64,000 bases of DNA from Mesobacillus jeotgali. Lineage in GTDB: Bacteria > Bacillota > Bacilli > Bacillales > Cytobacillaceae. The position numbers and the translations under genes are program-made. Positions within the stretch are counted from its first letter, which is position 1; the number at the start of each line of letters is the position of its first letter. The notes under the pieces are model-generated. The model saw nothing but the letters and a program-made list of their open reading frames with translations, did not search any database and was not told the DNA's origin. The stretch is from the NCBI RefSeq assembly GCF_900166585.1, contig NZ_FVZC01000007.1, forward strand, positions 310,001-374,000, read 5' to 3'. Positions 1 to 64,000 of this stretch are shown in pieces.

Positions 1-26
1 TTATATGTTTTAAAGGAGGTTTCATT

Positions 27-539
27 TTGTTTATTCACTTTTTAAAGGAGAACCGTTACGTCACACTGTTGCTCACAGCAATTAGGCTGTATCTTGGCTG
101 GGAGTGGTTTATTGCTGGATGGGGCAAAATCTCCAGTGGGAAGTTTGACGCCAGTGGTTTTCTCCATGGTGCATTAAAAAATACTTCAGGTGACCATCCT
201 GCTGTACAACCCTGGTGGGGAAGTTTTATAAGAGAGGTTGCATTACCATATGTTGACCTATTTAATGTTCTTATTCCCTGGGGTGAATTATTAGTAGGGC
301 TCGGATTGATTTTGGGAATCTTTACTTCCTTTGCTATGTTAATGGGCCTTACCATGAATTTTGCCTATATGTTTTCGGGCACTGCAAGTACAAACCCGCA
401 AATGGTTTTACTAGGTCTAGTCATTCTGCTGGCGGGGGGGAATGCTTGGAAATTTGGATTGGACAGGTGGGTAAATCCCGTAATAAGAAAAGTATTAGCT
501 AAAAAGGCTGGTAAAGAAACAAATCCGCAAACAGCGTAA
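27..539 (+). CDS. DoxX family membrane protein
   Basis: A 170-aa integral membrane protein with about four hydrophobic segments and the conserved early part of DoxX proteins (RLYLGWEWFIAGWGK near residues 20-34). Family members are small quinone- or thiosulfate-linked membrane proteins in some organisms and uncharacterised in Bacillus; no substrate can be named. The start is TTG at 27, placed 6 bases after a strong AAAGGAGGT (12-20). It is followed by a terminator at 598-630, so it ends its transcript. The family assignment is good, the function is unknown. Confidence 0.85.
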   Translation: MFIHFLKENRYVTLLLTAIRLYLGWEWFIAGWGKISSGKFDASGFLHGALKNTSGDHPAVQPWWGSFIREVALPYVDLFNVLIPWGELLVGLGLILGIFTSFAMLMGLTMNFAYMFSGTASTNPQMVLLGLVILLAGGNAWKFGLDRWVNPVIRKVLAKKAGKETNPQTA

Positions 540-597
540 TATTCAATATTTGGAAGTGAGAAATGGTTCCTTGTAAATTTACCATCTTGAATAATTG

Positions 598-630
598 AGA
601 GACAGCGGGCCCGTCCATCTGTCTCTTTTT
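598..630 (+). terminator. Rho-independent terminator after the DoxX gene
   Basis: Perfect 8-bp stem AGAGACAG (598-605) / CTGTCTCT (619-626) followed by a short T run to 630. It separates the DoxX gene from ilvA. Confidence 0.8.
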
Positions 631-693
631 ACATACTTTCCCTGAACCAGAGCAACATAAAAGGAAAATGGATCGAACTCAGGGGGATTCACA

Positions 694-1899
694 ATGAATT
701 GGGATGATGTGATTTTAGCGCGGGAAAAAATGAAAGGAATTGTTCATGCCACACCTCTTGATTATTCTAAAACCTTTAGCACACTCTCAAATAATGAAGT
801 ATATTTGAAGCTTGAAAACCTGCAAAAGACAGGCAGCTTCAAGGTTAGAGGTTCTTATAATAAATTGATATCTTTGCCAGCTGAAGAGCTGCAAAAGGGA
901 GTTGTGGCAGCTTCTGCCGGAAATCATGCTCAGGGTGTGGCCTATTCCAGCCAGATGCTAGGCATTCCCTGTACGATTGTCATGCCAAAAGGGGCGCCTC
1001 TCAGCAAGGTGCTGGCAACTCGGCAATACGGAGCTGAAGTCATACTGGAAGGTACGGTTTTTGACGAGGCTCTGGCCTATGCATTTGAGCTGAAAGACAA
1101 GCTAGGCGCCACATTTATCCATGCGTTTGATGATGAGTCAGTCATTGCGGGTCAAGGGACAGTTGGATTGGAAATTCTTGATCAGCTGCCGGATGTGGAG
1201 GCGATTATCTGCCCTGTTGGCGGTGGAGGGCTTATTGCAGGTGTCGCTCTGGCCGTCAAAGAAAAGAGGCCTGACATTAAAGTATATGGTGTCCAGACGC
1301 TTGCATGTCCAAGCATGAAACATTCATTAACCGAGAACCGTCCGGTTGCTGTTAAGGCATCTCCAACGATGGCAGATGGAATTGCTGTTCAGAAGCCTGG
1401 GCAGAAAACTTTTGAAATCATACGAAAATATGTCGATGATATTTTTTGTGTGGATGAAATGGAAATTGCCCGAACGATGCTTCTTGTCCTCGAGAGAAAT
1501 AAGCTGCTGGTAGAGGGATCGGGTGCAAGCCCGCTGGCAGCTTTGCTTTATGACAAAGTGAATCTCAAAGGCAAGAAGATTGCCGTTGTTTTAAGCGGCG
1601 GAAATGTCGATGTCAATTTCATTTCGCGAATCATTGAACGTGGGCTTGTTGAATCGGGAAGGTTTGCGCATTTTACAATGACGTTAAAAGATAAACCAGG
1701 TGAGCTTCAGCGAGTGTTAAGCTCTGTAACCGAACTCAACGCCAACATCCAATTTGTCAACCTTCATCGCATCGGAAAGCATATATATCCTGGATACGCT
1801 CAGTTGGAATTATCGGTAGAGACGAAGGATCATGAACATATTGAACAGCTTTATAATAAATTAAGTGCTCAGGGTTTTCAGCTGAAAATGGATCAGTAA
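694..1899 (+). CDS. ilvA: Threonine ammonia-lyase (threonine dehydratase)
   Basis: A PLP enzyme that deaminates L-threonine to 2-oxobutanoate, the first committed step towards isoleucine. The PLP-lysine motif GSFKVRG lies near residues 47-53, the phosphate-binding loop PVGGGGLIAGVAL near 174-187, and the C-terminal 70-75 residues form a single ACT-like domain (FTMTLKDKPGELQRV onward). The 401-aa length and the single regulatory domain fit the shorter IlvA form of Bacillus. The ATG follows CAGGGGGATT. It stands alone between two hairpins and not in an ilv-leu operon, so biosynthetic versus catabolic use cannot be settled here. Confidence 0.93.
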   Translation: MNWDDVILAREKMKGIVHATPLDYSKTFSTLSNNEVYLKLENLQKTGSFKVRGSYNKLISLPAEELQKGVVAASAGNHAQGVAYSSQMLGIPCTIVMPKGAPLSKVLATRQYGAEVILEGTVFDEALAYAFELKDKLGATFIHAFDDESVIAGQGTVGLEILDQLPDVEAIICPVGGGGLIAGVALAVKEKRPDIKVYGVQTLACPSMKHSLTENRPVAVKASPTMADGIAVQKPGQKTFEIIRKYVDDIFCVDEMEIARTMLLVLERNKLLVEGSGASPLAALLYDKVNLKGKKIAVVLSGGNVDVNFISRIIERGLVESGRFAHFTMTLKDKPGELQRVLSSVTELNANIQFVNLHRIGKHIYPGYAQLELSVETKDHEHIEQLYNKLSAQGFQLKMDQ

Positions 1900-1920
1900 A
1901 CAGACACTAATAGCAGGGCG

Positions 1921-1958
1921 GGAGACAGCGGAAATCCTGCCTCTGTCTCTCCATCTTT
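1921..1958 (+). terminator. Probable terminator after ilvA
   Basis: GAGACAG (1922-1928) pairs with CTGTCTC (1943-1949), then CCATCTTT. The stem resembles the terminator before ilvA, but the T run is poor. Confidence 0.4.
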
Positions 1959-2030
1959 AGCTTAAATAAATATTGAGAATTTAAGAAGTACTTAAATGAG
2001 GATATTTAGGAGAATTCTGCAGGGGGGGTA

Positions 2031-2477
2031 TTATTGCTGTTTTTCATTCAGTATCTCCAAAACATCCTGATGCTGCTTCTGTACATTGGAAATATGCTTG
2101 ATCTCACTTGAAAGTTCCGATTTCGTCTCATCGAGCTTCTTCATTAGGCTGCCATAATAAAATGCAACTTCTTTTCTCATCTCACTCTGTTCTGATTGCA
2201 GTAATAGCTGGCCAGTTTCTAAGTTGATTATGCGGCTTTCCATCGAGTCGAATCGAACATCCATGGAGTCGAACCGATCATCCATCGAGTGAAATCGATC
2301 ATCCATCGAGTCGAACCGATCATCCATTGAGTCGAACCGATCATCAATCGCAACAAACTGTTCATCAACAGAATCAAACCTCTGGTCTATCGAATCAAAC
2401 CTCTTGTCTATGGTATCAAACCTCTTGTCCATAGAATCCAACTGATCTAAAATCTTATGCAATATTATCTCCAACAC
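2031..2477 (-). CDS. Heptad-repeat coiled-coil protein, unknown function
   Basis: A 148-aa acidic soluble protein. Residues about 12-85 are an almost perfect run of seven-residue units of the type D-x-R-F-D-S-M/I, which should form one long straight coiled coil. The remaining C-terminal half (about 86-148) is also helical and charged but without the repeat. There is no signal peptide or membrane segment. AAGGAGGTG sits just upstream of the ATG. It is a single gene between intergenic stretches. Similar low-complexity coils occur in many Bacillus genomes without assigned function, so none is given. Confidence 0.75.
   Translation of the reverse strand: MLEIILHKILDQLDSMDKRFDTIDKRFDSIDQRFDSVDEQFVAIDDRFDSMDDRFDSMDDRFHSMDDRFDSMDVRFDSMESRIINLETGQLLLQSEQSEMRKEVAFYYGSLMKKLDETKSELSSEIKHISNVQKQHQDVLEILNEKQQ
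2240..2460 (-). repeat. Tandem 21-bp coding repeat (heptads)
   Basis: About ten imperfect 21-bp units encode the D-x-R-F-D-S-M heptads of the coiled-coil protein. The central four to five copies are nearly identical in DNA as well as protein, which points to recent expansion by slippage or unequal recombination. Confidence 0.8.
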
Positions 2478-2656
2478 AATTCACCTCCTTCTCTTTGACA
2501 TTATTATACCTAGACCCGTAAATTATGGGAAGAGCTTTTAAATATATGCCTGTCCTATATGTCTGCATAGTTAGCGGCACATTCGAGAATTCTAATGACA
2601 AGCAGTTACTTCATTTTGAAGTAAGGATCATGATGGCTATAATCTGGAGGAATGTC

Positions 2657-2824
2657 ATGAAAAACAGCCAAGGGAAAAACAGGAATACCAAAAATAGAAA
2701 CACCACCCAAAATAAGGAGAAATTCGAGATAAGCGAAACGGGATACGGGCTGGAGTCAGTTGCAGAAGGTGCTGATTTCGCAGAGGGAGATCAAACTAAT
2801 TCTCCCAACTGTGGTGGCTTATGA
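2657..2824 (+). CDS. Small hydrophilic protein, 55 aa
   Basis: A 55-aa protein beginning MKNSQGKNRNTKNRN, with an Asn/Lys/Arg-rich N-terminal half and an acidic C-terminal half (SVAEGADFAEG). The ATG at 2657 is chosen over the longer frame because CTGGAGGAATGTC provides a ribosome site 7-8 bases upstream. A strong terminator starts 23 bases after the stop. The composition resembles small spore-associated proteins of Bacillus, but I do not recognise the family. Confidence 0.6.
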   Translation: MKNSQGKNRNTKNRNTTQNKEKFEISETGYGLESVAEGADFAEGDQTNSPNCGGL

Positions 2825-2846
2825 TTAATTTTAAATTTAGTAGGTA

Positions 2847-2876
2847 GAAGCAAGGGTGCTCCCTTGCTTCCTTTTT
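2847..2876 (+). terminator. Rho-independent terminator
   Basis: Perfect 10-bp stem GAAGCAAGGG (2847-2856) / CCCTTGCTTC (2861-2870) with a TGCT loop and five Ts. Confidence 0.9.
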
Positions 2877-2939
2877 GGTTCGTGAAACTTTATATAATTT
2901 GGTTCGTATATTAAGGACTAATAAAAAGGGGATATTAAT

Positions 2940-4610
2940 ATGGGAAATTTGTTTCTGTTTGCGCTCTTGGTCGGATTAGCTTCGGCCTTGCTTCTTGTTC
3001 CTTTTTCGAATGGGGAAGTCAAGGGCAAAAAAGTGAAGTCAGGGCTAGTAATTGCAGCGGTTGTGCTTTTCACCCTTGGAACTCTTATATTCTATTATAT
3101 GTTCAATCTGGACCGTAACCTTTCTTCTTTATGGCCGCTGGCGATTCTCGTCACGCTTGGCGGGACATTTTTTTCAGCTGGAAAGGAAAGGATGATCAAG
3201 GGAAGCTTATTTTTACTAACCATGCTTATCGGCGTGTATTTCATGATTGCCTTTCTTTTTAATGCTGAGGAAAAATATGAATCTGCGAAGATGGCAGAAA
3301 AGACAGAGATTTCGATCTTTGATGAAAAGGAAACGCCTGCGAGTGTTCCACCTCAGTTCGCGCGAAATAAAATGAAAAAGGCTTTCGGTCAGGTTCCGAA
3401 TACAAGTTATTATGAACTTGGGAATCTGCAAATCCAGAAGGTCAACGGGGAGTATGTCTATATCGCCCCTGTAGAATTTTCGGGCTTTTTTAAATGGTGG
3501 AAGGGCGAGTCTACACCAGGTTATTTTACCGTAAGTGCTACAGATTCAACAGCTAACCCTAAGTTCAAGAAGTCAGAAATGATTTTCACACCGTCTTCTT
3601 ACTTTAATAAAAACCTTGAACGACATATCCGGATGCAGCAGCCTGAGGCTATTTTTTACGGTGGAACGCAGCTGGAGATAGATGACGAAGGAAAACCTTA
3701 TTATATCAGGACATTCGGCGAGTTCATCTCAGCTCGGAATGGTTTTAAGGTGACTGGAGTTGTCGTTGTTGATCCTGCGTCAGGAAAGACGACAGCCTAT
3801 GCTTTGTCAGATGCACCAGACTTCATTGACGGCTCTGTTTCTCCGGAGGCAGTCAGCCTGCAAAACAGCTATTACGGGAATTTTGTTCATGGATACTGGA
3901 ACAGCGTGTTTGGAAAATCTGATGTGAAACTTCCCTCAGATGAAGGAACCGAAGCCCAGGTGAGCCCAATTTTTAATGAAGATGGCGATATGTATTACTT
4001 CACTGATTTTACCAGTCCGAAAGAAGGCGTTGACTCCATGCTAGGGTACGCTTTGACGAATTCTCGTACGGGAAAAGCTACCTTCTATACCGGTGATCTT
4101 GAAGAGTCTTATATGGATTCCGAAGGAGCGCTCCAGATTATTGAAAAGAAATTCATTGAGAAAAAGTGGTACGGTGAAATGCCGATTATCTACAATTTCT
4201 ATGGAGAAGCCAGCTGGCTGACAGCTGTCCTTGATTCAAACGGCTTTTTGCAAAACTACTTTATCGTATCAGCTGCCAACCCTGAAATCTCAGTGTATGG
4301 GAACACTCCAAATGAAGCCCTGAGAAAATATAAAACAGCCTTGCAGCATGGCGGGGGAACAGTGGATGGTAACTCAAAGGCTGAAGAAAAGCAGACGAGC
4401 GGAACTGTAGTACGTGTTTACAAAGAAAAAACAGGTGATTTCACGATTGTTTCGATCCTGCTGGATAATAAAAAGAACTACCTCATCTCATCCGAAGCTA
4501 ATCCATTGGCCATCTATCTGAAAGAAGGCGACCAGGTAGACATTAAATACATGGAAACAGGAGAAACCTTCCTGCCGGTGAAAGAATTGGTGATTCGAGG
4601 GTTGGAGTAA
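2940..4610 (+). CDS. Large membrane protein with extracytoplasmic domain, unknown
   Basis: A 556-aa protein. The first ~110 residues hold four hydrophobic segments (about 3-20, 34-53, 62-78, 84-105). The remaining ~440 residues are soluble, beta-rich and Tyr/Phe-rich, with two similar stretches of about 100 residues (around 150-260 and 300-430) suggestive of repeated PepSY-like or beta-sandwich modules. The C-terminal ~80 residues (TSGTVVRVYKEKTGDFTIVS onward) look like a small OB- or SH3-like barrel. The ATG follows AAAAAGGGGATATTAAT. It is monocistronic and terminated at 4617-4649. I do not recognise a characterised family; a sensor or envelope-associated role is only inference. Confidence 0.7.
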   Translation: MGNLFLFALLVGLASALLLVPFSNGEVKGKKVKSGLVIAAVVLFTLGTLIFYYMFNLDRNLSSLWPLAILVTLGGTFFSAGKERMIKGSLFLLTMLIGVYFMIAFLFNAEEKYESAKMAEKTEISIFDEKETPASVPPQFARNKMKKAFGQVPNTSYYELGNLQIQKVNGEYVYIAPVEFSGFFKWWKGESTPGYFTVSATDSTANPKFKKSEMIFTPSSYFNKNLERHIRMQQPEAIFYGGTQLEIDDEGKPYYIRTFGEFISARNGFKVTGVVVVDPASGKTTAYALSDAPDFIDGSVSPEAVSLQNSYYGNFVHGYWNSVFGKSDVKLPSDEGTEAQVSPIFNEDGDMYYFTDFTSPKEGVDSMLGYALTNSRTGKATFYTGDLEESYMDSEGALQIIEKKFIEKKWYGEMPIIYNFYGEASWLTAVLDSNGFLQNYFIVSAANPEISVYGNTPNEALRKYKTALQHGGGTVDGNSKAEEKQTSGTVVRVYKEKTGDFTIVSILLDNKKNYLISSEANPLAIYLKEGDQVDIKYMETGETFLPVKELVIRGLE

Positions 4611-4616
4611 TGCAGC

Positions 4617-4649
4617 AGACCCATGACATGACGTCACGGGTCTTTTTTT
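4617..4649 (+). terminator. Rho-independent terminator
   Basis: AGACCCATGAC / GTCACGGGTCT stem with one mismatch, followed by seven Ts (4643-4649). Confidence 0.85.
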
Positions 4650-4866
4650 GTCGGGGATATGGGGAGAGTGAGTATTCACCTTGACAGAAGATACGATTGG
4701 CTCATAGGGATGAGCAATATTAAGCTCGATAACCTTTAGTGTTGCTGTTTACAAAATATGGCAATTAAACCTGCTCAGGCTTCTCTTTGAATATGGAAAA
4801 ATTCATTGTATTTGTTATTTATTGGTTTAAAATGATAGTAAATCATATGTAAGGTGAGGTAAGGTC

Positions 4867-7800
4867 ATGGGTTTCCAAAAATGGCTTCGTATATTACTGC
4901 CTGAGCTTCAATTGGTCGATTATGTGCAGGCAAAGGGATTAAGAGGCAAAAAACAGAGGATGGGCGGGCAGGCTCAAACAATGGTTCATGCCGGAGCGTT
5001 AAGGTCTGGATCAATCGCAGGCAATCCTCAGAATGGCCCTGCTTCTGTTGGTGCAGTCGGGGAAGTGGTCAAGGATGCAAAATACGGGATCAAGCAAATG
5101 GGCTTGAATCGATCAAATGAGGAACTGGACACAGTTTTTGCGGATATCAAAAAGGAACTGAATAGCAAGATCTTAAGACAGAGTGGATTCATCGATGAGC
5201 TGCTAGTTGCCTATAAAAAATCTTTTTTTAAGAGAGAGAAAGGGAAGGTTCAAAATACTATTCTGCTGGCAGGTCCTGCTGGAACGGGCAAGTTTACGAC
5301 CTTACAGCTGTTGATCGATCAGCTCTATAAGAAAAAACTTGTTCCATATAAGCGGGTCGTGACGATTGATTTAAGGAATTACACCGAGAAGGATATTCAC
5401 AGTAATTTCATCCTGGATTGTTCTGCCGCCTTTGAATATGGGATTGGGACGGTATGCTTTTTGGGGATAGAGAATGCTGATGCTGAGGTTCTTCAGTATG
5501 TATCCAGGCTGGTGCAGCAGGGATTTTTCCGGACATCCAACAGTGTAATGGTCGATGCCTCTAATTATTTTCTAGTCTTCTATGCCGATGTGGACTTGAA
5601 AGAGGAAGTTCACGGAAAGCTTCCTAATGAGGTGGCGAATAATATACCTGCTCCTATTTTAAAAGGAATCCAGTCATATGCGATTTCGGCACCGCTCATG
5701 CCTGAGGATATTGAGGCTATTTTGAGGAGCAAGTTCCAGGCTGCAGCGAACAGGCTGGGGAATCAAGCACAGTTGACGGTCACATTTGAAGAGGGGCTGT
5801 TTACTGGTTTAGTAGAGAGAATAATAGCAACGAAGAAATACGGAGAGGCAATTGAGAGTTTGGCTGAAAAGGATTTTTACCAGACGATTGTTGATTTAAG
5901 GGCAAGAGGGACTTTCCTGGCGGAAGATCACATTAGGATCCAGCTGGAGCAGGATGATCTGCTGGCGGTGAAAGGTCAGGAAACCTACCTGCTAAAATCC
6001 ATTCCATTTGTTGAGGACGAAAAAATAGAAGACCTTCTTGATGAGCTTAACAGCTTGACGGGCTTGCATACGGTAAAAAAAGCTATTCATGAGCTGCTGG
6101 AAACGGTGAAGGCTGAAAAAATGAGGCAGGAGGCCGGGTTCAAAACGGCGGGCAAAATGGCAATACATATGGTGTTCACCGGTAATCCAGGGACTGGCAA
6201 AACAACGGTGGCGAGGCTGGTCTCACGTATTTTAAAAGCGATGGGATTGCTCTCACAGGGACAATTAGTAGAAGCAGCAAGACAGGACCTCGTTGGGGAA
6301 TACCTTGGATCCACTGCGCCCAAAACCAATGCTGCCATTGAACGTGCCCTTGGCGGCGTGCTATTTATTGATGAAGCCTACTCCTTATCAAGAAATAAGC
6401 AGGACCCATTTGGCATGGAAGCGATCGATACCCTGGTGAAGGGAATGGAGGATCATCGCGATAATCTGGTGATGGTACTGGCGGGATACACGAATGAGAT
6501 GGATGATTTCTTGAAAATGAATCCGGGGCTTCAATCGAGATTCCCTTATATTATTGAGTTTCCGGACTATTCGTCTGAAGAAATGTATGAGATTTTGACA
6601 GGGATGGCGAAAGCGAAAGATTTTGCAGTTGATCCTGGTATTAAAGAGCAGCTCATTGAATTGTTTGATTCCAAGCAGATTTCTGGCCGGAATGATGCCG
6701 GTAATGGGCGCCTTGTCCGTAATATGCTGGAGGATGCCATCCGGAAACAGGCGGTTCGCCTCAATCAGGATACAGGTGCACGGGATTACAGACTTTTGAC
6801 AGCGGTGGATTTTGGCATAGCCGAGCGCCAGAGGTTCGAGCTGGAGCCAGCATTTGAGAAGATCATTGGATTGGATAATGTAAAAGACTTTCTCAGAAGT
6901 CTGGAAAAACAAATTCTTGCGAATGAAAAAAGGAAAAAGGCTGGAATTTTAACAGATCAGTCCCAGACTCTAAATATCGTCTTTTCGGGGAATCCAGGAA
7001 CAGGGAAAACGACGATGGCGCGTATGCTTTCGGAGATGCTTAAATCAATGGGCCTTTTAAAAAGAGGTCACCTGATCGAGGTGGACAGAAGCAATCTCGT
7101 GGCCGAATATATGGGACAAACCGCTGTGAAAACCACGGAAGTCGTCCAGTCTGCCCTGGGCGGGGTGTTATTTATCGATGAAGCTTACAGTCTTGTAGAA
7201 GATGGTGTCCAGGGCGGCGGCTTTGGAAAAGAAGCCATTGATACGCTGGTTCGATTGATTGAAAACCATCGCAGCGACCTGGTCGTGATTCTTGCGGGAT
7301 ACAGCGATGAAATGGAAAAGTTTTTGCGGAGCAATCCGGGACTTGCATCCCGTTTCCCGCTGCAAATTGAGTTCCCGGATTATACTCCTGAACAGCTCAC
7401 ACAAATTACCGAAATCCAGGCAAAAGCCAAAGGGTTCCGCCTTGAATTCGATGTACAGCAGGCGTTGGCCAGTTTTTATGAGAAAAAGCAGATTCCCGGG
7501 AAAAATGACAGCGGCAATGGGCGACTGGTAAGGAATACGCTGGAGGCGGCCATTCGCAACCAGGCAGTAAGGATTGTAGAAACAGAAAATGTCGTTCCAG
7601 ACCAATTGAATAAGTTAACCCTTGGCGATTTTAGATTGCTGGAAGATCACCCGAAAGAAAATGCCTTGCAGGAGCTGAATGCTGTCATCGGCCTGAATGA
7701 AGTCAAAACATTTGTGCGATCATTATCAGCGCAGATTGAAGTGGCCAATAAAAGAAAAGCGATGGGATTGCCAGATATGGGTGCGCAATCGCTGCATATG

Positions 7801-8466
7801 GTGTTTAAAGGAAACCCGGGTACGGGCAAAACGACAATTGCCCGGATTCTGGCCCGAAGGCTGAAGGAACTGGGTGTCATCAAGCTGGATCATATTGTGG
7901 AAACAGACCGTTCTGGACTGGTGGCAGGCTATGTTGGCCAGACCGCTCTCAAAACGCGAGAAGTTCTGGAAAAGGCCTTAGGCGGAATTCTATTCGTAGA
8001 TGAAGCGTATGCTCTATTCGGCGATGGCCAGGATTTTGGCCAGGAAGCGATTGATACCATCGTCAAATTTATGGATGACCACCGTGAAAATATAATTGTG
8101 ATTTTAGCTGGTTATGAGGAAGATATGGAACAACTGCTAGATTCCAATGCAGGCTTGCGCTCAAGATTTCCGAATATGATTACTTTCCCGGACTATACAG
8201 CCGACGAACTCGTGGAAATCAGTATTCGTCTTTTGAAGCCAAAGGGCTACGAAATTAGTCCGGAAGCTGCCGAGGTTCTTAAAGGGATTTTTGCGCGTGC
8301 TAGTGATGATGCATCTTCGGGTAATGGCCGTCTCGCGAGGAATGTCTGTGAAGCGGCCATTCGGCAGCATGCTTTGAGGTTAAGTGAAACCGAACAGGCA
8401 ACACTAGAGGATTTAACCGTACTGAAACGTGAGGACTTTTTACAGGCTGGGGGTGTTTCTATATGA
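4867..8466 (+). CDS. Multi-domain AAA ATPase with three CbbX/SpoVK-type modules
   Basis: A 1199-aa cytoplasmic ATPase. An N-terminal ~110-residue region precedes a divergent AAA module with Walker A GPAGTGK at 136-142 but no canonical Walker B. Three tandem CbbX/CfqX (SpoVK/EccA-like) modules follow, with GNPGTGK at 439-445, 708-714 and 982-988. Their Walker B aspartate/glutamate pairs are at 502/503, 771/772 and 1045/1046, and each has sensor-like GNGRLVRN or GNGRLARN near its end. All three C-terminal modules look catalytically intact. B. subtilis SpoVK has one such module and EccA proteins of type VII secretion have one behind TPRs; three in series is unusual. The stop overlaps the next ORF by four bases (ATGA), so coupling to the membrane protein downstream is likely. 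The substrate is unknown; a remodelling or unfolding engine for a membrane complex is inference. Confidence 0.9.
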   Translation: MGFQKWLRILLPELQLVDYVQAKGLRGKKQRMGGQAQTMVHAGALRSGSIAGNPQNGPASVGAVGEVVKDAKYGIKQMGLNRSNEELDTVFADIKKELNSKILRQSGFIDELLVAYKKSFFKREKGKVQNTILLAGPAGTGKFTTLQLLIDQLYKKKLVPYKRVVTIDLRNYTEKDIHSNFILDCSAAFEYGIGTVCFLGIENADAEVLQYVSRLVQQGFFRTSNSVMVDASNYFLVFYADVDLKEEVHGKLPNEVANNIPAPILKGIQSYAISAPLMPEDIEAILRSKFQAAANRLGNQAQLTVTFEEGLFTGLVERIIATKKYGEAIESLAEKDFYQTIVDLRARGTFLAEDHIRIQLEQDDLLAVKGQETYLLKSIPFVEDEKIEDLLDELNSLTGLHTVKKAIHELLETVKAEKMRQEAGFKTAGKMAIHMVFTGNPGTGKTTVARLVSRILKAMGLLSQGQLVEAARQDLVGEYLGSTAPKTNAAIERALGGVLFIDEAYSLSRNKQDPFGMEAIDTLVKGMEDHRDNLVMVLAGYTNEMDDFLKMNPGLQSRFPYIIEFPDYSSEEMYEILTGMAKAKDFAVDPGIKEQLIELFDSKQISGRNDAGNGRLVRNMLEDAIRKQAVRLNQDTGARDYRLLTAVDFGIAERQRFELEPAFEKIIGLDNVKDFLRSLEKQILANEKRKKAGILTDQSQTLNIVFSGNPGTGKTTMARMLSEMLKSMGLLKRGHLIEVDRSNLVAEYMGQTAVKTTEVVQSALGGVLFIDEAYSLVEDGVQGGGFGKEAIDTLVRLIENHRSDLVVILAGYSDEMEKFLRSNPGLASRFPLQIEFPDYTPEQLTQITEIQAKAKGFRLEFDVQQALASFYEKKQIPGKNDSGNGRLVRNTLEAAIRNQAVRIVETENVVPDQLNKLTLGDFRLLEDHPKENALQELNAVIGLNEVKTFVRSLSAQIEVANKRKAMGLPDMGAQSLHMVFKGNPGTGKTTIARILARRLKELGVIKLDHIVETDRSGLVAGYVGQTALKTREVLEKALGGILFVDEAYALFGDGQDFGQEAIDTIVKFMDDHRENIIVILAGYEEDMEQLLDSNAGLRSRFPNMITFPDYTADELVEISIRLLKPKGYEISPEAAEVLKGIFARASDDASSGNGRLARNVCEAAIRQHALRLSETEQATLEDLTVLKREDFLQAGGVSI

Positions 8467-8900
8467 AAAAAATCTTTAATTTTTTATGGGCTCTAGTATT
8501 TTATGTTTTGCTATTTCCTTTCACCATTCTCGTCATAGTCTTTGGACCGTTGATGACATTCCTGGACCTTATCGATGTATATAAACTGGAAGCACCAAGA
8601 CTCGGGTTTGGCCTGGGAGCGATTGCTTTCCTTGGTTTCATACTCTTTTTATCGATGAGGTATCCTTCATTGAATTGGCTGTATCGTAAGTTTCCGGTAC
8701 TGTTGCCATTCTTTCAGATGTGTTTCGTCAGTTTTATCGTAATGGACCTTAGCCTGGCATTTGCAAACCTGTGGGCAGACAGGATGATCATCGGGAAAAC
8801 TGTTGCGATTGGCTTATCGGTGCTGAGCATTCTGATTGGCAGAGCATTTCTATCATACTGGTATTATAAGTACCCAATCAGCTACAAGATGGTACGGTAA
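8463..8900 (+). CDS. Four-TM membrane protein of the AAA operon
   Basis: A 145-aa protein with four hydrophobic segments (about 8-32, 47-65, 78-99 and 111-131) and no recognised motif. Its ATG overlaps the AAA ATPase stop by four bases, and the next gene starts 13 bases after its stop, so the three genes should be one translation-coupled unit. A membrane anchor or channel partner for the ATPase is a reasonable guess from context only. Confidence 0.75.
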   Translation: MKKIFNFLWALVFYVLLFPFTILVIVFGPLMTFLDLIDVYKLEAPRLGFGLGAIAFLGFILFLSMRYPSLNWLYRKFPVLLPFFQMCFVSFIVMDLSLAFANLWADRMIIGKTVAIGLSVLSILIGRAFLSYWYYKYPISYKMVR

Positions 8901-8912
8901 GGAGGAGCGGCG

Positions 8913-9503
8913 ATGTTGAAAAAGGCAAAAAAAGACTCTGCTTTAGATATTGATAACCAGGCAATGCTTGATGATGAAGAACAGCAGCCTGAGGTCATCT
9001 ACCACGAACATAGCCATAGAAAACCGGTTTTCTTTGGAACCATTCTTGCGGTAGTGTTGGCGATTGGCCTAAGCACGATTTTAGGAAGCTACTCATCGGA
9101 AGGAAGCGCCGAGGAGGTAGTCGCCAATCGAATCAGCAAGTCAACAGTAGCAGGAGAAACTCCTTTTACAGATGAAACAAATGCAGGAATTGCCGCGAGA
9201 GACTTCGAGGTAACCGTCGGTGATTCCGGAGGAGATGCAAAGATGCTGATTTGGGACTTCAATAGTGAAGACAGCGATGAAGTCCAAATTCTTGTGAATG
9301 GGCAGCCACTTAAAGAGAAGCTCATTCTTGCCAACAATCCAGCAGCCATTTCAATTCCCGTGCCAAGCACGGTGACAATCAAGGGATTGAAGGATAACGG
9401 AGGCGGCATATCCTATGCGGTAAAATTTCCAAATGACAAAATCACTTACTATAATGTGGTCAGTGTCAATGCTGGCAATACTTATACCGTGAAGCCGCTG
9501 TAG
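8913..9503 (+). CDS. Single-pass membrane protein with extracytoplasmic domain, AAA operon
   Basis: A 196-aa protein: an acidic cytoplasmic N-terminus of about 38 residues (EDEEQQ-like and His-containing), one membrane helix (about 39-58), and a ~135-residue outside domain rich in Gly, Val and Thr that looks all-beta. A GGAGGAGCG ribosome site precedes the ATG. It is the last gene of the three-gene AAA operon, closed by a strong hairpin at 9540. It is not a recognised family. A short cytosolic tail plus an external domain would suit a signal-relaying or substrate-presenting partner; this is inference. Confidence 0.75.
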   Translation: MLKKAKKDSALDIDNQAMLDDEEQQPEVIYHEHSHRKPVFFGTILAVVLAIGLSTILGSYSSEGSAEEVVANRISKSTVAGETPFTDETNAGIAARDFEVTVGDSGGDAKMLIWDFNSEDSDEVQILVNGQPLKEKLILANNPAAISIPVPSTVTIKGLKDNGGGISYAVKFPNDKITYYNVVSVNAGNTYTVKPL

Positions 9504-9539
9504 GGCCTTGTTTCAGGCGAACACGTAATCAGTAATAGA

Positions 9540-9590
9540 ATGAGCCGTATTAATTCCTTTATAGTTATGGAATTAATATGGCTCATTTTA
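9540..9590 (+). terminator. Strong terminator of the AAA operon
   Basis: An 18-bp stem ATGAGCCGTATTAATTCC (9540-9557) / GGAATTAATATGGCTCAT (9569-9586) with a single G-T pair, then TTTTA. Confidence 0.85.
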
Positions 9591-9680
9591 GGTTTGGGAG
9601 AAGGGGTCTTCACTGGAGGGAGAAGAGTCCTAAGCACGAAAAAAACGGTATTCTTGAATATGAAAGAGGGGCATGAAGTA

Positions 9681-9713
9681 AAAAGGACGGTTCTTTTGTT
9701 TATGTAAGAACCG
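9681..9713 (-). terminator. Terminator of ytoQ
   Basis: The stem CGGTTCTT (9688-9695) / AAGAACCG (9706-9713) with AAAA at 9681-9684 gives a U-tail on the minus strand, 10 bases after the ytoQ stop. Confidence 0.75.
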
Positions 9714-9723
9714 CCCCATCTTT

Positions 9724-10164
9724 CTATTCATAAATATAGCTAATGACATCAAGTGCTTGTTCCACCGTCTCTACCGTTACATTCGCTTTATTGGAAAGCT
9801 CTTTTAAAGGGTGAATCAAGGATTCCGGCCTGATGATAATGGTTGGTTTGTTCATTGCGATGGCGGTGCTTGCGTCCATAGCGGTGTTCCATTGTTTGTA
9901 TTTTTCACCAAAAAGGGCGATGACGATATCCGACTTTGCCATGAGGACTTGAGTTCTGAAGTTATTGATATCTGATGCAGCGTCATCTTTGTAGACATTG
10001 CCCGGCTGCGTGCCGAGGATTTCCTCACCGATTTGATCCGATTTATCATGGTTTGTCTGCGGTCCGACGAACGTGAGCGGCAGGTTTCTTTCCTTCGCTT
10101 TTGTTGCCACCTGATCTCGCCATTCATCGTGGATCTGCCCTGCTAAATAAACGGTTAACTTCAT
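9724..10164 (-). CDS. ytoQ: YtoQ family protein
   Basis: A 146-aa protein of the size and sequence of B. subtilis YtoQ (start MKLTVYLAGQIHDEW, then GPQTNHDKSD and DIVIALFGEKYKQWNTA). The fold resembles nucleoside 2-deoxyribosyltransferases, with a Rossmann-like YLAGQI start, but no activity has been shown as far as I know. AGGAGGGTG precedes the ATG. It is monocistronic, convergent with the AAA operon, and has its own terminator. Confidence 0.9.
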   Translation of the reverse strand: MKLTVYLAGQIHDEWRDQVATKAKERNLPLTFVGPQTNHDKSDQIGEEILGTQPGNVYKDDAASDINNFRTQVLMAKSDIVIALFGEKYKQWNTAMDASTAIAMNKPTIIIRPESLIHPLKELSNKANVTVETVEQALDVISYIYE

Positions 10165-10379
10165 TGTAACACCCTCCTAATGAAATGTTTTCTTCCTTCA
10201 TCATATAAAACTTTGCTTTGGAATCAAAGGGATTAGGCAGTGACCAGGGTCTATGCGTTCAAGATGGGTAAGTGAAGTTCGTTTGGAAAAATCATACAAA
10301 GGGTACGAAAGACCCAGGAACTTCTTTTCGGAAAGTCCGTATTACATGAAACAGAAATCGCATTTATGGAGGAAACCTA

Positions 10380-10748
10380 ATGGGATTATTATTATTTTTA
10401 ATAGTTTTGGCCGCAATCGGGGGTATTTGGTACGGATGTAGTTCCCTTCAATATAAACTGTCGAGGAAACACACAACTCATATAGGCTGGAAGACATTCG
10501 GCAACATATTGCTGCTTATAGTGAGCCCCATTGCTGTAGTAGCCTTTTCGCTCTTCCTTATGACTCAACTTAGTTTGGTATCAGACCAGAGCGGCCAGGG
10601 AATTGGCTGGTTATACGTAATCTATTTCATGCTGCAAATCATCGTCATACCAGCGAAAGTTATCTATTTAACAGTTTTTCATTTTGTCGTTAAAAAGAAG
10701 AGGGGAAAATTAGTAATTGATGATCATTATAAAAGGCTGTTTTCGTAA
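10380..10748 (+). CDS. Small membrane protein, unknown; 3' end formed by a repeat element
   Basis: A 122-aa protein with an N-terminal helix (2-22) and two further hydrophobic segments (about 38-62 and 76-100), then a basic tail. The ATG is preceded by TGGAGGAAACCTA. The last five codons and the stop (10734-10748) lie inside the left end of the 187-bp repeat at 10733-10919, so the natural C-terminus may have been replaced when the element arrived. No family is recognised. Confidence 0.65.
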   Translation: MGLLLFLIVLAAIGGIWYGCSSLQYKLSRKHTTHIGWKTFGNILLLIVSPIAVVAFSLFLMTQLSLVSDQSGQGIGWLYVIYFMLQIIVIPAKVIYLTVFHFVVKKKRGKLVIDDHYKRLFS

Positions 10749-10919
10749 AGATTGTTGTTAAAATCCTAAAGCCGATTTTAACGTGATTATAGCCATTTTG
10801 TAGGTCGGTACTAAGTTGGCAAGCTCTTTTCTCTTTAGAAGCGTTCATTTTGTGCAGAAACTTAGGCAATTCCATCCTATTTTGTCATCAATAGCAACAA
10901 AGTTTGAGAAAAGAGCCTT
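10733..10919 (+). mobile_element. 187-bp MITE-like element, copy 1
   Basis: A 187-bp segment with imperfect terminal inverted repeats (AAGGCTGTTTTC at the left, GAAAAGAGCCTT at the right, 11 of 12 matching). The same segment occurs inverted at 45059-45245, again exactly 187 bp. By hand count they differ at about 12 positions (about 94% identity). It carries no convincing gene. Equal length, matching ends and AT-rich flanks suggest a non-autonomous mobile element or structured intergenic repeat. No target duplication is evident. Confidence 0.75.
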
Positions 10920-10948
10920 ATAAAAAGATTTAAGAAGGAGGGAGAGAT

Positions 10949-11230
10949 ATGAATCATAAAAAGTTCTCCCGTTTTGAGAATTTTTACTTCATCGCTGTAT
11001 TTACCATTGCTTTTACCTATTTATACTCGGTCCAGGAGAATGGGGTCATAGATGTCGGAGAGCAAATATATCAGCTTCTGTTCTTAGGATTCCTGTTTTT
11101 TATTGGACTAATATTAACAACAATCAAATACTCGGCCAAAGAAGGGAAAGTCAATAAGAAAGCCGTGTTTATAACTGTTATATTCTTTCTCATCTGTATT
11201 CTTGTGAGGGTTCTATTGAGTGTGGTGTAA
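10949..11230 (+). CDS. Small three-TM membrane protein, tandem family member 1
   Basis: A 93-aa protein with three predicted membrane helices (about 12-29, 43-62 and 73-92) and a short basic loop with GKVNKKA before the last helix. AAGGAGGGAGAGAT precedes the ATG. It is the first and most divergent of six tandem, same-strand small genes (10949-12930) sharing size, topology and the basic K-K motif before the last helix. It begins 30 bases after the 187-bp element. No known family is recognised. Confidence 0.7.
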   Translation: MNHKKFSRFENFYFIAVFTIAFTYLYSVQENGVIDVGEQIYQLLFLGFLFFIGLILTTIKYSAKEGKVNKKAVFITVIFFLICILVRVLLSVV

Positions 11231-11329
11231 TTCTTACGCTGCTAGTGGAATATTAATTGTGCCTGGGCCGATTAGAGTGTAATCAAGCAATAACAAAACG
11301 ATATAGTCTTGGTTGTGGGGGTAATACGA

Positions 11330-11623
11330 ATGAAGAAAAACACTATGAAATCCATATCCTATATATATAACATTCTAGTGTTTGGCAGTTTTTTTATATG
11401 GGGATTCTCTGTTCAAAGTGAGGAGGGATTAGTGTACCCCGCTGAACATAAATTCCTTTTAACAATATTCTTGATTTTGATGTTTATAGGAATGGTCTTG
11501 GCTGGGGTAAATCTCAGCAGTGTAAAGGAGAAAGGTGATGCCATTACCCGCAAAACCTGGATTACCGGGATTATTATGGCCTTTATATTTATTATTTTTA
11601 AGGTAGTATCTTCAGTTAAGTAA
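11330..11623 (+). CDS. Small three-TM membrane protein, tandem family member 2 (type A)
   Basis: A 97-aa protein starting MKKNTMKSISYIYNILVF. The ATG at 11330 with GGGGGT upstream is preferred to the in-frame GTG at 11309. It shares with member 4 (11959) the motifs ILVFGSF, SVKEKG and ITRK, so the two are close paralogues. Three membrane helices are predicted. It alternates with type B genes (A-B-A-B). Confidence 0.72.
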   Translation: MKKNTMKSISYIYNILVFGSFFIWGFSVQSEEGLVYPAEHKFLLTIFLILMFIGMVLAGVNLSSVKEKGDAITRKTWITGIIMAFIFIIFKVVSSVK

Positions 11624-11645
11624 AATATCAGGAGTAGGTGATGGA

Positions 11646-11936
11646 ATGTCCAAGAAGGTACTCAGTTATATCTCCGGGATTACCGTTTTAGTGACTATAC
11701 CAGCGTTTTTTATATGGGCTTATTTTGCTAAGGATCAACATGGAAAGGTACATCTGGAGGGGAACGAGTTTACCGCATATCTATTTCTAGCGCTCTCCCT
11801 TTTGGCGGTAACAACAGGATCCATTGCCTTGAGGGGCACAAAAGAAAATAATAACAAAGTCAGTAAAAAAACGGTTCTCTCCGGTCTGGCTGTGGCAGTC
11901 ATCTTCGTTCTGTGGAGACTGTCATTAACTAGGTAA
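11646..11936 (+). CDS. Small three-TM membrane protein, tandem family member 3 (type B)
   Basis: A 96-aa protein starting MSKKVLSYISGITVLV. It shares GSIALRGTKE, KVSKKTVLSGLA and LWRLS with member 5 (12274). Three membrane helices, with the basic SKK motif before the last. AGGAGTAGGTGATGG lies upstream. It starts 22 bases after member 2 and probably shares its transcript. Confidence 0.72.
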   Translation: MSKKVLSYISGITVLVTIPAFFIWAYFAKDQHGKVHLEGNEFTAYLFLALSLLAVTTGSIALRGTKENNNKVSKKTVLSGLAVAVIFVLWRLSLTR

Positions 11937-11958
11937 CGGAAAGACAGAGGTGTGGTCA

Positions 11959-12252
11959 TTGAAGAAAAAAACTTTAACTGTCATTTCCTACTTATACAGC
12001 ATTTTGGTTTTCGGTAGTTTTTGTATACGGGGATATCTTGTGGAAAAAGAAGAGGGAGTGATTGACCCGACGAAACATGAGATGCCTCTAATTCTATTTG
12101 TTGGCCTCATGCTTATAGGCGTCGTTATGGCGGGAGTTGATTTTAATAGTGTAAAAGAGAAGGGCAGCAAAATAACACGAAAATCGGTCCTGACGGGGAT
12201 CGTAATCGGTCTGCTATTTGTTTTTTGGGGTGTTGTAAGGTCTTTAGATTAA
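11959..12252 (+). CDS. Small three-TM membrane protein, tandem family member 4 (type A)
   Basis: A 97-aa protein starting at TTG 11959 (MKKKTLTVISYLYSILVF), chosen because it aligns end to end with member 2 and follows AGAGGTG; the upstream in-frame GTG at 11950 would add three residues. Motifs ILVFGSF, AGVDFNSVKEKG and ITRKS match member 2. The A-B pair 11330-11936 and the A-B pair 11959-12567 look like one ancestral duplication. Confidence 0.7.
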   Translation: MKKKTLTVISYLYSILVFGSFCIRGYLVEKEEGVIDPTKHEMPLILFVGLMLIGVVMAGVDFNSVKEKGSKITRKSVLTGIVIGLLFVFWGVVRSLD

Positions 12253-12273
12253 TAAAAATAAGCAGGTGATGGT

Positions 12274-12567
12274 ATGTCAGAGAAGGTATTGACTTATATA
12301 ACAGGAATCATCATTTCTATTACTATACTTGGCTTTTTCTTATGGATTTACAATGTTGAAGCAAATGCAGATGGAAATATTCCGTATGAAGGCAATGAAA
12401 CTTACTTTTACTTATTCTTGGGTTTATGTATAGCTGGCTTGATCACAGGATCAATTAGTTTAAAAGCCACGAATGAAAAAGGCGATAAGATTAGTAAAAA
12501 AACCATCCTTTCTGGATTGGCATTTGCTGTGATGTTTTTTCTGTGGAGACTATCGGTTTCGTTGTAG
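12274..12567 (+). CDS. Small three-TM membrane protein, tandem family member 5 (type B)
   Basis: A 97-aa protein starting MSEKVLTYITGIIISITI, the closest paralogue of member 3 (GSISLKATNEKG, KISKKTILSGLAFAV, LWRLS). AGCAGGTGATGGT lies upstream. The end of this gene (LWRLSVSL) is followed 68 bases later by the frameshifted sixth copy. Confidence 0.72.
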   Translation: MSEKVLTYITGIIISITILGFFLWIYNVEANADGNIPYEGNETYFYLFLGLCIAGLITGSISLKATNEKGDKISKKTILSGLAFAVMFFLWRLSVSL

Positions 12568-12635
12568 GAAACTGCATGACCAGGTAAGTTTGAGATTCTG
12601 CATGAGCGGTCACTGCACTGTAGATGAGGTGAAAA

Positions 12636-12930
12636 ATGAAAAAGGCAACATGGACTAAAATTACATATATAATATCTACTGACATTAGGAATATCTTTCA
12701 CAGTATTTGCTTTTAATGTTGCTGATGAAAATTGGAATATTGATTTCTTAGAACATAAAGAAACCATGACCTGGTATCTTGGGCTTTCTTTTATAGGATT
12801 GGTTTTGACTGCGGTGGATTTAGCCGGAGTAAGAGACAAAAGCGAAAAAATTAGCAATAGAGTTGTTTTTACTGGGTTATCCATCGGTTGTATTTTCGTA
12901 ATCTGGAGACTTCTCATGACCCTTTTTTAG
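12636..12930 (+). pseudogene. Frameshifted tandem family member 6
   Basis: The ATG at 12636 follows GATGAGGTG and opens a frame (MKKATWTKITYII) that stops after 26 codons. Shifting the frame near 12675 restores a paralogue reading LTLGISFTVFAFNV, then AVDLAGVRDKSEKIS and a final IWRLL, ending at the TAG of 12928-12930. One insertion or a two-base deletion explains it. It is either a recent pseudogene or a sequencing error in the A-rich tract. Confidence 0.75.
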
Positions 12931-13037
12931 ACGTGTTGGATGGAATATTGGCCCAGCAGGACTGTGGCACTATTTCTGGAATACAGAAAATTATTCCTAT
13001 ACAATAGTGACATAGAAGAGTAAATGTGGTGATTTAT

Positions 13038-13727
13038 TTGTTGAAGCTTTTGCTGATAGAGGATGATGCTTCGCTGTTCCATGAAATCAGGGAGCGTCTG
13101 ACTCAGTGGTCGTATGAGGTGTATGGGGTAACGGATTTCGGCGATGTGATGAAGGATTTTACCAGGATTAAGCCAGACCTGGTAATTATTGATATCCAGC
13201 TGCCGAGGTTTGATGGCTTTCATTGGTGCCGGATGATTCGGTCCCATTCGAATGTGCCGATTATTTTTCTTTCTTCCCGTGACCACCCAACCGACATGGT
13301 CATGTCGATGCAGCTGGGGGCGGATGATTTTGTCCAAAAGCCGTTCCATTTCGATGTGCTGATTGCTAAAATTCAGGCAATCCTGCGCCGTGCCTATAAT
13401 TATAGTGTGACGCAGAACCAGCTCAAAACATGGTGCGGGGCAACGATTGATTATGATAAGAATACAGTTGAAAATGAGATTGGCCGGATTGAATTGACCA
13501 AGAATGAAATCTTCATCTTAAAGCTGCTGATTGATCAGAAGAACAAAATTGTCAGCCGTGATGAGGTAATTAACAGCCTGTGGGATGATAAGCGGTTCAT
13601 TAGCGACAACACGCTGACGGTTAACGTCAATCGTCTCCGGAAAAAGCTGGATGAACTAGGGCTTGGCCATAAAATTGAAACGAAGGTCGGCCAGGGTTAC
13701 ATGGCTGTTGAAGAGGAACAAATCTGA
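13038..13727 (+). CDS. bceR: BceR-type response regulator
   Basis: An OmpR-family regulator of the bacitracin-sensing Bce class. Receiver domain about 1-115 with acidic D9/D10, phospho-acceptor D52 and the QLGADDFVQKPFHFDV segment typical of BceR; winged-helix DNA-binding domain about 130-229 (LTKNEIFILK, NTLTVNVNRLRKKL). The start is taken as TTG 13038 because GTGGTGAT lies 5-6 bases upstream and BceR proteins begin near MxKLLLIEDD; the GTG at 13026 is the alternative. It overlaps bceS by one base. Once phosphorylated by BceS it should activate bceAB through the site at 14726. Confidence 0.92.
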   Translation: MLKLLLIEDDASLFHEIRERLTQWSYEVYGVTDFGDVMKDFTRIKPDLVIIDIQLPRFDGFHWCRMIRSHSNVPIIFLSSRDHPTDMVMSMQLGADDFVQKPFHFDVLIAKIQAILRRAYNYSVTQNQLKTWCGATIDYDKNTVENEIGRIELTKNEIFILKLLIDQKNKIVSRDEVINSLWDDKRFISDNTLTVNVNRLRKKLDELGLGHKIETKVGQGYMAVEEEQI

Positions 13728-14728
13728 TGTTTACTGCATATCTAAAGGAGCGCCGAAGCTGGATCATGTTATTCTTGCTGCTCCAGTTCCTCGCGCTTTT
13801 TATCGCTTATATTGATTCGGCTGTTCCCTTGAAGTCTATCCTTTATTATGTTTTTCTTTCCCTCATTATTTTTGTCATTTTTTTAGTGATACGTTACCAG
13901 AAAGAAACGAAATTTTATCAAGAGATGAAAGAAGCGGAAGATCTCCTTGATTTTTCTAACAGAGAAATACTCAGTCCTTTAGAAGAGATTGTATCGGAAA
14001 GCATCGGCTATCATTTTGAAGCGTTGAAAAATGCCGTTTCCGAGAATGAACGTAAACTGGATGAGGAAAAGGATGAATTGCTTTCCTGGATTCATGAAGT
14101 GAAAACTCCGCTGACCGCTTTGAGATTGATGATTGACCGGCTTGAGGACCAGACGCTCAAAAAGGAAATGACCTATGAGTGGCTGCGGATTCACCTTTTA
14201 TTGGACCGGCAGCTGCATCAGAAACGAATTCCGTTTATGGAAAATGATTTATATATTGAACAGACCGATTTGGAGAGTGTGATTTTCGAGGAGATCAAAA
14301 CCCTTCAGTCCTGGTGCATCCAAAAAGGCATCGGTTTTGATATTGACCTGAAATCGGATGAAGTTATGACCGATGCAAAATGGCTTGCCTTTATCCTTCG
14401 CCAGCTGATGACCAATGCGGTTAAGTACAGCGATGCATCCGATATCCTTATAAGAAGCTATCTGCGTGACGGGCAGACGATCCTCGAAGTTGCGGATGCT
14501 GGCAGAGGCATCGATTCCAGGGATTTGCCCCGCATATTTGATAAAGGTTTTACCTCTACTGCTCATCACCACGATAATGCCGCAACAGGAATGGGACTAT
14601 ACCTGGCGAGCAGGGCTGCAGGCTCGCTGAAAATCAGGATTGATGTTGAATCCTCACCAGGCATAGGAAGTACTTTCAGGCTTACCTTTCCGAAAAGCAA
14701 TGAATTTGTCCAGATAACAGGCATGTGA
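13727..14728 (+). CDS. bceS: BceS-type intramembrane-sensing histidine kinase
   Basis: A 333-aa kinase with two N-terminal membrane helices (about 14-32 and 38-56) and almost no extracellular loop, the pattern of kinases that sense through their ABC transporter. The phospho-acceptor is H123 in SWIHEVKTPL. HATPase_c follows with N box (about 225-232), DAGRGI and GMGLYLA motifs. It partners with BceB: in B. subtilis the transporter, not the kinase, detects bacitracin flux. Its stop lies inside the BceR operator. Confidence 0.92.
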   Translation: MFTAYLKERRSWIMLFLLLQFLALFIAYIDSAVPLKSILYYVFLSLIIFVIFLVIRYQKETKFYQEMKEAEDLLDFSNREILSPLEEIVSESIGYHFEALKNAVSENERKLDEEKDELLSWIHEVKTPLTALRLMIDRLEDQTLKKEMTYEWLRIHLLLDRQLHQKRIPFMENDLYIEQTDLESVIFEEIKTLQSWCIQKGIGFDIDLKSDEVMTDAKWLAFILRQLMTNAVKYSDASDILIRSYLRDGQTILEVADAGRGIDSRDLPRIFDKGFTSTAHHHDNAATGMGLYLASRAAGSLKIRIDVESSPGIGSTFRLTFPKSNEFVQITGM

Positions 14729-14739
14729 CAAAAATGTCA
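14726..14739 (+). promoter_or_regulatory. BceR binding site upstream of bceAB
   Basis: The 14-mer TGACAAAAATGTCA fits the BceR-type consensus T-N-A-C-A-N4-T-G-T-N-A exactly, inside a longer palindrome GGCATGTGAC / GTCACATGCC (14720-14745). It overlaps the bceS stop codon and is centred about 75 bases upstream of the expected bceAB transcription start. The hairpin may also attenuate read-through from bceRS. Confidence 0.85.
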
Positions 14740-14770
14740 CATGCCTTTGCTCATTTGTTCGCTGATTCGA

Positions 14771-14799
14771 AGGAAGGCAATCAGGCTGGATTCTATAAT
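14771..14799 (+). promoter_or_regulatory. Activator-dependent bceAB promoter
   Basis: A perfect TATAAT at 14794-14799 with no good -35 at 17 bases spacing (AGGAAG at 14771-14776), as expected for a promoter that needs BceR bound upstream. Confidence 0.6.
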
Positions 14800-14827
14800 G
14801 AAATTATTAAAGAAAGGAAGTGCTGAA

Positions 14828-15589
14828 ATGATTTTATTGGAAGCGGCCAAACTACATAAAACCTATGGGAATAAATTTAATAAACAGGAAGTCTTGAAAG
14901 GGCTCGATCTAAGAATTTTCAAAGGGGAATTCGTAAGCATCATGGGTGCTTCTGGATCGGGCAAGACGACGCTGCTGAATGTCCTTTCTTCAATCGACAA
15001 AGTCACCAATGGCTCAATTAAGATTGAGGGGAAGGATATTACCGGAATGAAGGAAAAGCAGCTGGCGGAATTCCGCAAGCAGCATTTGGGATTTTTGTTT
15101 CAGGATTACAATCTGCTCGATACTCTGACTGTGAAGGAGAATATTCTTTTGCCGCTCTCGGTGAGCAAGACTCCTAAGAAGGAAGCGGATCAAAGATTCG
15201 AGAAACTGGCCAGTGAGCTCGGAATCATTGAGCTGCAGGATAAGTATCCAAATGAAATTTCAGGTGGACAAAAGCAGCGTACGTCTGCTGCGCGAGCTTT
15301 CATCCACGACCCGAGTATCATTTTTGCCGATGAACCGACGGGCGCACTGGATTCAAAATCAGCCTCAGACCTATTGAATAAACTGAGTGACTTGAACCAA
15401 AAACGGCAGGCGACCATCCTCATGGTCACTCATGATCCAGTGGCGGCAAGCTACTGCGGACGGGTTATTTTTATAAAGGATGGGCTCATTTATACAGAAT
15501 TGAATAAAGGCGACCAGACGAGACAGGAATTTTTCAAGGATATCATGAAAACCCAGAGCGTATTGGGCGGTGTACATCATGAGCGTTAA
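14828..15589 (+). CDS. bceA: Bacitracin-type ABC transporter ATP-binding protein
   Basis: A 253-aa ABC ATPase, the length of B. subtilis BceA. Walker [11 protein letters not shown]-loop [10 protein letters not shown], signature SGGQKQR, Walker B IIFADEP and H-loop THD are all present. The ATG at 14828 with AGAAAGGAAGTG upstream is chosen over the longer frame from 14741, which would run through the promoter. It overlaps bceB by 11 bases. Expected role: energising removal or release of bacitracin-type peptides bound to undecaprenyl pyrophosphate, and signalling to BceS. Confidence 0.93.
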
Positions 15590-17519
15590 GCAACTCATTC
15601 TTCGCAATTTGAAAAAGAACCTTAAAAACTATTACTTGTATGTTTTTGCGCTCATGTTCAGTGTCGCTCTCTACTTCGCCTTTGTCACCCTCCAATATGA
15701 TCCGTCCATGGATGAGACGAAGGGTTCCATCAAAGGTGGAGCGGCGATTAAATCGGCCTCTGTCCTGCTCGTTGGTATCGTCGCTATATTCCTGACATAC
15801 GCCAATAATATTTTTATTAAAAGAAGAAGCAAGGAGATCGGGTTATTTCAGCTGGTTGGAATGACAAAGGGTAAAATCTTCCGTATTCTTAGCATTGAAA
15901 ACTTTCTGCTGTATTATGGCTCTTTAATTGCGGGTGTCTTCCTGGGCTTCTCTTTTTCCAAGTTAATCATCATGATTCTATTCAAAGTTACACAGGTTAA
16001 AGGAATTGCGACGCTCCATTTTTCTGGGAAAGCCCTTGTACAGACACTGATTGTTTTTTCAATCATCTATGTATTGATGCTTATGCTCAATTTTATTTTC
16101 ATTAAAAGACAAAGTATCCTGGCGCTGTTCAGGGTTATTTCCAATACAGAGGGCAGGGTTAAAAGGGTTTCTTTCTGGGAAATGCTGATTGGTTTTCTGG
16201 GAATTGTGCTGATTGGGATCGGATATTATGTGTCATCCAAGCTGTTCGATGGGGACTTCACCACCATGAACGCACTCTTTTTCGCAATGGTGTTTATTTT
16301 AGCTTCGGTCATCTTCGGGACATATCTGTTCTATAAAGGGTCTGTCAGCTTTATGGCCAATATCATCCGAAAAAAGAAGGGCGGCTATCTTAATATCAAT
16401 GAAGTGCTTTCGTTATCCTCGATCATGTTCAGGATGAAGTCGAACGCGCTGCTGTTGACGATTATTACCACCGTATCCGCCCTTGCTATTGGATTGTTGT
16501 CGTTAAGCTATATTTCCTATTATTCCGCAGAGCAGAGTGCGAAAAATTACGTTCCAGCCAACTTTGCATTTGTCGACCCTGAATCTGCGGCTGATTTCAC
16601 AAAACAGTTGGAATCCAATGGGATCGGTTTCATGGAAAATAGGATTGAGGTCCTTCAGGCAGTTATGAACGCTGAGGAAATCATTGGCTTGAAAATGGAG
16701 GAGTATACACAGGATCCTGCAGCGATGAGTGTTTCGGTCATTAGCGAGAACACTTATGGACAAAAAGAAGTGGGCGTGGAAGAGGCCTATTTGACTGGTT
16801 ACAGTGATATCATGATGAAATTTATTTCTATGAAAGATTCAGGGCCGATTGAGATCATCGGAAAAAATAACGCTATTCCTCTGCATTATTTTGGAATGGA
16901 AAAGGAATATCCAGTTTCGAGGTACTTCGGGGGTTCACCGGTGGCTGTGGTGGATGAGTCCGTGTTTGAGAAGTTAAAGAATGATTTGGATCCTTCCATT
17001 CAAAAAGGCTCCTCCTTGTATATCGGCATTGATATTCAAGATGATAGTGAATTGGAGAGGGCGAATGAACTGTTCAATGAGAAGCAATATGGTGAGACGG
17101 GTATGAATGAATCACGCCTGGACAGTGAAAATACTCATAAGAAACAGATGGGCCTCACCATGTTCATTGTCGGTTTCCTCGGGCTGACCTTCCTCGTCAC
17201 GTCTGGATGCATCCTTTATTTTAAACAAATGGATCAGACTGATGACGAGAAACCGAGCTATACGATTTTAAGGAAGCTAGGTTTCACCCAGGGAGATTTA
17301 TTAAAAGGAATCCAGGCAAAACAGGCGTTCAACTTCGGCATACCATTGGCCATCGGCCTTCTGCACAGCTACTTCGCCGTAAAATCGGGCTGGTTCTTCT
17401 TCGGAACGGAATTATGGTGGCCAATGCTGGTTGTCATGGGGCTTTATACAGTCTTGTATTCCATATTTGCGATTCTATCGGTGATCCATTCAAAGAAAGT
17501 CATCCGGGAATCTCTTTAA
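15579..17519 (+). CDS. bceB: Bacitracin-type ABC transporter permease
   Basis: A 646-aa FtsX-like permease with ten membrane helices and the large (~200-residue) extracellular domain between helices 7 and 8 (about 330-530) that defines BceB-type permeases and binds the antibiotic-lipid target. The ATG at 15579 ([14 protein letters not shown]) gives the canonical length. It is the last gene of the locus, followed by a terminator. The gene order RS-AB and the operator support a self-contained peptide-antibiotic resistance module. Confidence 0.93.
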
Positions 17520-17520
17520 C

Positions 17521-17559
17521 AGAAGCGCAGGGTATTTGCCCTGTGCCTTCTTGTTTTTT
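17521..17559 (+). terminator. Terminator after bceB
   Basis: AGAAG-CGCAGGG / CCCTGTG-CTTCT stem around a TATTTG loop with one bulge, then TTGTTTTTT. Confidence 0.85.
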
Positions 17560-17570
17560 GGTTCATTCAA

Positions 17571-17999
17571 TTACCCTTCATCAAAAAACACCATATGCCT
17601 CATTTCGTTTCGGTAGTATTCAAGCCGATCCTCCAAAGTACCGGTATGAAACTCGAACTTGTGACCATCAGGGTTTGTAAAGTAAATCGACTTTTTGTCT
17701 CTTTTGTCTCTTGTACGGCCAGGGAGAATGTTTACCCCTAATGCTGTCAGTTTTTCATATGCCTCATCAAACTCTGCTTCGTCTATTGTAAAAGCAATAT
17801 GCGTATAAGAATGATGAATTTCATTCCGTGGTATATCTGCTTCAGTATTGAGAGCGATCCAAATGCCATTTACGTCAAAGTAGGCGGTGCTCCGGCCTTT
17901 TACCAGCAGTCTGGCATTAAAGACTTTTTGATAGAATTCAATGGATGTCTCCAGATTTGCTACTGAGAAGAGCAAATGATTCACACCTTGTACTTGCAT
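17571..17999 (-). CDS. fosB: FosB-type fosfomycin thiol transferase
   Basis: A 142-aa VOC-fold metalloenzyme of the FosB group, which opens fosfomycin's epoxide with bacillithiol or cysteine. Metal ligands are readable as H8 (GVNHL), H67 (SYTHIAF) and E116 (HKFEFH). The DGHKFEFHTG and DRLEYYR blocks are hallmarks. The active-site-proximal cysteine of many FosB proteins (just after NHL) is Leu10 here, as in some FosB variants, so thiol preference may differ. GCGAGGTGAT precedes the ATG. It is convergent with bceAB, giving a small cell-wall-antibiotic island. Confidence 0.85.
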   Translation of the reverse strand: MQVQGVNHLLFSVANLETSIEFYQKVFNARLLVKGRSTAYFDVNGIWIALNTEADIPRNEIHHSYTHIAFTIDEAEFDEAYEKLTALGVNILPGRTRDKRDKKSIYFTNPDGHKFEFHTGTLEDRLEYYRNEMRHMVFFDEG

Positions 18000-18134
18000 A
18001 ATATCACCTCGCTTTCATTATTTAGTTCAACGCAAATCAATCTATTTCCTTCCGGGAATGAAGAAGTCCAAGTTCAATTCTTATGCGTAATTGAAATTTT
18101 GTAATAGTCCGAAACACCTCCTACCAATGTCTGA

Positions 18135-18163
18135 TTGACCTATCAATGGTAAAAAAGTAGATT
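18135..18163 (+). promoter_or_regulatory. Putative promoter of the alkaline phosphatase gene
   Basis: TTGACC (18135-18140), 17-base spacer, TAGATT (18158-18163). I see no clear pair of TT(A/C)ACA direct repeats that would mark a PhoP box. Confidence 0.4.
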
Positions 18164-18197
18164 AATAGAGCAACCAAGTATTGAAGGGGGAACCGAG

Positions 18198-19640
18198 ATG
18201 TCATTGAAAACAAAATTGTTAGCGGTTACATTGACCGGGACTTTAGCAGCGGGAGGCTTTGCAGGTATCAACAGCCTCACGCAAAATAACGGCCAGGCAG
18301 CGGCTAAGTCAACTGTATCAAAAGAGAATGTATCCCAAAAAGCGCCTAAGAACGTAATCGTTATGGTTGGGGACGGAATGGGAATTGGACAGATGGAAGT
18401 TGCTCGTCTGATGGAATACGGCAAAGAAGGCCGCTTACATATGGAGTCCCTGGAAAATGTGGCTTTGATGCATACTTATTCTGCCAATAATACAGTGACT
18501 GATTCTGCGGCAGCTGGGACGGCGATTGCAACTGGAACAAAGACAAACAACGAATCGATTGGCGTTGACGAAAACGGAAATGAAGTGAAGAGCATGCTTG
18601 ATGCCTTCAAGGCACGCGGCAAGAAGGTCGGTGTCATTTCTAATAATACAGTAACCGACGCAACCCCGGCTGCTTTTACAGCGAGTGTCCCGAACCGTTG
18701 GAGCGGTCAAGCCGAGGTAGCTAAGCAAATGCTTGAGAATGAATATGATGTGCTTCTTGGCGGCGGCGGTTCCTATTTCGAGCCGAAACGTCATGACGGT
18801 GTTGATTTAGTGAAGAAGTTTGAAGAAAAGGGCTACACATATGTTACGGATCGTGATGAGTTGAATAGTGCTGGCACTCCTGACAAATTGCTTGGCCTGT
18901 TCCACAGTTCTTATATGAACTATAAAACAGATAAAGATGATGTAAACAGCAATGAGCCGACTTTGAATGAAATGACGGAAAAAGCGATTGATGTGCTTTC
19001 CAGTGACAAGGACGGATTCTTCCTGATGGTTGAAGGGGCGCGTATTGACCACGCTTCGCATGCTGCTGATTTCACAGGAATCTGGAAGGAAACGATTGAG
19101 TTCGATAACACCGTGAACGATGTGGTCGAGTGGGCTAAAAATCGCAACGATACGCTTGTTGTCGTATTGGCTGACCACGAAACGATGGGTATTTCTGCAA
19201 CAGAAACACTGGATATCGAAGGATTAAAAGCCATTGACGTATCTCCGGAATTTATGGCTGGAAAGCTCGTTATTGAAAACGGTGCAGCTACGCCAGAAAG
19301 CATCAAGAGTGTATTCAAGGAGTACGCTAATATTGAATTGACTGATGTTGAAGTAGAAGAATTCCAGAATAATATCAAAGATACAGAAGGAAAAGTGTAT
19401 GCAGCTTACAGAACAGGCTGGGAAATTGGTTCTGTCATTGCCAAGCACTATAAGGGAGGCGTAGTCGACAGAGCCGTGCGTGCGGAGAGCTCCACTGGCG
19501 GACATACAGGGAATACGGTTCCAGTGTTCGCAACCGGGCTTGGTTCAGAACGCTTTGAAGGTGTGCTGGACAACACGGATGTCATCAAGCTGATTGCAGA
19601 AGCGGCACGCCATGAATACGCTCATCCAGCAGGGAAGTAA
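18198..19640 (+). CDS. Secreted alkaline phosphatase
   Basis: A 480-aa enzyme of the PhoA/PhoB family hydrolysing phosphomonoesters outside the cell. A signal peptide covers about residues 1-35 (KTKLLAV core, ending near AAA-K). The first metal motif is VGDGMG (D59), the nucleophile is S103 in TDSAAAGTA, and later metal ligands lie in MVEGARIDHASHA, VLADHETMG and STGGHTG. GAAGGGGGAACCGAG precedes the ATG. It is monocistronic with a terminator. Phosphate-starvation control is likely from the family, but a PhoP box was not identified. Confidence 0.94.
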   Translation: MSLKTKLLAVTLTGTLAAGGFAGINSLTQNNGQAAAKSTVSKENVSQKAPKNVIVMVGDGMGIGQMEVARLMEYGKEGRLHMESLENVALMHTYSANNTVTDSAAAGTAIATGTKTNNESIGVDENGNEVKSMLDAFKARGKKVGVISNNTVTDATPAAFTASVPNRWSGQAEVAKQMLENEYDVLLGGGGSYFEPKRHDGVDLVKKFEEKGYTYVTDRDELNSAGTPDKLLGLFHSSYMNYKTDKDDVNSNEPTLNEMTEKAIDVLSSDKDGFFLMVEGARIDHASHAADFTGIWKETIEFDNTVNDVVEWAKNRNDTLVVVLADHETMGISATETLDIEGLKAIDVSPEFMAGKLVIENGAATPESIKSVFKEYANIELTDVEVEEFQNNIKDTEGKVYAAYRTGWEIGSVIAKHYKGGVVDRAVRAESSTGGHTGNTVPVFATGLGSERFEGVLDNTDVIKLIAEAARHEYAHPAGK

Positions 19641-19656
19641 TTTTATAATATAGTAT

Positions 19657-19695
19657 GGAAGACCAAGTCGGAGATGATTTGGTCTTCTGTAGTTT
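19657..19695 (+). terminator. Terminator after alkaline phosphatase
   Basis: GAAGACCAA (19658-19666) / TTGGTCTTC (19679-19687) stem followed by TGTAGTTTT. Confidence 0.75.
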
Positions 19696-19781
19696 TAGTA
19701 AGATTTTACTTTACCCACAGATTCTTGACAGATTGCCTGTCTATGACTTATATTGAACTTACATTAATTGAATAGTTCTCC

Positions 19782-19876
19782 TAAAGGGGAGTAGCTTTTA
19801 CAGCAGAGTCGTCATTTCGGAGGTTGCGTATCTCCCGGCTTTGTTGGCAACTTTGACGTTGTTAGCAAGACCTTTA
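19782..19876 (+). promoter_or_regulatory. yybP-ykoY manganese riboswitch aptamer
   Basis: The conserved yybP-ykoY landmarks appear in order: AAAGGGGAGTAGC (19783-19795), GTCGTCA-TTTCG (19809-19820), CCCGGCTTTGTTG (19833-19845) and TAGCAAGACCTTTA (19863-19876). P1 pairs TAAAGG (19782-19787) with CCTTTA (19871-19876). In studied members Mn2+ stabilises P1 and prevents terminator formation, turning downstream genes on. The downstream exporter YkoY is the classic target. Confidence 0.95.
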
Positions 19877-19899
19877 CCTTTTTGGTAAAGGTCTTTTTT
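19869..19899 (+). terminator. Riboswitch expression-platform terminator 1
   Basis: Perfect 10-bp stem GACCTTTACC (19869-19878) / GGTAAAGGTC (19884-19893), five-T loop and a T run. Its 5' arm includes the P1 3' strand, so it is mutually exclusive with the ligand-bound aptamer. Confidence 0.92.
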
Positions 19900-19907
19900 G
19901 TTCTCTT

Positions 19908-19941
19908 AAGACCTTTACCATGTCTGGTAAAGGTCTTTTTC
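19908..19941 (+). terminator. Riboswitch terminator 2, near-copy of terminator 1
   Basis: A 13-bp stem AAGACCTTTACCA (19908-19920) / TGGTAAAGGTCTT (19925-19937) plus T run. Arm sequences duplicate terminator 1, so the 3' arm of terminator 1 can also pair with the 5' arm of terminator 2. Confidence 0.88.
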
Positions 19942-20014
19942 TATTTTTCAGGCCGGATACAGACGAATAAGGAACTATCAATCATAAAAGACTATTGAAA
20001 GGAGCTGAAACAAG

Positions 20015-20158
20015 ATGAAAAAGAAGAAGGTCACTTTTGAGGAATTGCTGAAGGCCAACAGGCGTGAGCTTTTAGAGGACGAAAGACAGCTTGAGAAAAT
20101 TGAGAAACGCATTGAAGCTAGACGTTTGGAACAAAAAACCGGAAATGCATCTTATTAA
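20015..20158 (+). CDS. FbpB-like small basic protein
   Basis: A 47-aa protein, MKKKKVTFEELLKANRREL at the start and a charged helical remainder (LEKIEKRIEARRLEQK). Length, the K-rich start, the FEELL motif and the E/K helix match the FbpB family of small basic proteins, which in B. subtilis is part of the Fur iron-sparing response with the sRNA FsrA. GAAAGGAGCTGAAACAAG precedes the ATG. It lies between the Mn riboswitch and ykoY, 21 bases before ykoY, so it should be controlled by manganese. Confidence 0.72.
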   Translation: MKKKKVTFEELLKANRRELLEDERQLEKIEKRIEARRLEQKTGNASY

Positions 20159-20179
20159 TTTTAAAAGGGGGAAAAGCGA

Positions 20180-20947
20180 TTGGAACTATCGATTTTATTG
20201 GAATACGGATGGGTATTGCTGCTGTTAATTGCTCTGGAAGGATTACTGGCAGCTGACAATGCATTGGTATTGGCAATCATGGTCAAACATCTTCCGGAAG
20301 AGGAGCGAAAAAGGGCCCTCTTCTACGGTCTGGCAGGGGCGTTTGTTTTCCGCTTTGCTTCTTTATTCATCATTTCTTTCCTGGTGGATGTCTGGCAGGT
20401 ACAGGCAATCGGGGCATTATACCTGTTGTTCATTGCCATCAATCATATAGTAAGGAAGCTTTATTTTAAAAAAGCTGAAGATGGAAACAAGGATGATGAG
20501 AAAAAGAAATCAGGTTTCTGGGCAACTGTGTTCAAAGTAGAGCTGGCTGATATTGCTTTTGCGGTTGATTCAATCCTCGCAGCTGTGGCTTTGGCGATGA
20601 CTTTGCCAAACACCAGACTTCCCGAAATTGGCGGAATGGATGGCGGCAAGTTCCTGGTCATTTTTGCCGGCGGGTTAATTGGCTTGATTATTATGCGTTT
20701 CGCTGCCAATCTCTTTGTAAAACTTCTCCAATCGAGACCTGGCCTTGAGATCGCCGCGTTTGCGATTGTTGGCTGGGTAGGGGTGAAACTGGCTGTATTA
20801 ACGCTGGGACACCCTGATATTGGAGTCATATCCTACGAATTCGCCCACTCAGTTGAATGGAAGCTTTTCTTCTATACCGTCCTTATTGGCATAGCAGCAG
20901 CTGGCTGGTTCATGACGAAGGAGAAGCCGGAAAAGCAGGTTGTCTAA
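20180..20947 (+). CDS. ykoY: TerC-family manganese exporter YkoY (MeeY)
   Basis: A 255-aa TerC-family membrane protein with seven or so helices. The acidic metal motifs EGLLAADNALV (early) and AFAVDSILAAVAL (middle) are intact. It is close in sequence and length to B. subtilis YkoY, which exports Mn2+ and helps load secreted metalloenzymes. The TTG at 20180 follows AAAAGGGGGAAAAG. It is under the Mn riboswitch, so export should rise when Mn is high. Confidence 0.92.
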   Translation: MELSILLEYGWVLLLLIALEGLLAADNALVLAIMVKHLPEEERKRALFYGLAGAFVFRFASLFIISFLVDVWQVQAIGALYLLFIAINHIVRKLYFKKAEDGNKDDEKKKSGFWATVFKVELADIAFAVDSILAAVALAMTLPNTRLPEIGGMDGGKFLVIFAGGLIGLIIMRFAANLFVKLLQSRPGLEIAAFAIVGWVGVKLAVLTLGHPDIGVISYEFAHSVEWKLFFYTVLIGIAAAGWFMTKEKPEKQVV

Positions 20948-21107
20948 ATATGGGGTATTCTTAAGTTATAGAAAATCAATGATTTTTTGATAGTGGCTGG
21001 TATTCCCATGAGGGTTGAAGACTGTTTAGCTGAGATGCTTCGAATGACATGTTGTTTCAATTTTTATGATACAATCATAGAAAAGTAAATTTGGAGGTCG
21101 ATCCCTT

Positions 21108-22433
21108 TTGGGAACCGAAATATTTGTGTTATTGATCCTGATTGTCCTGAATGCATTTTTTGCGGCATCAGAGATTGCGTTAATATCGTTAAATGATAAT
21201 AAAATTAAATTGATGGCAGAAAGCGGAGATAAAAAGGCGAAAATGCTGGATAATCTGACATCAGAACCAAGCCGGTTTTTGGCGACAATCCAGATTGGCA
21301 TCACGCTGGCAGGTTTCCTCGCGAGTGCGTTCGCAGCCGAAAGCTTTGCCGGAAGGATGGCAGGACTTTTAAGCGAATTGGGCGTACCTCTTTCCCAGAG
21401 TATGCTTGAATTGGTTTCTGTCATCACCATTACATTGATGTTGTCTTATTTTACACTCGTGTTGGGAGAATTGGTTCCAAAGCGGCTTGCGCTTCAAAAA
21501 GCAGAACCGATTGCGATGTTTGCTGCAGCACCTTTAACGTTCTTATCCAAGGTGTCGTCTCCATTCGTAAAGTTATTGACACTATCCACTAATGGAATTG
21601 TCAGGCTGTTCGGAGTCGATCCGAATGCGGAAGAGGAGAATGTGACAGAGGAAGAAATCCGGATGATGGTGGATGTCGGCAGAGAAAAAGGGACCATACA
21701 GGATTCGGAAAAAATAATGATCAACAATATTTTCGAATTCGATAATAAGACGGTCTCTGACATCATGACCCACCGGACCAATATCGTCGCACTTTCAGCT
21801 GACACCAGCCTGAAAGAGACTGTGCAAATTGTCAACAGAGAAAAGTACACGAGAATGCCTGTATATGAAGGGAGCATTGATCAAATCATTGGTATCCTTC
21901 ATACGAAGGACTTAATTCCCTTCATTGAATGCGCTGACCAGGAAGAGTTCGACCTGAGAGGCATGCTCCGTGAACCAAGTTTTATCCTGGAATCGATGAA
22001 GCTCGATCAGTTGTTCAAGGTTATGCAAAAGAGCAATATCCATATGGCAGTTGCCATTGATGAATACGGGGGAACGGATGGGATTGTGACAATTGAGGAC
22101 CTGATTGAGGAAATTGTCGGCAATATATTCGATGAGTATGATGAACCGGAACTTGACATTGCTGAGATCGAACAGGTTGATACGAACCAATATTTAATGG
22201 ATGGTACCCTCAATTTGTATGAGGTGGAAGATGTCTTAAAGGTAGAACTTCCTAAAGAAGGCTATGATACGTTAAGCGGGTTCGTACTTGGTCATCTTGG
22301 ATATATTCCTGGCCCTGATGAACATCCAGAAATTGAATTTCAGGATATTGTGTTTACTGTCGATGAAATGGATGACAGAAGAATCGCCCGTGTAAACGTT
22401 AGAATCAAGGATTCCTCCACAGTAACAGAATAA
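21108..22433 (+). CDS. CNNM/CorC-type protein (DUF21-CBS-CBS-CorC_HlyC)
   Basis: A 441-aa membrane protein. The N-terminal DUF21 domain (about 1-190) has three to four helices with the FFAASEIALISL start. A CBS pair follows (about 210-335, with SDIMTHRTNIVAL and EYGGTDGIVTIEDL) and a C-terminal CorC/HlyC domain (about 350-430). Bacterial relatives are Mg2+ exporters such as MpfA and YhdP, often still labelled hemolysins. The TTG at 21108 follows TTGGAGGTCG. It has its own terminator and lies next to the Mn exporter, but no shared control is visible. Confidence 0.88.
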   Translation: MGTEIFVLLILIVLNAFFAASEIALISLNDNKIKLMAESGDKKAKMLDNLTSEPSRFLATIQIGITLAGFLASAFAAESFAGRMAGLLSELGVPLSQSMLELVSVITITLMLSYFTLVLGELVPKRLALQKAEPIAMFAAAPLTFLSKVSSPFVKLLTLSTNGIVRLFGVDPNAEEENVTEEEIRMMVDVGREKGTIQDSEKIMINNIFEFDNKTVSDIMTHRTNIVALSADTSLKETVQIVNREKYTRMPVYEGSIDQIIGILHTKDLIPFIECADQEEFDLRGMLREPSFILESMKLDQLFKVMQKSNIHMAVAIDEYGGTDGIVTIEDLIEEIVGNIFDEYDEPELDIAEIEQVDTNQYLMDGTLNLYEVEDVLKVELPKEGYDTLSGFVLGHLGYIPGPDEHPEIEFQDIVFTVDEMDDRRIARVNVRIKDSSTVTE

Positions 22434-22496
22434 TCCGTTGACCAATTGGCTTGGAAAATGGAGCCTCGGATGCGAAAAAGGAATATGTACACAGCA

Positions 22497-22526
22497 AGCA
22501 CAGGGGAGTTCATCCTCTGTGCTTTT
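22497..22526 (+). terminator. Terminator after the CNNM gene
   Basis: AGCACAGGG (22497-22505) / CCTCTGTGCT (22514-22523), then TTTT. Confidence 0.8.
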
Positions 22527-22588
22527 GTATGTTAATTTTCTGGACTGGGGCCTGAATTGGTTTGAATTTTTATCCAGGTGTTTCCAAG

Positions 22589-22680
22589 TCGCGGAAATTT
22601 ATGGTGAGTTCGCGGAAATAAATTGGATTTCGCGGAATTGGCAGCCCTTTTCGCGGGAATAGTCTCTAACTTCGCGGAAT
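22589..22680 (+). repeat. Array of five TCGCGGAA motifs at 20-21 bp spacing
   Basis: TCGCGGAA-type motifs begin at 22589, 22610, 22630, 22651 (one G change) and 22672. The intervening sequence is not conserved. The 22434-22776 gap otherwise holds only the terminator at 22497. The 21-bp spacing equals two helical turns, so all copies face the same side of the DNA. Confidence 0.7.
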
Positions 22681-22776
22681 AACCTGGAAAATCACCTCAT
22701 CAGAAAAGGATTATCATATTTTTTGTTGAATTCTTTCTCGTTAGTTGGTTCTTTTTTAATGAAGGGAGGATTTCCT

Positions 22777-23325
22777 ATGGTATTTGATGCTATCAATAGA
22801 ACAATCATCACTGAAAGGTTGATACTGAGGTTGTTTCAGGAATCAGATGCGCCGGCTGTCACCAGGTTGTGCAATAACTACAATCTTTATAAAAGTACAT
22901 TGAATCTGCCATATCCGTACTCGCTTAAGGATGCTTTGGGATGGATTTCGCGTCATGAGGAGAATTTTGAAGGTGATCGATTTTATGAGTTTGCTGTAAC
23001 CGACAGGGAAAGTGGTGAGTTATACGGAGCAGTTGCCCTATCCAATAACCAGAGATTCAGCAATGGGGAGATCGCCTATTGGGTCGGAGAGGATTACTGG
23101 GGAAAAGGTTATGCGACCGAGGCAGCACAGGCTGTGGTTAAGTTTGCCTTTGAGGTAAAGGGCTATCATAAGGTTTATGCACGTTATTTTCAATCAAATC
23201 CAGCTTCCGGAAAAGTCATGGAAAAACTGGGCATGAAGGAAGAGGGTATTTTAATTGATCAGATCAAGAAAGAGGACCAATTTGAAGACCTTGTCTGTTA
23301 TGGAATCGTCAATTCAGCTGGATGA
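22777..23325 (+). CDS. GNAT N-acetyltransferase, RimJ/RimL-like
   Basis: A 182-aa acetyl-CoA-dependent acetyltransferase of the Acetyltransf_3 type: ITERLILRLF start, GEIAYWVGEDYWGKGYATEA around 105-124 (acetyl-CoA loop), and NPASGKVMEKLGM at the adenine side. The ATG at 22777 follows AAGGGAGGATTTCCT and is preferred over the frame opening at 22723. Substrate unknown: ribosomal proteins, antibiotics and small amines are all known for relatives. Its stop overlaps the following ORF, suggesting coupling. Confidence 0.85.
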   Translation: MVFDAINRTIITERLILRLFQESDAPAVTRLCNNYNLYKSTLNLPYPYSLKDALGWISRHEENFEGDRFYEFAVTDRESGELYGAVALSNNQRFSNGEIAYWVGEDYWGKGYATEAAQAVVKFAFEVKGYHKVYARYFQSNPASGKVMEKLGMKEEGILIDQIKKEDQFEDLVCYGIVNSAG

Positions 23326-23351
23326 TTTGTTTTGAAGGGAATGAGGCGGAG

Positions 23352-23618
23352 ATGAAGGGGAATTTAAAAGCATTTAAGTATGCAGGTGTATTTTTGACCT
23401 TGCTCGGAGTGATTTTGACATTTTTCAGCGTATCGTTTGGTACATCAATGGCTGACTCCTGGCTGGCTAGTCGCGGAGGGGCGGATACAGGGTATTATCT
23501 TATTGTGGTCACTGGGTACATCAATGCCTTTGTAGTCGCTGGAGGAGTCACACTGGGCTTCGGGCTCCTCATGACTAGCCTGGCAACGTACAAAATTATG
23601 AAACATCATGAGGACTAA
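23352..23618 (+). CDS. Small two-TM membrane protein
   Basis: An 88-aa protein with two hydrophobic segments (about 9-31 and 48-78). The ATG at 23352 follows GAGGCGGAG; an in-frame ATG at 23322 that overlaps the GNAT stop would add ten residues. No family is recognised. It is probably cotranscribed with the upstream acetyltransferase. Confidence 0.65.
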   Translation: MKGNLKAFKYAGVFLTLLGVILTFFSVSFGTSMADSWLASRGGADTGYYLIVVTGYINAFVVAGGVTLGFGLLMTSLATYKIMKHHED

Positions 23619-23706
23619 AGCATGGGGTCTTACCTGTGCTTGTTTTTTTGGCCTTACCCTTTAGTGTGATAAAATGGGCTGCAAAGAGTTTTAAGGAGGA
23701 AGTAAA

Positions 23707-24684
23707 ATGAAAAAGCTGCCTATTAATGAAAATGGATTAAATGCTTCACAGCTTGTTTTTGGATGCATGGGGCTTGGCGGAGGCTGGGACAGAAGCCCGA
23801 TTGAACCGCAACATGTCAAGCAGGCGCACGAGGCGGTGGAAGTTGCGCTCGCGTCAGGAATCAATATGTTTGACCATGCCGATATTTATACATTGGGAAA
23901 GGCGGAGACTGTTTTCGGACAGGTTTTAAAAGAAAAACCAGGACTTCGCGAGGAAATCATCATCCAATCGAAATGCGGCATACGATTCGGTGATCAGGAA
24001 TCGGGCCTGCCTGGAAGGTACGATTTTTCAAAATCCTACATACTTGATAGTGTGGATGGAATCCTTTCAAGACTTGGTATTGACTACCTGGACATCCTGT
24101 TGCTGCATCGTCCAGATCCTTTGATGGAACCGGCCGAGGTGGGTGAAGCCTTTCATCAGCTAAAAGCTTCAGGCAAAGTACGTTCATTCGGCGTTTCCAA
24201 TATGAGCGCGGGCCAAATCAGAATGCTGCAAAGGCACACCGATGAAAAAATCATCGTCAATCAGCTGGAAATGAGCCTAAATAAAATTGGCTGGATTGAT
24301 ACAGGTGTCCATGTCAATCAGGAGGCTGCACGCCAGAACACTTTCCCAGAAGGGACGCTGGAATTTCTGCAAATGGAAGGAATCCAGATTCAATCATGGG
24401 GTTCACTTGCGAAAGGACTATACACTGGAAAAAATATCGAAAATGAAAGCGAGAGTGTCAAGCAGACTGCGGCCATGGTTCAAAAGCTGGCCGAAGAGAA
24501 GCAAACCACCCCAGAAGCAATCGTGCTCGCCTGGCTGATGAGGCACCCTGCATCCATCCAGCCTGTCATCGGCACGGTGAATCCAGCACGGATCAAAGCA
24601 TGTGGAGACGCAGTCAACATCACTCTAAGCCGTGACGAATGGTACTCATTGTATGTGAGTTCACGCGGAGTGAAATTGCCTTAG
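23707..24684 (+). CDS. Aldo/keto reductase
   Basis: A 325-aa TIM-barrel NADPH oxidoreductase. The AKR catalytic tetrad reads D56, Y61, K89 and H134 (MFDHADIYTLG, IQSKCGIRF, LLLHRPDPL). The sequence resembles E. coli YdhF and Bacillus relatives. The physiological carbonyl substrate is unknown. AAGGAGGAAGTAAA precedes the ATG. It has its own terminator at 24692. Confidence 0.9.
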   Translation: MKKLPINENGLNASQLVFGCMGLGGGWDRSPIEPQHVKQAHEAVEVALASGINMFDHADIYTLGKAETVFGQVLKEKPGLREEIIIQSKCGIRFGDQESGLPGRYDFSKSYILDSVDGILSRLGIDYLDILLLHRPDPLMEPAEVGEAFHQLKASGKVRSFGVSNMSAGQIRMLQRHTDEKIIVNQLEMSLNKIGWIDTGVHVNQEAARQNTFPEGTLEFLQMEGIQIQSWGSLAKGLYTGKNIENESESVKQTAAMVQKLAEEKQTTPEAIVLAWLMRHPASIQPVIGTVNPARIKACGDAVNITLSRDEWYSLYVSSRGVKLP

Positions 24685-24691
24685 TAAAATG

Positions 24692-24744
24692 AAAAACAGG
24701 GATGGTTACGAGGTCTGGAAAACCTTTACCGTCCCTGTTTTTTT
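24692..24744 (+). terminator. Terminator after the aldo/keto reductase gene
   Basis: AAAAACAGGGATGG / CCGTCCCTGTTTTT arms around a larger loop, then seven Ts. Confidence 0.8.
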
Positions 24745-24773
24745 GTTGCGATGGAGAGAGTAAAGGCGGACTA

Positions 24774-25612
24774 TAGGCGCCCTTATGAGATAAAAAAACG
24801 ATGCATAAGGGTCTCTATAAGCGAGAACGGGACCCTTATGAGACAGGAAGCTCATACATAAGGGTCTCTATGAGCGAGAACGGCACCCTTATGAGACAGG
24901 AAGCCGCTTATAAGGGTCTCTATAAGGGAGAAAGGCACCTTATGTGATAAGAAATCCAAGCATAAGGGCCCCTTTAAGGGAGAACGGCACCCTTATGAGA
25001 CAAGAAGCCGCTTATAAGGGTCTCTATAAGGGAGAACGGCACCCTTATGAGACAAGAAGCTCGAGCATAAGGGTCTCTATAAGCGAGAAAGGCACCCTTA
25101 TGAGACAAGAAGCTCGAGCATAAGGGTCTCTATAAGCGAGAAAGGCACCCTTATGTGATAAGAAATCCAGGCATAAGGGTCTCTATAGACAAGAACGAGA
25201 CCCTTATGAGATAAGAAACCCACGCATAAGGATCTCTATAGACAAGAACGGCACCCTTATGTGGTAAGAAATCCAAGCATAAGGGCCCCTTTAAGCGAGA
25301 ACGGGACCCTTATGAGACACGAAGCTCAAGCATAAGGGTCTCTATAAGGGAGAACGGCACCCTTATGAGACAAGAAACTCAAGCATAAGGGTCTCTATAA
25401 GGGAGAACGGCACCCTTATGAGATAAGAAACCCACGCATAAGGATCTCTATAGACAAGAACGGCACCCTTATGTGGTAAGAAATCCAAGCATAAGGGCCC
25501 CTTTAATCGAGAACGGCACCCTTATGTGAAAAGAAACCACGCATAAGGGTCTCTATAAGCGAGAAAGGCACCCTTATGAGATAAAAAACCCACGCAATAG
25601 GGTCTCTTTAAA
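24774..25612 (+). repeat. Array of about sixteen 53-bp units with internal dyads
   Basis: Units begin CATAAGGGT at 24804, 24857, 24907, 24961, 25011, 25066, 25119, 25172, 25225, 25278, 25331, 25384, 25437, 25490, 25542 and 25595: mostly exactly 53 bp. Each unit holds CATAAGGGT, about 19 bases, ACCCTTATG, then about 16 bases. The half sites are perfect inverted repeats, so each can pair with the neighbour on either side. A higher-order period of four units (212 bp) is visible: 25225-25331 recurs at 25437-25542. There is no open reading frame. It fills the gap between the reductase gene and the TauE-type gene. Confidence 0.9.
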
Positions 25613-25740
25613 AGGGTTAAAAAGAGAGTAACCGTAATTTCCGGCATTCTATATAACTTATACTTATCGATATTGATTAAAAACATTAAATTTCCTTATT
25701 TCGAAAACAGAAATATAATGAAGTAAGGAGGTGTTAAAAT

Positions 25741-26475
25741 ATGGATTATATCATTCTCTTTTTCATTGGTATTTTAGCGACTACAATCGGAACTTTGGCG
25801 GGAGGAGGAGGCTTAATCAGCTTGCCTTCGATGCTTGTTTTGGGAATCCCGGTGCATTCGGCGATTGCCGCCAATAAGGTTTCGAATACCATCAGCTCCT
25901 TCTCGAGCTTTTTCCATCTTTATAGGGAAAAGAAAATCACCTTTAAGGAATCATTCTGGGTTATCCCTGTCAGTCTGATGGGCGGGGTCAGTGGAGGGTT
26001 CATTGCTTCGAAAATCTCGAGTGACGATATGTATATCGTAGCCATCAGCTTACTTATTTTTGCATTTTTTGCTTCGTTTCTGGGGAAGGGGAATTTGTCA
26101 GGGGACCAGCCCTTAAAGCCTTCAGGTAAAAGTGTTCCAGGGTTATATGCAATTGGTATTTATGATGGACTTTTTGGGCCGGGACAGGGGACGCTGATGC
26201 TTTATTTGTTTGGTTCTTTGAACATCGCCTATATTCGGGCGGTAGGATATGTCCGCCTTGCCACGTTTTCAAGCTGTTTGGGTGCGGCGATTACTTATAT
26301 ATCAACAGGAGCTGTGATCTGGCCTTTGACTCTTGCCTTAATGGCGGGATCAGTGACAGGAGCCCAGATTGGAGTCAGGATTGCCAGCAAGCTGAACCCC
26401 CGCTATGTAAAACCGATACTGCGGGTGATGACATTGGCTCTTGTTTTGCAGATTTTTTTGGAAAAGGCAGTATGA
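25741..26475 (+). CDS. TauE/SafE family sulfite/anion exporter
   Basis: A 244-aa membrane protein with about seven to eight helices and the family's duplicated glycine-rich motifs (TIGTLAGGGGLISLP near the N-terminus, YDGLFGPGQGTLML in the second half). Relatives move sulfite, sulfoacetate or other organosulfur anions. AAGTAAGGAGGTG precedes the ATG. It is monocistronic with a terminator at 26531. The organosulfur link to the sulfolactate genes at 32 kb is only suggestive. Confidence 0.87.
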   Translation: MDYIILFFIGILATTIGTLAGGGGLISLPSMLVLGIPVHSAIAANKVSNTISSFSSFFHLYREKKITFKESFWVIPVSLMGGVSGGFIASKISSDDMYIVAISLLIFAFFASFLGKGNLSGDQPLKPSGKSVPGLYAIGIYDGLFGPGQGTLMLYLFGSLNIAYIRAVGYVRLATFSSCLGAAITYISTGAVIWPLTLALMAGSVTGAQIGVRIASKLNPRYVKPILRVMTLALVLQIFLEKAV

Positions 26476-26530
26476 AGGGTACTTTAAAAAGTGAGCAAGT
26501 CTGTTTTTTCCCTGAGAAAATGGTTAAACG

Positions 26531-26565
26531 AACGGTCCTTGTGTAAACCACGTGAACCGTTTTTT
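26531..26565 (+). terminator. Terminator after the TauE-type gene
   Basis: AACGGT (26531-26536) / ACCGTT (26556-26561) closing TTGTG / CACG, then six Ts. Confidence 0.75.
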
Positions 26566-26664
26566 CATTTTAAAAGAAACATAGTTATTCATGTGCCCAA
26601 ATCACCATCCCTCGCATATATTTATAGTAAACTACAATTTTATATACAGCGAGGTGATGACAAC

Positions 26665-27396
26665 ATGTTTTCTGTTACGGGAATGCAGGGGTTTGAGTTG
26701 TTTTCAGCTGAGCATCTGGTTACCCTGGGACTTTTCTTTGCTGTGTGCCTTGTACTGGTGTTGTTCAGAAGGCAAATCAGGCCGCACAAGAATGTTTTAA
26801 AATGGGTCATTTTTTGGACTCTGGTGGCATGCCAGATTTCACATCAATCCTGGCTGATCCTGACAGGCCAATGGCAGATCGGTGACCTTCCTCTGCAACT
26901 GTGTTCGATGAGTTCCTTCCTGGCGATGTATGTATTTTTGCGGCAGGACATAAAAGGATTTTATGTACTTTATTTTATTGGCTCACTGCCCGCGATCTTA
27001 GCGATGGTGACGCCTGAAATGATCTATACCTTTCCTCATATCGACTATATCGAGTATTTCCTCAATCACTCAGCCATTCCGATTGCCGTATTGTATTTCA
27101 TCCTGTTTGAAGGCTACAGAATCCCCCGTAAAGCCATTCTATTCGCTTATCTTGTTGTGAACACTGTTGCTGTTCCAATCTTCATCTTCAATTTCATGTT
27201 TGATACAAATTTCTTCTATCTTGCCAGTCCAACTGAATCCAAAACCATCCTATCCTTTTTCGGAAACGGCATCATGTACTATTTGAACCTAGAGGTGGCC
27301 GCGCTGATTGTGTTCAGCATCTCCTATACCCCAATGTGGCAACTGATCAAAATGGAAAACAGGAAGCGGTTAAGGACTTTAAATCCGTATAAGTAG
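26665..27396 (+). CDS. ywaF: YwaF-like membrane protein (TIGR02206 type)
   Basis: A 243-aa protein with about six to seven helices, ELFSAEHLVTLGLFF at the start and LPLQLCSMSSFLA in the middle, the pattern of the YwaF/TP0381 integral membrane family. The ATG at 26665 follows GCGAGGTGATGACAAC; the longer frame from 26491 would run through a terminator. Function unknown in all members I know of. Confidence 0.82.
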   Translation: MFSVTGMQGFELFSAEHLVTLGLFFAVCLVLVLFRRQIRPHKNVLKWVIFWTLVACQISHQSWLILTGQWQIGDLPLQLCSMSSFLAMYVFLRQDIKGFYVLYFIGSLPAILAMVTPEMIYTFPHIDYIEYFLNHSAIPIAVLYFILFEGYRIPRKAILFAYLVVNTVAVPIFIFNFMFDTNFFYLASPTESKTILSFFGNGIMYYLNLEVAALIVFSISYTPMWQLIKMENRKRLRTLNPYK

Positions 27397-27436
27397 AGAA
27401 GATCTTACTTTAGTGGAATTTCTGAAATAGCCTCCA

Positions 27437-27466
27437 ATCACCTTACCTCAGTAGGGTGATTTTTTT
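27437..27466 (+). terminator. Terminator after ywaF
   Basis: ATCACC (27437-27442) / GGTGAT (27455-27460), then seven Ts. Confidence 0.75.
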
Positions 27467-27661
27467 ATAGAAAAATATGGTGAAAATATCCTGTTTTTTA
27501 ACGGTACAACCATTTGAAAAAATTGCAGTGACCTGTGGAGACTTTTTATTAGAGTTAATCAGGCTAAAAAAGGTTTTAAATTGGTGTTTTAGTTTTCAAT
27601 AAGCGTATAATTCCTCCTATCAAAATCGTTTTACATAATGAGTGAATTAAAGGAGGTAGCT

Positions 27662-28615
27662 ATGGAAAAATCAAAAGAAGACCAAATGTTATCATTTTCA
27701 GAGAAGAATCGTGAATTGAGGGCTGAGTTTAATCAAATTATTGAAGAATTCAGAGGTGACTTATGGAGTTATTGCCGCTATCTAACCGGGTCTCCATGGG
27801 ATGGTGAAGACCTCTTCCAGGATACGATGGTTAAAGCCTTCGGCAGTATCTATCAACGCTGGCATCCTACAAATCCAAAGTCTTATCTGTATAGAATTGC
27901 TACAACCACTTGGATTGATCAATGTCGAAAACAAAAGCGCATTGTTGGGTATCTAGAAGAAGAGGATGTCGAGGCAGAACATACAACCGAAAGCTTTGAT
28001 GCAGAAGAGGCTTTAGAGTATCTTTTAGAATTGTTTAATCCTCGTCAAATAGCCGTATTCCTCCTGAAAGAAGTTTTTGCATTTACAGCAAAGGAAGTGG
28101 CAGGCATGGTTCATACTACACCCGGTGCTGTATATGCAACCGTGAGGAGAATGCACAATCAACTAGCTGACAATCCCATTCGAGAAAAAACTTATCGTCT
28201 TCCTTCTTTTGATAAAGCAACTAGGAACACAGTTATACAAGCTTATTTAAAAGCATTAAATGAGGGAGACGTTGATAAAGTTTTAGAACTCACGAGTGAA
28301 AGAGCACAGAATGAGGTTCCAATGGGATTTCAAGAGTTTTCAAGAGAAGAAATGCGCTCTGGTTCCATGCGGTTTGGCCTTCCTGGCTTCCGATCAGAGG
28401 AATATTTCCTTTGGGGTAAAAATGTTATTGTCGTTTTCTTTGAAACAGAAGACGGGACTAGGATGATACATGACATACAATACCAAGAAGTTGAGAACGA
28501 TAAAATTGTGTATTATCGAAGTTTTTATTTTTGCAAAGAATTTATCTTTGCTGCTGCAGAAGAGTTAGGGGTTCCTCCTCAATTAGATAAGCCAGTAGTC
28601 AATTGGTGTTCATAA
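27662..28615 (+). CDS. Sigma-70 family factor with C-terminal NTF2/SnoaL-like domain
   Basis: A 317-aa ECF-type sigma factor. Region 2 is at about 30-100 (LWSYCRYLTGSPWDGEDLFQ, promoter-melting QRWHPTNPKSYLYRIA), region 4 at about 115-170 (NPRQIAVFLLKEVFAF, TPGAVYATVRRMHNQL). The remaining ~140 residues form an NTF2-like domain such as seen in ECF groups that regulate themselves without an anti-sigma. The DGGG and NPDKL motifs of ECF41 are missing, unlike the gene at 42014. The ATG 27662 follows AAAGGAGGTAGCT. No target promoter was found. Confidence 0.83.
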   Translation: MEKSKEDQMLSFSEKNRELRAEFNQIIEEFRGDLWSYCRYLTGSPWDGEDLFQDTMVKAFGSIYQRWHPTNPKSYLYRIATTTWIDQCRKQKRIVGYLEEEDVEAEHTTESFDAEEALEYLLELFNPRQIAVFLLKEVFAFTAKEVAGMVHTTPGAVYATVRRMHNQLADNPIREKTYRLPSFDKATRNTVIQAYLKALNEGDVDKVLELTSERAQNEVPMGFQEFSREEMRSGSMRFGLPGFRSEEYFLWGKNVIVVFFETEDGTRMIHDIQYQEVENDKIVYYRSFYFCKEFIFAAAEELGVPPQLDKPVVNWCS

Positions 28616-28782
28616 GTGTATAAAGAATAAAAAACCACACATAGTTCATGTAATCAAGGGTGCATTGACCCCATAGGATAAGCCGCCATATGTTGAACTC
28701 CTTATTGAACAAACTGGGCAGGATACGCTCAATAATAATGAAGATATTTAGATCATTAATAAAAATAGTATTTTAATTTTAG

Positions 28783-28813
28783 AGCCTGTTTGAATGTCCC
28801 AAACAGGCTTTAA
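28783..28813. terminator. Weak bidirectional hairpin between convergent genes
   Basis: AGCCTGTTT (28783-28791) / AAACAGGCT (28801-28809) with poor T runs on either side. Confidence 0.4.
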
Positions 28814-28825
28814 TTCTGGCTAAAG

Positions 28826-29098
28826 TTACTCTATACGAAGAGCAACTATGTCACGGCAGTCGACAAATAAAGTGGTACCTTGCTCTTGTTCTTCGTCTCT
28901 AAATGTTGCACAGCAAGTTCTATTACTAAGTCTTAAGAAGATTACATCTTCTAATACTTTACCACCAGATAAAAATACGTCTACTTCTGTCCCTGGTTGT
29001 AACTTGTTTAGTATATTACAAGCACATTTATCACATCTGCTGCGTCTCGAACTTGTCCTATTTTCATGACTATCATTAGAATCACAGTATTCACACAC
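28826..29098 (-). CDS. Cysteine-rich small protein, possibly spore-coat related
   Basis: A 90-aa protein with eight cysteines, including CxxC at 2-5, CDKCAC at 22-27 and CC at 62-63. The second half reads like a small beta-barrel (PGTEVDVFLSGGKVLEDVIFL, TLFVDCRDIVALRIE). It starts at GTG with AAGGGGG upstream. Composition and size resemble Cys-rich CotY/CotZ-like coat or exosporium proteins, but I could not place it firmly in that family. Confidence 0.6.
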   Translation of the reverse strand: MCEYCDSNDSHENRTSSRRSRCDKCACNILNKLQPGTEVDVFLSGGKVLEDVIFLRLSNRTCCATFRDEEQEQGTTLFVDCRDIVALRIE

Positions 29099-29510
29099 TC
29101 TCTTTACCCCCTTCCATTTATTGAATTTCTTGCACTATCAATATATGTGAAGAAAAAGATGGTGTATAAACAAGTCCCCTGATTGAATGGCACATTTTAT
29201 TTTGATCATGAAAACCAAGTTTAAATTATAGATAAACTCTAAGAAACAATAGGTATTACATATGGAACCTTAGAGAGTTTGAATTTGTGTATGCAGAGGA
29301 TGGGAGGCTGATAGAACTTGCGAGTAAGTAAAATTAGCAAACCATATAGAAATTAATATTTTAGGTTCTTATTTAGTTGAAACACCCATATTTGAAACCT
29401 GAAGGACGGATCTCAAGTATAAACAAGAATTCCATAGAAGCTATTTCGAAGGAGTTGAAAAAGAGCTTTCGAATACTATCTCACTTTTTAGACTCTGAAG
29501 AACGAATACA
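29099..29510. other. Intergenic stretch without a supported gene
   Basis: AT-rich, with short out-of-frame fragments only. The inverted pair AAACTCTAAG (29234-29243) / CTTAGAGAGTTT (29269-29280) lacks a T run. Nothing else is supported. Confidence 0.5.
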
Positions 29511-29547
29511 AAATAAAAAGGTACTTCACTATAGTGAAGGCACCTTT
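29511..29547 (-). terminator. Terminator of the DinB gene
   Basis: AAAGGTAC-TTCACTATAGTGAA-GGCACCTTT: a symmetric stem with A-rich 29511-29519 supplying the minus-strand U tract, just after the stop at 29553. Confidence 0.8.
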
Positions 29548-29552
29548 ACTAT

Positions 29553-30023
29553 TTAATCCCAGATTTGTATTCGTGGAACTCCTGCAGTTCTTAAATAATC
29601 CAATAGCTGACCAGTGTGAATTGATTCGTGGTAGGCAATACGGAGAAGCATATCCCCCAAGTCTCTTATGTATCCTGAATCAGAGCGGTCTATCTTTATA
29701 TTAGTTAAATCTTCCTCAGAAAATGACTTAATTGTGTCGAGGAACTTATTACGATATGGTTTTACAAACTCCAATTCCGCGCTTACTGTAGTGAAAGGCC
29801 TATTTTCGAAAGGTGAAGTAAACCCTGAAAGACTCCCTCTATTAATGAGTGCTAGGTGATAATAATGTTCGCTTTCCAGAACATGCCTGATCATTTCTAT
29901 GCAATTCATGGCTTCATCATCAGGCTTCCATTTTAGTTTTTCCTCAGGTATTGATGTCCACACCTTAATGCTTCTTCTTCGAACTTCATTAAAGTTTAAA
30001 ATAATTAGGTCAATTGAATTCAA
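29553..30023 (-). CDS. DinB/YfiT-like metal-binding four-helix protein
   Basis: A 156-aa protein of the DinB superfamily. The metal triad is readable as H47 (EMIRHVLESEHYYH), H132 and H136 (YHESIHTGQLLDYLR). In Bacillus such proteins are often thiol (bacillithiol) S-transferases or stress-induced proteins. AGGGAGGGGTTC lies upstream of the ATG. It is monocistronic. Confidence 0.85.
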   Translation of the reverse strand: MNSIDLIILNFNEVRRRSIKVWTSIPEEKLKWKPDDEAMNCIEMIRHVLESEHYYHLALINRGSLSGFTSPFENRPFTTVSAELEFVKPYRNKFLDTIKSFSEEDLTNIKIDRSDSGYIRDLGDMLLRIAYHESIHTGQLLDYLRTAGVPRIQIWD

Positions 30024-30226
30024 AAAGAACCCCTCCCTTAATAGTCATAAATAAATAATACACGAATATATGTTCTGGCGGAACTATTTGTTGAAGTTTA
30101 TTAGAAATTATATTAAAGAATGATAACGATGTACTTGTGATAGAGGGTATTCAAGCACTGTATTGTATAATGTTTTTAAGAACAAACGGTGCAGGATAGT
30201 TTAATAAGAAACGTAAAAAAACAATA

Positions 30227-30255
30227 TTGACAAACCCATATAATTCCAATAAAAT
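30227..30255 (+). promoter_or_regulatory. Sigma-A promoter of the T-box transcript
   Basis: Perfect TTGACA (30227-30232), 17-base spacer, TAAAAT (30250-30255). Initiation near 30262 places the start just ahead of T-box stem I. Confidence 0.8.
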
Positions 30256-30261
30256 CTTGTT

Positions 30262-30561
30262 AATCTTATAATAATGGCTATGATGAGAAAAGTAGTTTTG
30301 ATTATTATTTTTAGAGAGCTCCAGTCGGTGGGAAGGAGTAATAATAATCTTAATGAATAAAGACTCGGAGCTTCGCACGGATCTATAACTTATAGTGATG
30401 CAGCGACGGTATCTCCCGTTAAAGAGATAGGGTATTCAGTTTATTTTATAAGTTGCAGTACCCGAAGAGGTTGGTATGGTGACATAACAACAAACTGAGG
30501 TGGTACCGCGAAATTATACTCTCGTCCTCAAGAATTATTTCTTGGGGGTGAGAGTTTTTTT
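30262..30561 (+). promoter_or_regulatory. T-box leader RNA
   Basis: Stem I: GATTATTATT (30300-30309) pairs with AATAATAATC (30340-30349). Above it are AGAGAG (30313-30318) and the distal loop GTCGGTGGGAA. The 5' side of the specifier loop carries GAGAAAAGTAG. The T-box sequence AACTGAGGTGGTACCGCG is at 30493-30510. TGAGG in it can pair with CCTCA (30526-30530) to form the antiterminator. The specifier region TTAATGAATAAAG permits AAT (Asn) or ATG (Met). The bulge TGGT would best match a tRNA with A at the discriminator, which favours Met over Asn, but this is unresolved. Confidence 0.93.
30519..30561 (+). terminator. T-box terminator
   Basis: ACTCTC-GT-CCTCAAG / CTTGGGG-GT-GAGAGT stem followed by seven Ts. 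It is mutually exclusive with the antiterminator. Confidence 0.9.
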
Positions 30562-30614
30562 ATTGAACAAGGTTGAATAGATCTTATTTTGTAAAATTCG
30601 AGAGGAGACCTTAT

Positions 30615-31178
30615 ATGAACCCTTTGTTACTAGACGTTCCGATACAATTAGAAACTGAAAGACTAATTCTTCGAGCTCCGCTTCAAATTGGTGATGGGAA
30701 TATTGTCAACCAGGCAATTAGAGATTCCTTCATTGAGCTAAGGGTATGGTTACCATTTGCCCAAAAACTTCCTACTGTGCAAGAAACAGAAATTAACTTA
30801 AGGAATGCCCATTTAAATTTTTTGAAAAGACAAAGCTTTCGTTACCTAATCTTCCATAAGGGTACCAATGATTTTATTGGAACAACCAGCCTTCAGGGAA
30901 TTGACTGGGATATTCCTAAAGGTGAAATAGGATACTGGATTAATACCAGATTTAGTGGTAATGGATATATGACAGAGGCCGTAAATGAGTTAACAAACTT
31001 TGGACTTAATCAATTAAAATTTAGAAGAATTGAAATAAGATGTGAATCTACTAATTTTAAGAGTCGTGCAATCCCAGTAAAACTAGGTTTTGTATTTGAA
31101 GGTACTTTAAGGAATGGTGATTTATCCGCAGATGGCAGCAAGCTAACTGATACCAGTATATATTCGGTAATAAAGTGA
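30615..31178 (+). CDS. T-box-controlled GNAT acetyltransferase
   Basis: A 187-aa RimJ/RimL-type acetyltransferase (LETERLILRAP, acetyl-CoA loop GYWINTRFSGNGYMTEAV, CESTNFKSRAIPVKLGF). The ATG follows AGAGGAGACCTTAT. It is the only gene behind the T-box leader and is followed by non-coding sequence. An acetyltransferase is an unusual T-box target; it may act on an amino acid, an aminoacyl analogue or a peptide antibiotic linked to the sensed tRNA, but that is inference. Confidence 0.85.
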   Translation: MNPLLLDVPIQLETERLILRAPLQIGDGNIVNQAIRDSFIELRVWLPFAQKLPTVQETEINLRNAHLNFLKRQSFRYLIFHKGTNDFIGTTSLQGIDWDIPKGEIGYWINTRFSGNGYMTEAVNELTNFGLNQLKFRRIEIRCESTNFKSRAIPVKLGFVFEGTLRNGDLSADGSKLTDTSIYSVIK

Positions 31179-31298
31179 ATTTGTGAAAAGTTATACTTAA
31201 ACCATAGCGTTAGTTGGTCTGCGAGGTATATGGGCTTTTTTATTTCCTTTATTAAACATACAGTGCAGGTATTTAAATAGAATTTAGGAGTTTTACCA

Positions 31299-31733
31299 AT
31301 GGAAATAAATTATAAAATATCCGTTATTTATGTTGATAATGGAGCTAGCTTGTTATATTTTGTACCAGTTTATGATGCTGATAGAGGCATTATAGAAATG
31401 GACACATATTTCGAGCTGGGCAACCAGGCATCGGATGAAGAATTAGAAAGTACTACTATTAAAACATTAGAAATATGTCATACAGAGGAACCCGATATAA
31501 AAAGAGCGCCTCCTATTCAGCAAATTAAGAAATCTAAAAGTTATAGAAAAGCAACTGAAAATATAAAGATGGTTGAAGTATTATGGGATAAAGATGAAGG
31601 ATATAGTGTAGGGTATTTTGAGAGGGGTAAAAGTGGATACTTCTCCCTTTTGGACCGTATCTATTTGGGAGGGACTGTAAACAAAGGGCAGTTTGCAAAC
31701 GCAATCAGAAAGGCACTGGAACTGGCAAGATAA
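31299..31733 (+). CDS. Hypothetical protein, 144 aa
   Basis: A soluble 144-aa protein starting MEINYKISVIYVDNG with mixed alpha/beta character and two aromatic-rich strands (GYSVGYFERGKSGYFSLL). TTTAGGAGTTTTACC precedes the ATG. I recognise no domain. It lies alone, in AT-rich sequence like its T-box neighbour. Confidence 0.55.
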   Translation: MEINYKISVIYVDNGASLLYFVPVYDADRGIIEMDTYFELGNQASDEELESTTIKTLEICHTEEPDIKRAPPIQQIKKSKSYRKATENIKMVEVLWDKDEGYSVGYFERGKSGYFSLLDRIYLGGTVNKGQFANAIRKALELAR

Positions 31734-31803
31734 TTATGCAGCATTAATTGACCCAAAATGTTTGTGACGATCCAGAAGGATGAACAGCCTATAGTTTGAT
31801 AAC

Positions 31804-31888
31804 AAAACCGCGCTATTTTCTCTCCGTCCCCGCAGGACTTTGAAGGTCTTCCAGACTCCTCCCGCGCACGACCGAAAGCGCGGTTTTT
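31804..31888. other. GC-rich structured intergenic segment with 11-bp closing stem
   Basis: AAAACCGCGCT (31804-31814) and AGCGCGGTTTT (31877-31887) are perfect inverted repeats enclosing 62 bases, including GAAGGTCTTC, within an otherwise AT-rich gap (31734-32041). It could be a large-loop terminator for the gene ending at 31733 or an unrecognised structured RNA ahead of the sulfolactate operon. Confidence 0.45.
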
Positions 31889-32041
31889 GCGCTGTTAGGA
31901 GGAGTCATTGAGCTTTCCGCTCCAACCAACTTGGTTAAATACCAACATTGCTCTTTGACATACTTTTTTAAAAAAGAAATAGCACCCATTTTAAACATGC
32001 GAATATACTTTTTCAAGAGTATTAGGTAAGGAGCTAACCAA

Positions 32042-32779
32042 ATGAAGGTGAATATTTTCCAGGGACATAGCCCTGTGCTGCCAAGCTCGAATGTAAATAT
32101 TGTCATTGATGTAATACGGGCTTTTACGGTTGCCCACTACGCCTTCCTCGGGCACGCAAAGGAAATCATCCTTGTTGGAAGCAGTGAGGAGGCCTTCCTT
32201 TTGAAAACGAAATATCCCCGCTATTTGCTTGCCGGCGAAACAATGGGGTTGCCAATTGAAGGGTTCGACCTTGATAACTCGCCGAGAAGAATGGCAGAGG
32301 CGGATGTAGCCGGAGAGACACTTGTCCAGAAAACAACAAACGGTGTCCGTGCTACTTTAAACGCCTTGGAGGCCGACGCGGTGTTTGTTACCGGCTTTTC
32401 AAACGCCAGAAAAACGGCGGAATTCATCAAGAAGAGCTGGAGCAGGGATTCAACAGTGAATATTATTGCTTCCCACCCCGATGGAGATGATGACCTTGCC
32501 TGCGCTGAATATATCAAGTCCATACTTCTTGGCTTAGAGTCCCTCTCAAAGGAGGAAGCCATTCGCAGAATTAAAGGCTGCCAGGCTGCCCAGAAGTTTT
32601 TCGATCCTTGCAAGCCGCAGTTTGATCGTCAAGATATCTCCTATTGCGTAAAGGAGCTCTCAGGGGATTTTGTCATGTATGTCGATTGCTCAGAGGAACT
32701 TCCAAAGATAGTGAGGTTGAAGTTAAATGAATTACACCGGATTGATTTTACCCAAAAGAGAATTAAAACCTCGAACTAA
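32042..32779 (+). CDS. yitC: 2-phosphosulfolactate phosphatase (ComB/YitC-like)
   Basis: A 245-aa phosphatase of the ComB family, converting 2-phosphosulfolactate to sulfolactate. Seen: NVNIVIDVIRAFTVAHYAF near 18-36, LAGETMGLPIEGFDLDNSP, and TLVQKTTNGVRATLNAL, all typical of ComB. It overlaps the synthase gene by 53 bases. In B. subtilis the yitC-yitD genes make sulfolactate stored in spores. GTAAGGAGCTAACCAA precedes the ATG. Expression during sporulation is likely but no promoter was assigned. Confidence 0.88.
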   Translation: MKVNIFQGHSPVLPSSNVNIVIDVIRAFTVAHYAFLGHAKEIILVGSSEEAFLLKTKYPRYLLAGETMGLPIEGFDLDNSPRRMAEADVAGETLVQKTTNGVRATLNALEADAVFVTGFSNARKTAEFIKKSWSRDSTVNIIASHPDGDDDLACAEYIKSILLGLESLSKEEAIRRIKGCQAAQKFFDPCKPQFDRQDISYCVKELSGDFVMYVDCSEELPKIVRLKLNELHRIDFTQKRIKTSN

Positions 32780-33497
32780 AGGATTAACCATACTTATAGA
32801 CAACGGCATCCCTGAAGCACTGTTTAAAGACACAATCAAAAGCGCAGCAGGCATTGTCGATTTTGTCAAATTCGGCTGGGGTACCTCCGTTGTTTCGGCG
32901 AGCCTTGACAACAAAATTTCCTGTCTTAAGGACAACAATGTCCACTACTTCTTTGGCGGAACCCTTTTTGAAAAATTCCTCAGTCAAGGTAAATTGGATG
33001 AGTACTACTCCTACTGCAAGCGTTTCGGCTGCTTGTATATAGAGATTTCAAACGGCACTTTTCCTATAACAAATAGGGAAAAAGCTTCGCATATCTCCGA
33101 TTTTTCCAAGGAGTTTACAGTTTTTAGCGAGGTTGGCAACAAGGATACCGGAGTTACTGAAACGTCATCGCAGTGGATTGAGTATATTCTTGAAGATTTT
33201 GAAGCCGGAGCAAATAAAGTCATTACCGAGGCACGGGAAAGCGGAACAAGCGGCATCTGTAAGGCGGATGGGAAAATGAGGCTCGACATAGTTAACAAGA
33301 TTATCAATTCTGGCATCACTCTTGATAATTTGATATTTGAAGCACCGAACAAAAAAATGCAGACCACCTTCATTAAGCTAGCAGGACATAATGTTAATCT
33401 TGCCAACATTCCATTCAGCGATGCAATTGGGCTGGAAACATTAAGACTGGGGCTTCGATCCGATACATTTTTCTTAGCTGAGGAGGCAGTTAAATGA
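32727..33497 (+). CDS. yitD: Phosphosulfolactate synthase (ComA/YitD-like)
   Basis: A 256-aa TIM-barrel enzyme adding sulfite to phosphoenolpyruvate. Seen: DFVKFGWGTSVV (about 46-57), YFFGGTLFEKF, YIEISNGTFPI, KVITEARESGTSG and LIFEAPNKKMQ. The start at 32727 lies inside the end of yitC; GTGAGGTTGAAGTTA is the ribosome site. The upstream TauE-type exporter at 25.7 kb could supply or remove sulfur anions, but this is speculation. Confidence 0.9.
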   Translation: MNYTGLILPKRELKPRTKGLTILIDNGIPEALFKDTIKSAAGIVDFVKFGWGTSVVSASLDNKISCLKDNNVHYFFGGTLFEKFLSQGKLDEYYSYCKRFGCLYIEISNGTFPITNREKASHISDFSKEFTVFSEVGNKDTGVTETSSQWIEYILEDFEAGANKVITEARESGTSGICKADGKMRLDIVNKIINSGITLDNLIFEAPNKKMQTTFIKLAGHNVNLANIPFSDAIGLETLRLGLRSDTFFLAEEAVK

Positions 33498-33892
33498 GAG
33501 AAACAAATAAAGTGTTCCACCTGGCAATCCCATGCAAGGACCTAGATGAAACGGTGGACTTTTACGAAAAGCTTGGCTGCCGGCTTGCCCGTCGGTACCA
33601 CGACCGCGTAACTTTTAACTTCTTTGGCGACCAGGTCGTCTGCCATCTTAACCCCGATAATATCGACCTGACACCTAAAATGTATCCGCGCCATTTTGGA
33701 GTCACTTTTTTGAGCAGGGAGGATTTTGATGAGGCACTAGAGCATGCAAACAGCCATGGCCTTCCTTTCTTCCAGGAGCTTATGGTCCGTTTTCCTGGCA
33801 AAAAGGAAGAGCATGTCACCTTCTTCCTGATTGATCCAGCAAACAACCTTCTTGAATTCAAGTACTACCATGACGAAGGAATGGTTTATTGA
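33494..33892 (+). CDS. VOC/glyoxalase family protein of the sulfolactate operon
   Basis: A 132-aa VOC-fold protein (VFHLAIPCKDLDETVDFYEKLGC; metal-ligand-like H12 and C-terminal LLEFKYY). It overlaps yitD by four bases, with AGGAGGCAG upstream, so it is the third gene of the operon and closed by its own terminator. It may process or isomerise a sulfolactate-pathway intermediate, but the reaction is unknown. Confidence 0.8.
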   Translation: MRETNKVFHLAIPCKDLDETVDFYEKLGCRLARRYHDRVTFNFFGDQVVCHLNPDNIDLTPKMYPRHFGVTFLSREDFDEALEHANSHGLPFFQELMVRFPGKKEEHVTFFLIDPANNLLEFKYYHDEGMVY

Positions 33893-33900
33893 ATATTAGC

Positions 33901-33929
33901 GGCTTCCTTTGGGAGGCCTTTTCTTTTTC
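33901..33929 (+). terminator. Terminator of the sulfolactate operon
   Basis: GGCTTCC (33901-33907) / GGAGGCC stem followed by TTTTCTTTTT. Confidence 0.8.
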
Positions 33930-34022
33930 CAAAAAAGCTGGTAAATTCCTTTTCTGCCTTAATTTAAATGTCTTGCTAATACGAAAAATTAAGGTGAGGG
34001 GTTCGGTGAGGCCATTTACATT

Positions 34023-34054
34023 AAAAAACAACGGTTAATAAAGCTAACCGTTGT
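34023..34054 (-). terminator. Terminator of hxlR
   Basis: ACAACGGTTA (34028-34037) / TAACCGTTGT (34045-34054) with six As at 34023-34028, giving a U tract on the minus strand. Confidence 0.85.
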
Positions 34055-34096
34055 AAGTTATGATTTTCTATCAACGTGAAAAGAAAACTTTTTCTC

Positions 34097-34459
34097 CTAA
34101 ATGGGTGATTGTTCTTGAGTTTCTTTTACCAATACATTCTCAATATAATCTTTTCCCCATTCATACATCGCATCTAAAATGGGTAAAAGGCTTTTTCCAT
34201 GCTCAGTTAATGAGTATTCCACTTTTGGCGGGACGACAGGGTACACTTCACGATGTATGATTAAATGGTCTTCAAGTTCCCGTAACTGGTTGACAAGCAT
34301 TCTTTGGGTAATCCCTGGCATAAGGGCCTTTAATTCACCAAATCGTTTCGTTCCTTCCTTGCCTAAATGCCATAAAATCAACATTTTCCATTTTCCACCA
34401 ATTACTGAAAGTGTTAATTCTTTTTCACAGTTAAAATTTTTCTCTCCTAAATTTGGCAT
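34097..34459 (-). CDS. hxlR: HxlR-type transcriptional activator
   Basis: A 120-aa winged-helix regulator of the HxlR family ([44 protein letters not shown]). It is divergent from hxlAB, which HxlR activates in B. subtilis in response to formaldehyde. TTAAGGGGAAGGTGATATG gives the start. Cysteine 11 (NFNCEKEL) corresponds to the conserved N-terminal Cys proposed as sensor. Confidence 0.92.
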
Positions 34460-34489
34460 TCATATCACCTTCCCCTTAATGTATCCAAT

Positions 34490-34566
34490 AGTATACTTTT
34501 TATCACTATATGCGAATAAAGTGCGTACTTTTTAATTCGTAACAGAGTTAGTATACTAAGAAACGT
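34490..34566 (+). promoter_or_regulatory. Putative HxlR binding repeats upstream of hxlAB
   Basis: Related blocks GTATACTTTTTAT (34491-34503) and GCGTACTTTTTAAT (34523-34536) lie 32 bases apart, three helical turns, with a third GTATACTAAG at 34551. B. subtilis HxlR uses two direct 25-bp sites upstream of hxlAB. Confidence 0.5.
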
Positions 34567-34611
34567 GCTGTTAAGTAAATAGAATTTAAAACAAGCATTT
34601 ACACCTATAAA

Positions 34612-34639
34612 ATGACACTTATCAGCCACAGCATAATAT
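34612..34639 (+). promoter_or_regulatory. Putative hxlAB promoter
   Basis: ATGACA (34612-34617), 16-base spacer, TAATAT (34634-34639), about 28 bases before the start codon. Confidence 0.4.
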
Positions 34640-34667
34640 AAATTACATCATGAAGGAGCGAACATAA

Positions 34668-35300
34668 ATGAAATTACAATTAGCATTAGATCTTGTCGAT
34701 ATCCCAGGAGCTATTGAAGTCGTGAAAGAAGTGGAAGAGTTTATTGATATTGTGGAAATAGGTACACCTGTCGTTATCAATGAAGGTCTTAAAGCAGTAA
34801 AGGAAGTGAAATCTGCATTTCCAAACTTAACTGTATTAGCTGATTTAAAAATTATGGATGCAGCTGGGTATGAAGTAAGCCAGGCATCCGAGGCAGGGGC
34901 TGACATCATAACAATTCTTGGGGCAGCTGAAGACGAGTCCATAAAAGGGGCAGTAGAAGAGGCGAAGAAACAAGGAAAACAAATTCTTGTAGATATGATT
35001 GCAGTTAAAGATATTACTGCACGTGCCAAGGAATTGGACGAGCTTGGTGTTGATTATATTTGTGTACACACAGGATACGATCTGCAAGCTGTAGGAAAAA
35101 ATTCCTTTGAAGATCTGCATACCATTAAGAGTGTTGTCAAAAACGCCAAAACTGCCATTGCTGGTGGAATCAAACTAGAAACACTTCCAGAAGTTATTAA
35201 CGAACACCCTGACCTCATCATTGTAGGCGGAGGAATCACAGGTAAAGAAGATATAAAAGCTGTTGCTCAAAAAATGCAGGAATTGATTAAACAAGGTTAA
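34668..35300 (+). CDS. hxlA: 3-hexulose-6-phosphate synthase
   Basis: A 210-aa TIM-barrel enzyme of the OMP decarboxylase suprafamily that condenses formaldehyde with ribulose 5-phosphate, giving hexulose 6-phosphate. Motifs: MKLQLALDLV start, VEIGTPVVINEGL, VLADLKIMDAAGYE (catalytic DxKxxD) and the phosphate site AIAGGIKL. GAAGGAGCGAACATAA precedes the ATG. It is the first gene of the formaldehyde-fixing operon. Confidence 0.95.
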   Translation: MKLQLALDLVDIPGAIEVVKEVEEFIDIVEIGTPVVINEGLKAVKEVKSAFPNLTVLADLKIMDAAGYEVSQASEAGADIITILGAAEDESIKGAVEEAKKQGKQILVDMIAVKDITARAKELDELGVDYICVHTGYDLQAVGKNSFEDLHTIKSVVKNAKTAIAGGIKLETLPEVINEHPDLIIVGGGITGKEDIKAVAQKMQELIKQG

Positions 35301-35307
35301 ATAAACT

Positions 35308-35865
35308 ATGAATACTACTCAATATTTAGCCAAAGTTGTTCAAGAATTAAGTAGGGCGGCCTACTTAATTTCTGATGAACAAGCAGAGAAATTAGTAAAC
35401 CAGATTCTAGAATCAAAAAAAATCTTTGTCGCCGGTGCTGGCAGATCCGGATTTATGGGGAAAGCCTTTGCCATGCGAATGATGCACATGGGAATTGATG
35501 CCTATGTGGTAGGTGAAACCGTAACAGCCAACTTAGAAAAGGGCGATTTATTAATTATCGGATCTGGTTCGGGAGAAACCAAAACATTGGTTGCCTTTGC
35601 CGAAAAAGCGAAAAGCTTAGGAGGAAAAGTCGCGGCTATCACCATTTCTCCCGAATCTACAATCGGAAAAATAGCTGATTTGATTGTTGAATTACCAGGA
35701 GTAACGAAAGATCAATCTGCAGGTGACTACAAGACCATTCAACCAATGGGATCTCTATTTGAGCAAACGACGTTGTTATTTTATGATGCCGTCATCTTGC
35801 GCTTTATGGAGAAAAAAGGCCTGGATTCTAATGAAATGTATGGTAAACATGCTAATCTCGAATAG
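35308..35865 (+). CDS. hxlB: 6-phospho-3-hexuloisomerase
   Basis: A 185-aa SIS-domain isomerase converting hexulose 6-phosphate to fructose 6-phosphate. Motifs: VAGAGRSGFMGKAFAMRMMHMG, the GSGSGETKTLV sugar-phosphate site and the conserved C-terminal GSLFEQTTLLFYDAVI. It starts 7 bases after hxlA and is closed by a strong terminator. Confidence 0.95.
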   Translation: MNTTQYLAKVVQELSRAAYLISDEQAEKLVNQILESKKIFVAGAGRSGFMGKAFAMRMMHMGIDAYVVGETVTANLEKGDLLIIGSGSGETKTLVAFAEKAKSLGGKVAAITISPESTIGKIADLIVELPGVTKDQSAGDYKTIQPMGSLFEQTTLLFYDAVILRFMEKKGLDSNEMYGKHANLE

Positions 35866-35880
35866 AAAATAACTTATAGA

Positions 35881-35911
35881 AAAAGACCACATTTTTTAAT
35901 TGTGGTCTTTT
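35881..35911 (+). terminator. Terminator of hxlAB
   Basis: AAAAGACCACA / TGTGGTCTTTT stem (35881-35911) with T-rich loop and tail. Confidence 0.88.
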
Positions 35912-36022
35912 CTGTATTATCTCCCTATATTTTATAATTAAAAGTCAAAAAGTTGTTGCAAAAATATTCTCCTATCAAGCTTATCAAATCGACTTATCCC
36001 CCTCCTCGTGACAGTTTAATAA

Positions 36023-36230
36023 GTTCGTGAAATCAAAGAAGAAACCGGATTAGCAAGATAGTTAGCCACTTAGGAATGTCTATTCAAATACTGGATCTTT
36101 TAAATTGTACGATGGCATAACTGATGTTCCTACTCAAGTTATTTTTGGTTTCGTATGTCACGTGTTGGTGGGCAGTTAGCTGTATCTCAAGAAACCTTTG
36201 GCAGTATCGATGGGGAGCGAAAGATCAAGT
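36023..36230 (+). pseudogene. Decayed Nudix hydrolase fragment
   Basis: In one frame VREIKEETGLAR is the Nudix box core (36023-36058) then a stop. In another frame GSFKLYDGITDVPTQVIFGF (from 36083) follows, and a third frame gives RVGGQLAVSQET. The order matches the second half of a Nudix hydrolase broken by at least two frameshifts and missing its N-terminus. Confidence 0.75.
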
Positions 36231-36346
36231 TCTTCACTTGGTATAACGGTGTATTACGTTGGTTTGCTGATGTTTCCCAAAGCCAAGATATTATATTTAT
36301 AATAGCTGACTGTAAAGTTATGTACTTAAACGGGTGTATTGTATAA

Positions 36347-36375
36347 AGCAGAATATCGTGAAATGATATTCTGCT
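36347..36375 (-). terminator. Hairpin terminator of the 46-aa gene
   Basis: AGCAGAATATC (36347-36357) / GATATTCTGCT (36365-36375), 14 bases after the minus-strand stop at 36389. Confidence 0.65.
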
Positions 36376-36388
36376 TCTGAGAAAAATT

Positions 36389-36529
36389 TTATTCTCCTTG
36401 GGCACCGTTTGTAGTCACTCTTCGAACGTGGTTATCTTCAAAATTGTTTTGACGAGCTTTCTCCACTTTATCATTTAAAAGTTCCTTTTGGTCTACCTGT
36501 GATGAAGGTGTCTGCTTATCTTTGGACAT
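36389..36529 (-). CDS. Small hydrophilic protein, 46 aa
   Basis: A short gene with an excellent ribosome site (CAAAGGAGGAACATTA) 5 bases ahead of ATG, own terminator and no overlap. The 46-aa product starts MSKDKQTPSSQ and is rich in Gln, Asn, Lys and charged residues, with no hydrophobic segment. Size and composition fit small sporulation or stress proteins, but I do not recognise it. Confidence 0.68.
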   Translation of the reverse strand: MSKDKQTPSSQVDQKELLNDKVEKARQNNFEDNHVRRVTTNGAQGE

Positions 36530-36911
36530 TAATGTTCCTCCTTTGTTAAAAAATTGCCTACCTTCTTATTTTGCGGTCCTTTTTAAAAAATAATCATAGA
36601 AAATTTAATTGTGAATAAATAGACTAAAAATGGGTTGAAGATCGAATTCCGGCAATCAGATCTTGTTTTTCGTTGGTCAACTAACGGTGCAGGTAGTTTA
36701 ATAAAGACAATAACTTCTACTACTGGGCTGCTATGTAGATTTTATTGGTGGAAAACCCTGTCTTAAAAACTGCACGTAAAAGATTGTTACGCACACCTTG
36801 TTGAATTCGCTTGTTCAGCAGAATTACGTGAATATATTTCATCTGATTATAAAAAAATGCACGCAGGTTCTGGTGTCCGGTGCATCTTTTTTAATATCTC
36901 AAACTATCCTT
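36530..36911. other. Intergenic stretch with a dispersed motif and a terminator
   Basis: No supported gene. It contains AACGGTGCAGGTAGTTTAA at 36683, close to a copy at 30185 (AACGGTGCAGGATAGTTTAA), and the minus-strand terminator at 36850. Confidence 0.5.
36850..36892 (-). terminator. Terminator of the 394-aa membrane protein gene
   Basis: ATGCAC (36857-36862) / GTGCAT (36880-36885) with AAAAAAA at 36851-36857 as minus-strand U tract. Confidence 0.7.
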
Positions 36912-38096
36912 CTATTTCCCCTCATTCATCTTCTCCATTACCACTTTGGTTTCATTGTGAAATATAGCAGGCTTCTCTTGGCGAATGATTACAAATGTTA
37001 TGAAATAGGGAATAATACTAGCCACATGAATACCAGCACTAACTGCTGAATATGCCTCAAACACGGAATCTACATGTTGCTCCCCTAAAAAGACGATGGT
37101 AAGGAAATATGAAACAAGATAAATCGCTTGGAGGGTTCCCCAATGGATGAGAGTTTTCCAATACTTTATTTCACTTAGGCGATAGAGAAAGAGAATATAG
37201 GAACTCATCGTAATGATATATGGGATGACTCCAAGAAACCAAATAGATTGAAAATGTATTGTACCCATTTCAACCAAAGTAAAAACTGTCATGGTAAAGA
37301 TAAACTGAATAATAAAAAGGAGCCAAATGGGATAAGAAATTCGCATTATTTTCTTTTGCTGTATCACTTTTTGCCAATAGTCATCTGTCTCTTGGTTTGG
37401 GCTTTCAGAGCTGTATCCTAATGAGAATGCTTCTATGTTTAACAAGTCACCTTTGAAGTCTAATGGAGCTGTTTTTAATTCATTCTCAAATAAAGAAAGA
37501 ATTGCATCACCGGGAACTAAATCAATCTGTCTGTCTGTATATTCTAAGGGAAGCCCTAATTTCTGAAGTCTTAAAAGTAATTGGTTCATTGCATTGATCT
37601 CGAATTCAGTATGTTTTAACAGGTAAGGATGAAACTCTTGACCGTCTTTATAGATTAAGTGAATGACCGGATAAATTAAGTATTTATGTTTTATATGATT
37701 TTCTCGAACTCTTATTATTTTACGTGAGACTACGATTCGACATATGTGAGAGAATGGGATTAATCCCTCGTCATAGGTATCTTTTCCGTTTAAAAAGCGT
37801 TTATAACGGAAACCAGTCTCATTAATCTCATACTCATACATTTGGTTTCCCGTCTTTAGCATGTCTATAAAATACGATAAGACTCCATATACAAGAAATA
37901 GTACAAGCGGAATACCAGTTACCATCGCTGATATGAACATTGTTTCTTCCCCATTTAAAAATAGGAAGGGCGCTATAAAATAAAATACACCGAACCCCAA
38001 TACGATGAGGACGCCTACGATACTGAGGCACCATTGAAGGACTCCATTTTTATTTTTATAAATAGTTGTAGTTGGTTGTTGAATTTGTGACAACAT
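36912..38096 (-). CDS. Polytopic membrane protein with PH-like cytosolic domain, unknown
   Basis: A 394-aa protein. Two N-terminal helices (about 18-44 and 53-75), a ~160-residue cytosolic stretch (KRFLNGKDTYDEGLIPFSHI; IIRVRENHIKHKYLIYPVI) that looks like a bacterial PH-like beta domain, and four C-terminal helices (about 258-375). The ATG at 38096 with TATGAGGTGATC upstream is preferred over 38126. There is no operon partner. I do not recognise a named family. Confidence 0.7.
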   Translation of the reverse strand: MLSQIQQPTTTIYKNKNGVLQWCLSIVGVLIVLGFGVFYFIAPFLFLNGEETMFISAMVTGIPLVLFLVYGVLSYFIDMLKTGNQMYEYEINETGFRYKRFLNGKDTYDEGLIPFSHICRIVVSRKIIRVRENHIKHKYLIYPVIHLIYKDGQEFHPYLLKHTEFEINAMNQLLLRLQKLGLPLEYTDRQIDLVPGDAILSLFENELKTAPLDFKGDLLNIEAFSLGYSSESPNQETDDYWQKVIQQKKIMRISYPIWLLFIIQFIFTMTVFTLVEMGTIHFQSIWFLGVIPYIITMSSYILFLYRLSEIKYWKTLIHWGTLQAIYLVSYFLTIVFLGEQHVDSVFEAYSAVSAGIHVASIIPYFITFVIIRQEKPAIFHNETKVVMEKMNEGK

Positions 38097-38501
38097 GATC
38101 ACCTCATAGTATATTTCGGATTCCATAAATGGAATATATACTATTTTTACGATTAAAAAGGGATTTGGTTCCGTAAATAATGCGGTAGATAGATCTATTA
38201 AGTGCTTCTGGTTCTAAAATAGAGATTTCCTATAGGATTGAAACATTACCTCGGAAAGGAGAGATAAAAAATAAAAGGTGAATAACATAACGGAACCTCA
38301 AGTAGCTGTAATACAATCACTTATGGAAAACCATCGTTGTAGAAATGGCACTGTGGAATCAGAAAATATAATCTTTACGCTACTTTATAATTTTTAATTA
38401 TTTACTTTTTTTATTTTAGGAAAATTAAATGAATGAAAATTTAATCATGGATTTCGTATTGATACAGATGCATGGGTGCTAATGTTCCAGAAAGAATACG
38501 T
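38097..38501. other. Intergenic stretch without a supported gene
   Basis: AT-rich. A 41-codon frame from GTG at 38280 is open but lacks convincing support. Nothing else recognised. Confidence 0.5.
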
Positions 38502-38535
38502 AAAAAAAGCTTGGAGAATCCAAGCATTTTTTTTT
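38502..38535 (-). terminator. Bidirectional terminator downstream of the sortase gene
   Basis: GCTTGGA / TCCAAGC around GAA (38509-38525), with A7 on the left and T9 on the right, so it works on either strand. On the minus strand it would end the sortase transcript. Confidence 0.8.
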
Positions 38536-38642
38536 GCTAATTTACTTACCGAATGCGGGTCAATTCTATTTGAATACCCCGGCTAATTCGAATTCTGCCT
38601 GAAAACCGAAACTGGGAGGCTTGCTGAAGAAGGTGCTTATTT

Positions 38643-39263
38643 TCAAAGACTTTCAGGGTTCTCCTCAACCAATTTGGTGTAAATAACAGTACGTTCTGCT
38701 CGTTCGGTTGTTTCGGGGTCATAGTCTCCGCTGCAGGTTATCAGATTAAGGGTGCTTGCAAACGAGAAGCCGAAAATGTCTTCGATTGGTGCATCCAGGC
38801 GCGGGAATGTTTTCTGGTCGTATACTTCGAAGGTCAGTGTCTGGCCCTTAGTGCCTGTTACCATGATTTTGTCGCCTTTTTTCAGTTTGTGAAGGTCATA
38901 GAAAACAGCGGGGCTCGTCAGATCGTCTACATGTCCGGCGAGGACGGCGTTTCCGGGAGCTCCGGGCAATGTTCCAGGTTCGTACCAGCCAACATTGTCA
39001 GGATTCTTCGGGACGTCCATGCGTCCGTCCCTCAAAGTGGCTACTTCTTCAATCTTTGTTTTAACATTGATTGCGGGAATTTCTATTGAGGCAGGAACGA
39101 TTCCACTGCGGTTATCTTTGATTATTTCATTTTTTGATTCTGAGAAAGGAACAGATACAGAAGTGGCTTGCTGCTCATTTTTAGGTTCTGTCATTTCAGC
39201 ACCGGGCTGGCTTGTGCAGCCTGCCATCATCAGTGCAACTGCCATTACGTAAAGTTTTTTCAA
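38643..39263 (-). CDS. Class F-type sortase with lipoprotein signal
   Basis: A 206-aa sortase. TTG at 39263 (MKKLYVMAVALMMAGC) with GAGGTG upstream is preferred over GTG 39272. The start is a lipoprotein signal with lipobox ending at C16, so the enzyme should be lipid-anchored outside the membrane, not held by a helix. Catalytic triad: H111 (VLAGHVDD), C177 (LITCSGDYD), R191 (ERTVIYTK), in the order and context of class F sortases. It lies 62 bases downstream of an MPKTG-bearing surface protein, its probable substrate, on the same transcript. Confidence 0.87.
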   Translation of the reverse strand: MKKLYVMAVALMMAGCTSQPGAEMTEPKNEQQATSVSVPFSESKNEIIKDNRSGIVPASIEIPAINVKTKIEEVATLRDGRMDVPKNPDNVGWYEPGTLPGAPGNAVLAGHVDDLTSPAVFYDLHKLKKGDKIMVTGTKGQTLTFEVYDQKTFPRLDAPIEDIFGFSFASTLNLITCSGDYDPETTERAERTVIYTKLVEENPESL

Positions 39264-39325
39264 TGGAGTCACCTCATTAAAAAGGCAGAAGAGAGAAGGG
39301 AAGTGCCTTCTCTCAATCTGGCTTA

Positions 39326-40672
39326 TTATTTTTTGTCAGCAGCAAGACGGCGCATTGTTACGAAGCCTGCAGCTGCAAGGGCTAAAATCGCTGATATCAG
39401 GATTGCCTCAAATGGCAGTCCTTGAGCAGCGGTTCCGCCCATTCCCGTCTTAGGCATTTCAGAAGGCATTTCTGTTTTGAACTTGTCAGGGAACTGGTCA
39501 ACGATGGCTCCGGATAGTCCTTTTGATGTTCCAAACATATGTCCATATGCTTCCCTAACAGCTGGATATGTGCTTGTATAATCCCCGGCAGTGTAGGTAT
39601 CGAAAGCTTTTACTAGCTGGTCCACATGCATTTGCAATCCTTCTGCCAGGGCATCTGCCGGCAGTCTGCCATCGGTTGCTGTCTCGAGGAACTTGGCAAA
39701 GGAATCCTTGTACTGGGAAAGTGCGTTCAAGGCTGCTTTTTTCCCTTCTTCATCATTTGCTCCGGTTGCTTTTACATAATTGACAAAATGCCCGATATGT
39801 TCGGCCCACATCTGTTTGAATTGCTCGCCTGCTTCGTCTCCATATACTGAGGCGATGGCAGCACTTAGGTCCTCGGTGTTGGCAGATAGAGCAGCAGCTG
39901 ATGCTTCAAAATCTTTTGAGCCGTCAATGCCGTTTTGCATCGCTGTTACTGCCAGACCGGCATGCTCTGATAGCAGGTAGTTCAAATCGGAGCGTAAATC
40001 TGCTGCAGGCGTGACAGCCTGGTGGTTTTCAAATTTATCCGGGAATTGCAAGACAATCGCATTGGAAAGGCCTTTGCTCACCATATACATATGGTGGATC
40101 GCTTCACGTTCGTATTCATAAGCTTTTTCATAATCTCCTGCAACATAAGCATTGAAGGCGCCGACCAGCTGGTCCACGTGCATCTGCAGTCCTTCAGCCA
40201 GCGCATCGGCTTCCAGTCGTTTTTCGGTAGCAGTGGAAAGGAAGTTCGAGAAGTCTTCCTTGTATTGCGCCAGTTCATCCAGTGCCGCTTTCTTTGCTGC
40301 TTCGTCGTTCCCTGCAGTTCCTTTCACATAGTCTACAAAGAAACCGATGTGGGCGGACCACATTTCTTTGAATTTCGCTCCTGCTTCATCACCGTATACA
40401 GAGGCAATCGCTGCGCTTAAATCCTCGGTGTTTCCTTGAAGTGCTGCGGCGGATTGTTCAAAGTCCTTCGTGCCATCTACACCTTTTCGCATCGTTTCCA
40501 CTGCTAAATAAACATGTTCACTAAGGAGCTGGTCAAGGGTAGCTCTTAAATCCACTGCTGAATCGGATACTGTAGGAGTTGCGTGATCATGTGCTGCTGC
40601 AGAGTTTGCTGCAACGGGAAGCAAAAGGGATAAGCTGAGTGGGACGGCAATCGCTGCTTTTTTAAAATTCAT
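39326..40672 (-). CDS. Cell-wall-anchored protein with two His-containing helical repeats
   Basis: A 448-aa surface protein. Signal peptide about 1-27; two homologous helical domains of about 170 residues (about 41-215 and 223-398) that share LLSEH, DLSAAIASVYGDEAG, GLQMHVDQLV and KGLSxAIVxQFPDKF. The tail carries MPKTG (406-410), a hydrophobic segment and RRLAADKK, an LPXTG-type sorting signal. Each domain keeps several histidines in the same positions, as a metal- or heme-binding helical bundle might, but the ligand is unknown. AAAGGAGAG precedes the ATG. Its promoter (40709) matches that of the ECF sigma operon at 44.9 kb. Confidence 0.85.
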   Translation of the reverse strand: MNFKKAAIAVPLSLSLLLPVAANSAAAHDHATPTVSDSAVDLRATLDQLLSEHVYLAVETMRKGVDGTKDFEQSAAALQGNTEDLSAAIASVYGDEAGAKFKEMWSAHIGFFVDYVKGTAGNDEAAKKAALDELAQYKEDFSNFLSTATEKRLEADALAEGLQMHVDQLVGAFNAYVAGDYEKAYEYEREAIHHMYMVSKGLSNAIVLQFPDKFENHQAVTPAADLRSDLNYLLSEHAGLAVTAMQNGIDGSKDFEASAAALSANTEDLSAAIASVYGDEAGEQFKQMWAEHIGHFVNYVKATGANDEEGKKAALNALSQYKDSFAKFLETATDGRLPADALAEGLQMHVDQLVKAFDTYTAGDYTSTYPAVREAYGHMFGTSKGLSGAIVDQFPDKFKTEMPSEMPKTGMGGTAAQGLPFEAILISAILALAAAGFVTMRRLAADKK

Positions 40673-40708
40673 TATGAAATCTCTCCTTTGTTTTTGGTTT
40701 TCACTATG

Positions 40709-40738
40709 CTAACGGGAGAAATTTGAGGATGGATCACT
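40709..40738 (-). promoter_or_regulatory. ECF-type promoter of the surface protein/sortase operon
   Basis: On the minus strand: AAGTGATCCAT (-35 core TGATC at 40732-40736), 17 bases, CGTTAG (40709-40714). The same core and identical spacing occur upstream of the ECF sigma gene at 45020-45047. Confidence 0.72.
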
Positions 40739-40783
40739 TTCTGATAGATTTTTTTAAAAAAATCTTTAAAAAGTAAATCAAGT

Positions 40784-40810
40784 AGTCACAAAATGGCTCC
40801 TTTAATCGTT
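40784..40810 (+). promoter_or_regulatory. ECF41-type promoter of the flavoprotein/sigma operon
   Basis: AGTCACA (40784-40790), 16 bases, CGTT (40807-40810), close to the published ECF41 promoter form TGTCACA-N16-CGTC as I recall it. The downstream operon encodes an ECF41 sigma factor, so autoregulation is expected. Confidence 0.65.
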
Positions 40811-40843
40811 ATGAAGGTACAACGGTCAACGGGAGGCAATGAC

Positions 40844-41989
40844 ATGAATCAGCTGAAAACGATTGTGATTATTGGCGGGGGATACGCAGGAATAAATCTT
40901 ATAGCTGCGCTTAAGAAAGAGTTGAATGAAAAAATCAGGGTAATTTTGGTTGATAAAAATGACTATCATTTTAAAAAGGTAAAGCTATTTAAGGGGATTG
41001 TGAACGAAGATGTCTCGAATCTTCATATTCCGCTGAAACAGTATTGCGGTAATATTCAATTAATCCAGGGTGAACTTGTTGGTATCGATCCTGAAGCGAA
41101 AACCATCGACATTTCCGGGGATGATGGAACGTCCTTTCAGCAGGGATATGACCAATTGGTACTTGCTGTGGGAAGTGTACTTCGGGATGTTGACGCAAAT
41201 TGCGGAGGCGTGCCGCTCATTAGCCTGGAAAATGCTCGGGATATTCGGCGGCAGCTTTTAAAAATTGCTGCTTCACCGAAGAGCAATATACGCCTTGCGA
41301 TTGTTGGAAGTGGAATTACAGGTATCGAAACCGCCGCAGAAGTAAATTCATGGCTTAAAGATGAAACGAAAAAAAGGGGAATTCCGAAGAATATAGAAAT
41401 AGTTCTTATTAACGGTTCCCAGAGATTATTAAATGAAGCTCCGGTGAAAGTCAGTTCAAGGCTTGAAAGCAGGCTGAAACAACACGGTATCCAAATAATC
41501 CATAATGCAAAGGCTGAAACATTCGTTGATGGTGAAGTGTGTTTCACTGACGGATCCAAACTGGATGCGGATTTTTGCATTTGGACTGTCGGATTAATGC
41601 CTCATCCGAGCCTTTCCGCATTAGATATCCCCCTTACCGAAGACATGAAAATAAAAGTCGACCCCTGGTATCGTCTTGTTGGCAGCGATAATATTTATGG
41701 GATTGGAGACTGTGTTCATGCAGTTGATCCTAATAGTGGAATAGCCGCGGTGATGAGCTGCAAAGAAGCCATTTCACAGGCCACAAGACTGGCTAAAATC
41801 CTGAAAGCGGATATGGTTGGAAACACAGCTACTGCCCATCAGAACTTTCCGGATTTTCTAAGTATTGGAATTGGACCAGAGGACGGTTTTGTGTGGGCAC
41901 AAAAATGGGGAATTGATGTTGTCTTTTGTGGGAAGCCTGCCAGCAAAATTAGAGAGTATACATGGGAGCTGGCGAGTAAGATCAACTAA
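40844..41989 (+). CDS. NADH dehydrogenase-like FAD oxidoreductase
   Basis: A 381-aa two-dinucleotide-binding flavoprotein of the type-2 NADH dehydrogenase/AIF group. FAD site IVIIGGGYAGINL near the start, NAD site LAIVGSGITGIETAAE (about 148-163), and the second FAD motif NIYGIGDCVHAV (about 285-296). The ATG 40844 follows GGGAGGCAATGAC; the longer frame overlaps the promoter. There is no C-terminal membrane helix, unlike respiratory Ndh. It is the first gene of an operon with an ECF41 sigma factor, which typically controls an adjacent oxidoreductase. Confidence 0.87.
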   Translation: MNQLKTIVIIGGGYAGINLIAALKKELNEKIRVILVDKNDYHFKKVKLFKGIVNEDVSNLHIPLKQYCGNIQLIQGELVGIDPEAKTIDISGDDGTSFQQGYDQLVLAVGSVLRDVDANCGGVPLISLENARDIRRQLLKIAASPKSNIRLAIVGSGITGIETAAEVNSWLKDETKKRGIPKNIEIVLINGSQRLLNEAPVKVSSRLESRLKQHGIQIIHNAKAETFVDGEVCFTDGSKLDADFCIWTVGLMPHPSLSALDIPLTEDMKIKVDPWYRLVGSDNIYGIGDCVHAVDPNSGIAAVMSCKEAISQATRLAKILKADMVGNTATAHQNFPDFLSIGIGPEDGFVWAQKWGIDVVFCGKPASKIREYTWELASKIN

Positions 41990-42013
41990 AAGTACCCGAT
42001 GGGGAGTGTGGAG

Positions 42014-42886
42014 TTGAAGGATCTGTTTTCGGGGTATCGACCACTGCTATTTTCGATTGCTTATCGAATGCTCGGCAGTGTGTCGGATGCAGAAGATATC
42101 GTACAGGATGTGTACCTGCAAATAAGTGAAAAGACGATTGATGAGGTGGAAAATAAAAAAGCTTATCTGTGTAAAATGGTGACAAACAGATGTATTGATT
42201 ATTTCAAATCGGCCCGGTATAAGCGTGAAGTCTATATTGGACCCTGGCTTCCAGAGCCTCTGATTCTAAAAGACCATGACCCGATCTCAGAGATTATGAA
42301 TCAGGAAGCCCTTTCGTTTGCCTTTCTGCTGTTATTGGAAAAATTGAATCCAATTGAGCGAGCCGTATTCATTCTTAGGGAAGCACTAGGATACGATTAC
42401 AAGAAGATTTCGCAGATCGTCGGCCGCAGCGAACCTAATTGCCGAAAAATTTTCAGCCGGGTAAATAACCGATTCCCTTTAAAAGAAGAATTATCAGGAA
42501 AACCTGAACCGAAAAACAAGGAGACGATCCAGGCATTTGTCTCAGCCTTATATCATGGAAACATTCAGAAGCTTGAAGAATTATTAGGTGAAGATGTGAC
42601 CCTGTATTCAGATGGAGGAGGAAACGTCTACGCTGCCTTGAAGCCTGTCAATTCAAGGTATCTGGTTACCCGATTTATTTTAAACATCATAAAGCAAAAT
42701 CAAAATGATGGTGAGTTGCCGATTGTTAATATGGTCAATGTGAATGGTGAGGGCGGCCTGCTGGTAAAGGGTAAGGATAATATTTTGACCGTAATAAGCT
42801 TCCATGTGAAAAGCGATCAAATAGCAGATATCTATATTGTTAGGAATCCTGAAAAATTAAAGCATGTGTCTTTGGGATTCATTTAA
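42014..42886 (+). CDS. ECF41-group sigma factor with fused SnoaL-like domain
   Basis: A ~290-aa sigma factor. Region 2 (about 1-70) and region 4 (about 105-160) are followed by a SnoaL-like domain. ECF41 landmarks are present: GPWLPEPL in the linker, DGGGNV in the C-terminal domain and a terminal NPEKL (NPDKL-type) motif. In studied members the C-terminal domain holds the sigma factor in check and replaces an anti-sigma. TTG 42014 with GGGGAG seven bases upstream is chosen; ATG 41999 (no ribosome site) is the alternative. It starts 24 bases after the flavoprotein gene. Confidence 0.9.
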   Translation: MKDLFSGYRPLLFSIAYRMLGSVSDAEDIVQDVYLQISEKTIDEVENKKAYLCKMVTNRCIDYFKSARYKREVYIGPWLPEPLILKDHDPISEIMNQEALSFAFLLLLEKLNPIERAVFILREALGYDYKKISQIVGRSEPNCRKIFSRVNNRFPLKEELSGKPEPKNKETIQAFVSALYHGNIQKLEELLGEDVTLYSDGGGNVYAALKPVNSRYLVTRFILNIIKQNQNDGELPIVNMVNVNGEGGLLVKGKDNILTVISFHVKSDQIADIYIVRNPEKLKHVSLGFI

Positions 42887-42922
42887 GCTTTGCTTATTTT
42901 TGGAAACACCAGGGAGGTATCT

Positions 42923-43576
42923 ATGGAGGATATCAGGAAAGTGATAAGGCAAAGTAAAACACTTATTGGACCATTTCCGACTTTTAACGTTGAAAACACA
43001 GCGGCACACCCATACGAACTTTTTCTGGAATGGTTTCAGGTCGCAATCGCTAATGGAGTACATGAACCGCACTCTATGACACTTTCAACAACGGATCCTA
43101 ATGGATATCCGGATGCCCGTGTGCTGATTATCAAAGATGTGGATCAACATGGCTGGTATTTCGCCTCCAGTTCAGAAAGTGAGAAAGGGAAACAAATCGA
43201 GCAAAATCCTAATGTTGCAATGACTTTCTATTGGCCGGAAATCGGCAGGCAAGTGAGAATCCGGGGAAAAGCAGTTAAAATGGCTAAAGAGGATTGCGCA
43301 CAGGATTTTTTAAAGCGGGGTACTGTTGCCCGGGCGATTGCTCTGCTTGGAAAACAAAGCACCATTATGAATCGGCAGCAGGATGCTGATGAGGCATTAC
43401 GTAACCAAATGGCCATATTAAGGGAACATCCGGATTTGGTGTATCCTTCATGGACCCTGTACCGGACAGTGCCGGAAGAAGTGGAATTCTGGCAGGCGCA
43501 AGAGGATCGAAACCATATAAGATTAAAATATTTCTTCGAGAAAGATCACTGGTCAAAGCATTTGTTATGGGCTTAG
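42923..43576 (+). CDS. Pyridoxamine 5'-phosphate oxidase family protein
   Basis: A 217-aa FMN-binding split-barrel protein. HSMTLSTTDPNGYPDARVLIIKDVD and GWYFASSSESEKGKQI match the PNPOx FMN site; the C-terminal dimerisation region reads PEEVEFWQAQEDRNHIRLKY. The length resembles true PdxH and PhzG-like enzymes. Bacillus makes PLP by PdxST and generally lacks PdxH, so a salvage or unrelated flavin oxidase role is possible. The ATG 42923 follows CAGGGAGGTAT. It may be cotranscribed with the ECF41 operon 36 bases upstream. Confidence 0.83.
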   Translation: MEDIRKVIRQSKTLIGPFPTFNVENTAAHPYELFLEWFQVAIANGVHEPHSMTLSTTDPNGYPDARVLIIKDVDQHGWYFASSSESEKGKQIEQNPNVAMTFYWPEIGRQVRIRGKAVKMAKEDCAQDFLKRGTVARAIALLGKQSTIMNRQQDADEALRNQMAILREHPDLVYPSWTLYRTVPEEVEFWQAQEDRNHIRLKYFFEKDHWSKHLLWA

Positions 43577-43594
43577 TGAATTAAACTGCAAAAA

Positions 43595-43640
43595 GAAGAG
43601 CCTGAACGGGAAAGGTAAGCTCCGCTCAGGCTCTTTTTTC
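43595..43640. terminator. Bidirectional terminator between convergent genes
   Basis: AGAGCCTGA (43597-43605) / TCAGGCTCT arms, A-rich on the left and T6 on the right. It serves the PNPOx gene on plus and the anti-sigma gene on minus. Confidence 0.85.
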
Positions 43641-43644
43641 ATTT

Positions 43645-44385
43645 TTATAGCTGTGACGCCAAAACGATTTCTCCTTTTGGCTGCTGGCTGTCAGGAGTCG
43701 GTTCGAGTGTGACTGCGATGGTGGTCCAATTGTGCTCCCCTTCGTATTTCACTGAGTAGGTGACGGCACCTTTTCCTTCCGGGTTGGTGCGGAAAGTACC
43801 TGCCCTGAACTTTTCACCCTTGTCATCGATCAGCCAAACCTGGTAGGCTTCATTGCCGGTTAAAGGCTTGAGATTACTGGCCTGGACAACAAGAGCCATT
43901 CCTTCGTCTTTTTTGATCATGGCTGCTTCAGCGTTTCCATCATAACCTTCAGAAACGGCCAATTGCACCTGTTTTACGATTTCATCTGTACCTTCCCGTG
44001 GACTTTCGCTTTGCTCCTGGCCGGATTGGTTCAAATAAAAGTACGCGTTAGCCGATAAGGAAAGAAGCAATGACGCTGCCAGGAGGGGCTGCAGCCATCT
44101 GTAATTCCGGGGTTTCGGCTCCTTTATTTCTAATGGTGTATCCATTTCCTCAGGTTCTTCACTTTCTTCAAAAATGGAAGCAAGGATTCGGTCTTTCATT
44201 CCTTCATTCGGCTCGATCAGTTCTGCTGAAAAAGGAAGATCAGCTGTCAGCATATTCAGTTCCTGCAGTTCTTCTCGGCATTCTTTGCAGGTGTCCAAAT
44301 GATTTTCAAATAACGTTGTTTCCTCATCAGTCAGTGTGTTATTAAAATAATCCAGTAAATCATCACATGTCTTATGGTCGGTCAT
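43645..44385 (-). CDS. Anti-sigma factor, zinc-finger plus RskA domain
   Basis: A 246-aa membrane anti-sigma. The N-terminal ZAS-like region holds H-x3-C-x2-C (HLDTCKECREEL, about 29-40); one membrane helix is at about 97-117; the outside part is an anti-sigma-K (RskA) domain (about 130-246: GNEAYQVWLIDDKGEKFRAGTF). Its start overlaps the sigma gene's end by 14 bases. It should hold the partner ECF sigma factor at the membrane until a signal, often redox or envelope stress, triggers release or proteolysis. Confidence 0.9.
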   Translation of the reverse strand: MTDHKTCDDLLDYFNNTLTDEETTLFENHLDTCKECREELQELNMLTADLPFSAELIEPNEGMKDRILASIFEESEEPEEMDTPLEIKEPKPRNYRWLQPLLAASLLLSLSANAYFYLNQSGQEQSESPREGTDEIVKQVQLAVSEGYDGNAEAAMIKKDEGMALVVQASNLKPLTGNEAYQVWLIDDKGEKFRAGTFRTNPEGKGAVTYSVKYEGEHNWTTIAVTLEPTPDSQQPKGEIVLASQL

Positions 44386-44944
44386 AGCTATGATCCCTCC
44401 CTTCCCTGATCCCGCCGATTGTTTTATGTAGGTGCTTAAGAGCTAATCGTATTCGTCCCTTTACCGTCCCCAGTGGAATCTGGAATGTATCTGCAATTTT
44501 TTGCTGTGAGAGTCCTTTAAAATAAAAAAGCTCCACGATTTGCTGCTGCTCTTCAGCCAGTTGATTGATGGCCGTCCTGATCTCACGGCGTTTCTCTTTC
44601 CACTCAGCCATTTCTTCGACCGAGGGCTCAGAGGATTTCAATGCATCTCGATCCTCAAGCTCGTCATGATTCTCATCCTTTTTACGAAGACAATCAATCG
44701 CAGCATATCTGGTAACGGTCAATATCCACGAAGAAAATTTCCCTTTCGTTTTATCATACATTCCTGGTTTCGTCCACAGTTTGAGGAATACATCCTGTAC
44801 GATTTCTTCTGACAGATCACGCCTGCCAGTCAACCTGTATGCGAACGAAAACAGAAGCTTTTCATATCGGTCATATAACAGCTCAAGTGCCCGTTTATCT
44901 TTTGCCTGCAAACGTGCATAAAGCTCGATATCATGGTCGCTCAT
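44372..44944 (-). CDS. ECF sigma factor (SigK/RskA-partner type)
   Basis: A 190-aa ECF sigma factor. Region 2 about 15-90 (YDRYEKLLFSFAYRLTGRRDLSEEIVQDVF, WILTVTRYAAIDCLRKK), region 4 about 125-180 (EEQQQIVELFYFKGLSQQKIADTFQIPLGTVKGRIR). It precedes and overlaps its RskA-type anti-sigma. AGAAGGAGAAAACA precedes the ATG. The upstream promoter at 45020-45047 carries the motif also found at the MPKTG surface-protein operon, suggesting autoregulation and a shared regulon. Confidence 0.92.
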   Translation of the reverse strand: MSDHDIELYARLQAKDKRALELLYDRYEKLLFSFAYRLTGRRDLSEEIVQDVFLKLWTKPGMYDKTKGKFSSWILTVTRYAAIDCLRKKDENHDELEDRDALKSSEPSVEEMAEWKEKRREIRTAINQLAEEQQQIVELFYFKGLSQQKIADTFQIPLGTVKGRIRLALKHLHKTIGGIREGRDHSYDRP

Positions 44945-45019
44945 TGTTTTCTCCTTCTATACGTATTTTGTAACATCATAACCTATTTATTTAAAGATGT
45001 AATTTTACAGTTTGCTAAG

Positions 45020-45047
45020 CTAACGATTTAAAGAAGGATATAGATCA
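45020..45047 (-). promoter_or_regulatory. Putative autoregulated promoter of the ECF sigma/anti-sigma operon
   Basis: Minus strand: AAGTGATCTAT (TGATC at 45043-45047), 17 bases, CGTTAG (45020-45025), about 75 bases from the start codon. It is identical in core and spacing to the site at 40709-40736. Confidence 0.72.
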
Positions 45048-45058
45048 CTTCTTTTTTA

Positions 45059-45245
45059 AAGGCTCTTTTCTCAAACTTTGCTGCTATTGACTACAAAATA
45101 GGATGGAATTACCTAAGTTTCTTCACAAAATGAACGCTTATTAAGAGAAAAGAGCTTGCCAACTTAGTACCGACCTGCAAAATGGCTTTTATCACGTTAA
45201 AATCGGCTTTAGGATTTTAACAACATTCTTTATGAAAACAGCCTT
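45059..45245 (-). mobile_element. 187-bp MITE-like element, copy 2 (inverted)
   Basis: Reverse complement of the element at 10733-10919, exactly 187 bp, with ends AAGGCTCTTTTC and GAAAACAGCCTT. It lies directly beside the ECF promoter at 45020-45047, 12 bases upstream of its -35. No gene is inside. The rest of the 44945-45358 gap is AT-rich with no supported gene. Confidence 0.75.
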
Positions 45246-45358
45246 TTTTAAAAAAAGGGAAATGTGCATTTTTTATAGAAATACTGACAAAGATGAGCAA
45301 AAAATGACCGGATTGATGTAAGTAAACTTGATAGGATGTTTTTACGGGAGTGAGTTAT

Positions 45359-46219
45359 ATGGCGTGGATTGAAGCTTTACAAAAGGCAATTGATTATATG
45401 GAAGAGCACTTGCTGGATGAGATTACGGTGGAGGAGATTGCGAAAAAGGCTAATGCCTCTCCATTCCATTTTCAGCGGACGTTTGCGATTTTGACGGATA
45501 TTTCCGTTGGTGAATACTTGCGGCGCAGACGTCTGACGCTTGCAGCAGGTGAACTATGCAGCAGTGATGCCCGGATTATTGACCTTGCGCTGAAATATGG
45601 CTATGACACTCCCGAAGCATTTACAAAGGCTTTCCGCAGGCAGCATGGCATTTCGCCAAGTGAAGCTCGAAAGTACACTGGGAAGCTGAAGTCATATAGC
45701 CGCCTGGGAATCCAGGTGAGTCTGAAGGGAGCGGAACCGATGCAGTACAGAGTAGTGGAACAGGAAGGTTTTGAAGTAATTGGGATTAAAGAGGGATATT
45801 CTTATGGGAATGGAGAAAATCTAGCCGGTATTCCTAAACTGTGGGACAGGGTGAACCAGGATGGAACATGCGATTTCTTGTTGAGTAAAAACAACGGGCC
45901 TGTAAAAGGTGTCCTTGGTGTCTGTGTGGACCAGAGCAAAGTACAGGAGAAGCAGATGGATTATTGGGTCGCTGCAGCATATGATGGAGAAACTCCCGAT
46001 GGTTATTTGAAAATGGAGATTCCAGCATCCAAGTGGGCAATCTTCGAAGTTCATGGCCCAATGCCAGACGCCATGCAAAAAGTGTGGAAGCAAATTTTTA
46101 CCGAATGGTTTCCTTCAAGTGGATACGAACATGCCGGAACACCAGAACTTGAGGTCTATACAGCAGGAAACTCGGCAGATCCGGATTACTATTCTGAGGT
46201 CTGGATACCGGTTAAATAG
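45359..46219 (+). CDS. AraC-family regulator with GyrI-like effector domain
   Basis: A 286-aa regulator. Two helix-turn-helix motifs of an AraC domain at about 5-105 (DEITVEEIAKKANASPFHFQRTF; LKYGYDTPEAFTKAFRRQHGISPSEARK), then a GyrI/SOUL-like ligand domain at about 128-286 (VVEQEGFEVIGIKEGYSYG, WAIFEVHGPMPDAMQKVWKQIF). Such fusions (Rob/BmrR-like) sense hydrophobic drugs. ATG 45359 follows CGGGAGTGAGTTAT. The target is unknown. Confidence 0.88.
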   Translation: MAWIEALQKAIDYMEEHLLDEITVEEIAKKANASPFHFQRTFAILTDISVGEYLRRRRLTLAAGELCSSDARIIDLALKYGYDTPEAFTKAFRRQHGISPSEARKYTGKLKSYSRLGIQVSLKGAEPMQYRVVEQEGFEVIGIKEGYSYGNGENLAGIPKLWDRVNQDGTCDFLLSKNNGPVKGVLGVCVDQSKVQEKQMDYWVAAAYDGETPDGYLKMEIPASKWAIFEVHGPMPDAMQKVWKQIFTEWFPSSGYEHAGTPELEVYTAGNSADPDYYSEVWIPVK

Positions 46220-46232
46220 CAAGGTTGACGAT

Positions 46233-46252
46233 TTAATCAAACGTTTGATTAA
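46233..46252. promoter_or_regulatory. Perfect 20-bp palindrome, possible TetR-type operator
   Basis: TTAATCAAACGTTTGATTAA is a perfect 10+10 palindrome just after the AraC gene. The form ATCAAACGTTTGAT resembles TetR-family operators, but no tetR gene or obvious promoter lies next to it. Confidence 0.5.
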
Positions 46253-46291
46253 GGATTGGCTTCATGTTTTAAAATATGTAATCGAAACAAG

Positions 46292-46325
46292 AATGGCATA
46301 CAAATTGATGTATGCCATCTTTTAA
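46292..46325 (+). terminator. Terminator after the AraC-type gene
   Basis: ATGGCATAC (46293-46301) / GTATGCCAT (46310-46318), then CTTTTAA. Confidence 0.75.
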
Positions 46326-46434
46326 TGTTTCACGACGTCTCCTTCATACTAAGGACCGTTCACGGAAAAAGGATTTTAAGAATTAGAAAGTGAATATTAA
46401 AAGAACCATTTCTCAAATTAGAGGGAGAATTAAT

Positions 46435-46872
46435 ATGTGGAGAGAATATGTCATTTCTATCTCGAAGGAATATCACTTTAAAAATCCTGCAACAAAGACG
46501 GAACTAGAACTAATAAAACAAGAATTGAATGTTGAGCTGCCTGATGAATTAGCTAGCTTATTTAAGGAAACAAACGGAGTATTCGACAAGTGGGATTGTC
46601 CCTTAATTTGGTCCACTTCTCAAATTATTAAGGACAACTCGTTTTTCAGAAACTTTGAAGATTATAAAGAACTTTATATGCCTTTTGAACATCTATTCTT
46701 TTTCTCAGATGCTGGAAATGGCGATCTATTTTGCTACGCAATAGTTAAAAACGGAACGATAGAAAAAAACGATATTTATGTTTGGAATCACGAGGATGAT
46801 AGTCGTACCTGGGTTGCAGCCTCATTAAAACATTTTATTGATGGCTGGATTACAGGAAAGATTGGTGTTTAA
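46435..46872 (+). CDS. SMI1/KNR4 family protein
   Basis: A 145-aa SMI1_KNR4/SUKH domain protein: ATKTELELIKQELNVELPDELASLFKETNGVF at the N-terminus, FFFSDAGNGDLFCYAI and DIYVWNHEDDSRTWVAASL. SUKH proteins are frequent immunity proteins of toxin systems and phage or stress genes. No toxin gene is adjacent, so it is an orphan. ATG 46435 with GAGGGAGAATTA upstream is preferred over the earlier in-frame start. Confidence 0.83.
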   Translation: MWREYVISISKEYHFKNPATKTELELIKQELNVELPDELASLFKETNGVFDKWDCPLIWSTSQIIKDNSFFRNFEDYKELYMPFEHLFFFSDAGNGDLFCYAIVKNGTIEKNDIYVWNHEDDSRTWVAASLKHFIDGWITGKIGV

Positions 46873-46949
46873 TCTTAAGGAAAGATGAAAGCAGGGAGTT
46901 GAGAAAGGATTACTGTAACTTGTGTTTGCAATTGGGGGAGGGATTTTAC

Positions 46950-47492
46950 ATGCTGGACGTAGAAATTAGAAGACCCATTACTGGGGATACACAACAGTTA
47001 AATGAGTTTTTTAAAACAGTGATTACTGATACGTTTACTAAAGAAGGTATAGGCGATAAATTGGACGATATGAACGATGAAATAGAAACTAAGAAAGAAT
47101 ATTTAAGTTGTGTTTTTGATAGTAATGGTGAAAAAAGATATTTTTTAATTGCATTATATGGTGATAGAGTTATTGGCACCATTGAATATGGTCCAGTAAG
47201 TGATCTCATAAAGAAGTGTACAAACAATGCTTATAAGGAACTAATTGAGGTAGGCACTGTATTTGTTCATCCTGACTTTCAAAGTAATGGAGTTGGCAAT
47301 TTGTTATTGAAGACCATTCTTCTTAGTTTTAAAAGAAAAGGGATAGACGAATTTTGTTTAGATAGTGGTTATACTCGTGCACAAGGAATCTGGAAAAAGA
47401 AATTTGGAGAACCAGATTACCTGTTAAAGGATCAGTGGGGCAAAGGTCATGATCATATGATTTGGAGAATAAAGGCCAATGATTGTTTATAG
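46950..47492 (+). CDS. GNAT N-acetyltransferase
   Basis: A 180-aa acetyltransferase (VEIRRPITGDTQQLNEFF; acetyl-CoA motif VFVHPDFQSNGVGNLLLKTIL). ATG 46950 follows GGGGGAGGGATTTTAC. Substrate unknown. Low GC compared with the bceRS or ftsZ genes. Confidence 0.82.
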   Translation: MLDVEIRRPITGDTQQLNEFFKTVITDTFTKEGIGDKLDDMNDEIETKKEYLSCVFDSNGEKRYFLIALYGDRVIGTIEYGPVSDLIKKCTNNAYKELIEVGTVFVHPDFQSNGVGNLLLKTILLSFKRKGIDEFCLDSGYTRAQGIWKKKFGEPDYLLKDQWGKGHDHMIWRIKANDCL

Positions 47493-47671
47493 TCTCTTTT
47501 TAAACTAAAGAGTTTGCGGGATATCCCCCCTTTTGCTAATACCTAATGTGCGTTTTAACTGAAAGGACTTTTAACCAGCAGGGTTATAAGGCCTTTTTAT
47601 TTAGTTTTAAAAAAAGGAAATCAATCTTAGAATATAGAATTTTTATTCAAATAGATTTGGAGGATAAAAAT

Positions 47672-48205
47672 ATGATCATAATGATAAACGGTGCATATGG
47701 TGCTGGAAAAACCACCATTGCTAATGAACTTCTTAACATAATAGACAATAGTATGATTTTTGATCCTGAAGCAGTGGGGTATATGCTGCGGCATATTATA
47801 ACGGATGAAATTAAATTACCCGAAGAAAAGACTGATAACTTTCAGGACATAGGTATATGGAAAGTGCTCGTTGTTGAAACGGCGAAAAATATAAAATTAC
47901 AATATAACAAAAACCTGATCGTTCCTATGACTATTTTTAATAAAGAGTATTATCAATATATCCTAAATGGATTTAAAAAAATTGATGAAGCGACGCATCA
48001 TTTCTGTTTAATTGCAACAGAAGAAACAATCTGCGAAAGGCTTAGAAACAGAGGAGAGGCAGAACGGAATTGGTGTTTCCTCCAGACGAAAAAATGTGTG
48101 CAAGCTTTTCAAGACGAGTGCTTTGAGAAACGGATCATTACGGACGATTTAAATATTCAAGATATTATAAAACGCATCTCAAGTGAACTGCTATTACACT
48201 CTTAA
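47672..48205 (+). CDS. TmrB-like ATP-binding protein
   Basis: A 177-aa P-loop protein similar throughout to B. subtilis TmrB, which confers tunicamycin tolerance. Walker A is GAYGAGKTT (about 7-15); FDPEAVGYMLR, the central FQDIGIWK, and PMTIFNKEYY and HHFCLIATEETICERLRNRGE further on match TmrB-type proteins. ATG 47672 follows TTTGGAGGATAAAA. The first 42 residues of the longer frame are not part of the family. Confidence 0.82.
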   Translation: MIIMINGAYGAGKTTIANELLNIIDNSMIFDPEAVGYMLRHIITDEIKLPEEKTDNFQDIGIWKVLVVETAKNIKLQYNKNLIVPMTIFNKEYYQYILNGFKKIDEATHHFCLIATEETICERLRNRGEAERNWCFLQTKKCVQAFQDECFEKRIITDDLNIQDIIKRISSELLLHS

Positions 48206-48237
48206 TTCTTGGATAGCTATATTAGGGGGGCACATTG

Positions 48238-48762
48238 ATGCAGCGAAGCAATCTCCAGGTTACCCTGCGGCCTGGAAATAGAAAAGACGCAGAAGCTTTG
48301 TTAGAAATAGAAAGAGAAATTCTTTCAGAAAACGAATTTATGATTTCGGTCATCGATGAGTTTGAAGAAACACCTGAACAACTAAGGAGCTGGATCTGTA
48401 AGGTTATAGAGAATGAACGGGAAACGCTTATCATCGCTGAAACTAAAGGGAAAGTTGTGGGTTTTATTGTCTTTCGCTCCAAAACTACCAAAAGACTTTC
48501 TCATACTGGTTCTTTTACGGCAATGGTCAAGAAAGAGTATCGTGACCAGGGCATTGGAAAAATTCTCATTAAAGAATTGTTACTCTGGGCAGAACAAAAT
48601 CCCTTAATTGAGAAAGTAAGTTTAGGTGTTTTATCCACGAATAGCCGTGCGATCGAACTATATAAAAAGATGGGATTTGTTGAGGAAGGACGTAAAATTA
48701 AAGAAGTTAAGTTTGATGAGCATATTTATGCAGATGACATTCTTATGTACAAACAGGTATAA
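48238..48762 (+). CDS. GNAT N-acetyltransferase
   Basis: A 174-aa acetyltransferase (VTLRPGNRKDAEALLEIE; acetyl-CoA loop VKKEYRDQGIGKILIKELL; NSRAIELYKKMGFVEEG). ATG 48238 or TTG 48235 follows AGGGGGGCACA. Starts 33 bases after tmrB-like, so the two are probably cotranscribed. Substrate unknown. Confidence 0.85.
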   Translation: MQRSNLQVTLRPGNRKDAEALLEIEREILSENEFMISVIDEFEETPEQLRSWICKVIENERETLIIAETKGKVVGFIVFRSKTTKRLSHTGSFTAMVKKEYRDQGIGKILIKELLLWAEQNPLIEKVSLGVLSTNSRAIELYKKMGFVEEGRKIKEVKFDEHIYADDILMYKQV

Positions 48763-48878
48763 CCTTCTACTGTATAGGTCTATCCTTTATGGATTGGCGT
48801 TTATTTTATGTTTAGCCTTATTAAAATTTTGAACGTACGAACACGGTGCTATAAAACAAAAATGAAAGGAGGCTGGTC

Positions 48879-49424
48879 ATGGTTTATATAGCTCTTCTTC
48901 GAGGCATTAACGTGGGTGGTAAAAATAAAATTGATATGAAGTTGCTGAAACAAGCGTTTGAACAAGTCGGGATGAATGATGTAATAACATACATCAATAC
49001 AGGCAATGTCATTTTTTCATACCATGAGCTATCAAAAGCTGAATTGTCGGGTGTTTTGGAAAAAGTGATACATGATGTTTTCGGAATGCAAATTAAAGTA
49101 GTAGTTCGTAGTGTCGATGATGTCAGTAGAGTCATTAACGCGATTCCTGACTCATGGAAAAATGACAATGACATGAAAAGTGACGTCATGTTTTTGTGGG
49201 ATGAAATTGATGATGAATCAGTACTTGGGAATTTAGTCATCAAAACAAATATAGACACGGTAAAATATGTCCCGGGCGCAATTATATGGTCCGTTGATAA
49301 GAAAAATTTGACCAAGAGCGGAATGTCAAAAATCATTGGATCAAAAATATACAAACAAGTTACAGTAAGAAATGTGAACACCACTCGTAAGATATACGAA
49401 CTCATGCAGGCTCGCAACGTTTAG
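48879..49424 (+). CDS. DUF1697 family protein
   Basis: A 181-aa protein with the DUF1697 start YIALLRGINVGGKNKIDMKLLKQAFE, the YINTGNVIF strand and a C-terminal VNTTRKIYELM. Function unknown. GAAAGGAGGCTGGTC precedes the ATG. Stands alone in the accessory region. Confidence 0.88.
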   Translation: MVYIALLRGINVGGKNKIDMKLLKQAFEQVGMNDVITYINTGNVIFSYHELSKAELSGVLEKVIHDVFGMQIKVVVRSVDDVSRVINAIPDSWKNDNDMKSDVMFLWDEIDDESVLGNLVIKTNIDTVKYVPGAIIWSVDKKNLTKSGMSKIIGSKIYKQVTVRNVNTTRKIYELMQARNV

Positions 49425-49535
49425 TTCCCCGAAGATAGGTGTACTAATGATTTACTAGCCAACAATAATATTGTGATAAAAAAAGCATTATCGATGTTAG
49501 AGAAGAGATTGAGACAGTTAGTTTACAGGTAATCA

Positions 49536-49570
49536 AAAAGCCGTTGCGGAAAGATCTCCGGAACGGCTTT
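49536..49570 (-). terminator. Terminator of yfmJ
   Basis: AAAGCCGTTGCGG / CCGGAACGGCTTT imperfect stem (49537-49570), with AAAAA at the left giving minus-strand Us. Confidence 0.8.
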
Positions 49571-49575
49571 AACTG

Positions 49576-50592
49576 TTATTGGTCAGGATCTGCAACTTTC
49601 ACGATCGCTTTTCCAAGATTCGCACCTTTGAACAAATCCAGAAATGCGTCAATTGTCTTCTCGAAGCCTTCTGTCACTGTTTCTTCATACTTCAATTTCC
49701 CTTCTAAAAGCCATGTCGCCAATTCTTTGGCACCTTCGCCAAAGCGGGAGGAATAGTTGCCGACAGTGAAACCTTGCATCAACGAACTTGTTTTGATTAA
49801 GTAACCCTGAACCCTCGGCCCAACATCGGGTTCTGCCTTGTTATACGCCGAGATTGCTCCGCAGACAGGAATCCTTGCGAAGTTGTTCAAGAGAGGGAAA
49901 ATAGAATCGGATATCTCTCCGCCAACGTTCTCAAAATAGACATCGATCCCATCAGGACATGCCTCTTTTAAAGCGGGGCCTACATCCTGTGTATTGTAGT
50001 TTATCGCAGCATCAAATCCAAGGTCATCCAGAAGATATTGAACCTTCTCTTCGGAACCAGCAATACCAACGACCCTGGCACCTTTAATTTTTGCGATTTG
50101 ACCCACAATGGAACCGACAGCTCCTGCTGCCCCGGATACAACAACGGTTTCACCTGCTTTTGGCTTGCCGATATCCAATAATCCAAAGTACGCTGTAAGA
50201 CCAGTCATGCCTAATACACTTAAGTATGCCGATACAGGTGCCAGATTCGGGTCAATTTTACGTACAGCATTTTCTTGGGCGATGGAGAATTCCTGCCAGC
50301 CTAATGAGCCGATTACGAAATCGCCAACTTCAAAAAGGTCTGACTTTGACTCAACTACTTTTCCAATTACACCACTGGAAATGGCTTCATTCAACTTGAA
50401 CGGCGGGATATAGGATTTGGTGTCATTCATGCGCCCTCGTAAATAAGGATCAACCGAAATATAAATAGTCTGCAAAAGTATTTCTCCTTTTGCCGGTTTC
50501 TCTATAGGCACTTCTGCAAATTCGAAGTGGTCATATGAAGGAACTCCAGTTGGTCTCTTTTTAAGCTGTATTTGCTTTTGAATAGTAATCAT
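49576..50592 (-). CDS. yfmJ: YfmJ-like NADP-dependent medium-chain reductase
   Basis: A 338-aa zinc-independent medium-chain dehydrogenase, matching B. subtilis YfmJ in length and in SVDPYLRGRMNDTKSYIPPF, GMTGLTAYFGLLDIGKPKAGETVVVSGAAGAVGS (NADP site) and ARIPVCGAISAYN. Family enzymes reduce alkenals or quinones. ATG at 50592 fits the family start, but its ribosome site (AGAAAGG) is only one base away, so the true start is uncertain (50640 is the alternative). Confidence 0.88.
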   Translation of the reverse strand: MITIQKQIQLKKRPTGVPSYDHFEFAEVPIEKPAKGEILLQTIYISVDPYLRGRMNDTKSYIPPFKLNEAISSGVIGKVVESKSDLFEVGDFVIGSLGWQEFSIAQENAVRKIDPNLAPVSAYLSVLGMTGLTAYFGLLDIGKPKAGETVVVSGAAGAVGSIVGQIAKIKGARVVGIAGSEEKVQYLLDDLGFDAAINYNTQDVGPALKEACPDGIDVYFENVGGEISDSIFPLLNNFARIPVCGAISAYNKAEPDVGPRVQGYLIKTSSLMQGFTVGNYSSRFGEGAKELATWLLEGKLKYEETVTEGFEKTIDAFLDLFKGANLGKAIVKVADPDQ

Positions 50593-50699
50593 CCTTTCTA
50601 ATTGTTCTTTAGCCCTAATATACAGGAAATAAGGGTTCATTCAAATTCATTTGATTTGTTATGGTGGTTTTCATTTACAGGGTTGCTGATGGACATGTA

Positions 50700-51290
50700 A
50701 CTGGGGAAACATGGGAAGCACAATCAGATAGGGGAAAATTAGCTCCAGATTGAGCAAATCCATGATATCATGGATGGATTGATGTATGGATCGCCCAAGG
50801 CTAAGGCGGCAATCGATATTGTGGTGTGATTTTTTCGGGAAAAGATCCAGGAGCCAATTTATCAAATGGTAGGCGGCCGGTATCATAAAGAGTTCCCGAT
50901 TACACTTGTGCTCAGCATTGCTGATCCGGAAAAAATGGCCGATGAAGCTGCAGCTATGGCATAGAAGGGCTGTCAATCCTTCAAGATGAGGTTGGAACAA
51001 AGGTTTCTGAGGATATCTGGCGGAGGGATTTATCCAGCTGCAAAAATAGCCCACATGGCAGAAATGGCTGGATTAGATTGCCAAATAAGTTATAGGTAGA
51101 ATCGTCAATTGCGTCAGCAGCAGCTTCCATGTTGCTTTTTCCAAGAAGGTGATTACAAGTGTCGAACTGACGGGACCGTTGAAATTTTCAAAAGACGTAT
51201 GATGTTCCATACATCAGGCTGACTGAAAAACCTGGGTTGGGCATTGAAATTAATGAAAAGGTGCTGGAGGCTAACTGTATTTCAAGACGT
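50700..51290 (+). pseudogene. Decayed mandelate racemase/muconate-type enolase (N-acylamino acid racemase-like)
   Basis: Fragments in changing frames follow one enolase-superfamily gene: EQIHDIMDGLMYGSPKAKAA (50753 on), YQMVGGRYHKEFPITLVLS then IADPEKMADEAAAM, GCQSFKM, IYPAAKIAHMAEMAGLDCQI, and VPYIRLTEKPGLGIEINEKV. Several stops, frameshifts and a large internal deletion (the catalytic middle) are needed to explain it. It sits directly upstream of a GNAT gene. Confidence 0.82.
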
Positions 51291-51348
51291 TGTGCAGTAA
51301 GGTCCAACACATTGGAATATAAGGTGCAGCCGATAAGGAGGAACTCAA

Positions 51349-52053
51349 ATGGAGATTTTATATCAAGGGATTTTAAAAAATGATTCAGGAACTGAGGAAA
51401 CATTCACAGTGAGGGAACTGACTCTCGAGGATTTAGATGGGATTCTTGAGGTGCAAAATATAATCATATCCAGCCTTACAGACAGGAATGCATTACAACC
51501 GCTGACCGAAGAGGAATATCGCCATATTCTTCAGGGAAACGGAATAATGGCTGGGGCATTTATTGATGATCGCTTGATTGCGTTCAGGGCTCTGCTCGTA
51601 CCGATGGTGGATGAGGATCATCTTGGAAGGGATATCGGCTTGGGGGAAGAAGAACTGGCCCAAGTGATCTATCAGGAAATATCAAATGTTATTCCGAAGT
51701 ACCGGGGCAATAAACTTCAGCAGACTCTGGCCATTCTGCTGATGCAGGAATTGAGCAAGCAAGAGCATCAGTACCGGTATGTATGCTGTACAGTGGCTCC
51801 ATTCAACATTCCAAGTTTAAAGGATAAATTTGCACAGGGTCTGGAAATTGCCGCGCTTAAAGAAAAATATGGCGGAATGCTAAGATATGTATTCGTCAAA
51901 GACTTAAGCATGCCTGGAGATCGAGATTGGAATGAAGTCCTCACCATACCAATGGAAGACACCGTCTCCCAGCAGGAAGCCATCTCAGGGGGGTACCGCG
52001 GGTTCGATATGGCGGAAGAATCAGGGGTATGGCAGGTTTTGTACGGAAAATAA
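51349..52053 (+). CDS. GNAT-fold acyltransferase next to the enolase pseudogene
   Basis: A 234-aa protein with FTVRELTLEDLDGILEVQNII and the acyl-CoA motif VIPKYRGNKLQQTLAILLM; longer than typical GNATs. In some Bacillaceae a GNAT succinyl/acyltransferase is encoded beside N-succinylamino acid racemase, both serving D-amino acid conversion. With the racemase decayed, this gene may have lost its partner. AAGGAGGAACTCAA precedes the ATG. Confidence 0.75.
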   Translation: MEILYQGILKNDSGTEETFTVRELTLEDLDGILEVQNIIISSLTDRNALQPLTEEEYRHILQGNGIMAGAFIDDRLIAFRALLVPMVDEDHLGRDIGLGEEELAQVIYQEISNVIPKYRGNKLQQTLAILLMQELSKQEHQYRYVCCTVAPFNIPSLKDKFAQGLEIAALKEKYGGMLRYVFVKDLSMPGDRDWNEVLTIPMEDTVSQQEAISGGYRGFDMAEESGVWQVLYGK

Positions 52054-52964
52054 AATTGTCATCTGAAAAAACAGTGTCTACGTTGTTGCCAGGCACTGTT
52101 TATTTTTAAACCGTTCCGTTTTGAGGTGCTTTTTTTAAAATATGTGCCGAAATGACAGTTGTATTGGCAACATTATTGGTAAATAAAAAAGTAAAATTCG
52201 CCGTAGTAAAATTGGCGAGTACCTTTATTAGACATACCAAAACCTTATTTAAATAAAACCTCACTTTCATCGTAATCTTTTAAAAAAGATGTCTTTCCTT
52301 TATCGAAGAACCAGCAAAAGTAAATAAGCGGAGATTTTCCGGTTAAATTCAGAATGGAGCTTGAATTCGGGCTAAATAAGGGAAGGTTTTCCGCTTATGC
52401 ACAGCAAAATCATCCATTTTCGAATTTTTCGAGTCAATAGGCGGAATCTCTCCGTCTATTTCAGCCTTTTTTAATATTAATTACTAATTAAGCGGAATTA
52501 TTCCGTCTACTTATCAGCTCTGGCGCTTAACCTGATCTCCCAACCGATAAGTGCGGGCCCTCTTGATCCTAGAGGCGGAAATCCGCAGCTTATTATCGAC
52601 TAGCTTATAAGGATCAATAAAACTGGTACTTAAAACGGCATTGCAAATGACAGAAGTTTTGGCCCTCTTTTTAAGTGTACAATACTTATTGTCCTTCATA
52701 ATAATGATGTCAATTGATATGTCAAACCGTAGAAACCTTGATAAATAAAGAAAAAGACGTATGCTAATTCATACGTCAATTCCTGTGTCTATTAATATGA
52801 AAGCACCCGAAAACGGAACCCCTTAGTTTACTTTAGGTCAGCTTTTAACTAAGTAAAATTATCTTGATTCCTCATTAAACCAGGAAGGATTGCTGCATCT
52901 TATTGTTGAACTTATTGAATAACAAGCATTTTAGTGGAGTAATTTTCATGAATGGAGAGTCAAC
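52054..52964. other. Long intergenic region, no supported gene
   Basis: About 0.9 kb with no credible ORF. It holds the repeat group at 52325-52512 and a hairpin GACGTATG / CATACGTC (52756-52777) with an A-rich left flank that would terminate minus-strand transcripts. A minus-strand 61-codon frame at 52514 is not supported. Confidence 0.5.
52325..52512 (+). repeat. Group of four related palindromic units (AGCGGAA ... TTCCG)
   Basis: Units near 52325, 52377, 52439 and 52490 combine an A(A/G)GCGGA or reverse TTTTCCGCTTA arm with a matching TTCCG arm; the last reads AGCGGAATTATTCCGTCTA. Spacings are 50-62 bp. It resembles in kind, but not in sequence, the arrays at 22589 and 24774. Confidence 0.6.
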
Positions 52965-53435
52965 ATGGAAATCGTATATTTTGCAGGTGGCTGTTTATGG
53001 GGAGTACAAGCTTTTATAAAAACGTTACCAGGAGTAAAGTTTACAGAGGCAGGAAGAGCTAATGGAACAAGTGAAACACTTGATGGAGATTATGATGGCT
53101 ACGCCGAATGTGTAAAAACAGGATTTGATCCAAAGGTTGTCACGATGAGGGAATTAATGGAGTATTTTTTTGAAATCATTGATCCCTACAGTTTGAATAA
53201 ACAAGGACAGGATGTTGGCAAGAAATACAGAACTGGAGTCTATAGTGAAAAGCCTGAACACTTAATGGAGGCGAGGGCGTTCCTTAGTGAGAGAAATGAT
53301 TATGACCTTATAGTTGTGGAAGTATTACCTCTTACAAACTATGTGAGAAGTGCAGAAGAACATCAAGATAGGTTATCTAGATGTCCCAATGATTATTGTC
53401 ACATTCCAGAAGAAGTATTAAATAGGTATAAGTAA
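52965..53435 (+). CDS. msrA: Peptide-methionine (S)-S-oxide reductase (MsrA)
   Basis: A 156-aa MsrA repairing methionine-S-sulfoxide. Active-site motif GGCLWG with catalytic C10 (usually GCFWG); YDGYAECVKTGFDP, RTGVYSE and AEEHQDRL also present. Slightly shorter than usual and with a single possible resolving cysteine near the C-terminus (RCPNDYCHI). AATGGAGAGTCAAC precedes the ATG. No msrB is adjacent. Confidence 0.87.
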   Translation: MEIVYFAGGCLWGVQAFIKTLPGVKFTEAGRANGTSETLDGDYDGYAECVKTGFDPKVVTMRELMEYFFEIIDPYSLNKQGQDVGKKYRTGVYSEKPEHLMEARAFLSERNDYDLIVVEVLPLTNYVRSAEEHQDRLSRCPNDYCHIPEEVLNRYK

Positions 53436-53531
53436 GGAGGAATATTAAAAGTGAGTCAAATTTTAGATATTCCAGAAAGACGCTATAGTTTTTGCCGAAT
53501 CAGGTTATTCCACTATTAAAATAGTATTAGA

Positions 53532-54152
53532 TTAGTAGGCGATACCTACACGTGATTTTATATAAGTGCTTGCTTTTATCTGTTTATAAGTAAAATCTGC
53601 TGTATCGACTACGGATATCTTAGCTCCGCCATCCGGCAAAAAATTTCGGTCTATTCGATATCTGCCTACCTTTTCACCATCCGGCAAGTATGTAGGACAA
53701 ACAATCGTCCAATCCAGAGTTGATTGTTTGAGCATATCGTAAACTTTATGATGTTCTTTCGCTGCACGGGTTGACTTCTGCTTTGATTCACTTGATTGAT
53801 AACGCAAAGAATTGGGTGTGGTTTTACTTTGCAGAATACCCGCAGTTCCTATGGTTATGATCCGTTTTATACCTTCGTTTTCCATTGCTTCGATAATAAG
53901 TGGCATACTTCCAGATAAAGTAGTTGTACCATCGGTATTTAGTGCACTGATCACTATATCAATCCCATACATTGCACGCACTATATCCTCTTTATTTAAA
54001 ACATTCCCGGTGATAATGGTTAGATTCTCATTATCCATTTGAATCTTTTCAGGACTTCGGACTAATACAATAACATGATGTCTGTCCTGAAGTGCATAAG
54101 TAACTATTTGACTGCCAACTCGTCCAGTTGCACCTAAAACTAAAATATTCAT
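53532..54152 (-). CDS. NAD(P)-binding protein, YwnB/NmrA-like
   Basis: A 206-aa Rossmann-fold protein (GATGRVGSQIVTYAL, then LVRSPEKI, GNVLNKEDIVRAMYGIDIVISAL, and a final DWTIVCPTYLPDG). It resembles B. subtilis YwnB and flavin reductase/biliverdin reductase-like atypical SDRs without a clear active-site Tyr-x3-Lys. AAAGGAGTACATTCCC precedes the ATG. It is monocistronic. Confidence 0.85.
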   Translation of the reverse strand: MNILVLGATGRVGSQIVTYALQDRHHVIVLVRSPEKIQMDNENLTIITGNVLNKEDIVRAMYGIDIVISALNTDGTTTLSGSMPLIIEAMENEGIKRIITIGTAGILQSKTTPNSLRYQSSESKQKSTRAAKEHHKVYDMLKQSTLDWTIVCPTYLPDGEKVGRYRIDRNFLPDGGAKISVVDTADFTYKQIKASTYIKSRVGIAY

Positions 54153-54407
54153 GGGAATGTACTCCTTTTGTAAATAATAATACTTTACTATAAAACATAT
54201 TTTGCTGTCTTGTTCAACGAATGTAAGCTGAAAACTTGGAAGGCTTACTCCCTATGAAGCAATGGCTAGGAAAAGCAATAATGAAAATAGTTTTTGTATA
54301 ACTAGTCATACATAACATGAAGTTTCTGAAGAGACTTATGCATTTAAATATTCCTGGGAACTGTTTTTGAGCACACGGATAAGCCAGAAGCGCATTGAGG
54401 CATAAAA

Positions 54408-54460
54408 TGTACTGCACCCCAAATGTTGGATTCATGTCTAACATTTAAGGGTGCAGAACA
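54408..54460. mobile_element. Abutting insertion-sequence ends (IS3-like remnant)
   Basis: TGTACTGCACCCCAAATGTT faces its near reverse complement AACATTTAAGGGTGCAGAACA with only a few bases between. TGTACTG-type ends with CACCCCAAATGTT resemble IS3/IS150-family termini. It looks like two element ends joined after loss of the interior. The hairpin may terminate the DUF2164 gene transcript. Confidence 0.5.
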
Positions 54461-54497
54461 AAAGTATTTGCGTGATTCATTCAATGGGTATGGATTT

Positions 54498-54743
54498 CTA
54501 TTTTTTTATAGGACGTTCAAGGGTAAGGATTTCGTCCTCCAATGAAGAAAACTGTTGTTCTAAAAGATGCTTGGCATCCAAAACAGCAGCATTATAAAAA
54601 TGGGGTGCAAGAGACTCTTTTACAAAGTCTAAGACTCTTTCGGCAGCAAACTCCGTTAAATCTTCCCCTTTTTCTTTTAAAAAGAAATCCTGAATCTCAT
54701 CAATCATTAATTGCTGTTGGTCTTTCGTCAGTCTTATAAACAT
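54498..54743 (-). CDS. DUF2164 family protein
   Basis: An 81-aa protein starting MFIRLTKDQQQLMIDEIQDFF with GEDLTEFAAERVLDF and NAAVLDAKHLL, the pattern of the small DUF2164 family. All-helical, function unknown. AAGGAGTGCTTTGA precedes the ATG. Confidence 0.82.
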   Translation of the reverse strand: MFIRLTKDQQQLMIDEIQDFFLKEKGEDLTEFAAERVLDFVKESLAPHFYNAAVLDAKHLLEQQFSSLEDEILTLERPIKK

Positions 54744-54950
54744 TCAAAGCACTCCTTTAATTATTTTCTTCCTAACTATACAAGGAGGATTTTTTTAATT
54801 GGAGACTTTCAAAAAAAATTTTTTTATGTACAAAAATAATCTTCGGCACAAAGAGAAGATACTGTCTTCTCCATTTTATAGAAATGTTAGCTTATACCGG
54901 TAATCCGTAGGAGGCGCTTTTAGTGTTCAGAAATGGGGACAAAGACAGAA

Positions 54951-54978
54951 CCAAAAAACCGCAAAAAATATTGCGGTT
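54951..54978 (-). terminator. Terminator of the diguanylate cyclase gene
   Basis: AACCGCAA / TTGCGGTT (54958-54977) with AAAAAA at the left giving minus-strand Us, about 50 bases after the stop. Confidence 0.8.
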
Positions 54979-55026
54979 CAGGATTTGTCATTTTATCTTT
55001 TGCTTAAACTCTTTAATTAATCGCGC

Positions 55027-56118
55027 TTAAGCTTTATCGTATATGTGCACAGTATTCCTGCCTTGTTGTTTTGCTGCGTAAAGAGCCTGGTCAGCTTCTT
55101 CGATTAATTCATGAATTTCTTTGCCGTTAGAAACACTACTTAGGCCTATTGAAACGGTTAATTTTTTATTAGGCTGTGATTCCTCACCGTGGAAGGGATA
55201 GGCTTCAACTAGATTGCGAAAACGGTCTGCAACTATGGCAGTATTGGAGATATCATTATCTTGTTGCAGGCATATAATAAATTCCTCTCCCCCGTATCTT
55301 GCAAAAACATCCCCATCTCTCATACTGTCCTTTAACAACTTGCCGATATTTTTAAGTACAATATCTCCAGCTGGGTGTCCATGCGTATCATTGTAATTTT
55401 TAAAATAATCAACATCTATCATGCCAATGACAAAAGATTTATTAGAAGAGAGTAATTCACCTGCTTTGGTATTAAAATAGCGAAGGTTATATAGGTTTGT
55501 CATGCCATCATGCCGCGAATCAAATTCCAATTCTTTTTTAGTTAATAGATTAAGGTTTGTATCATTGTTAATTAGTGCTATGGTCAAAATTGCAATGAAC
55601 TCAAACACAACCATTATCAGAACGGGAATCAAATTAACCGGAGTGGTTAGAAACATTAATGACGATTTAATAATTTCATAAATTAAAAAGCCGACTAAAA
55701 GGTATTTAACATTAAGCAAGGTATAAGGGGGGTTATATGTAATCCTTCTATGAAAAAGGGATCCTACTATATAAGGCAGGAGTATGGACTGTGTCACCCC
55801 TTCTATGACAGTCGGACCGCCAAGATCTATGCGATACCATAATGGTAAGATGACAGCGATTATTCCTAATTTCCAGCCCGTTAAAAAGGCAACAAAAAAT
55901 AAAGGCACACTTCTTAAATCAATTCTCATTCCTTCAAAAAAGAACGGATGATGCATGACCAATAAACTCAATAGGCTTATTGTAACAGGCACAGCCCATA
56001 TCATCCTGGATGTGTCTCTGATTTTGAGTATGATCACTTCTTTTAACTTTTGCCCAATATACAAGAAAGCAATAATCAAGGTCATGTTCTCTGTAAAAAT
56101 ATCTATAATGTTATGCAA
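55027..56118 (-). CDS. Membrane-bound diguanylate cyclase
   Basis: A 363-aa protein. About six helices in residues 1-185 resemble a 5TM-type sensor (SVPLFFVAFLTGWKLGIIAVILPLWYRIDLGGP). The GGDEF domain (about 198-360) has GGEEF at 276-280 and an RxxD inhibitory site (RDGD, 267-270) five residues before it, so it should make cyclic di-GMP and be feedback inhibited. Metal-binding IDVDYFKNYND is intact. It is divergent from pspC. No ligand is known. Confidence 0.92.
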   Translation of the reverse strand: MHNIIDIFTENMTLIIAFLYIGQKLKEVIILKIRDTSRMIWAVPVTISLLSLLVMHHPFFFEGMRIDLRSVPLFFVAFLTGWKLGIIAVILPLWYRIDLGGPTVIEGVTQSILLPYIVGSLFHRRITYNPPYTLLNVKYLLVGFLIYEIIKSSLMFLTTPVNLIPVLIMVVFEFIAILTIALINNDTNLNLLTKKELEFDSRHDGMTNLYNLRYFNTKAGELLSSNKSFVIGMIDVDYFKNYNDTHGHPAGDIVLKNIGKLLKDSMRDGDVFARYGGEEFIICLQQDNDISNTAIVADRFRNLVEAYPFHGEESQPNKKLTVSIGLSSVSNGKEIHELIEEADQALYAAKQQGRNTVHIYDKA

Positions 56119-56398
56119 GATGAAACTTCCCCTTTAAAAGACTTCAACCAATTTTAGCAAAACATAGGAAAAAAGTTTATTAAAAAATAAAACTTTCATT
56201 TTTTGGTAACTACCTTGATGCGATTAATTATTCTTTCCTATAAGGCAGGGATTTAATTTCAAAACTAGAATCATTGTTTAATATAACCAATGCGCTACTC
56301 CAAGCAGGAGTAACTGTGTACACTATTGAATTCCTTCTTAGACAGGAATCTTCAATAAGCAAAAATTAATTTTATTATTTCGACAAGGAGGTATTAAT

Positions 56399-56587
56399 TT
56401 GAAAAATAACTTCAGAAAGTCATCAACCGACAAGTCGATAGCTGGTGTTTGCGGAGGGATAGCTGAGTATTTCGGTATATCTTCTTTGTTAGTAAGACTA
56501 ATATTTATTTTCTTACCTGGTGCTAATATCCTAATATATTTAATTCTTGTTAATACGATGGCTGATAGTCCTCCGTCGTTATATTAA
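56399..56587 (+). CDS. PspC domain protein
   Basis: A 62-aa PspC-like protein: KSSTDKSIAGVCGGIAEYFGISSLLVRLIFIF then a second hydrophobic stretch. It starts at TTG 56399 with AAGGAGGTATTAAT. Phage-shock-type small membrane proteins often sit with envelope-stress genes; here it lies 144 bases before an ftsZ gene. Confidence 0.88.
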   Translation: MKNNFRKSSTDKSIAGVCGGIAEYFGISSLLVRLIFIFLPGANILIYLILVNTMADSPPSLY

Positions 56588-56730
56588 ATGTAAAGTCGCT
56601 TTATTACTGTAAAATTACAGTTGCTTAACAAATCGCAGGAAAAGACAGAATTTCCAACCCAGTGGAGAATTTTATAGGTATAGAGATAAATAGGGGGCAA
56701 TATTCAGAAGCTAATTTGGGGGACTAATAC

Positions 56731-57975
56731 ATGCTGGAATTTGAAACAAATATCGATCAATTTGCCACAATAAAAGTAATTGGGGTTGGCGGTGGCGGAA
56801 ATAATGCCGTGAACAGGATGATTGAGGATGGCGTGCAGGGAGTAGAGTTCATTTCTGTGAATACAGATGCGCAGGCTCTTAACATGTCAAAAGCGGAGGT
56901 CACCATGCAAATCGGCGGTTCGCTGACCAGGGGCCTGGGGGCAGGCGCAAATCCTGAAATCGGCAGAAAGGCTGTTGAGGAAAGCAGGAAGCAGATCAGG
57001 GACGCCCTGGAAGGCGCGGACATGGTGTTCGTAACAGCCGGAATGGGAGGCGGAACCGGGACTGGAGCTGCGCCGGAGATTGCCCATATTGCGCGTGAAC
57101 TTGGCGCACTTACAATTGGAGTGGTGACTCGTCCGTTCACTTTTGAAGGCCGCAAGCGGGCACAAAATGCGGCAGCCGGAATTGAAGAGATGAAGAAAGC
57201 CGTTAATACCTTAATCATCATTCCAAACGAGCGCTTGCTGCAAATCGTCGACAAGAAAACACCTATGATTCAAGCCTTCCGTGAGGCGGACAATGTACTC
57301 AGGCAGGGTGTCCAGGGGATTTCCGACTTGATTGCCGTGCCAGGCTTGATCAACCTGGATTTTGCTGACGTGAAAACGATCATGTCAAACAAAGGGACGG
57401 CGCTTATGGGCATCGGAGTTGCTTCAGGCGAAAACCGGGCGGCCGATGCTGCCAAAAAAGCCATCTCCTCGCCATTGCTGGAAACAAGCATTAATGGCGC
57501 TAAAGGAGTGCTGATGAACATCACGGGCGGCATGAACCTCAGTTTGTATGAAGTCCAGGAAGCAGCCGATATTGTGGCGGCCGCAACAGATGACCAGCTT
57601 AACATGATTTTTGGGTCAGTCATCAATGAAAACCTGACAAATGAAATCATGGTGACCGTGATAGCGACCGGCTTCGATCATGATGTGGAGGAAACTCAGC
57701 AATCGAATTCATCGCGACGTCCTGGAGACATGATTGCGAATTCACGCGAGCAATACCAGTCTCAATCGAGAAAACGAGAGCGTATCGCACATGCAGACTC
57801 GGGAAATTACGGCTCAGCCCAGAACCACAGACAGTCCGGCAGCTACGACCAATCCGGCCATTACAGCAAGCCGCCTGTATACGAAGAGTCTGCCGATTAC
57901 GAACGGGGTTCTCAGCAGCCAGACGACTCGCTTGATATCCCCTCGTTTTTGCGAAAGCGAAACAGAAGGCGTTAA
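56731..57975 (+). CDS. ftsZ: FtsZ cell-division GTPase, outside a division cluster
   Basis: A 414-aa tubulin-like GTPase, close to B. subtilis FtsZ throughout. GTP site GGGTGTG at 106-112, T7 catalytic loop NLDFAD at 208-213, and MNITGG near 270. Linker about 320-395 is Ser/Gln/Tyr-rich; the C-terminal peptide [17 protein letters not shown] is intact, so it should bind FtsA/SepF-type partners. No ftsA or other dcw gene is adjacent, and it is flanked by pspC and a lysE-type gene. Codon use is noticeably more GC-rich than its neighbours. It is most likely a second FtsZ, or a relocated one. Confidence 0.93.
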
Positions 57976-57986
57976 ACCAACAAACA

Positions 57987-58018
57987 AAAGGCCAAATCAT
58001 TTGCGATTTGGCCTTTTA
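57987..58018 (+). terminator. Terminator after ftsZ
   Basis: Perfect 13-bp stem AAAAGGCCAAATC / GATTTGGCCTTTT. Confidence 0.9.
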
Positions 58019-58086
58019 CCATTAATTCTGCCAATTTAACGGTTGATTTAAATGAGCATCATATTTGCGTGTTTGAAAAAATGAGT

Positions 58087-58120
58087 AAAAAAATAAAAAC
58101 CGTCCAGCTGTCTGAACGGT
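58087..58120 (-). terminator. Terminator of the LysE-type gene
   Basis: ACCGTCCAG (58099-58107) / CTGAACGGT (58112-58120), one mismatch, with A-rich 58087-58098 as minus-strand U tract. Confidence 0.7.
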
Positions 58121-58153
58121 AAAAATTGAATGAGGAGTATTAATAAATGACAT

Positions 58154-58783
58154 TCATATTCCTGTTTTGACACCAATGCCTACTAAAATTAAGCCAGTTG
58201 ATTTTTGGAATACTTTTTGGAATTTGGAGTTATGCAGCCATTTTTTTGCATAATCAATAACATAAACAAGGGTCAGAAACCATAATACAGCCAGCGAAGT
58301 CAGAATGGATGCTAACACAATCAATTGCTGATCTACATTTCCATTCAAATTGATAAATTGAGGCATGACAGTTATATAAACCAAAACTGTCTTAGGATTA
58401 AGAACATTACTAAGTAAGGCTTGCATAAAGGATTCTTTATAATGGCGAGCAGGAGAATTGGCAGCTGCATTTGCTTGTGCTTGCATTTCCTCTAGAGAAA
58501 ACACACTTTTAGCAAAAAAACTTTTTATACCCAAATAAATCAAGTAGGCAGCTCCCATATATTTGATTGTACTAAAAAGAATTACAGACTTTGCAATGAC
58601 CACAGATAACCCAAGTATAGCAACAAGCGTCCAAAAAGAAAGCCCCGTTGCCATTCCGAGAACCGTAAAACGTCCTGCTCGAGGGCCATAACTTAGAGTG
58701 TTTTTAACCAGCAGCATAGTATCAGCTCCGGGTATAACCACCATCATAGCAGCAATTGATATGTAGGTTAGGATGCTATCCAT
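58154..58783 (-). CDS. LysE/RhtB family amino acid exporter
   Basis: A 209-aa six-helix exporter (MVVIPGADTMLLVKNTLSYGPRAG, then LVYITVMPQF and SNVLNPKTVL). Substrate not predictable. GAAGGGGGAAACAAA precedes the ATG. It is divergent from a TrmB-like regulator, its likely controller. Confidence 0.88.
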   Translation of the reverse strand: MDSILTYISIAAMMVVIPGADTMLLVKNTLSYGPRAGRFTVLGMATGLSFWTLVAILGLSVVIAKSVILFSTIKYMGAAYLIYLGIKSFFAKSVFSLEEMQAQANAAANSPARHYKESFMQALLSNVLNPKTVLVYITVMPQFINLNGNVDQQLIVLASILTSLAVLWFLTLVYVIDYAKKWLHNSKFQKVFQKSTGLILVGIGVKTGI

Positions 58784-58807
58784 TTTGTTTCCCCCTTCCT
58801 TTTCTAA

Positions 58808-58891
58808 TAGTGACTACAAAAGTAACTACTATGCAAGTGTATCAGAAGTATTTGGAAATAATCAACTGATTTTGATAAAATATTAGTTACT
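58808..58891. promoter_or_regulatory. Candidate operator between the LysE and TrmB genes
   Basis: TAGTGACTA (58808), AGTAACTA (58821-58828) and TAGTTACT (58884-58891): the last two are exact inverted repeats, the first differs by one base. They flank the divergent starts. Confidence 0.4.
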
Positions 58892-58923
58892 AAGGTAGCG
58901 TCTAATATTGTGTTGGAGGGTTT

Positions 58924-59751
58924 ATGAAAGAAACCATTTTAGAAACGTTAAAAAACTTAAATTTTACTGAATATGAAGCAAAAGCGTATCTTACTTTACT
59001 GGAGGACTCACCATTAACCGGCTATGCCGTGGCGAAAAACTCCGGAGTACCACGTTCAAAAATATATGAAGTCCTTGAGAATCTCACCATACGAGGAGAT
59101 ATTCTTGTCAGTCCCGGGAATACACCACAATACACACCTGTCCCTGCAAAGGAGCTTATTAAAAATCGCCGTAAGAAAGCAGAAGAGAATTTTGAACTTG
59201 CGGAAAAATCATTAGCGGAGTTCGAACGCTCTGAAAATGATCGAGGAAATATATGGAATATAATGGGACGAAGTGAAATATTAGATAAAGTGAAAGATTG
59301 TATAGTATCAGCCAAAAAAAGAATTCTTTTAGAGATTTGGAAAGAGGAATTTGAAGAATTAGAGTCTGAACTGAGACATGCAGCAAAAAGAGGGGTCACC
59401 GTAACGATTATAACTTATGGGAAGATCGTCTCTGATTTTGCTAATGTATATCACCATTATATGGGGGATAAAATCACAGAAGAGTATGGCGGACGATGGA
59501 TTGTTATTAGTGGAGATGACTCAGAGGTCGTGGCAGGTATTGTCTCGCTGAGCGAAGACAGCCGAGCGGCGTGGACCATGCATGTAGGTTTAGTCATGCC
59601 GATTACAGAATTCGTGATTCATGATTTGTATCTCATGGAAATCATGGAGAAGCATAGAGAACTATTGGAAGAAAGCTTTGGGAAAAACCTCGTGAATTTA
59701 CGCAAAAAGTTTTCCATCCATCCAGATTTTAAAAAACACTATGTAAAATAA
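58924..59751 (+). CDS. TrmB-family transcriptional regulator
   Basis: A 275-aa regulator. N-terminal winged helix about 5-75 (LKNLNFTEYEAKAYLTLLEDSPLTGYAVAKNSGVPRSKIYEVLENL), a coiled linker about 78-108, and a PLD-like C-terminal domain about 112-255. TrmB regulators sense sugars in archaea; in bacteria many are local regulators. TTGGAGGGTTT precedes the ATG. It lies divergent from the LysE-type exporter. Confidence 0.88.
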   Translation: MKETILETLKNLNFTEYEAKAYLTLLEDSPLTGYAVAKNSGVPRSKIYEVLENLTIRGDILVSPGNTPQYTPVPAKELIKNRRKKAEENFELAEKSLAEFERSENDRGNIWNIMGRSEILDKVKDCIVSAKKRILLEIWKEEFEELESELRHAAKRGVTVTIITYGKIVSDFANVYHHYMGDKITEEYGGRWIVISGDDSEVVAGIVSLSEDSRAAWTMHVGLVMPITEFVIHDLYLMEIMEKHRELLEESFGKNLVNLRKKFSIHPDFKKHYVK

Positions 59752-60089
59752 TTGTCTGGTTTTTATAACATAAGAAGAACAACATTTTCTCAAGTAAAAG
59801 GTATACAGAGGATACAGTTCTTTGGTCATATGTTTATGGTAGTTTTAAAGAGACGATATTAGCCATTTTGATCAGAGCGGGGTCTCCATCGGCTTTCATC
59901 TACAGTTTGTTAAATGGTTTGTATATTTAGTCCTCTGGTTGTTCTTTTTTTATGGATTCATTATTGGGGTGAGTTGAATAAAGAGGCAGAATGAGAATGG
60001 AAAAAATATAATTTGATAAAATCCGCTTATTATCAGCCCTGTATGTTATACTGGAAACGAACCTTTTTACAATACCAGTTCCATCTCCC
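59752..60089. other. Intergenic stretch, possible short transcript start
   Basis: No supported gene. An extended -10 TGTTATACT (60044-60052) lies about 40 bases before the terminator at 60090, so a short untranslated RNA of about 60 bases is possible, but the -35 is poor. Confidence 0.35.
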
Positions 60090-60117
60090 TGCTCAAACTT
60101 TGAGCGGGGTTTTTTTA
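60090..60117 (+). terminator. Stand-alone terminator hairpin
   Basis: CCCTGCTCAAA / TTTGAGCGGGG stem with seven Ts after it, about 340 bases from the nearest upstream plus-strand gene. Confidence 0.8.
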
Positions 60118-60141
60118 TGGAGAAAAATATATTTAGGAAAT

Positions 60142-60174
60142 AAAAAAACAGGCTCTATAAAAAGAGCCTGTTTG
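60142..60174 (-). terminator. Terminator of the cold-shock gene
   Basis: AACAGGCTCT / AGAGCCTGTT stem, with seven As at the left giving a minus-strand U tract, 17 bases after the stop. Confidence 0.88.
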
Positions 60175-60190
60175 TAAAATCGATTTAAGA

Positions 60191-60391
60191 TTAAGCTTTT
60201 TGAACGTTAGCAGCTTGAGCTCCACGAGCACCTTGCTCAACGTCAAACGTTACTTTTTGACCTTCGTCTAAAGACTTGAAACCCTCACTTTGGATAGCAG
60301 AGAAGTGTACGAATACGTCGTCTCCATTTTCACGTTCGATGAAGCCGAAGCCTTTTTCTGCATTAAACCATTTAACTGTACCTTGTTCCAT
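60191..60391 (-). CDS. Cold-shock protein (CspB/CspD type)
   Basis: A 66-aa single-stranded nucleic acid binding OB-fold protein: RNP1 KGFGFI (14-19) and RNP2 VFVHF (26-30) are intact. It acts as an RNA chaperone. AGGAGGCAACAAAA precedes the ATG. A long leader with a GTAA-loop hairpin just before the ribosome site suggests post-transcriptional control, as for other csp genes. Cannot be assigned to B, C or D. Confidence 0.94.
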
Positions 60392-60404
60392 TTTTGTTGC
60401 CTCC

Positions 60405-60421
60405 TAGTGCGTTACCGCACA
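60405..60421 (-). promoter_or_regulatory. Leader hairpin at the csp ribosome site
   Basis: Minus strand GTGCG-GTAA-CGCAC (60407-60420): a 5-bp stem with GNRA tetraloop ending two bases before AGGAGG. Confidence 0.5.
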
Positions 60422-61534
60422 ACGTATTACTATCCTTGCCCAAAGTGATCATCAAGACGAAAAGTTTTGATACTTATACAATCCTTTACACCGAACAAAA
60501 ATAATTCTTATTCATCATAACAAGAAACGAAAGATAAAGCAAATCATCGCCGCCACAATATAAATGGTCCATATGAAACTGCAAGGATGCTTTATGGTCC
60601 TTGAACGAACAAATGCATTGATACAAGAGGGTTCAATACTTTTTTGAATTTCACCTCATCAACGAACGGGGCAGGATATAATGAAATATTTGGAACTTTT
60701 TTTAAAACATATGACTAAACAGTAAGAGGGCAGATAGAAGAAAAGTTTTTACCACTTTTTTAACTTTAGTTGTGTTAGTAATAGGGATGATTTGGAGGAG
60801 AGATAGTATCAACACAAGCATAAAGTGAGTACAGAAAATACTGAGTTAATGGTCATATCATCATAAATTTTTATATTGTGAAAATACAGTTATCATTCAC
60901 TCGCGGCTACGTTGATCCAGCAGGATTAACGGCCTTTTTTGTGGAATTCTTTAGTATGCTTACAGAGCAGGATAGTTGAATTTCCGCGGCGGTTGCGCAA
61001 TAAAAGAAATACTAATAGGAGAAGTTGATTGTATTTATGCACCAGAAAAATGTTCGCCAGGTAAACTAAAATAAATCTGAGCTAATAAAAAGATAAAGAA
61101 TTTTACTAAGGGAATGTTCTTGTAATCAATTGAATTTGAAGACGAATTATTTTTAGAGTGATTCCATAATAGTCATTACATAGCTTAATAGCTTTGTTTC
61201 ACGAATATAAGGAATGGAGCGGAAATACATATGAGTAATTGTTTATGGTTACGGGGGATTAATGAAAATCATTGAAAAAACATATGTAATTATAGAAGAA
61301 GTTAATTTATTGCCTAGCTTATTAGGTCAGGGCTATTGAGCGTTTAGGGTATCAAGAGATGATTGCGAGCTTGCGGATAACTTTGCCTGTGTTCTCGATT
61401 ATTGTGGTACGTGTTTATCAACATAAGGCTGCAAAACTATTTGGTTCTTCCCCCTAGTTTCACAACATAGAAATTCTTGGCTAGTAGAGTAATTCAAATG
61501 GCTGGATTATATGTTACTTGAAAGCGGTGATACG
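60422..61534. other. Long intergenic region, no supported gene
   Basis: About 1.1 kb. It should contain the csp promoter on the minus strand. Several short frames (for example one ending GEVDCIYAPEKCSPGKLK near 61070) are too short or broken to call. A GGCAGG-type motif at 60669 resembles the dispersed motif at 30185 and 36683. Confidence 0.45.
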
Positions 61535-62698
61535 ATGAAAGCAATTATTATAGGCGCAGGCATCGGAGGGCTTAGCACAGCCATTGCCCTCCGCAAAATC
61601 GGGATCGAAGTGAAAGTATTTGAAAGCAAGCATGAAGTGCGTTTCGCAGGTGCAGGTCTCGGAATCGGCGCGAATGCTCTCAGGGCATTGCAGCAGCTGG
61701 GTGTGGGCGATCAGGTAGTACGGGAAGGGAAGGTCTTGGATGAACTTCGCATCTTATCATCTGCAGGGAAAATCCTTCAACGGACGGATACAACAATAAT
61801 TAGCACCAAGTATGGACTTGACAATGTTTCGATTGAGCGAGGAAAGCTTCTGGAGTTGCTGATGTGCGCTTTAGGTCAGGCACAAATTGTCCAAACCGGA
61901 AAGACTTGCAGGCGTTTTGAACAAAATGCCTATGGGGTGAAAGTTTGGTTTGAAGACGGTTCAACGGAGGAAGGAGATTTGCTGATCGCTGCGGATGGCA
62001 TTCACTCCGCCATTCGTGAAACACTAATGCCTAATGCAAAACCACGGTATGCGGGATACACCTGTTGGAGGGCGGTTGTTCAGGCCGGACCCGACTTAAA
62101 GGGTTATGATCAGAAAGTCTTTATAGAAACCTGGGGCCGCAGGGGACGCTTTGGTTTGGTTCCTTTGCCAGACAACCGGATCTATTGGTTTGCCTGCGTT
62201 AATGCCAAAGCCGGGGATTCTCAATTAAGAACCTTTTCTGTACAGAACTTGATCAAGATATTTGATGGGTACCATGAGCCGATCCCTGGCATACTGGCAC
62301 AAACGTCTGATCACCAATTGCTCCATCATGATATTTATGATCTGCCGCCAATCCACCGCTTTGTATTTGGGAACATAGTTTTGCTCGGTGACTCGGCCCA
62401 TGCCATGACCCCCAATCTGGGACAAGGAGCAGGACAGTCTATTGAAGATGCAGTCATCCTCGCAGGTCATTTAAAAAGAAGCCCGACAATTAAAGAGGCA
62501 TTGAAAAGATATGAACACGAACGAACTGCGCGGACCAGTGTAATTACCAGAATGTCAAAGCGGGTTGGAATGGTGGCACAGTTGAATGACCGAGTTTCTG
62601 TGACTCTTCGAGATGCACTATTCCCGCATATTCCAGCCAGGGTTATGGAAAAACAGCTGAAATACCTGTACGAAGTGAGGCTTGAAGGACTTCTGTAA
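61535..62698 (+). CDS. FAD-dependent aromatic-ring-type monooxygenase
   Basis: A 387-aa class A flavin monooxygenase (PHBH fold). FAD site GAGIGGLSTAIAL (8-20), the DG motif LLIAADGIHSAIRE (about 150-163) and the second FAD motif VLLGDSAHAMTPNLGQGAGQSIEDA (about 284-308). It hydroxylates an unknown aromatic or heterocyclic substrate with NAD(P)H and O2. ATG 61535 follows AAGCGGTGATACG; the frame from 61511 adds residues before the Rossmann fold. Confidence 0.9.
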   Translation: MKAIIIGAGIGGLSTAIALRKIGIEVKVFESKHEVRFAGAGLGIGANALRALQQLGVGDQVVREGKVLDELRILSSAGKILQRTDTTIISTKYGLDNVSIERGKLLELLMCALGQAQIVQTGKTCRRFEQNAYGVKVWFEDGSTEEGDLLIAADGIHSAIRETLMPNAKPRYAGYTCWRAVVQAGPDLKGYDQKVFIETWGRRGRFGLVPLPDNRIYWFACVNAKAGDSQLRTFSVQNLIKIFDGYHEPIPGILAQTSDHQLLHHDIYDLPPIHRFVFGNIVLLGDSAHAMTPNLGQGAGQSIEDAVILAGHLKRSPTIKEALKRYEHERTARTSVITRMSKRVGMVAQLNDRVSVTLRDALFPHIPARVMEKQLKYLYEVRLEGLL

Positions 62699-62954
62699 AT
62701 GATTTTCTTTTATGAAGGCAGGAGAAGTTTATAATCGGTGCTTTGTTCCTTGAATTATTCGTTATGACTGGAAGAGACTTCTATTTAGCCAAAGTAGATC
62801 ATCCACCTAATTTTACTCTGTTAAAGATGTTTATAAAGACGGGGAACAAAAGTTTAAACAGGCAAAGGCTACAAGGTAATTGATTATAATCAACTCGATG
62901 GACTTACTAACTTCAGGTTTGTCTAATAAAAGTCCAACTAAAAAGGAGGAACTT

Positions 62955-63281
62955 ATGAGGTATCTAAACATTGTATATCTCGTATTGCTAATGATTTTGG
63001 CATCTTGTTCTCCTGAAGAGCAACCAGGAACATATTCACTGATAATTGTTTCTGGTGAAGAGAATATAAGTGAAACATTTACAAAATATATCGGCGTTTC
63101 CTTAATTGAATATGAGCATTTAACTAGTCTCGAGGCAGCACAAGTAAAATATCCAAACTACGATATAGAGAAAGCCCCCGCAATTTTGATATTCAGAGAC
63201 AACGGAGCAGAATTAAAAAAGCTACAGTTGAAAACATATGATATTGAAGAGGCGAAGGAATGGTTAGAAGATACACTTTAA
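62955..63281 (+). CDS. Small lipoprotein, unknown
   Basis: A 108-aa protein with a lipoprotein signal (MRYLNIVYLVLLMILASC, lipobox LASC, C18) and a small alpha/beta remainder (YSLIIVSGEENISETFT; APAILIFRDNGAELKKL), somewhat thioredoxin-like in outline but without CxxC. ATG 62955 follows AAAAAGGAGGAACTT. Function unknown. Confidence 0.72.
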   Translation: MRYLNIVYLVLLMILASCSPEEQPGTYSLIIVSGEENISETFTKYIGVSLIEYEHLTSLEAAQVKYPNYDIEKAPAILIFRDNGAELKKLQLKTYDIEEAKEWLEDTL

Positions 63282-63417
63282 AATCGTTTTTTTAACATAT
63301 TGAAACGTGAATCCAGGCAAATTTCTTTCTAAGCTTATGATGCCAATTTGTAAAAGAAGGCATTTTTGTTAGTTTTGTTGAATCATATATTTACATAAAG
63401 TGGAAAGGGGAGGTCAT

Positions 63418-63876
63418 ATGAAGGGGATTCGAATATCGAAAGTTACTATCTTATCACTTTTGTTTTTATTAACAAGTACCCTATTATTAGGATGCAAGAA
63501 TAGTGATGATTTACATGTTAAGCAAAGTTCGGCAGAGGGAGTTGAAACCGATGCTGAAAAGTCAGAGCAAGATATTTCAGAATTGACAAATCAAATAGAG
63601 TCACTTCAAACGCAAACCGAATCCTTGAATCAGCAAAATCAATATTTAGTGGATGTTATTAAAAGGATAGTAGAAGATTTTTCTGATGAAGAAATGTTGG
63701 AGTTTGCCCGAAGTCAGTTTATTTATGATTTACAAATTAATGGAAAAACCATTCCCGAGAATGGAGAATTGGCTATTTCTTCAGGGAATGTGGAAATTTT
63801 ATTATCACAAAGAAGTATGGGTTACGATATTTTACAACCTGATTGGTTAGAAAAGGGAAAAATTAGTGGGGACTAA
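63418..63876 (+). CDS. Coiled-coil lipoprotein, probably frameshifted
   Basis: A 152-aa protein with lipoprotein signal (lipobox LLLGC near 24-28), an acidic coiled-coil stretch (about 48-85) and a small domain (QFIYDLQINGKTIPENGEL). The stop at 63874 is followed in the -1 frame by an open stretch to the window end (DTTHWTATGRDGTVNTARG), suggesting one longer protein broken in the GGGG run at 63868-63871. ATG 63418 follows GGAAAGGGGAGGTCAT. The true 3' end lies beyond the window. Confidence 0.65.
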   Translation: MKGIRISKVTILSLLFLLTSTLLLGCKNSDDLHVKQSSAEGVETDAEKSEQDISELTNQIESLQTQTESLNQQNQYLVDVIKRIVEDFSDEEMLEFARSQFIYDLQINGKTIPENGELAISSGNVEILLSQRSMGYDILQPDWLEKGKISGD

Positions 63877-64000
63877 ATTTTGATACTACTCATTGGACTG
63901 CAACAGGAAGAGATGGTACTGTCAATACAGCCAGAGGTTATGAAGCAACAAATGTCAAAGCAGGAGAACGGATATCCTTTAAAATTACGGATGAATTGAA

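Follow-up and report, generated by a model that had tools for sequence, protein, structure and literature searches.

In the window, that is the whole stretch of 64 kb of DNA that was analysed, an ECF-type promoter sequence stands ahead of two minus-strand operons, one for a sigma factor with its anti-sigma factor and one for a wall protein with its sortase, and the question is raised whether a single sigma factor controls both. A preliminary description reported TGATC-N17-CGTTAG, with AAG before it, upstream of both leading genes on the minus strand, and this observation holds: the match is exact at 45020-45047 (TGATCTATATCCTTCTTTAAATCGTTAG on the minus strand; sigma/anti-sigma operon), where the site is conserved in relatives, and at 40709-40736 (TGATCCATCCTCAAATTTCTCCCGTTAG, also on the minus strand; wall-protein/sortase operon). 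Neither site (loci L149 and L158) is covered by an ORF of at least 60 aa. The equal spacing claimed for the two sites is true of the 17-nt spacer from TGATC to CGTTAG and not of the distance to the start codon, which according to the coordinates is 36 nt for the wall-protein gene versus 75 nt for the sigma gene.

Specificity of the pattern and organisation of the genes

When a spacer of 16-18 nt is permitted, the TGATC/CGTTAG pattern gives 2 matches in the 64-kb window versus 0.07 expected, and 2 matches were obtained in 0 of 100 shuffled windows. In the whole genome of 4.63 Mb the exact form TGATC-N17-CGTTAG is met 4 times versus 2 for the reversed-pattern control, so the short form by itself is not specific; the 2 extra places overlap opposite-strand ORFs (855 and 112 aa). 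A fuller form derived from relatives, TGATCY-N16/17-CGWTAGS, is present in the genome exactly twice, at the two reported places, with 0 matches for its control.

The sigma gene (44372..44944, minus strand) encodes a protein of 190 aa which scores above the Pfam cut-offs for Sigma70_r2 (65.8 bits, cut-off 24) and Sigma70_r4_2 (53.2 bits, cut-off 25.7) and is thus identified as an ECF sigma factor; its nearest solved relatives are R. sphaeroides SigE and M. tuberculosis SigK. The next gene (43645..44385, minus strand) shares 14 nt with the sigma gene and encodes a membrane anti-sigma factor of 246 aa, also above the cut-off of the NCBIfam anti-sigma model. Its zf-HC2 (27.5 bits, cut-off 22.2) and RskA_C (62.7 bits, cut-off 29.4) domains, together with the gene overlap, mark it as an RskA-type zinc-finger anti-sigma factor. 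Behind it lies a hairpin with a U-rich tail (43577..43650, minus strand; -25.8 kcal/mol, z -4.99), a probable terminator, which is absent from a consensus terminator scan covering loops of 3-8 only. Because such a strong U-tailed hairpin follows the anti-sigma gene, transcription of the wall-protein operon is probably separate and dependent on a promoter of its own.

Three plus-strand genes separate the two operons, forming a cassette of a FAD oxidoreductase, a SigJ/ECF41-like sigma factor (41999-42886) and a PNPOx-like protein. The wall protein of 448 aa (39326..40672, minus strand), described from its translation, models and family alignment, is followed by a second hairpin (39270..39325, minus strand; -21.4 kcal/mol, z -3.45), possibly a partial terminator, and a sequence resembling this hairpin is present in the 4 same-genus relatives shown. 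More substrate than enzyme would therefore be made. The last gene, that of the sortase, occupies 38643..39272 on the minus strand; by eye, its translation may start at TTG 39263 rather than at GTG 39272.

Conservation of the site in relatives

A profile search with the wall protein gave 322 relatives in named genomes, and the best 80 of these 322 were analysed with their flanks. A sigma orthologue, defined by a score above 150 bits, is present in the fetched DNA for 66 of the 80 loci; as to the remaining 14 genomes, it lies elsewhere in 13, and at the last locus (L077) a short contig begins inside the anti-sigma gene. Each upstream region received one point per letter agreeing with AAGTGATC-N16..18-CGTTAG, up to a maximum of 14. 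The wall-protein upstreams (n=80) scored 14 in 23 cases, 13 in 24, 12 in 14, 11 in 7, 10 in 11 and 8 in 1, and the sigma upstreams (n=66) scored 14 in 3, 13 in 9, 12 in 12, 11 in 17, 10 in 10, 9 in 10 and 8 in 5. A score of at least 12 is reached by 61/80 wall-protein upstreams (shuffles 0.19% of 1600) and 24/66 sigma upstreams (shuffles 0/1320). Shuffled upstreams attain at least 11 in 2.3% (wall protein) and 1.7% (sigma) and at least 10 in about 20% and 18%, so that a lone score of 10 carries little weight.

By a rule based on the -35 box, the spacing and the CG start, a site is found at 79 of the 80 wall-protein genes and at 47 of the 66 sigma genes, the site of the other 19 sigma genes being weak or absent; sigma genes without a clear site made up 4/13 and 4/20 in two other samples. 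With its distance limits slightly altered, this rule detects a site at 0/17 unrelated ECF genes (17 of 18 loci were used, L028 being left out for its shorter flank). The consensus shared by the two promoters is A-rich, followed by GTGATCCA and then, 16 nt on as counted from TGATCC, by CGTTAGCT. In 5 genomes the site and leader of the wall-protein gene are almost unchanged, and a second wall-protein paralogue in genome G016 has no site. The switch occurs in soil and salt-loving bacilli, and its site is met in many genera related to them.

It could be argued that the two sites resemble each other by chance, or that they are conserved for a role other than that of a promoter, e.g. as repressor binding sites, since further proteins can bind sequences with GATC and the promoter role here is a prediction. 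Such an explanation is very improbable in view of the two blocks at fixed spacing with a CGT-starting -10 (the 16-nt spacer, counted from TGATCC, is identical in 76/80 wall-protein sites), of their placement mostly 30-70 nt ahead of the gene in the 80 wall-protein and 66 sigma loci, and of the fact that the presence of the site follows the presence of one ECF factor. If the site is taken as a promoter, it might still belong to the SigJ/ECF41-like factor, which is the neighbouring ECF factor and whose cassette has its start some 100 nt away from the promoter of the wall-protein gene. According to the accessible part of PMC3426412, ECF41 factors use TGTCACA-N16-CGTC and have no anti-sigma factor, whereas the module described here has one and carries TGATCC-N16-CGTTAG; what the ECF41 cassettes of that source share with it is that the only detectable targets are genes of their own neighbourhood, with one conserved promoter upstream. 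The inserted cassette carries an ECF41-like site of its own (AGTCACA-N16-CGTT at 40784-40810, by eye). Moreover, about 940 bp separate the sigma gene from the wall-protein gene in G016 and G018, which leaves no room for the cassette, and both sites are kept, and a SigJ match occurs at only one of the 80 named loci (L065). It is extremely improbable that the site belongs to this factor; the inserted genes look like an ordinary ECF41-type cassette and do not explain the shared site.

Control by the RskA-partnered sigma factor is the reading with which the distribution of the genes agrees. Within 4 kb of the wall-protein gene the recurring families are the anti-sigma factor (61/80 loci), the sigma factor (57/80) and the sortase (55/80), the next family reaching 12. 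Strong matches of the sigma factor and of the wall protein fall in the same 12 of the first 61 genomes. A survey of 199 genomes, which belong to 97 genera of the order and include some of the first 61, used E 1e-40 for the wall protein (76 genomes) and for the sigma factor (74); both genes were present in 74 genomes, the wall protein only in 2, the sigma factor only in 0 and neither in 123, and as at most 16 sigma candidates were scored per genome, a miss is possible. The two exceptions without a sigma match, G124 and a wall-protein fragment in G230, both keep the site.

In twenty genomes the two genes are unlinked, either by a long distance or by lying on separate contigs. The site is present there at 20/20 wall-protein and 16/20 sigma genes, versus 0/40 in the opposite-strand control, by the above rule with its distance limits slightly altered. 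The weakest sigma site among them (G054) is marginal, and in G163 and G243 the wall-protein site lies 183-195 nt from the assumed start, which is unusually far. The wall-protein site and leader of G016 and G018 are almost unchanged, while the DNA immediately before the site is very unlike that of the window. The unlinked genes, the stand-alone sortase genes described below and this diverged upstream DNA all speak against the shared site being just part of one conserved block.

The -10 box is identical at both promoters in 21/47 pairs (permutation mean 11.5, maximum 20 in 10,000, kinship ignored), and lineage variants of it are seen at both promoters, namely CGATAG in several Halobacillus and G042, and CGTTTA in G159, G188 and G195. 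Sigma residues that track the -10 box proved to be mainly lineage signals, and no residue could be tied to the -10. Tyr 80 goes with CGATAG in 11/11 cases, but also with T there in 3/53, the window included; in E. coli sigma E this position is important for recognising the -10 box.

A larger regulon, with the wall protein merely one of many targets, would be consistent with the higher number of sites in some genomes (10 in G056, 5 in G042, 6 in G061 and 5 in G101), and in G046 and G056 a site stands ahead of a YtkA-like lipoprotein gene; the strict site pattern, it should be added, misses weaker promoters. Nevertheless, G000, G004, G010 and G018 have two sites only, G016 has those two and one inside an ORF, and one to three sites were counted in 21 of a further 25 genomes. 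Of the 30 extra loci that were read, 16 were assigned to wall-protein genes, 3 to sigma genes and 1 to a sortase gene, and 10 are places within ORFs or before no recurrent gene; these 10 and the extra sites within ORFs were not counted as targets, and locus L168 (solute-binding protein) was rejected as a target, its site being inside small ORFs. The larger regulon is unlikely. By comparison, the shared site is conserved at both genes, the sigma factor and the wall protein co-occur, and the anti-sigma factor and the sortase are their frequent company. The predicted control of the wall protein by the RskA-partnered sigma factor, as put forward in the preliminary description, is strongly supported by this comparison (conservation, co-occurrence, unlinked genes, sites at some stand-alone sortase genes and the control with unrelated ECF genes).

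The wall protein and its sortase

The wall protein starts with a signal peptide, recognised by eye. A helical domain follows in two copies, at about 38-209 and 222-393, and the C-terminal end carries the elements of a wall-sorting signal, namely MPKTG, then a hydrophobic segment and a basic tail. The sorting motif is MPxTG or MPxTA in 80/81 family ORFs, with M always first. One NCBIfam sorting model, GVDTG_CTERM, is matched at 27.8, just under its cut-off of 29, and no Pfam domain is above cut-off in the wall protein. In the models the predicted structure is all-helical, with two copies of a six- or seven-helix domain, and His 53, 108 and 165 are placed on separate helices. These residues are invariant in 31 full-length relatives, and His also occupies the corresponding positions of repeat 2 and of paralogues with a lone domain (26% identity), which suggests, as far as alignments and models can tell, that a metal or cofactor may be bound by the wall protein. 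The family counts 798 matches at E 0.001 among 7998 candidates scored, and two of the closest relatives, 96 and 94% identical, carry Mesobacillus names. Many database records bear the name copper amine oxidase; no such domain is found at E 0.001 in Pfam or NCBIfam and the models are all-helical, and the family is probably misnamed in databases. No relative of the family with a solved structure was found in this analysis.

The second product of the operon is a sortase by Pfam PF04203 (84.4 bits, cut-off 26.6). The class F model NF033748 gives 136.4 bits, which is below its curated cut-off of 166 and still the best among the NCBIfam sortase classes, so the enzyme is described as class-F-like; sortases of this type differ from class F sortases also in their lipobox-like start (MAGC in the window) and their MPxTG/A substrates. 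A lipobox-like pattern occurs in the first 45 residues of 50/58 sortase ORFs in the relatives' loci, and among the 8 misses 5 are similar by eye (4 of LFAC type and 1 with an overlong start) and 3 are not. Judged by this pattern, a lipid anchor probably ties the sortase to the membrane. Ubiquitin entries among its PDB matches concern short stretches repeated in tandem and were taken as chance.

It was also predicted that the sigma factor drives the sortase. A site stands at some stand-alone sortase genes (L171 in G056, L172 in G042, L175, L176/L218 and L191), which supports this control. The window sortase gene has no promoter site of its own and lies 53 nt behind the wall-protein gene, across the strong hairpin, so that read-through into it may be partial. 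The strict site pattern is present at 7/29 sortase genes and absent from 22/29 (29 of 45 matches were used; L197 and 15 matches without a locus were left out). Of the 22 site-less genes, some apparently lie behind a wall-protein gene; others encode a longer type of sortase and may be outside the module.

Proposed mechanism and known systems

In the proposed mechanism the membrane anti-sigma factor would keep the ECF sigma factor inactive, as family knowledge suggests, until a signal (a stress, in the prediction of the preliminary description) frees it. The freed sigma factor would then, again by analogy with its family, recognise TGATCC-N16-CGTTAGC at two promoters. The promoter of its own operon would provide self-amplification and fresh anti-sigma factor, and the second one would yield the MPKTG wall protein and the sortase. 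The sortase, kept on the membrane by its presumed lipid anchor, would cut the wall protein at MPKTG and join it to peptidoglycan; both the anchoring and the action on MPxTG are expected from what is known of the families. It is very probable that the sigma factor controls the wall-protein and sortase genes as well as the operon in which it is itself encoded, and the ECF sigma factor, the anti-sigma factor, the two promoters, the wall protein and the sortase form, in all likelihood, a self-contained regulating and anchoring module. As a prediction from sequence, the regulatory scheme is very likely right and general.

The closest parallels are SigK-RskA-MPT83/MPT70 of mycobacteria and the minimal cassette mpt83-sigK-rskA of Yersinia, in which, according to the accessible part of PMC7509140, an ECF sigma factor and an RskA-type membrane anti-sigma factor likewise stand beside a surface-protein gene; this gene, too, has the sigma factor's site upstream (the same part of PMC7509140). 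The outputs differ: here a sortase accompanies an all-helical protein of two domains that bears a wall-sorting signal, versus the lipid-anchored MPT83. The anti-sigma factor of the window has a zinc-finger match, whereas M. tuberculosis RskA needs no zinc motif in the account given by the available text of PMC7406223. The sigma factor scores 117 bits with the SigK model NF007228 (cut-off 226), and its translation has a single cysteine, unlike the pair C133/C183 of M. tuberculosis SigK (residues known from plasmid names in the accessible part of PMC7509140). Because both SigK and class F membership fail the curated cut-offs, the module is described as working like the SigK cassette. In relation to that cassette, sortase anchoring as the output would be the new element, as far as the analogy goes.

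Among the open-licence papers listed there is none on this module, and that literature gave nothing joining class F sortase, ECF sigma factor and Bacillus, nor ECF sigma factor, RskA and sortase. Tentatively, and with considerable doubt, the module may be regarded as a widespread, undescribed one of Bacillales, in which an ECF factor would be dedicated to a single wall decoration, producing one protein with MPxTG together with a class-F-like sortase that is lipid-anchored and specialised for this motif; the two-domain helical His protein would bind a surface metal or cofactor, and its presence on the surface would feed back on the RskA-type sensor. In the available part of PMC13251363, class F sortase roles are said to remain unknown, and a quadruple deletion in Actinoplanes was without phenotype. 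The module offers a predicted regulator, promoter and substrate for a sortase type whose role is reportedly unknown (PMC13251363, as far as available), and its four-gene set is small enough to be rebuilt in a laboratory Bacillus. The ECF/RskA switch predicted here has a regulon that is close to minimal and is retained in many genera, and RskA-type sensing may therefore be approachable with one clean reporter promoter.

The oxidoreductase cassette and neighbouring features

Between the sigma and wall-protein operons lies a plus-strand cassette (40784-43576) of an oxidoreductase, a SigJ/ECF41-like sigma factor, which matches TIGR02957 with 340 bits against a cut-off of 323, and a PNPOx-like protein. 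The AGTCACA-N16-CGTT sequence at 40784-40810 is a likeness of the ECF41 promoter and belongs to this cassette, for which the gap between the two operons is too small in genomes G016 and G018. Divergent to the sigma operon, an AraC-type regulator with a GyrI-like domain is encoded at 45350-46219 (plus strand). Elsewhere in the window a T-box leader lies at 30271-30532 (plus strand), and 60142-60527 (minus strand) matches the cspA thermoregulator family.

Lone-domain paralogue and sortases

Many genomes of the same genus, including the window's own (contig C9, 921700-922341), encode a secreted lone-domain paralogue of the wall protein (also loci L052, L053 and L056), and three examples of it retain the three invariant histidines at 26% identity. 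The module sortase (38643-39272, minus strand) has relatives in the named-relative loci L065-L144, and with 50 of 58 sortase ORFs of this family there carrying a lipobox-like pattern, the family looks lipid-anchored. A second, longer sortase type of about 300 aa or more occurs in L172 (509-1462, minus strand), where an extension follows the sortase domain, and in L175-L187; in several genomes no shared ECF-type site stands beside its gene.

A possible further target

In G046 and G056 the shared ECF-type site lies upstream of YtkA-like lipoprotein genes (L145, 1573-2376, plus strand; L173, 930-1466, minus strand), which are a possible additional target. The first of these lipoproteins is very high in histidine, and the YtkA-like lipoproteins give a hint towards metals.
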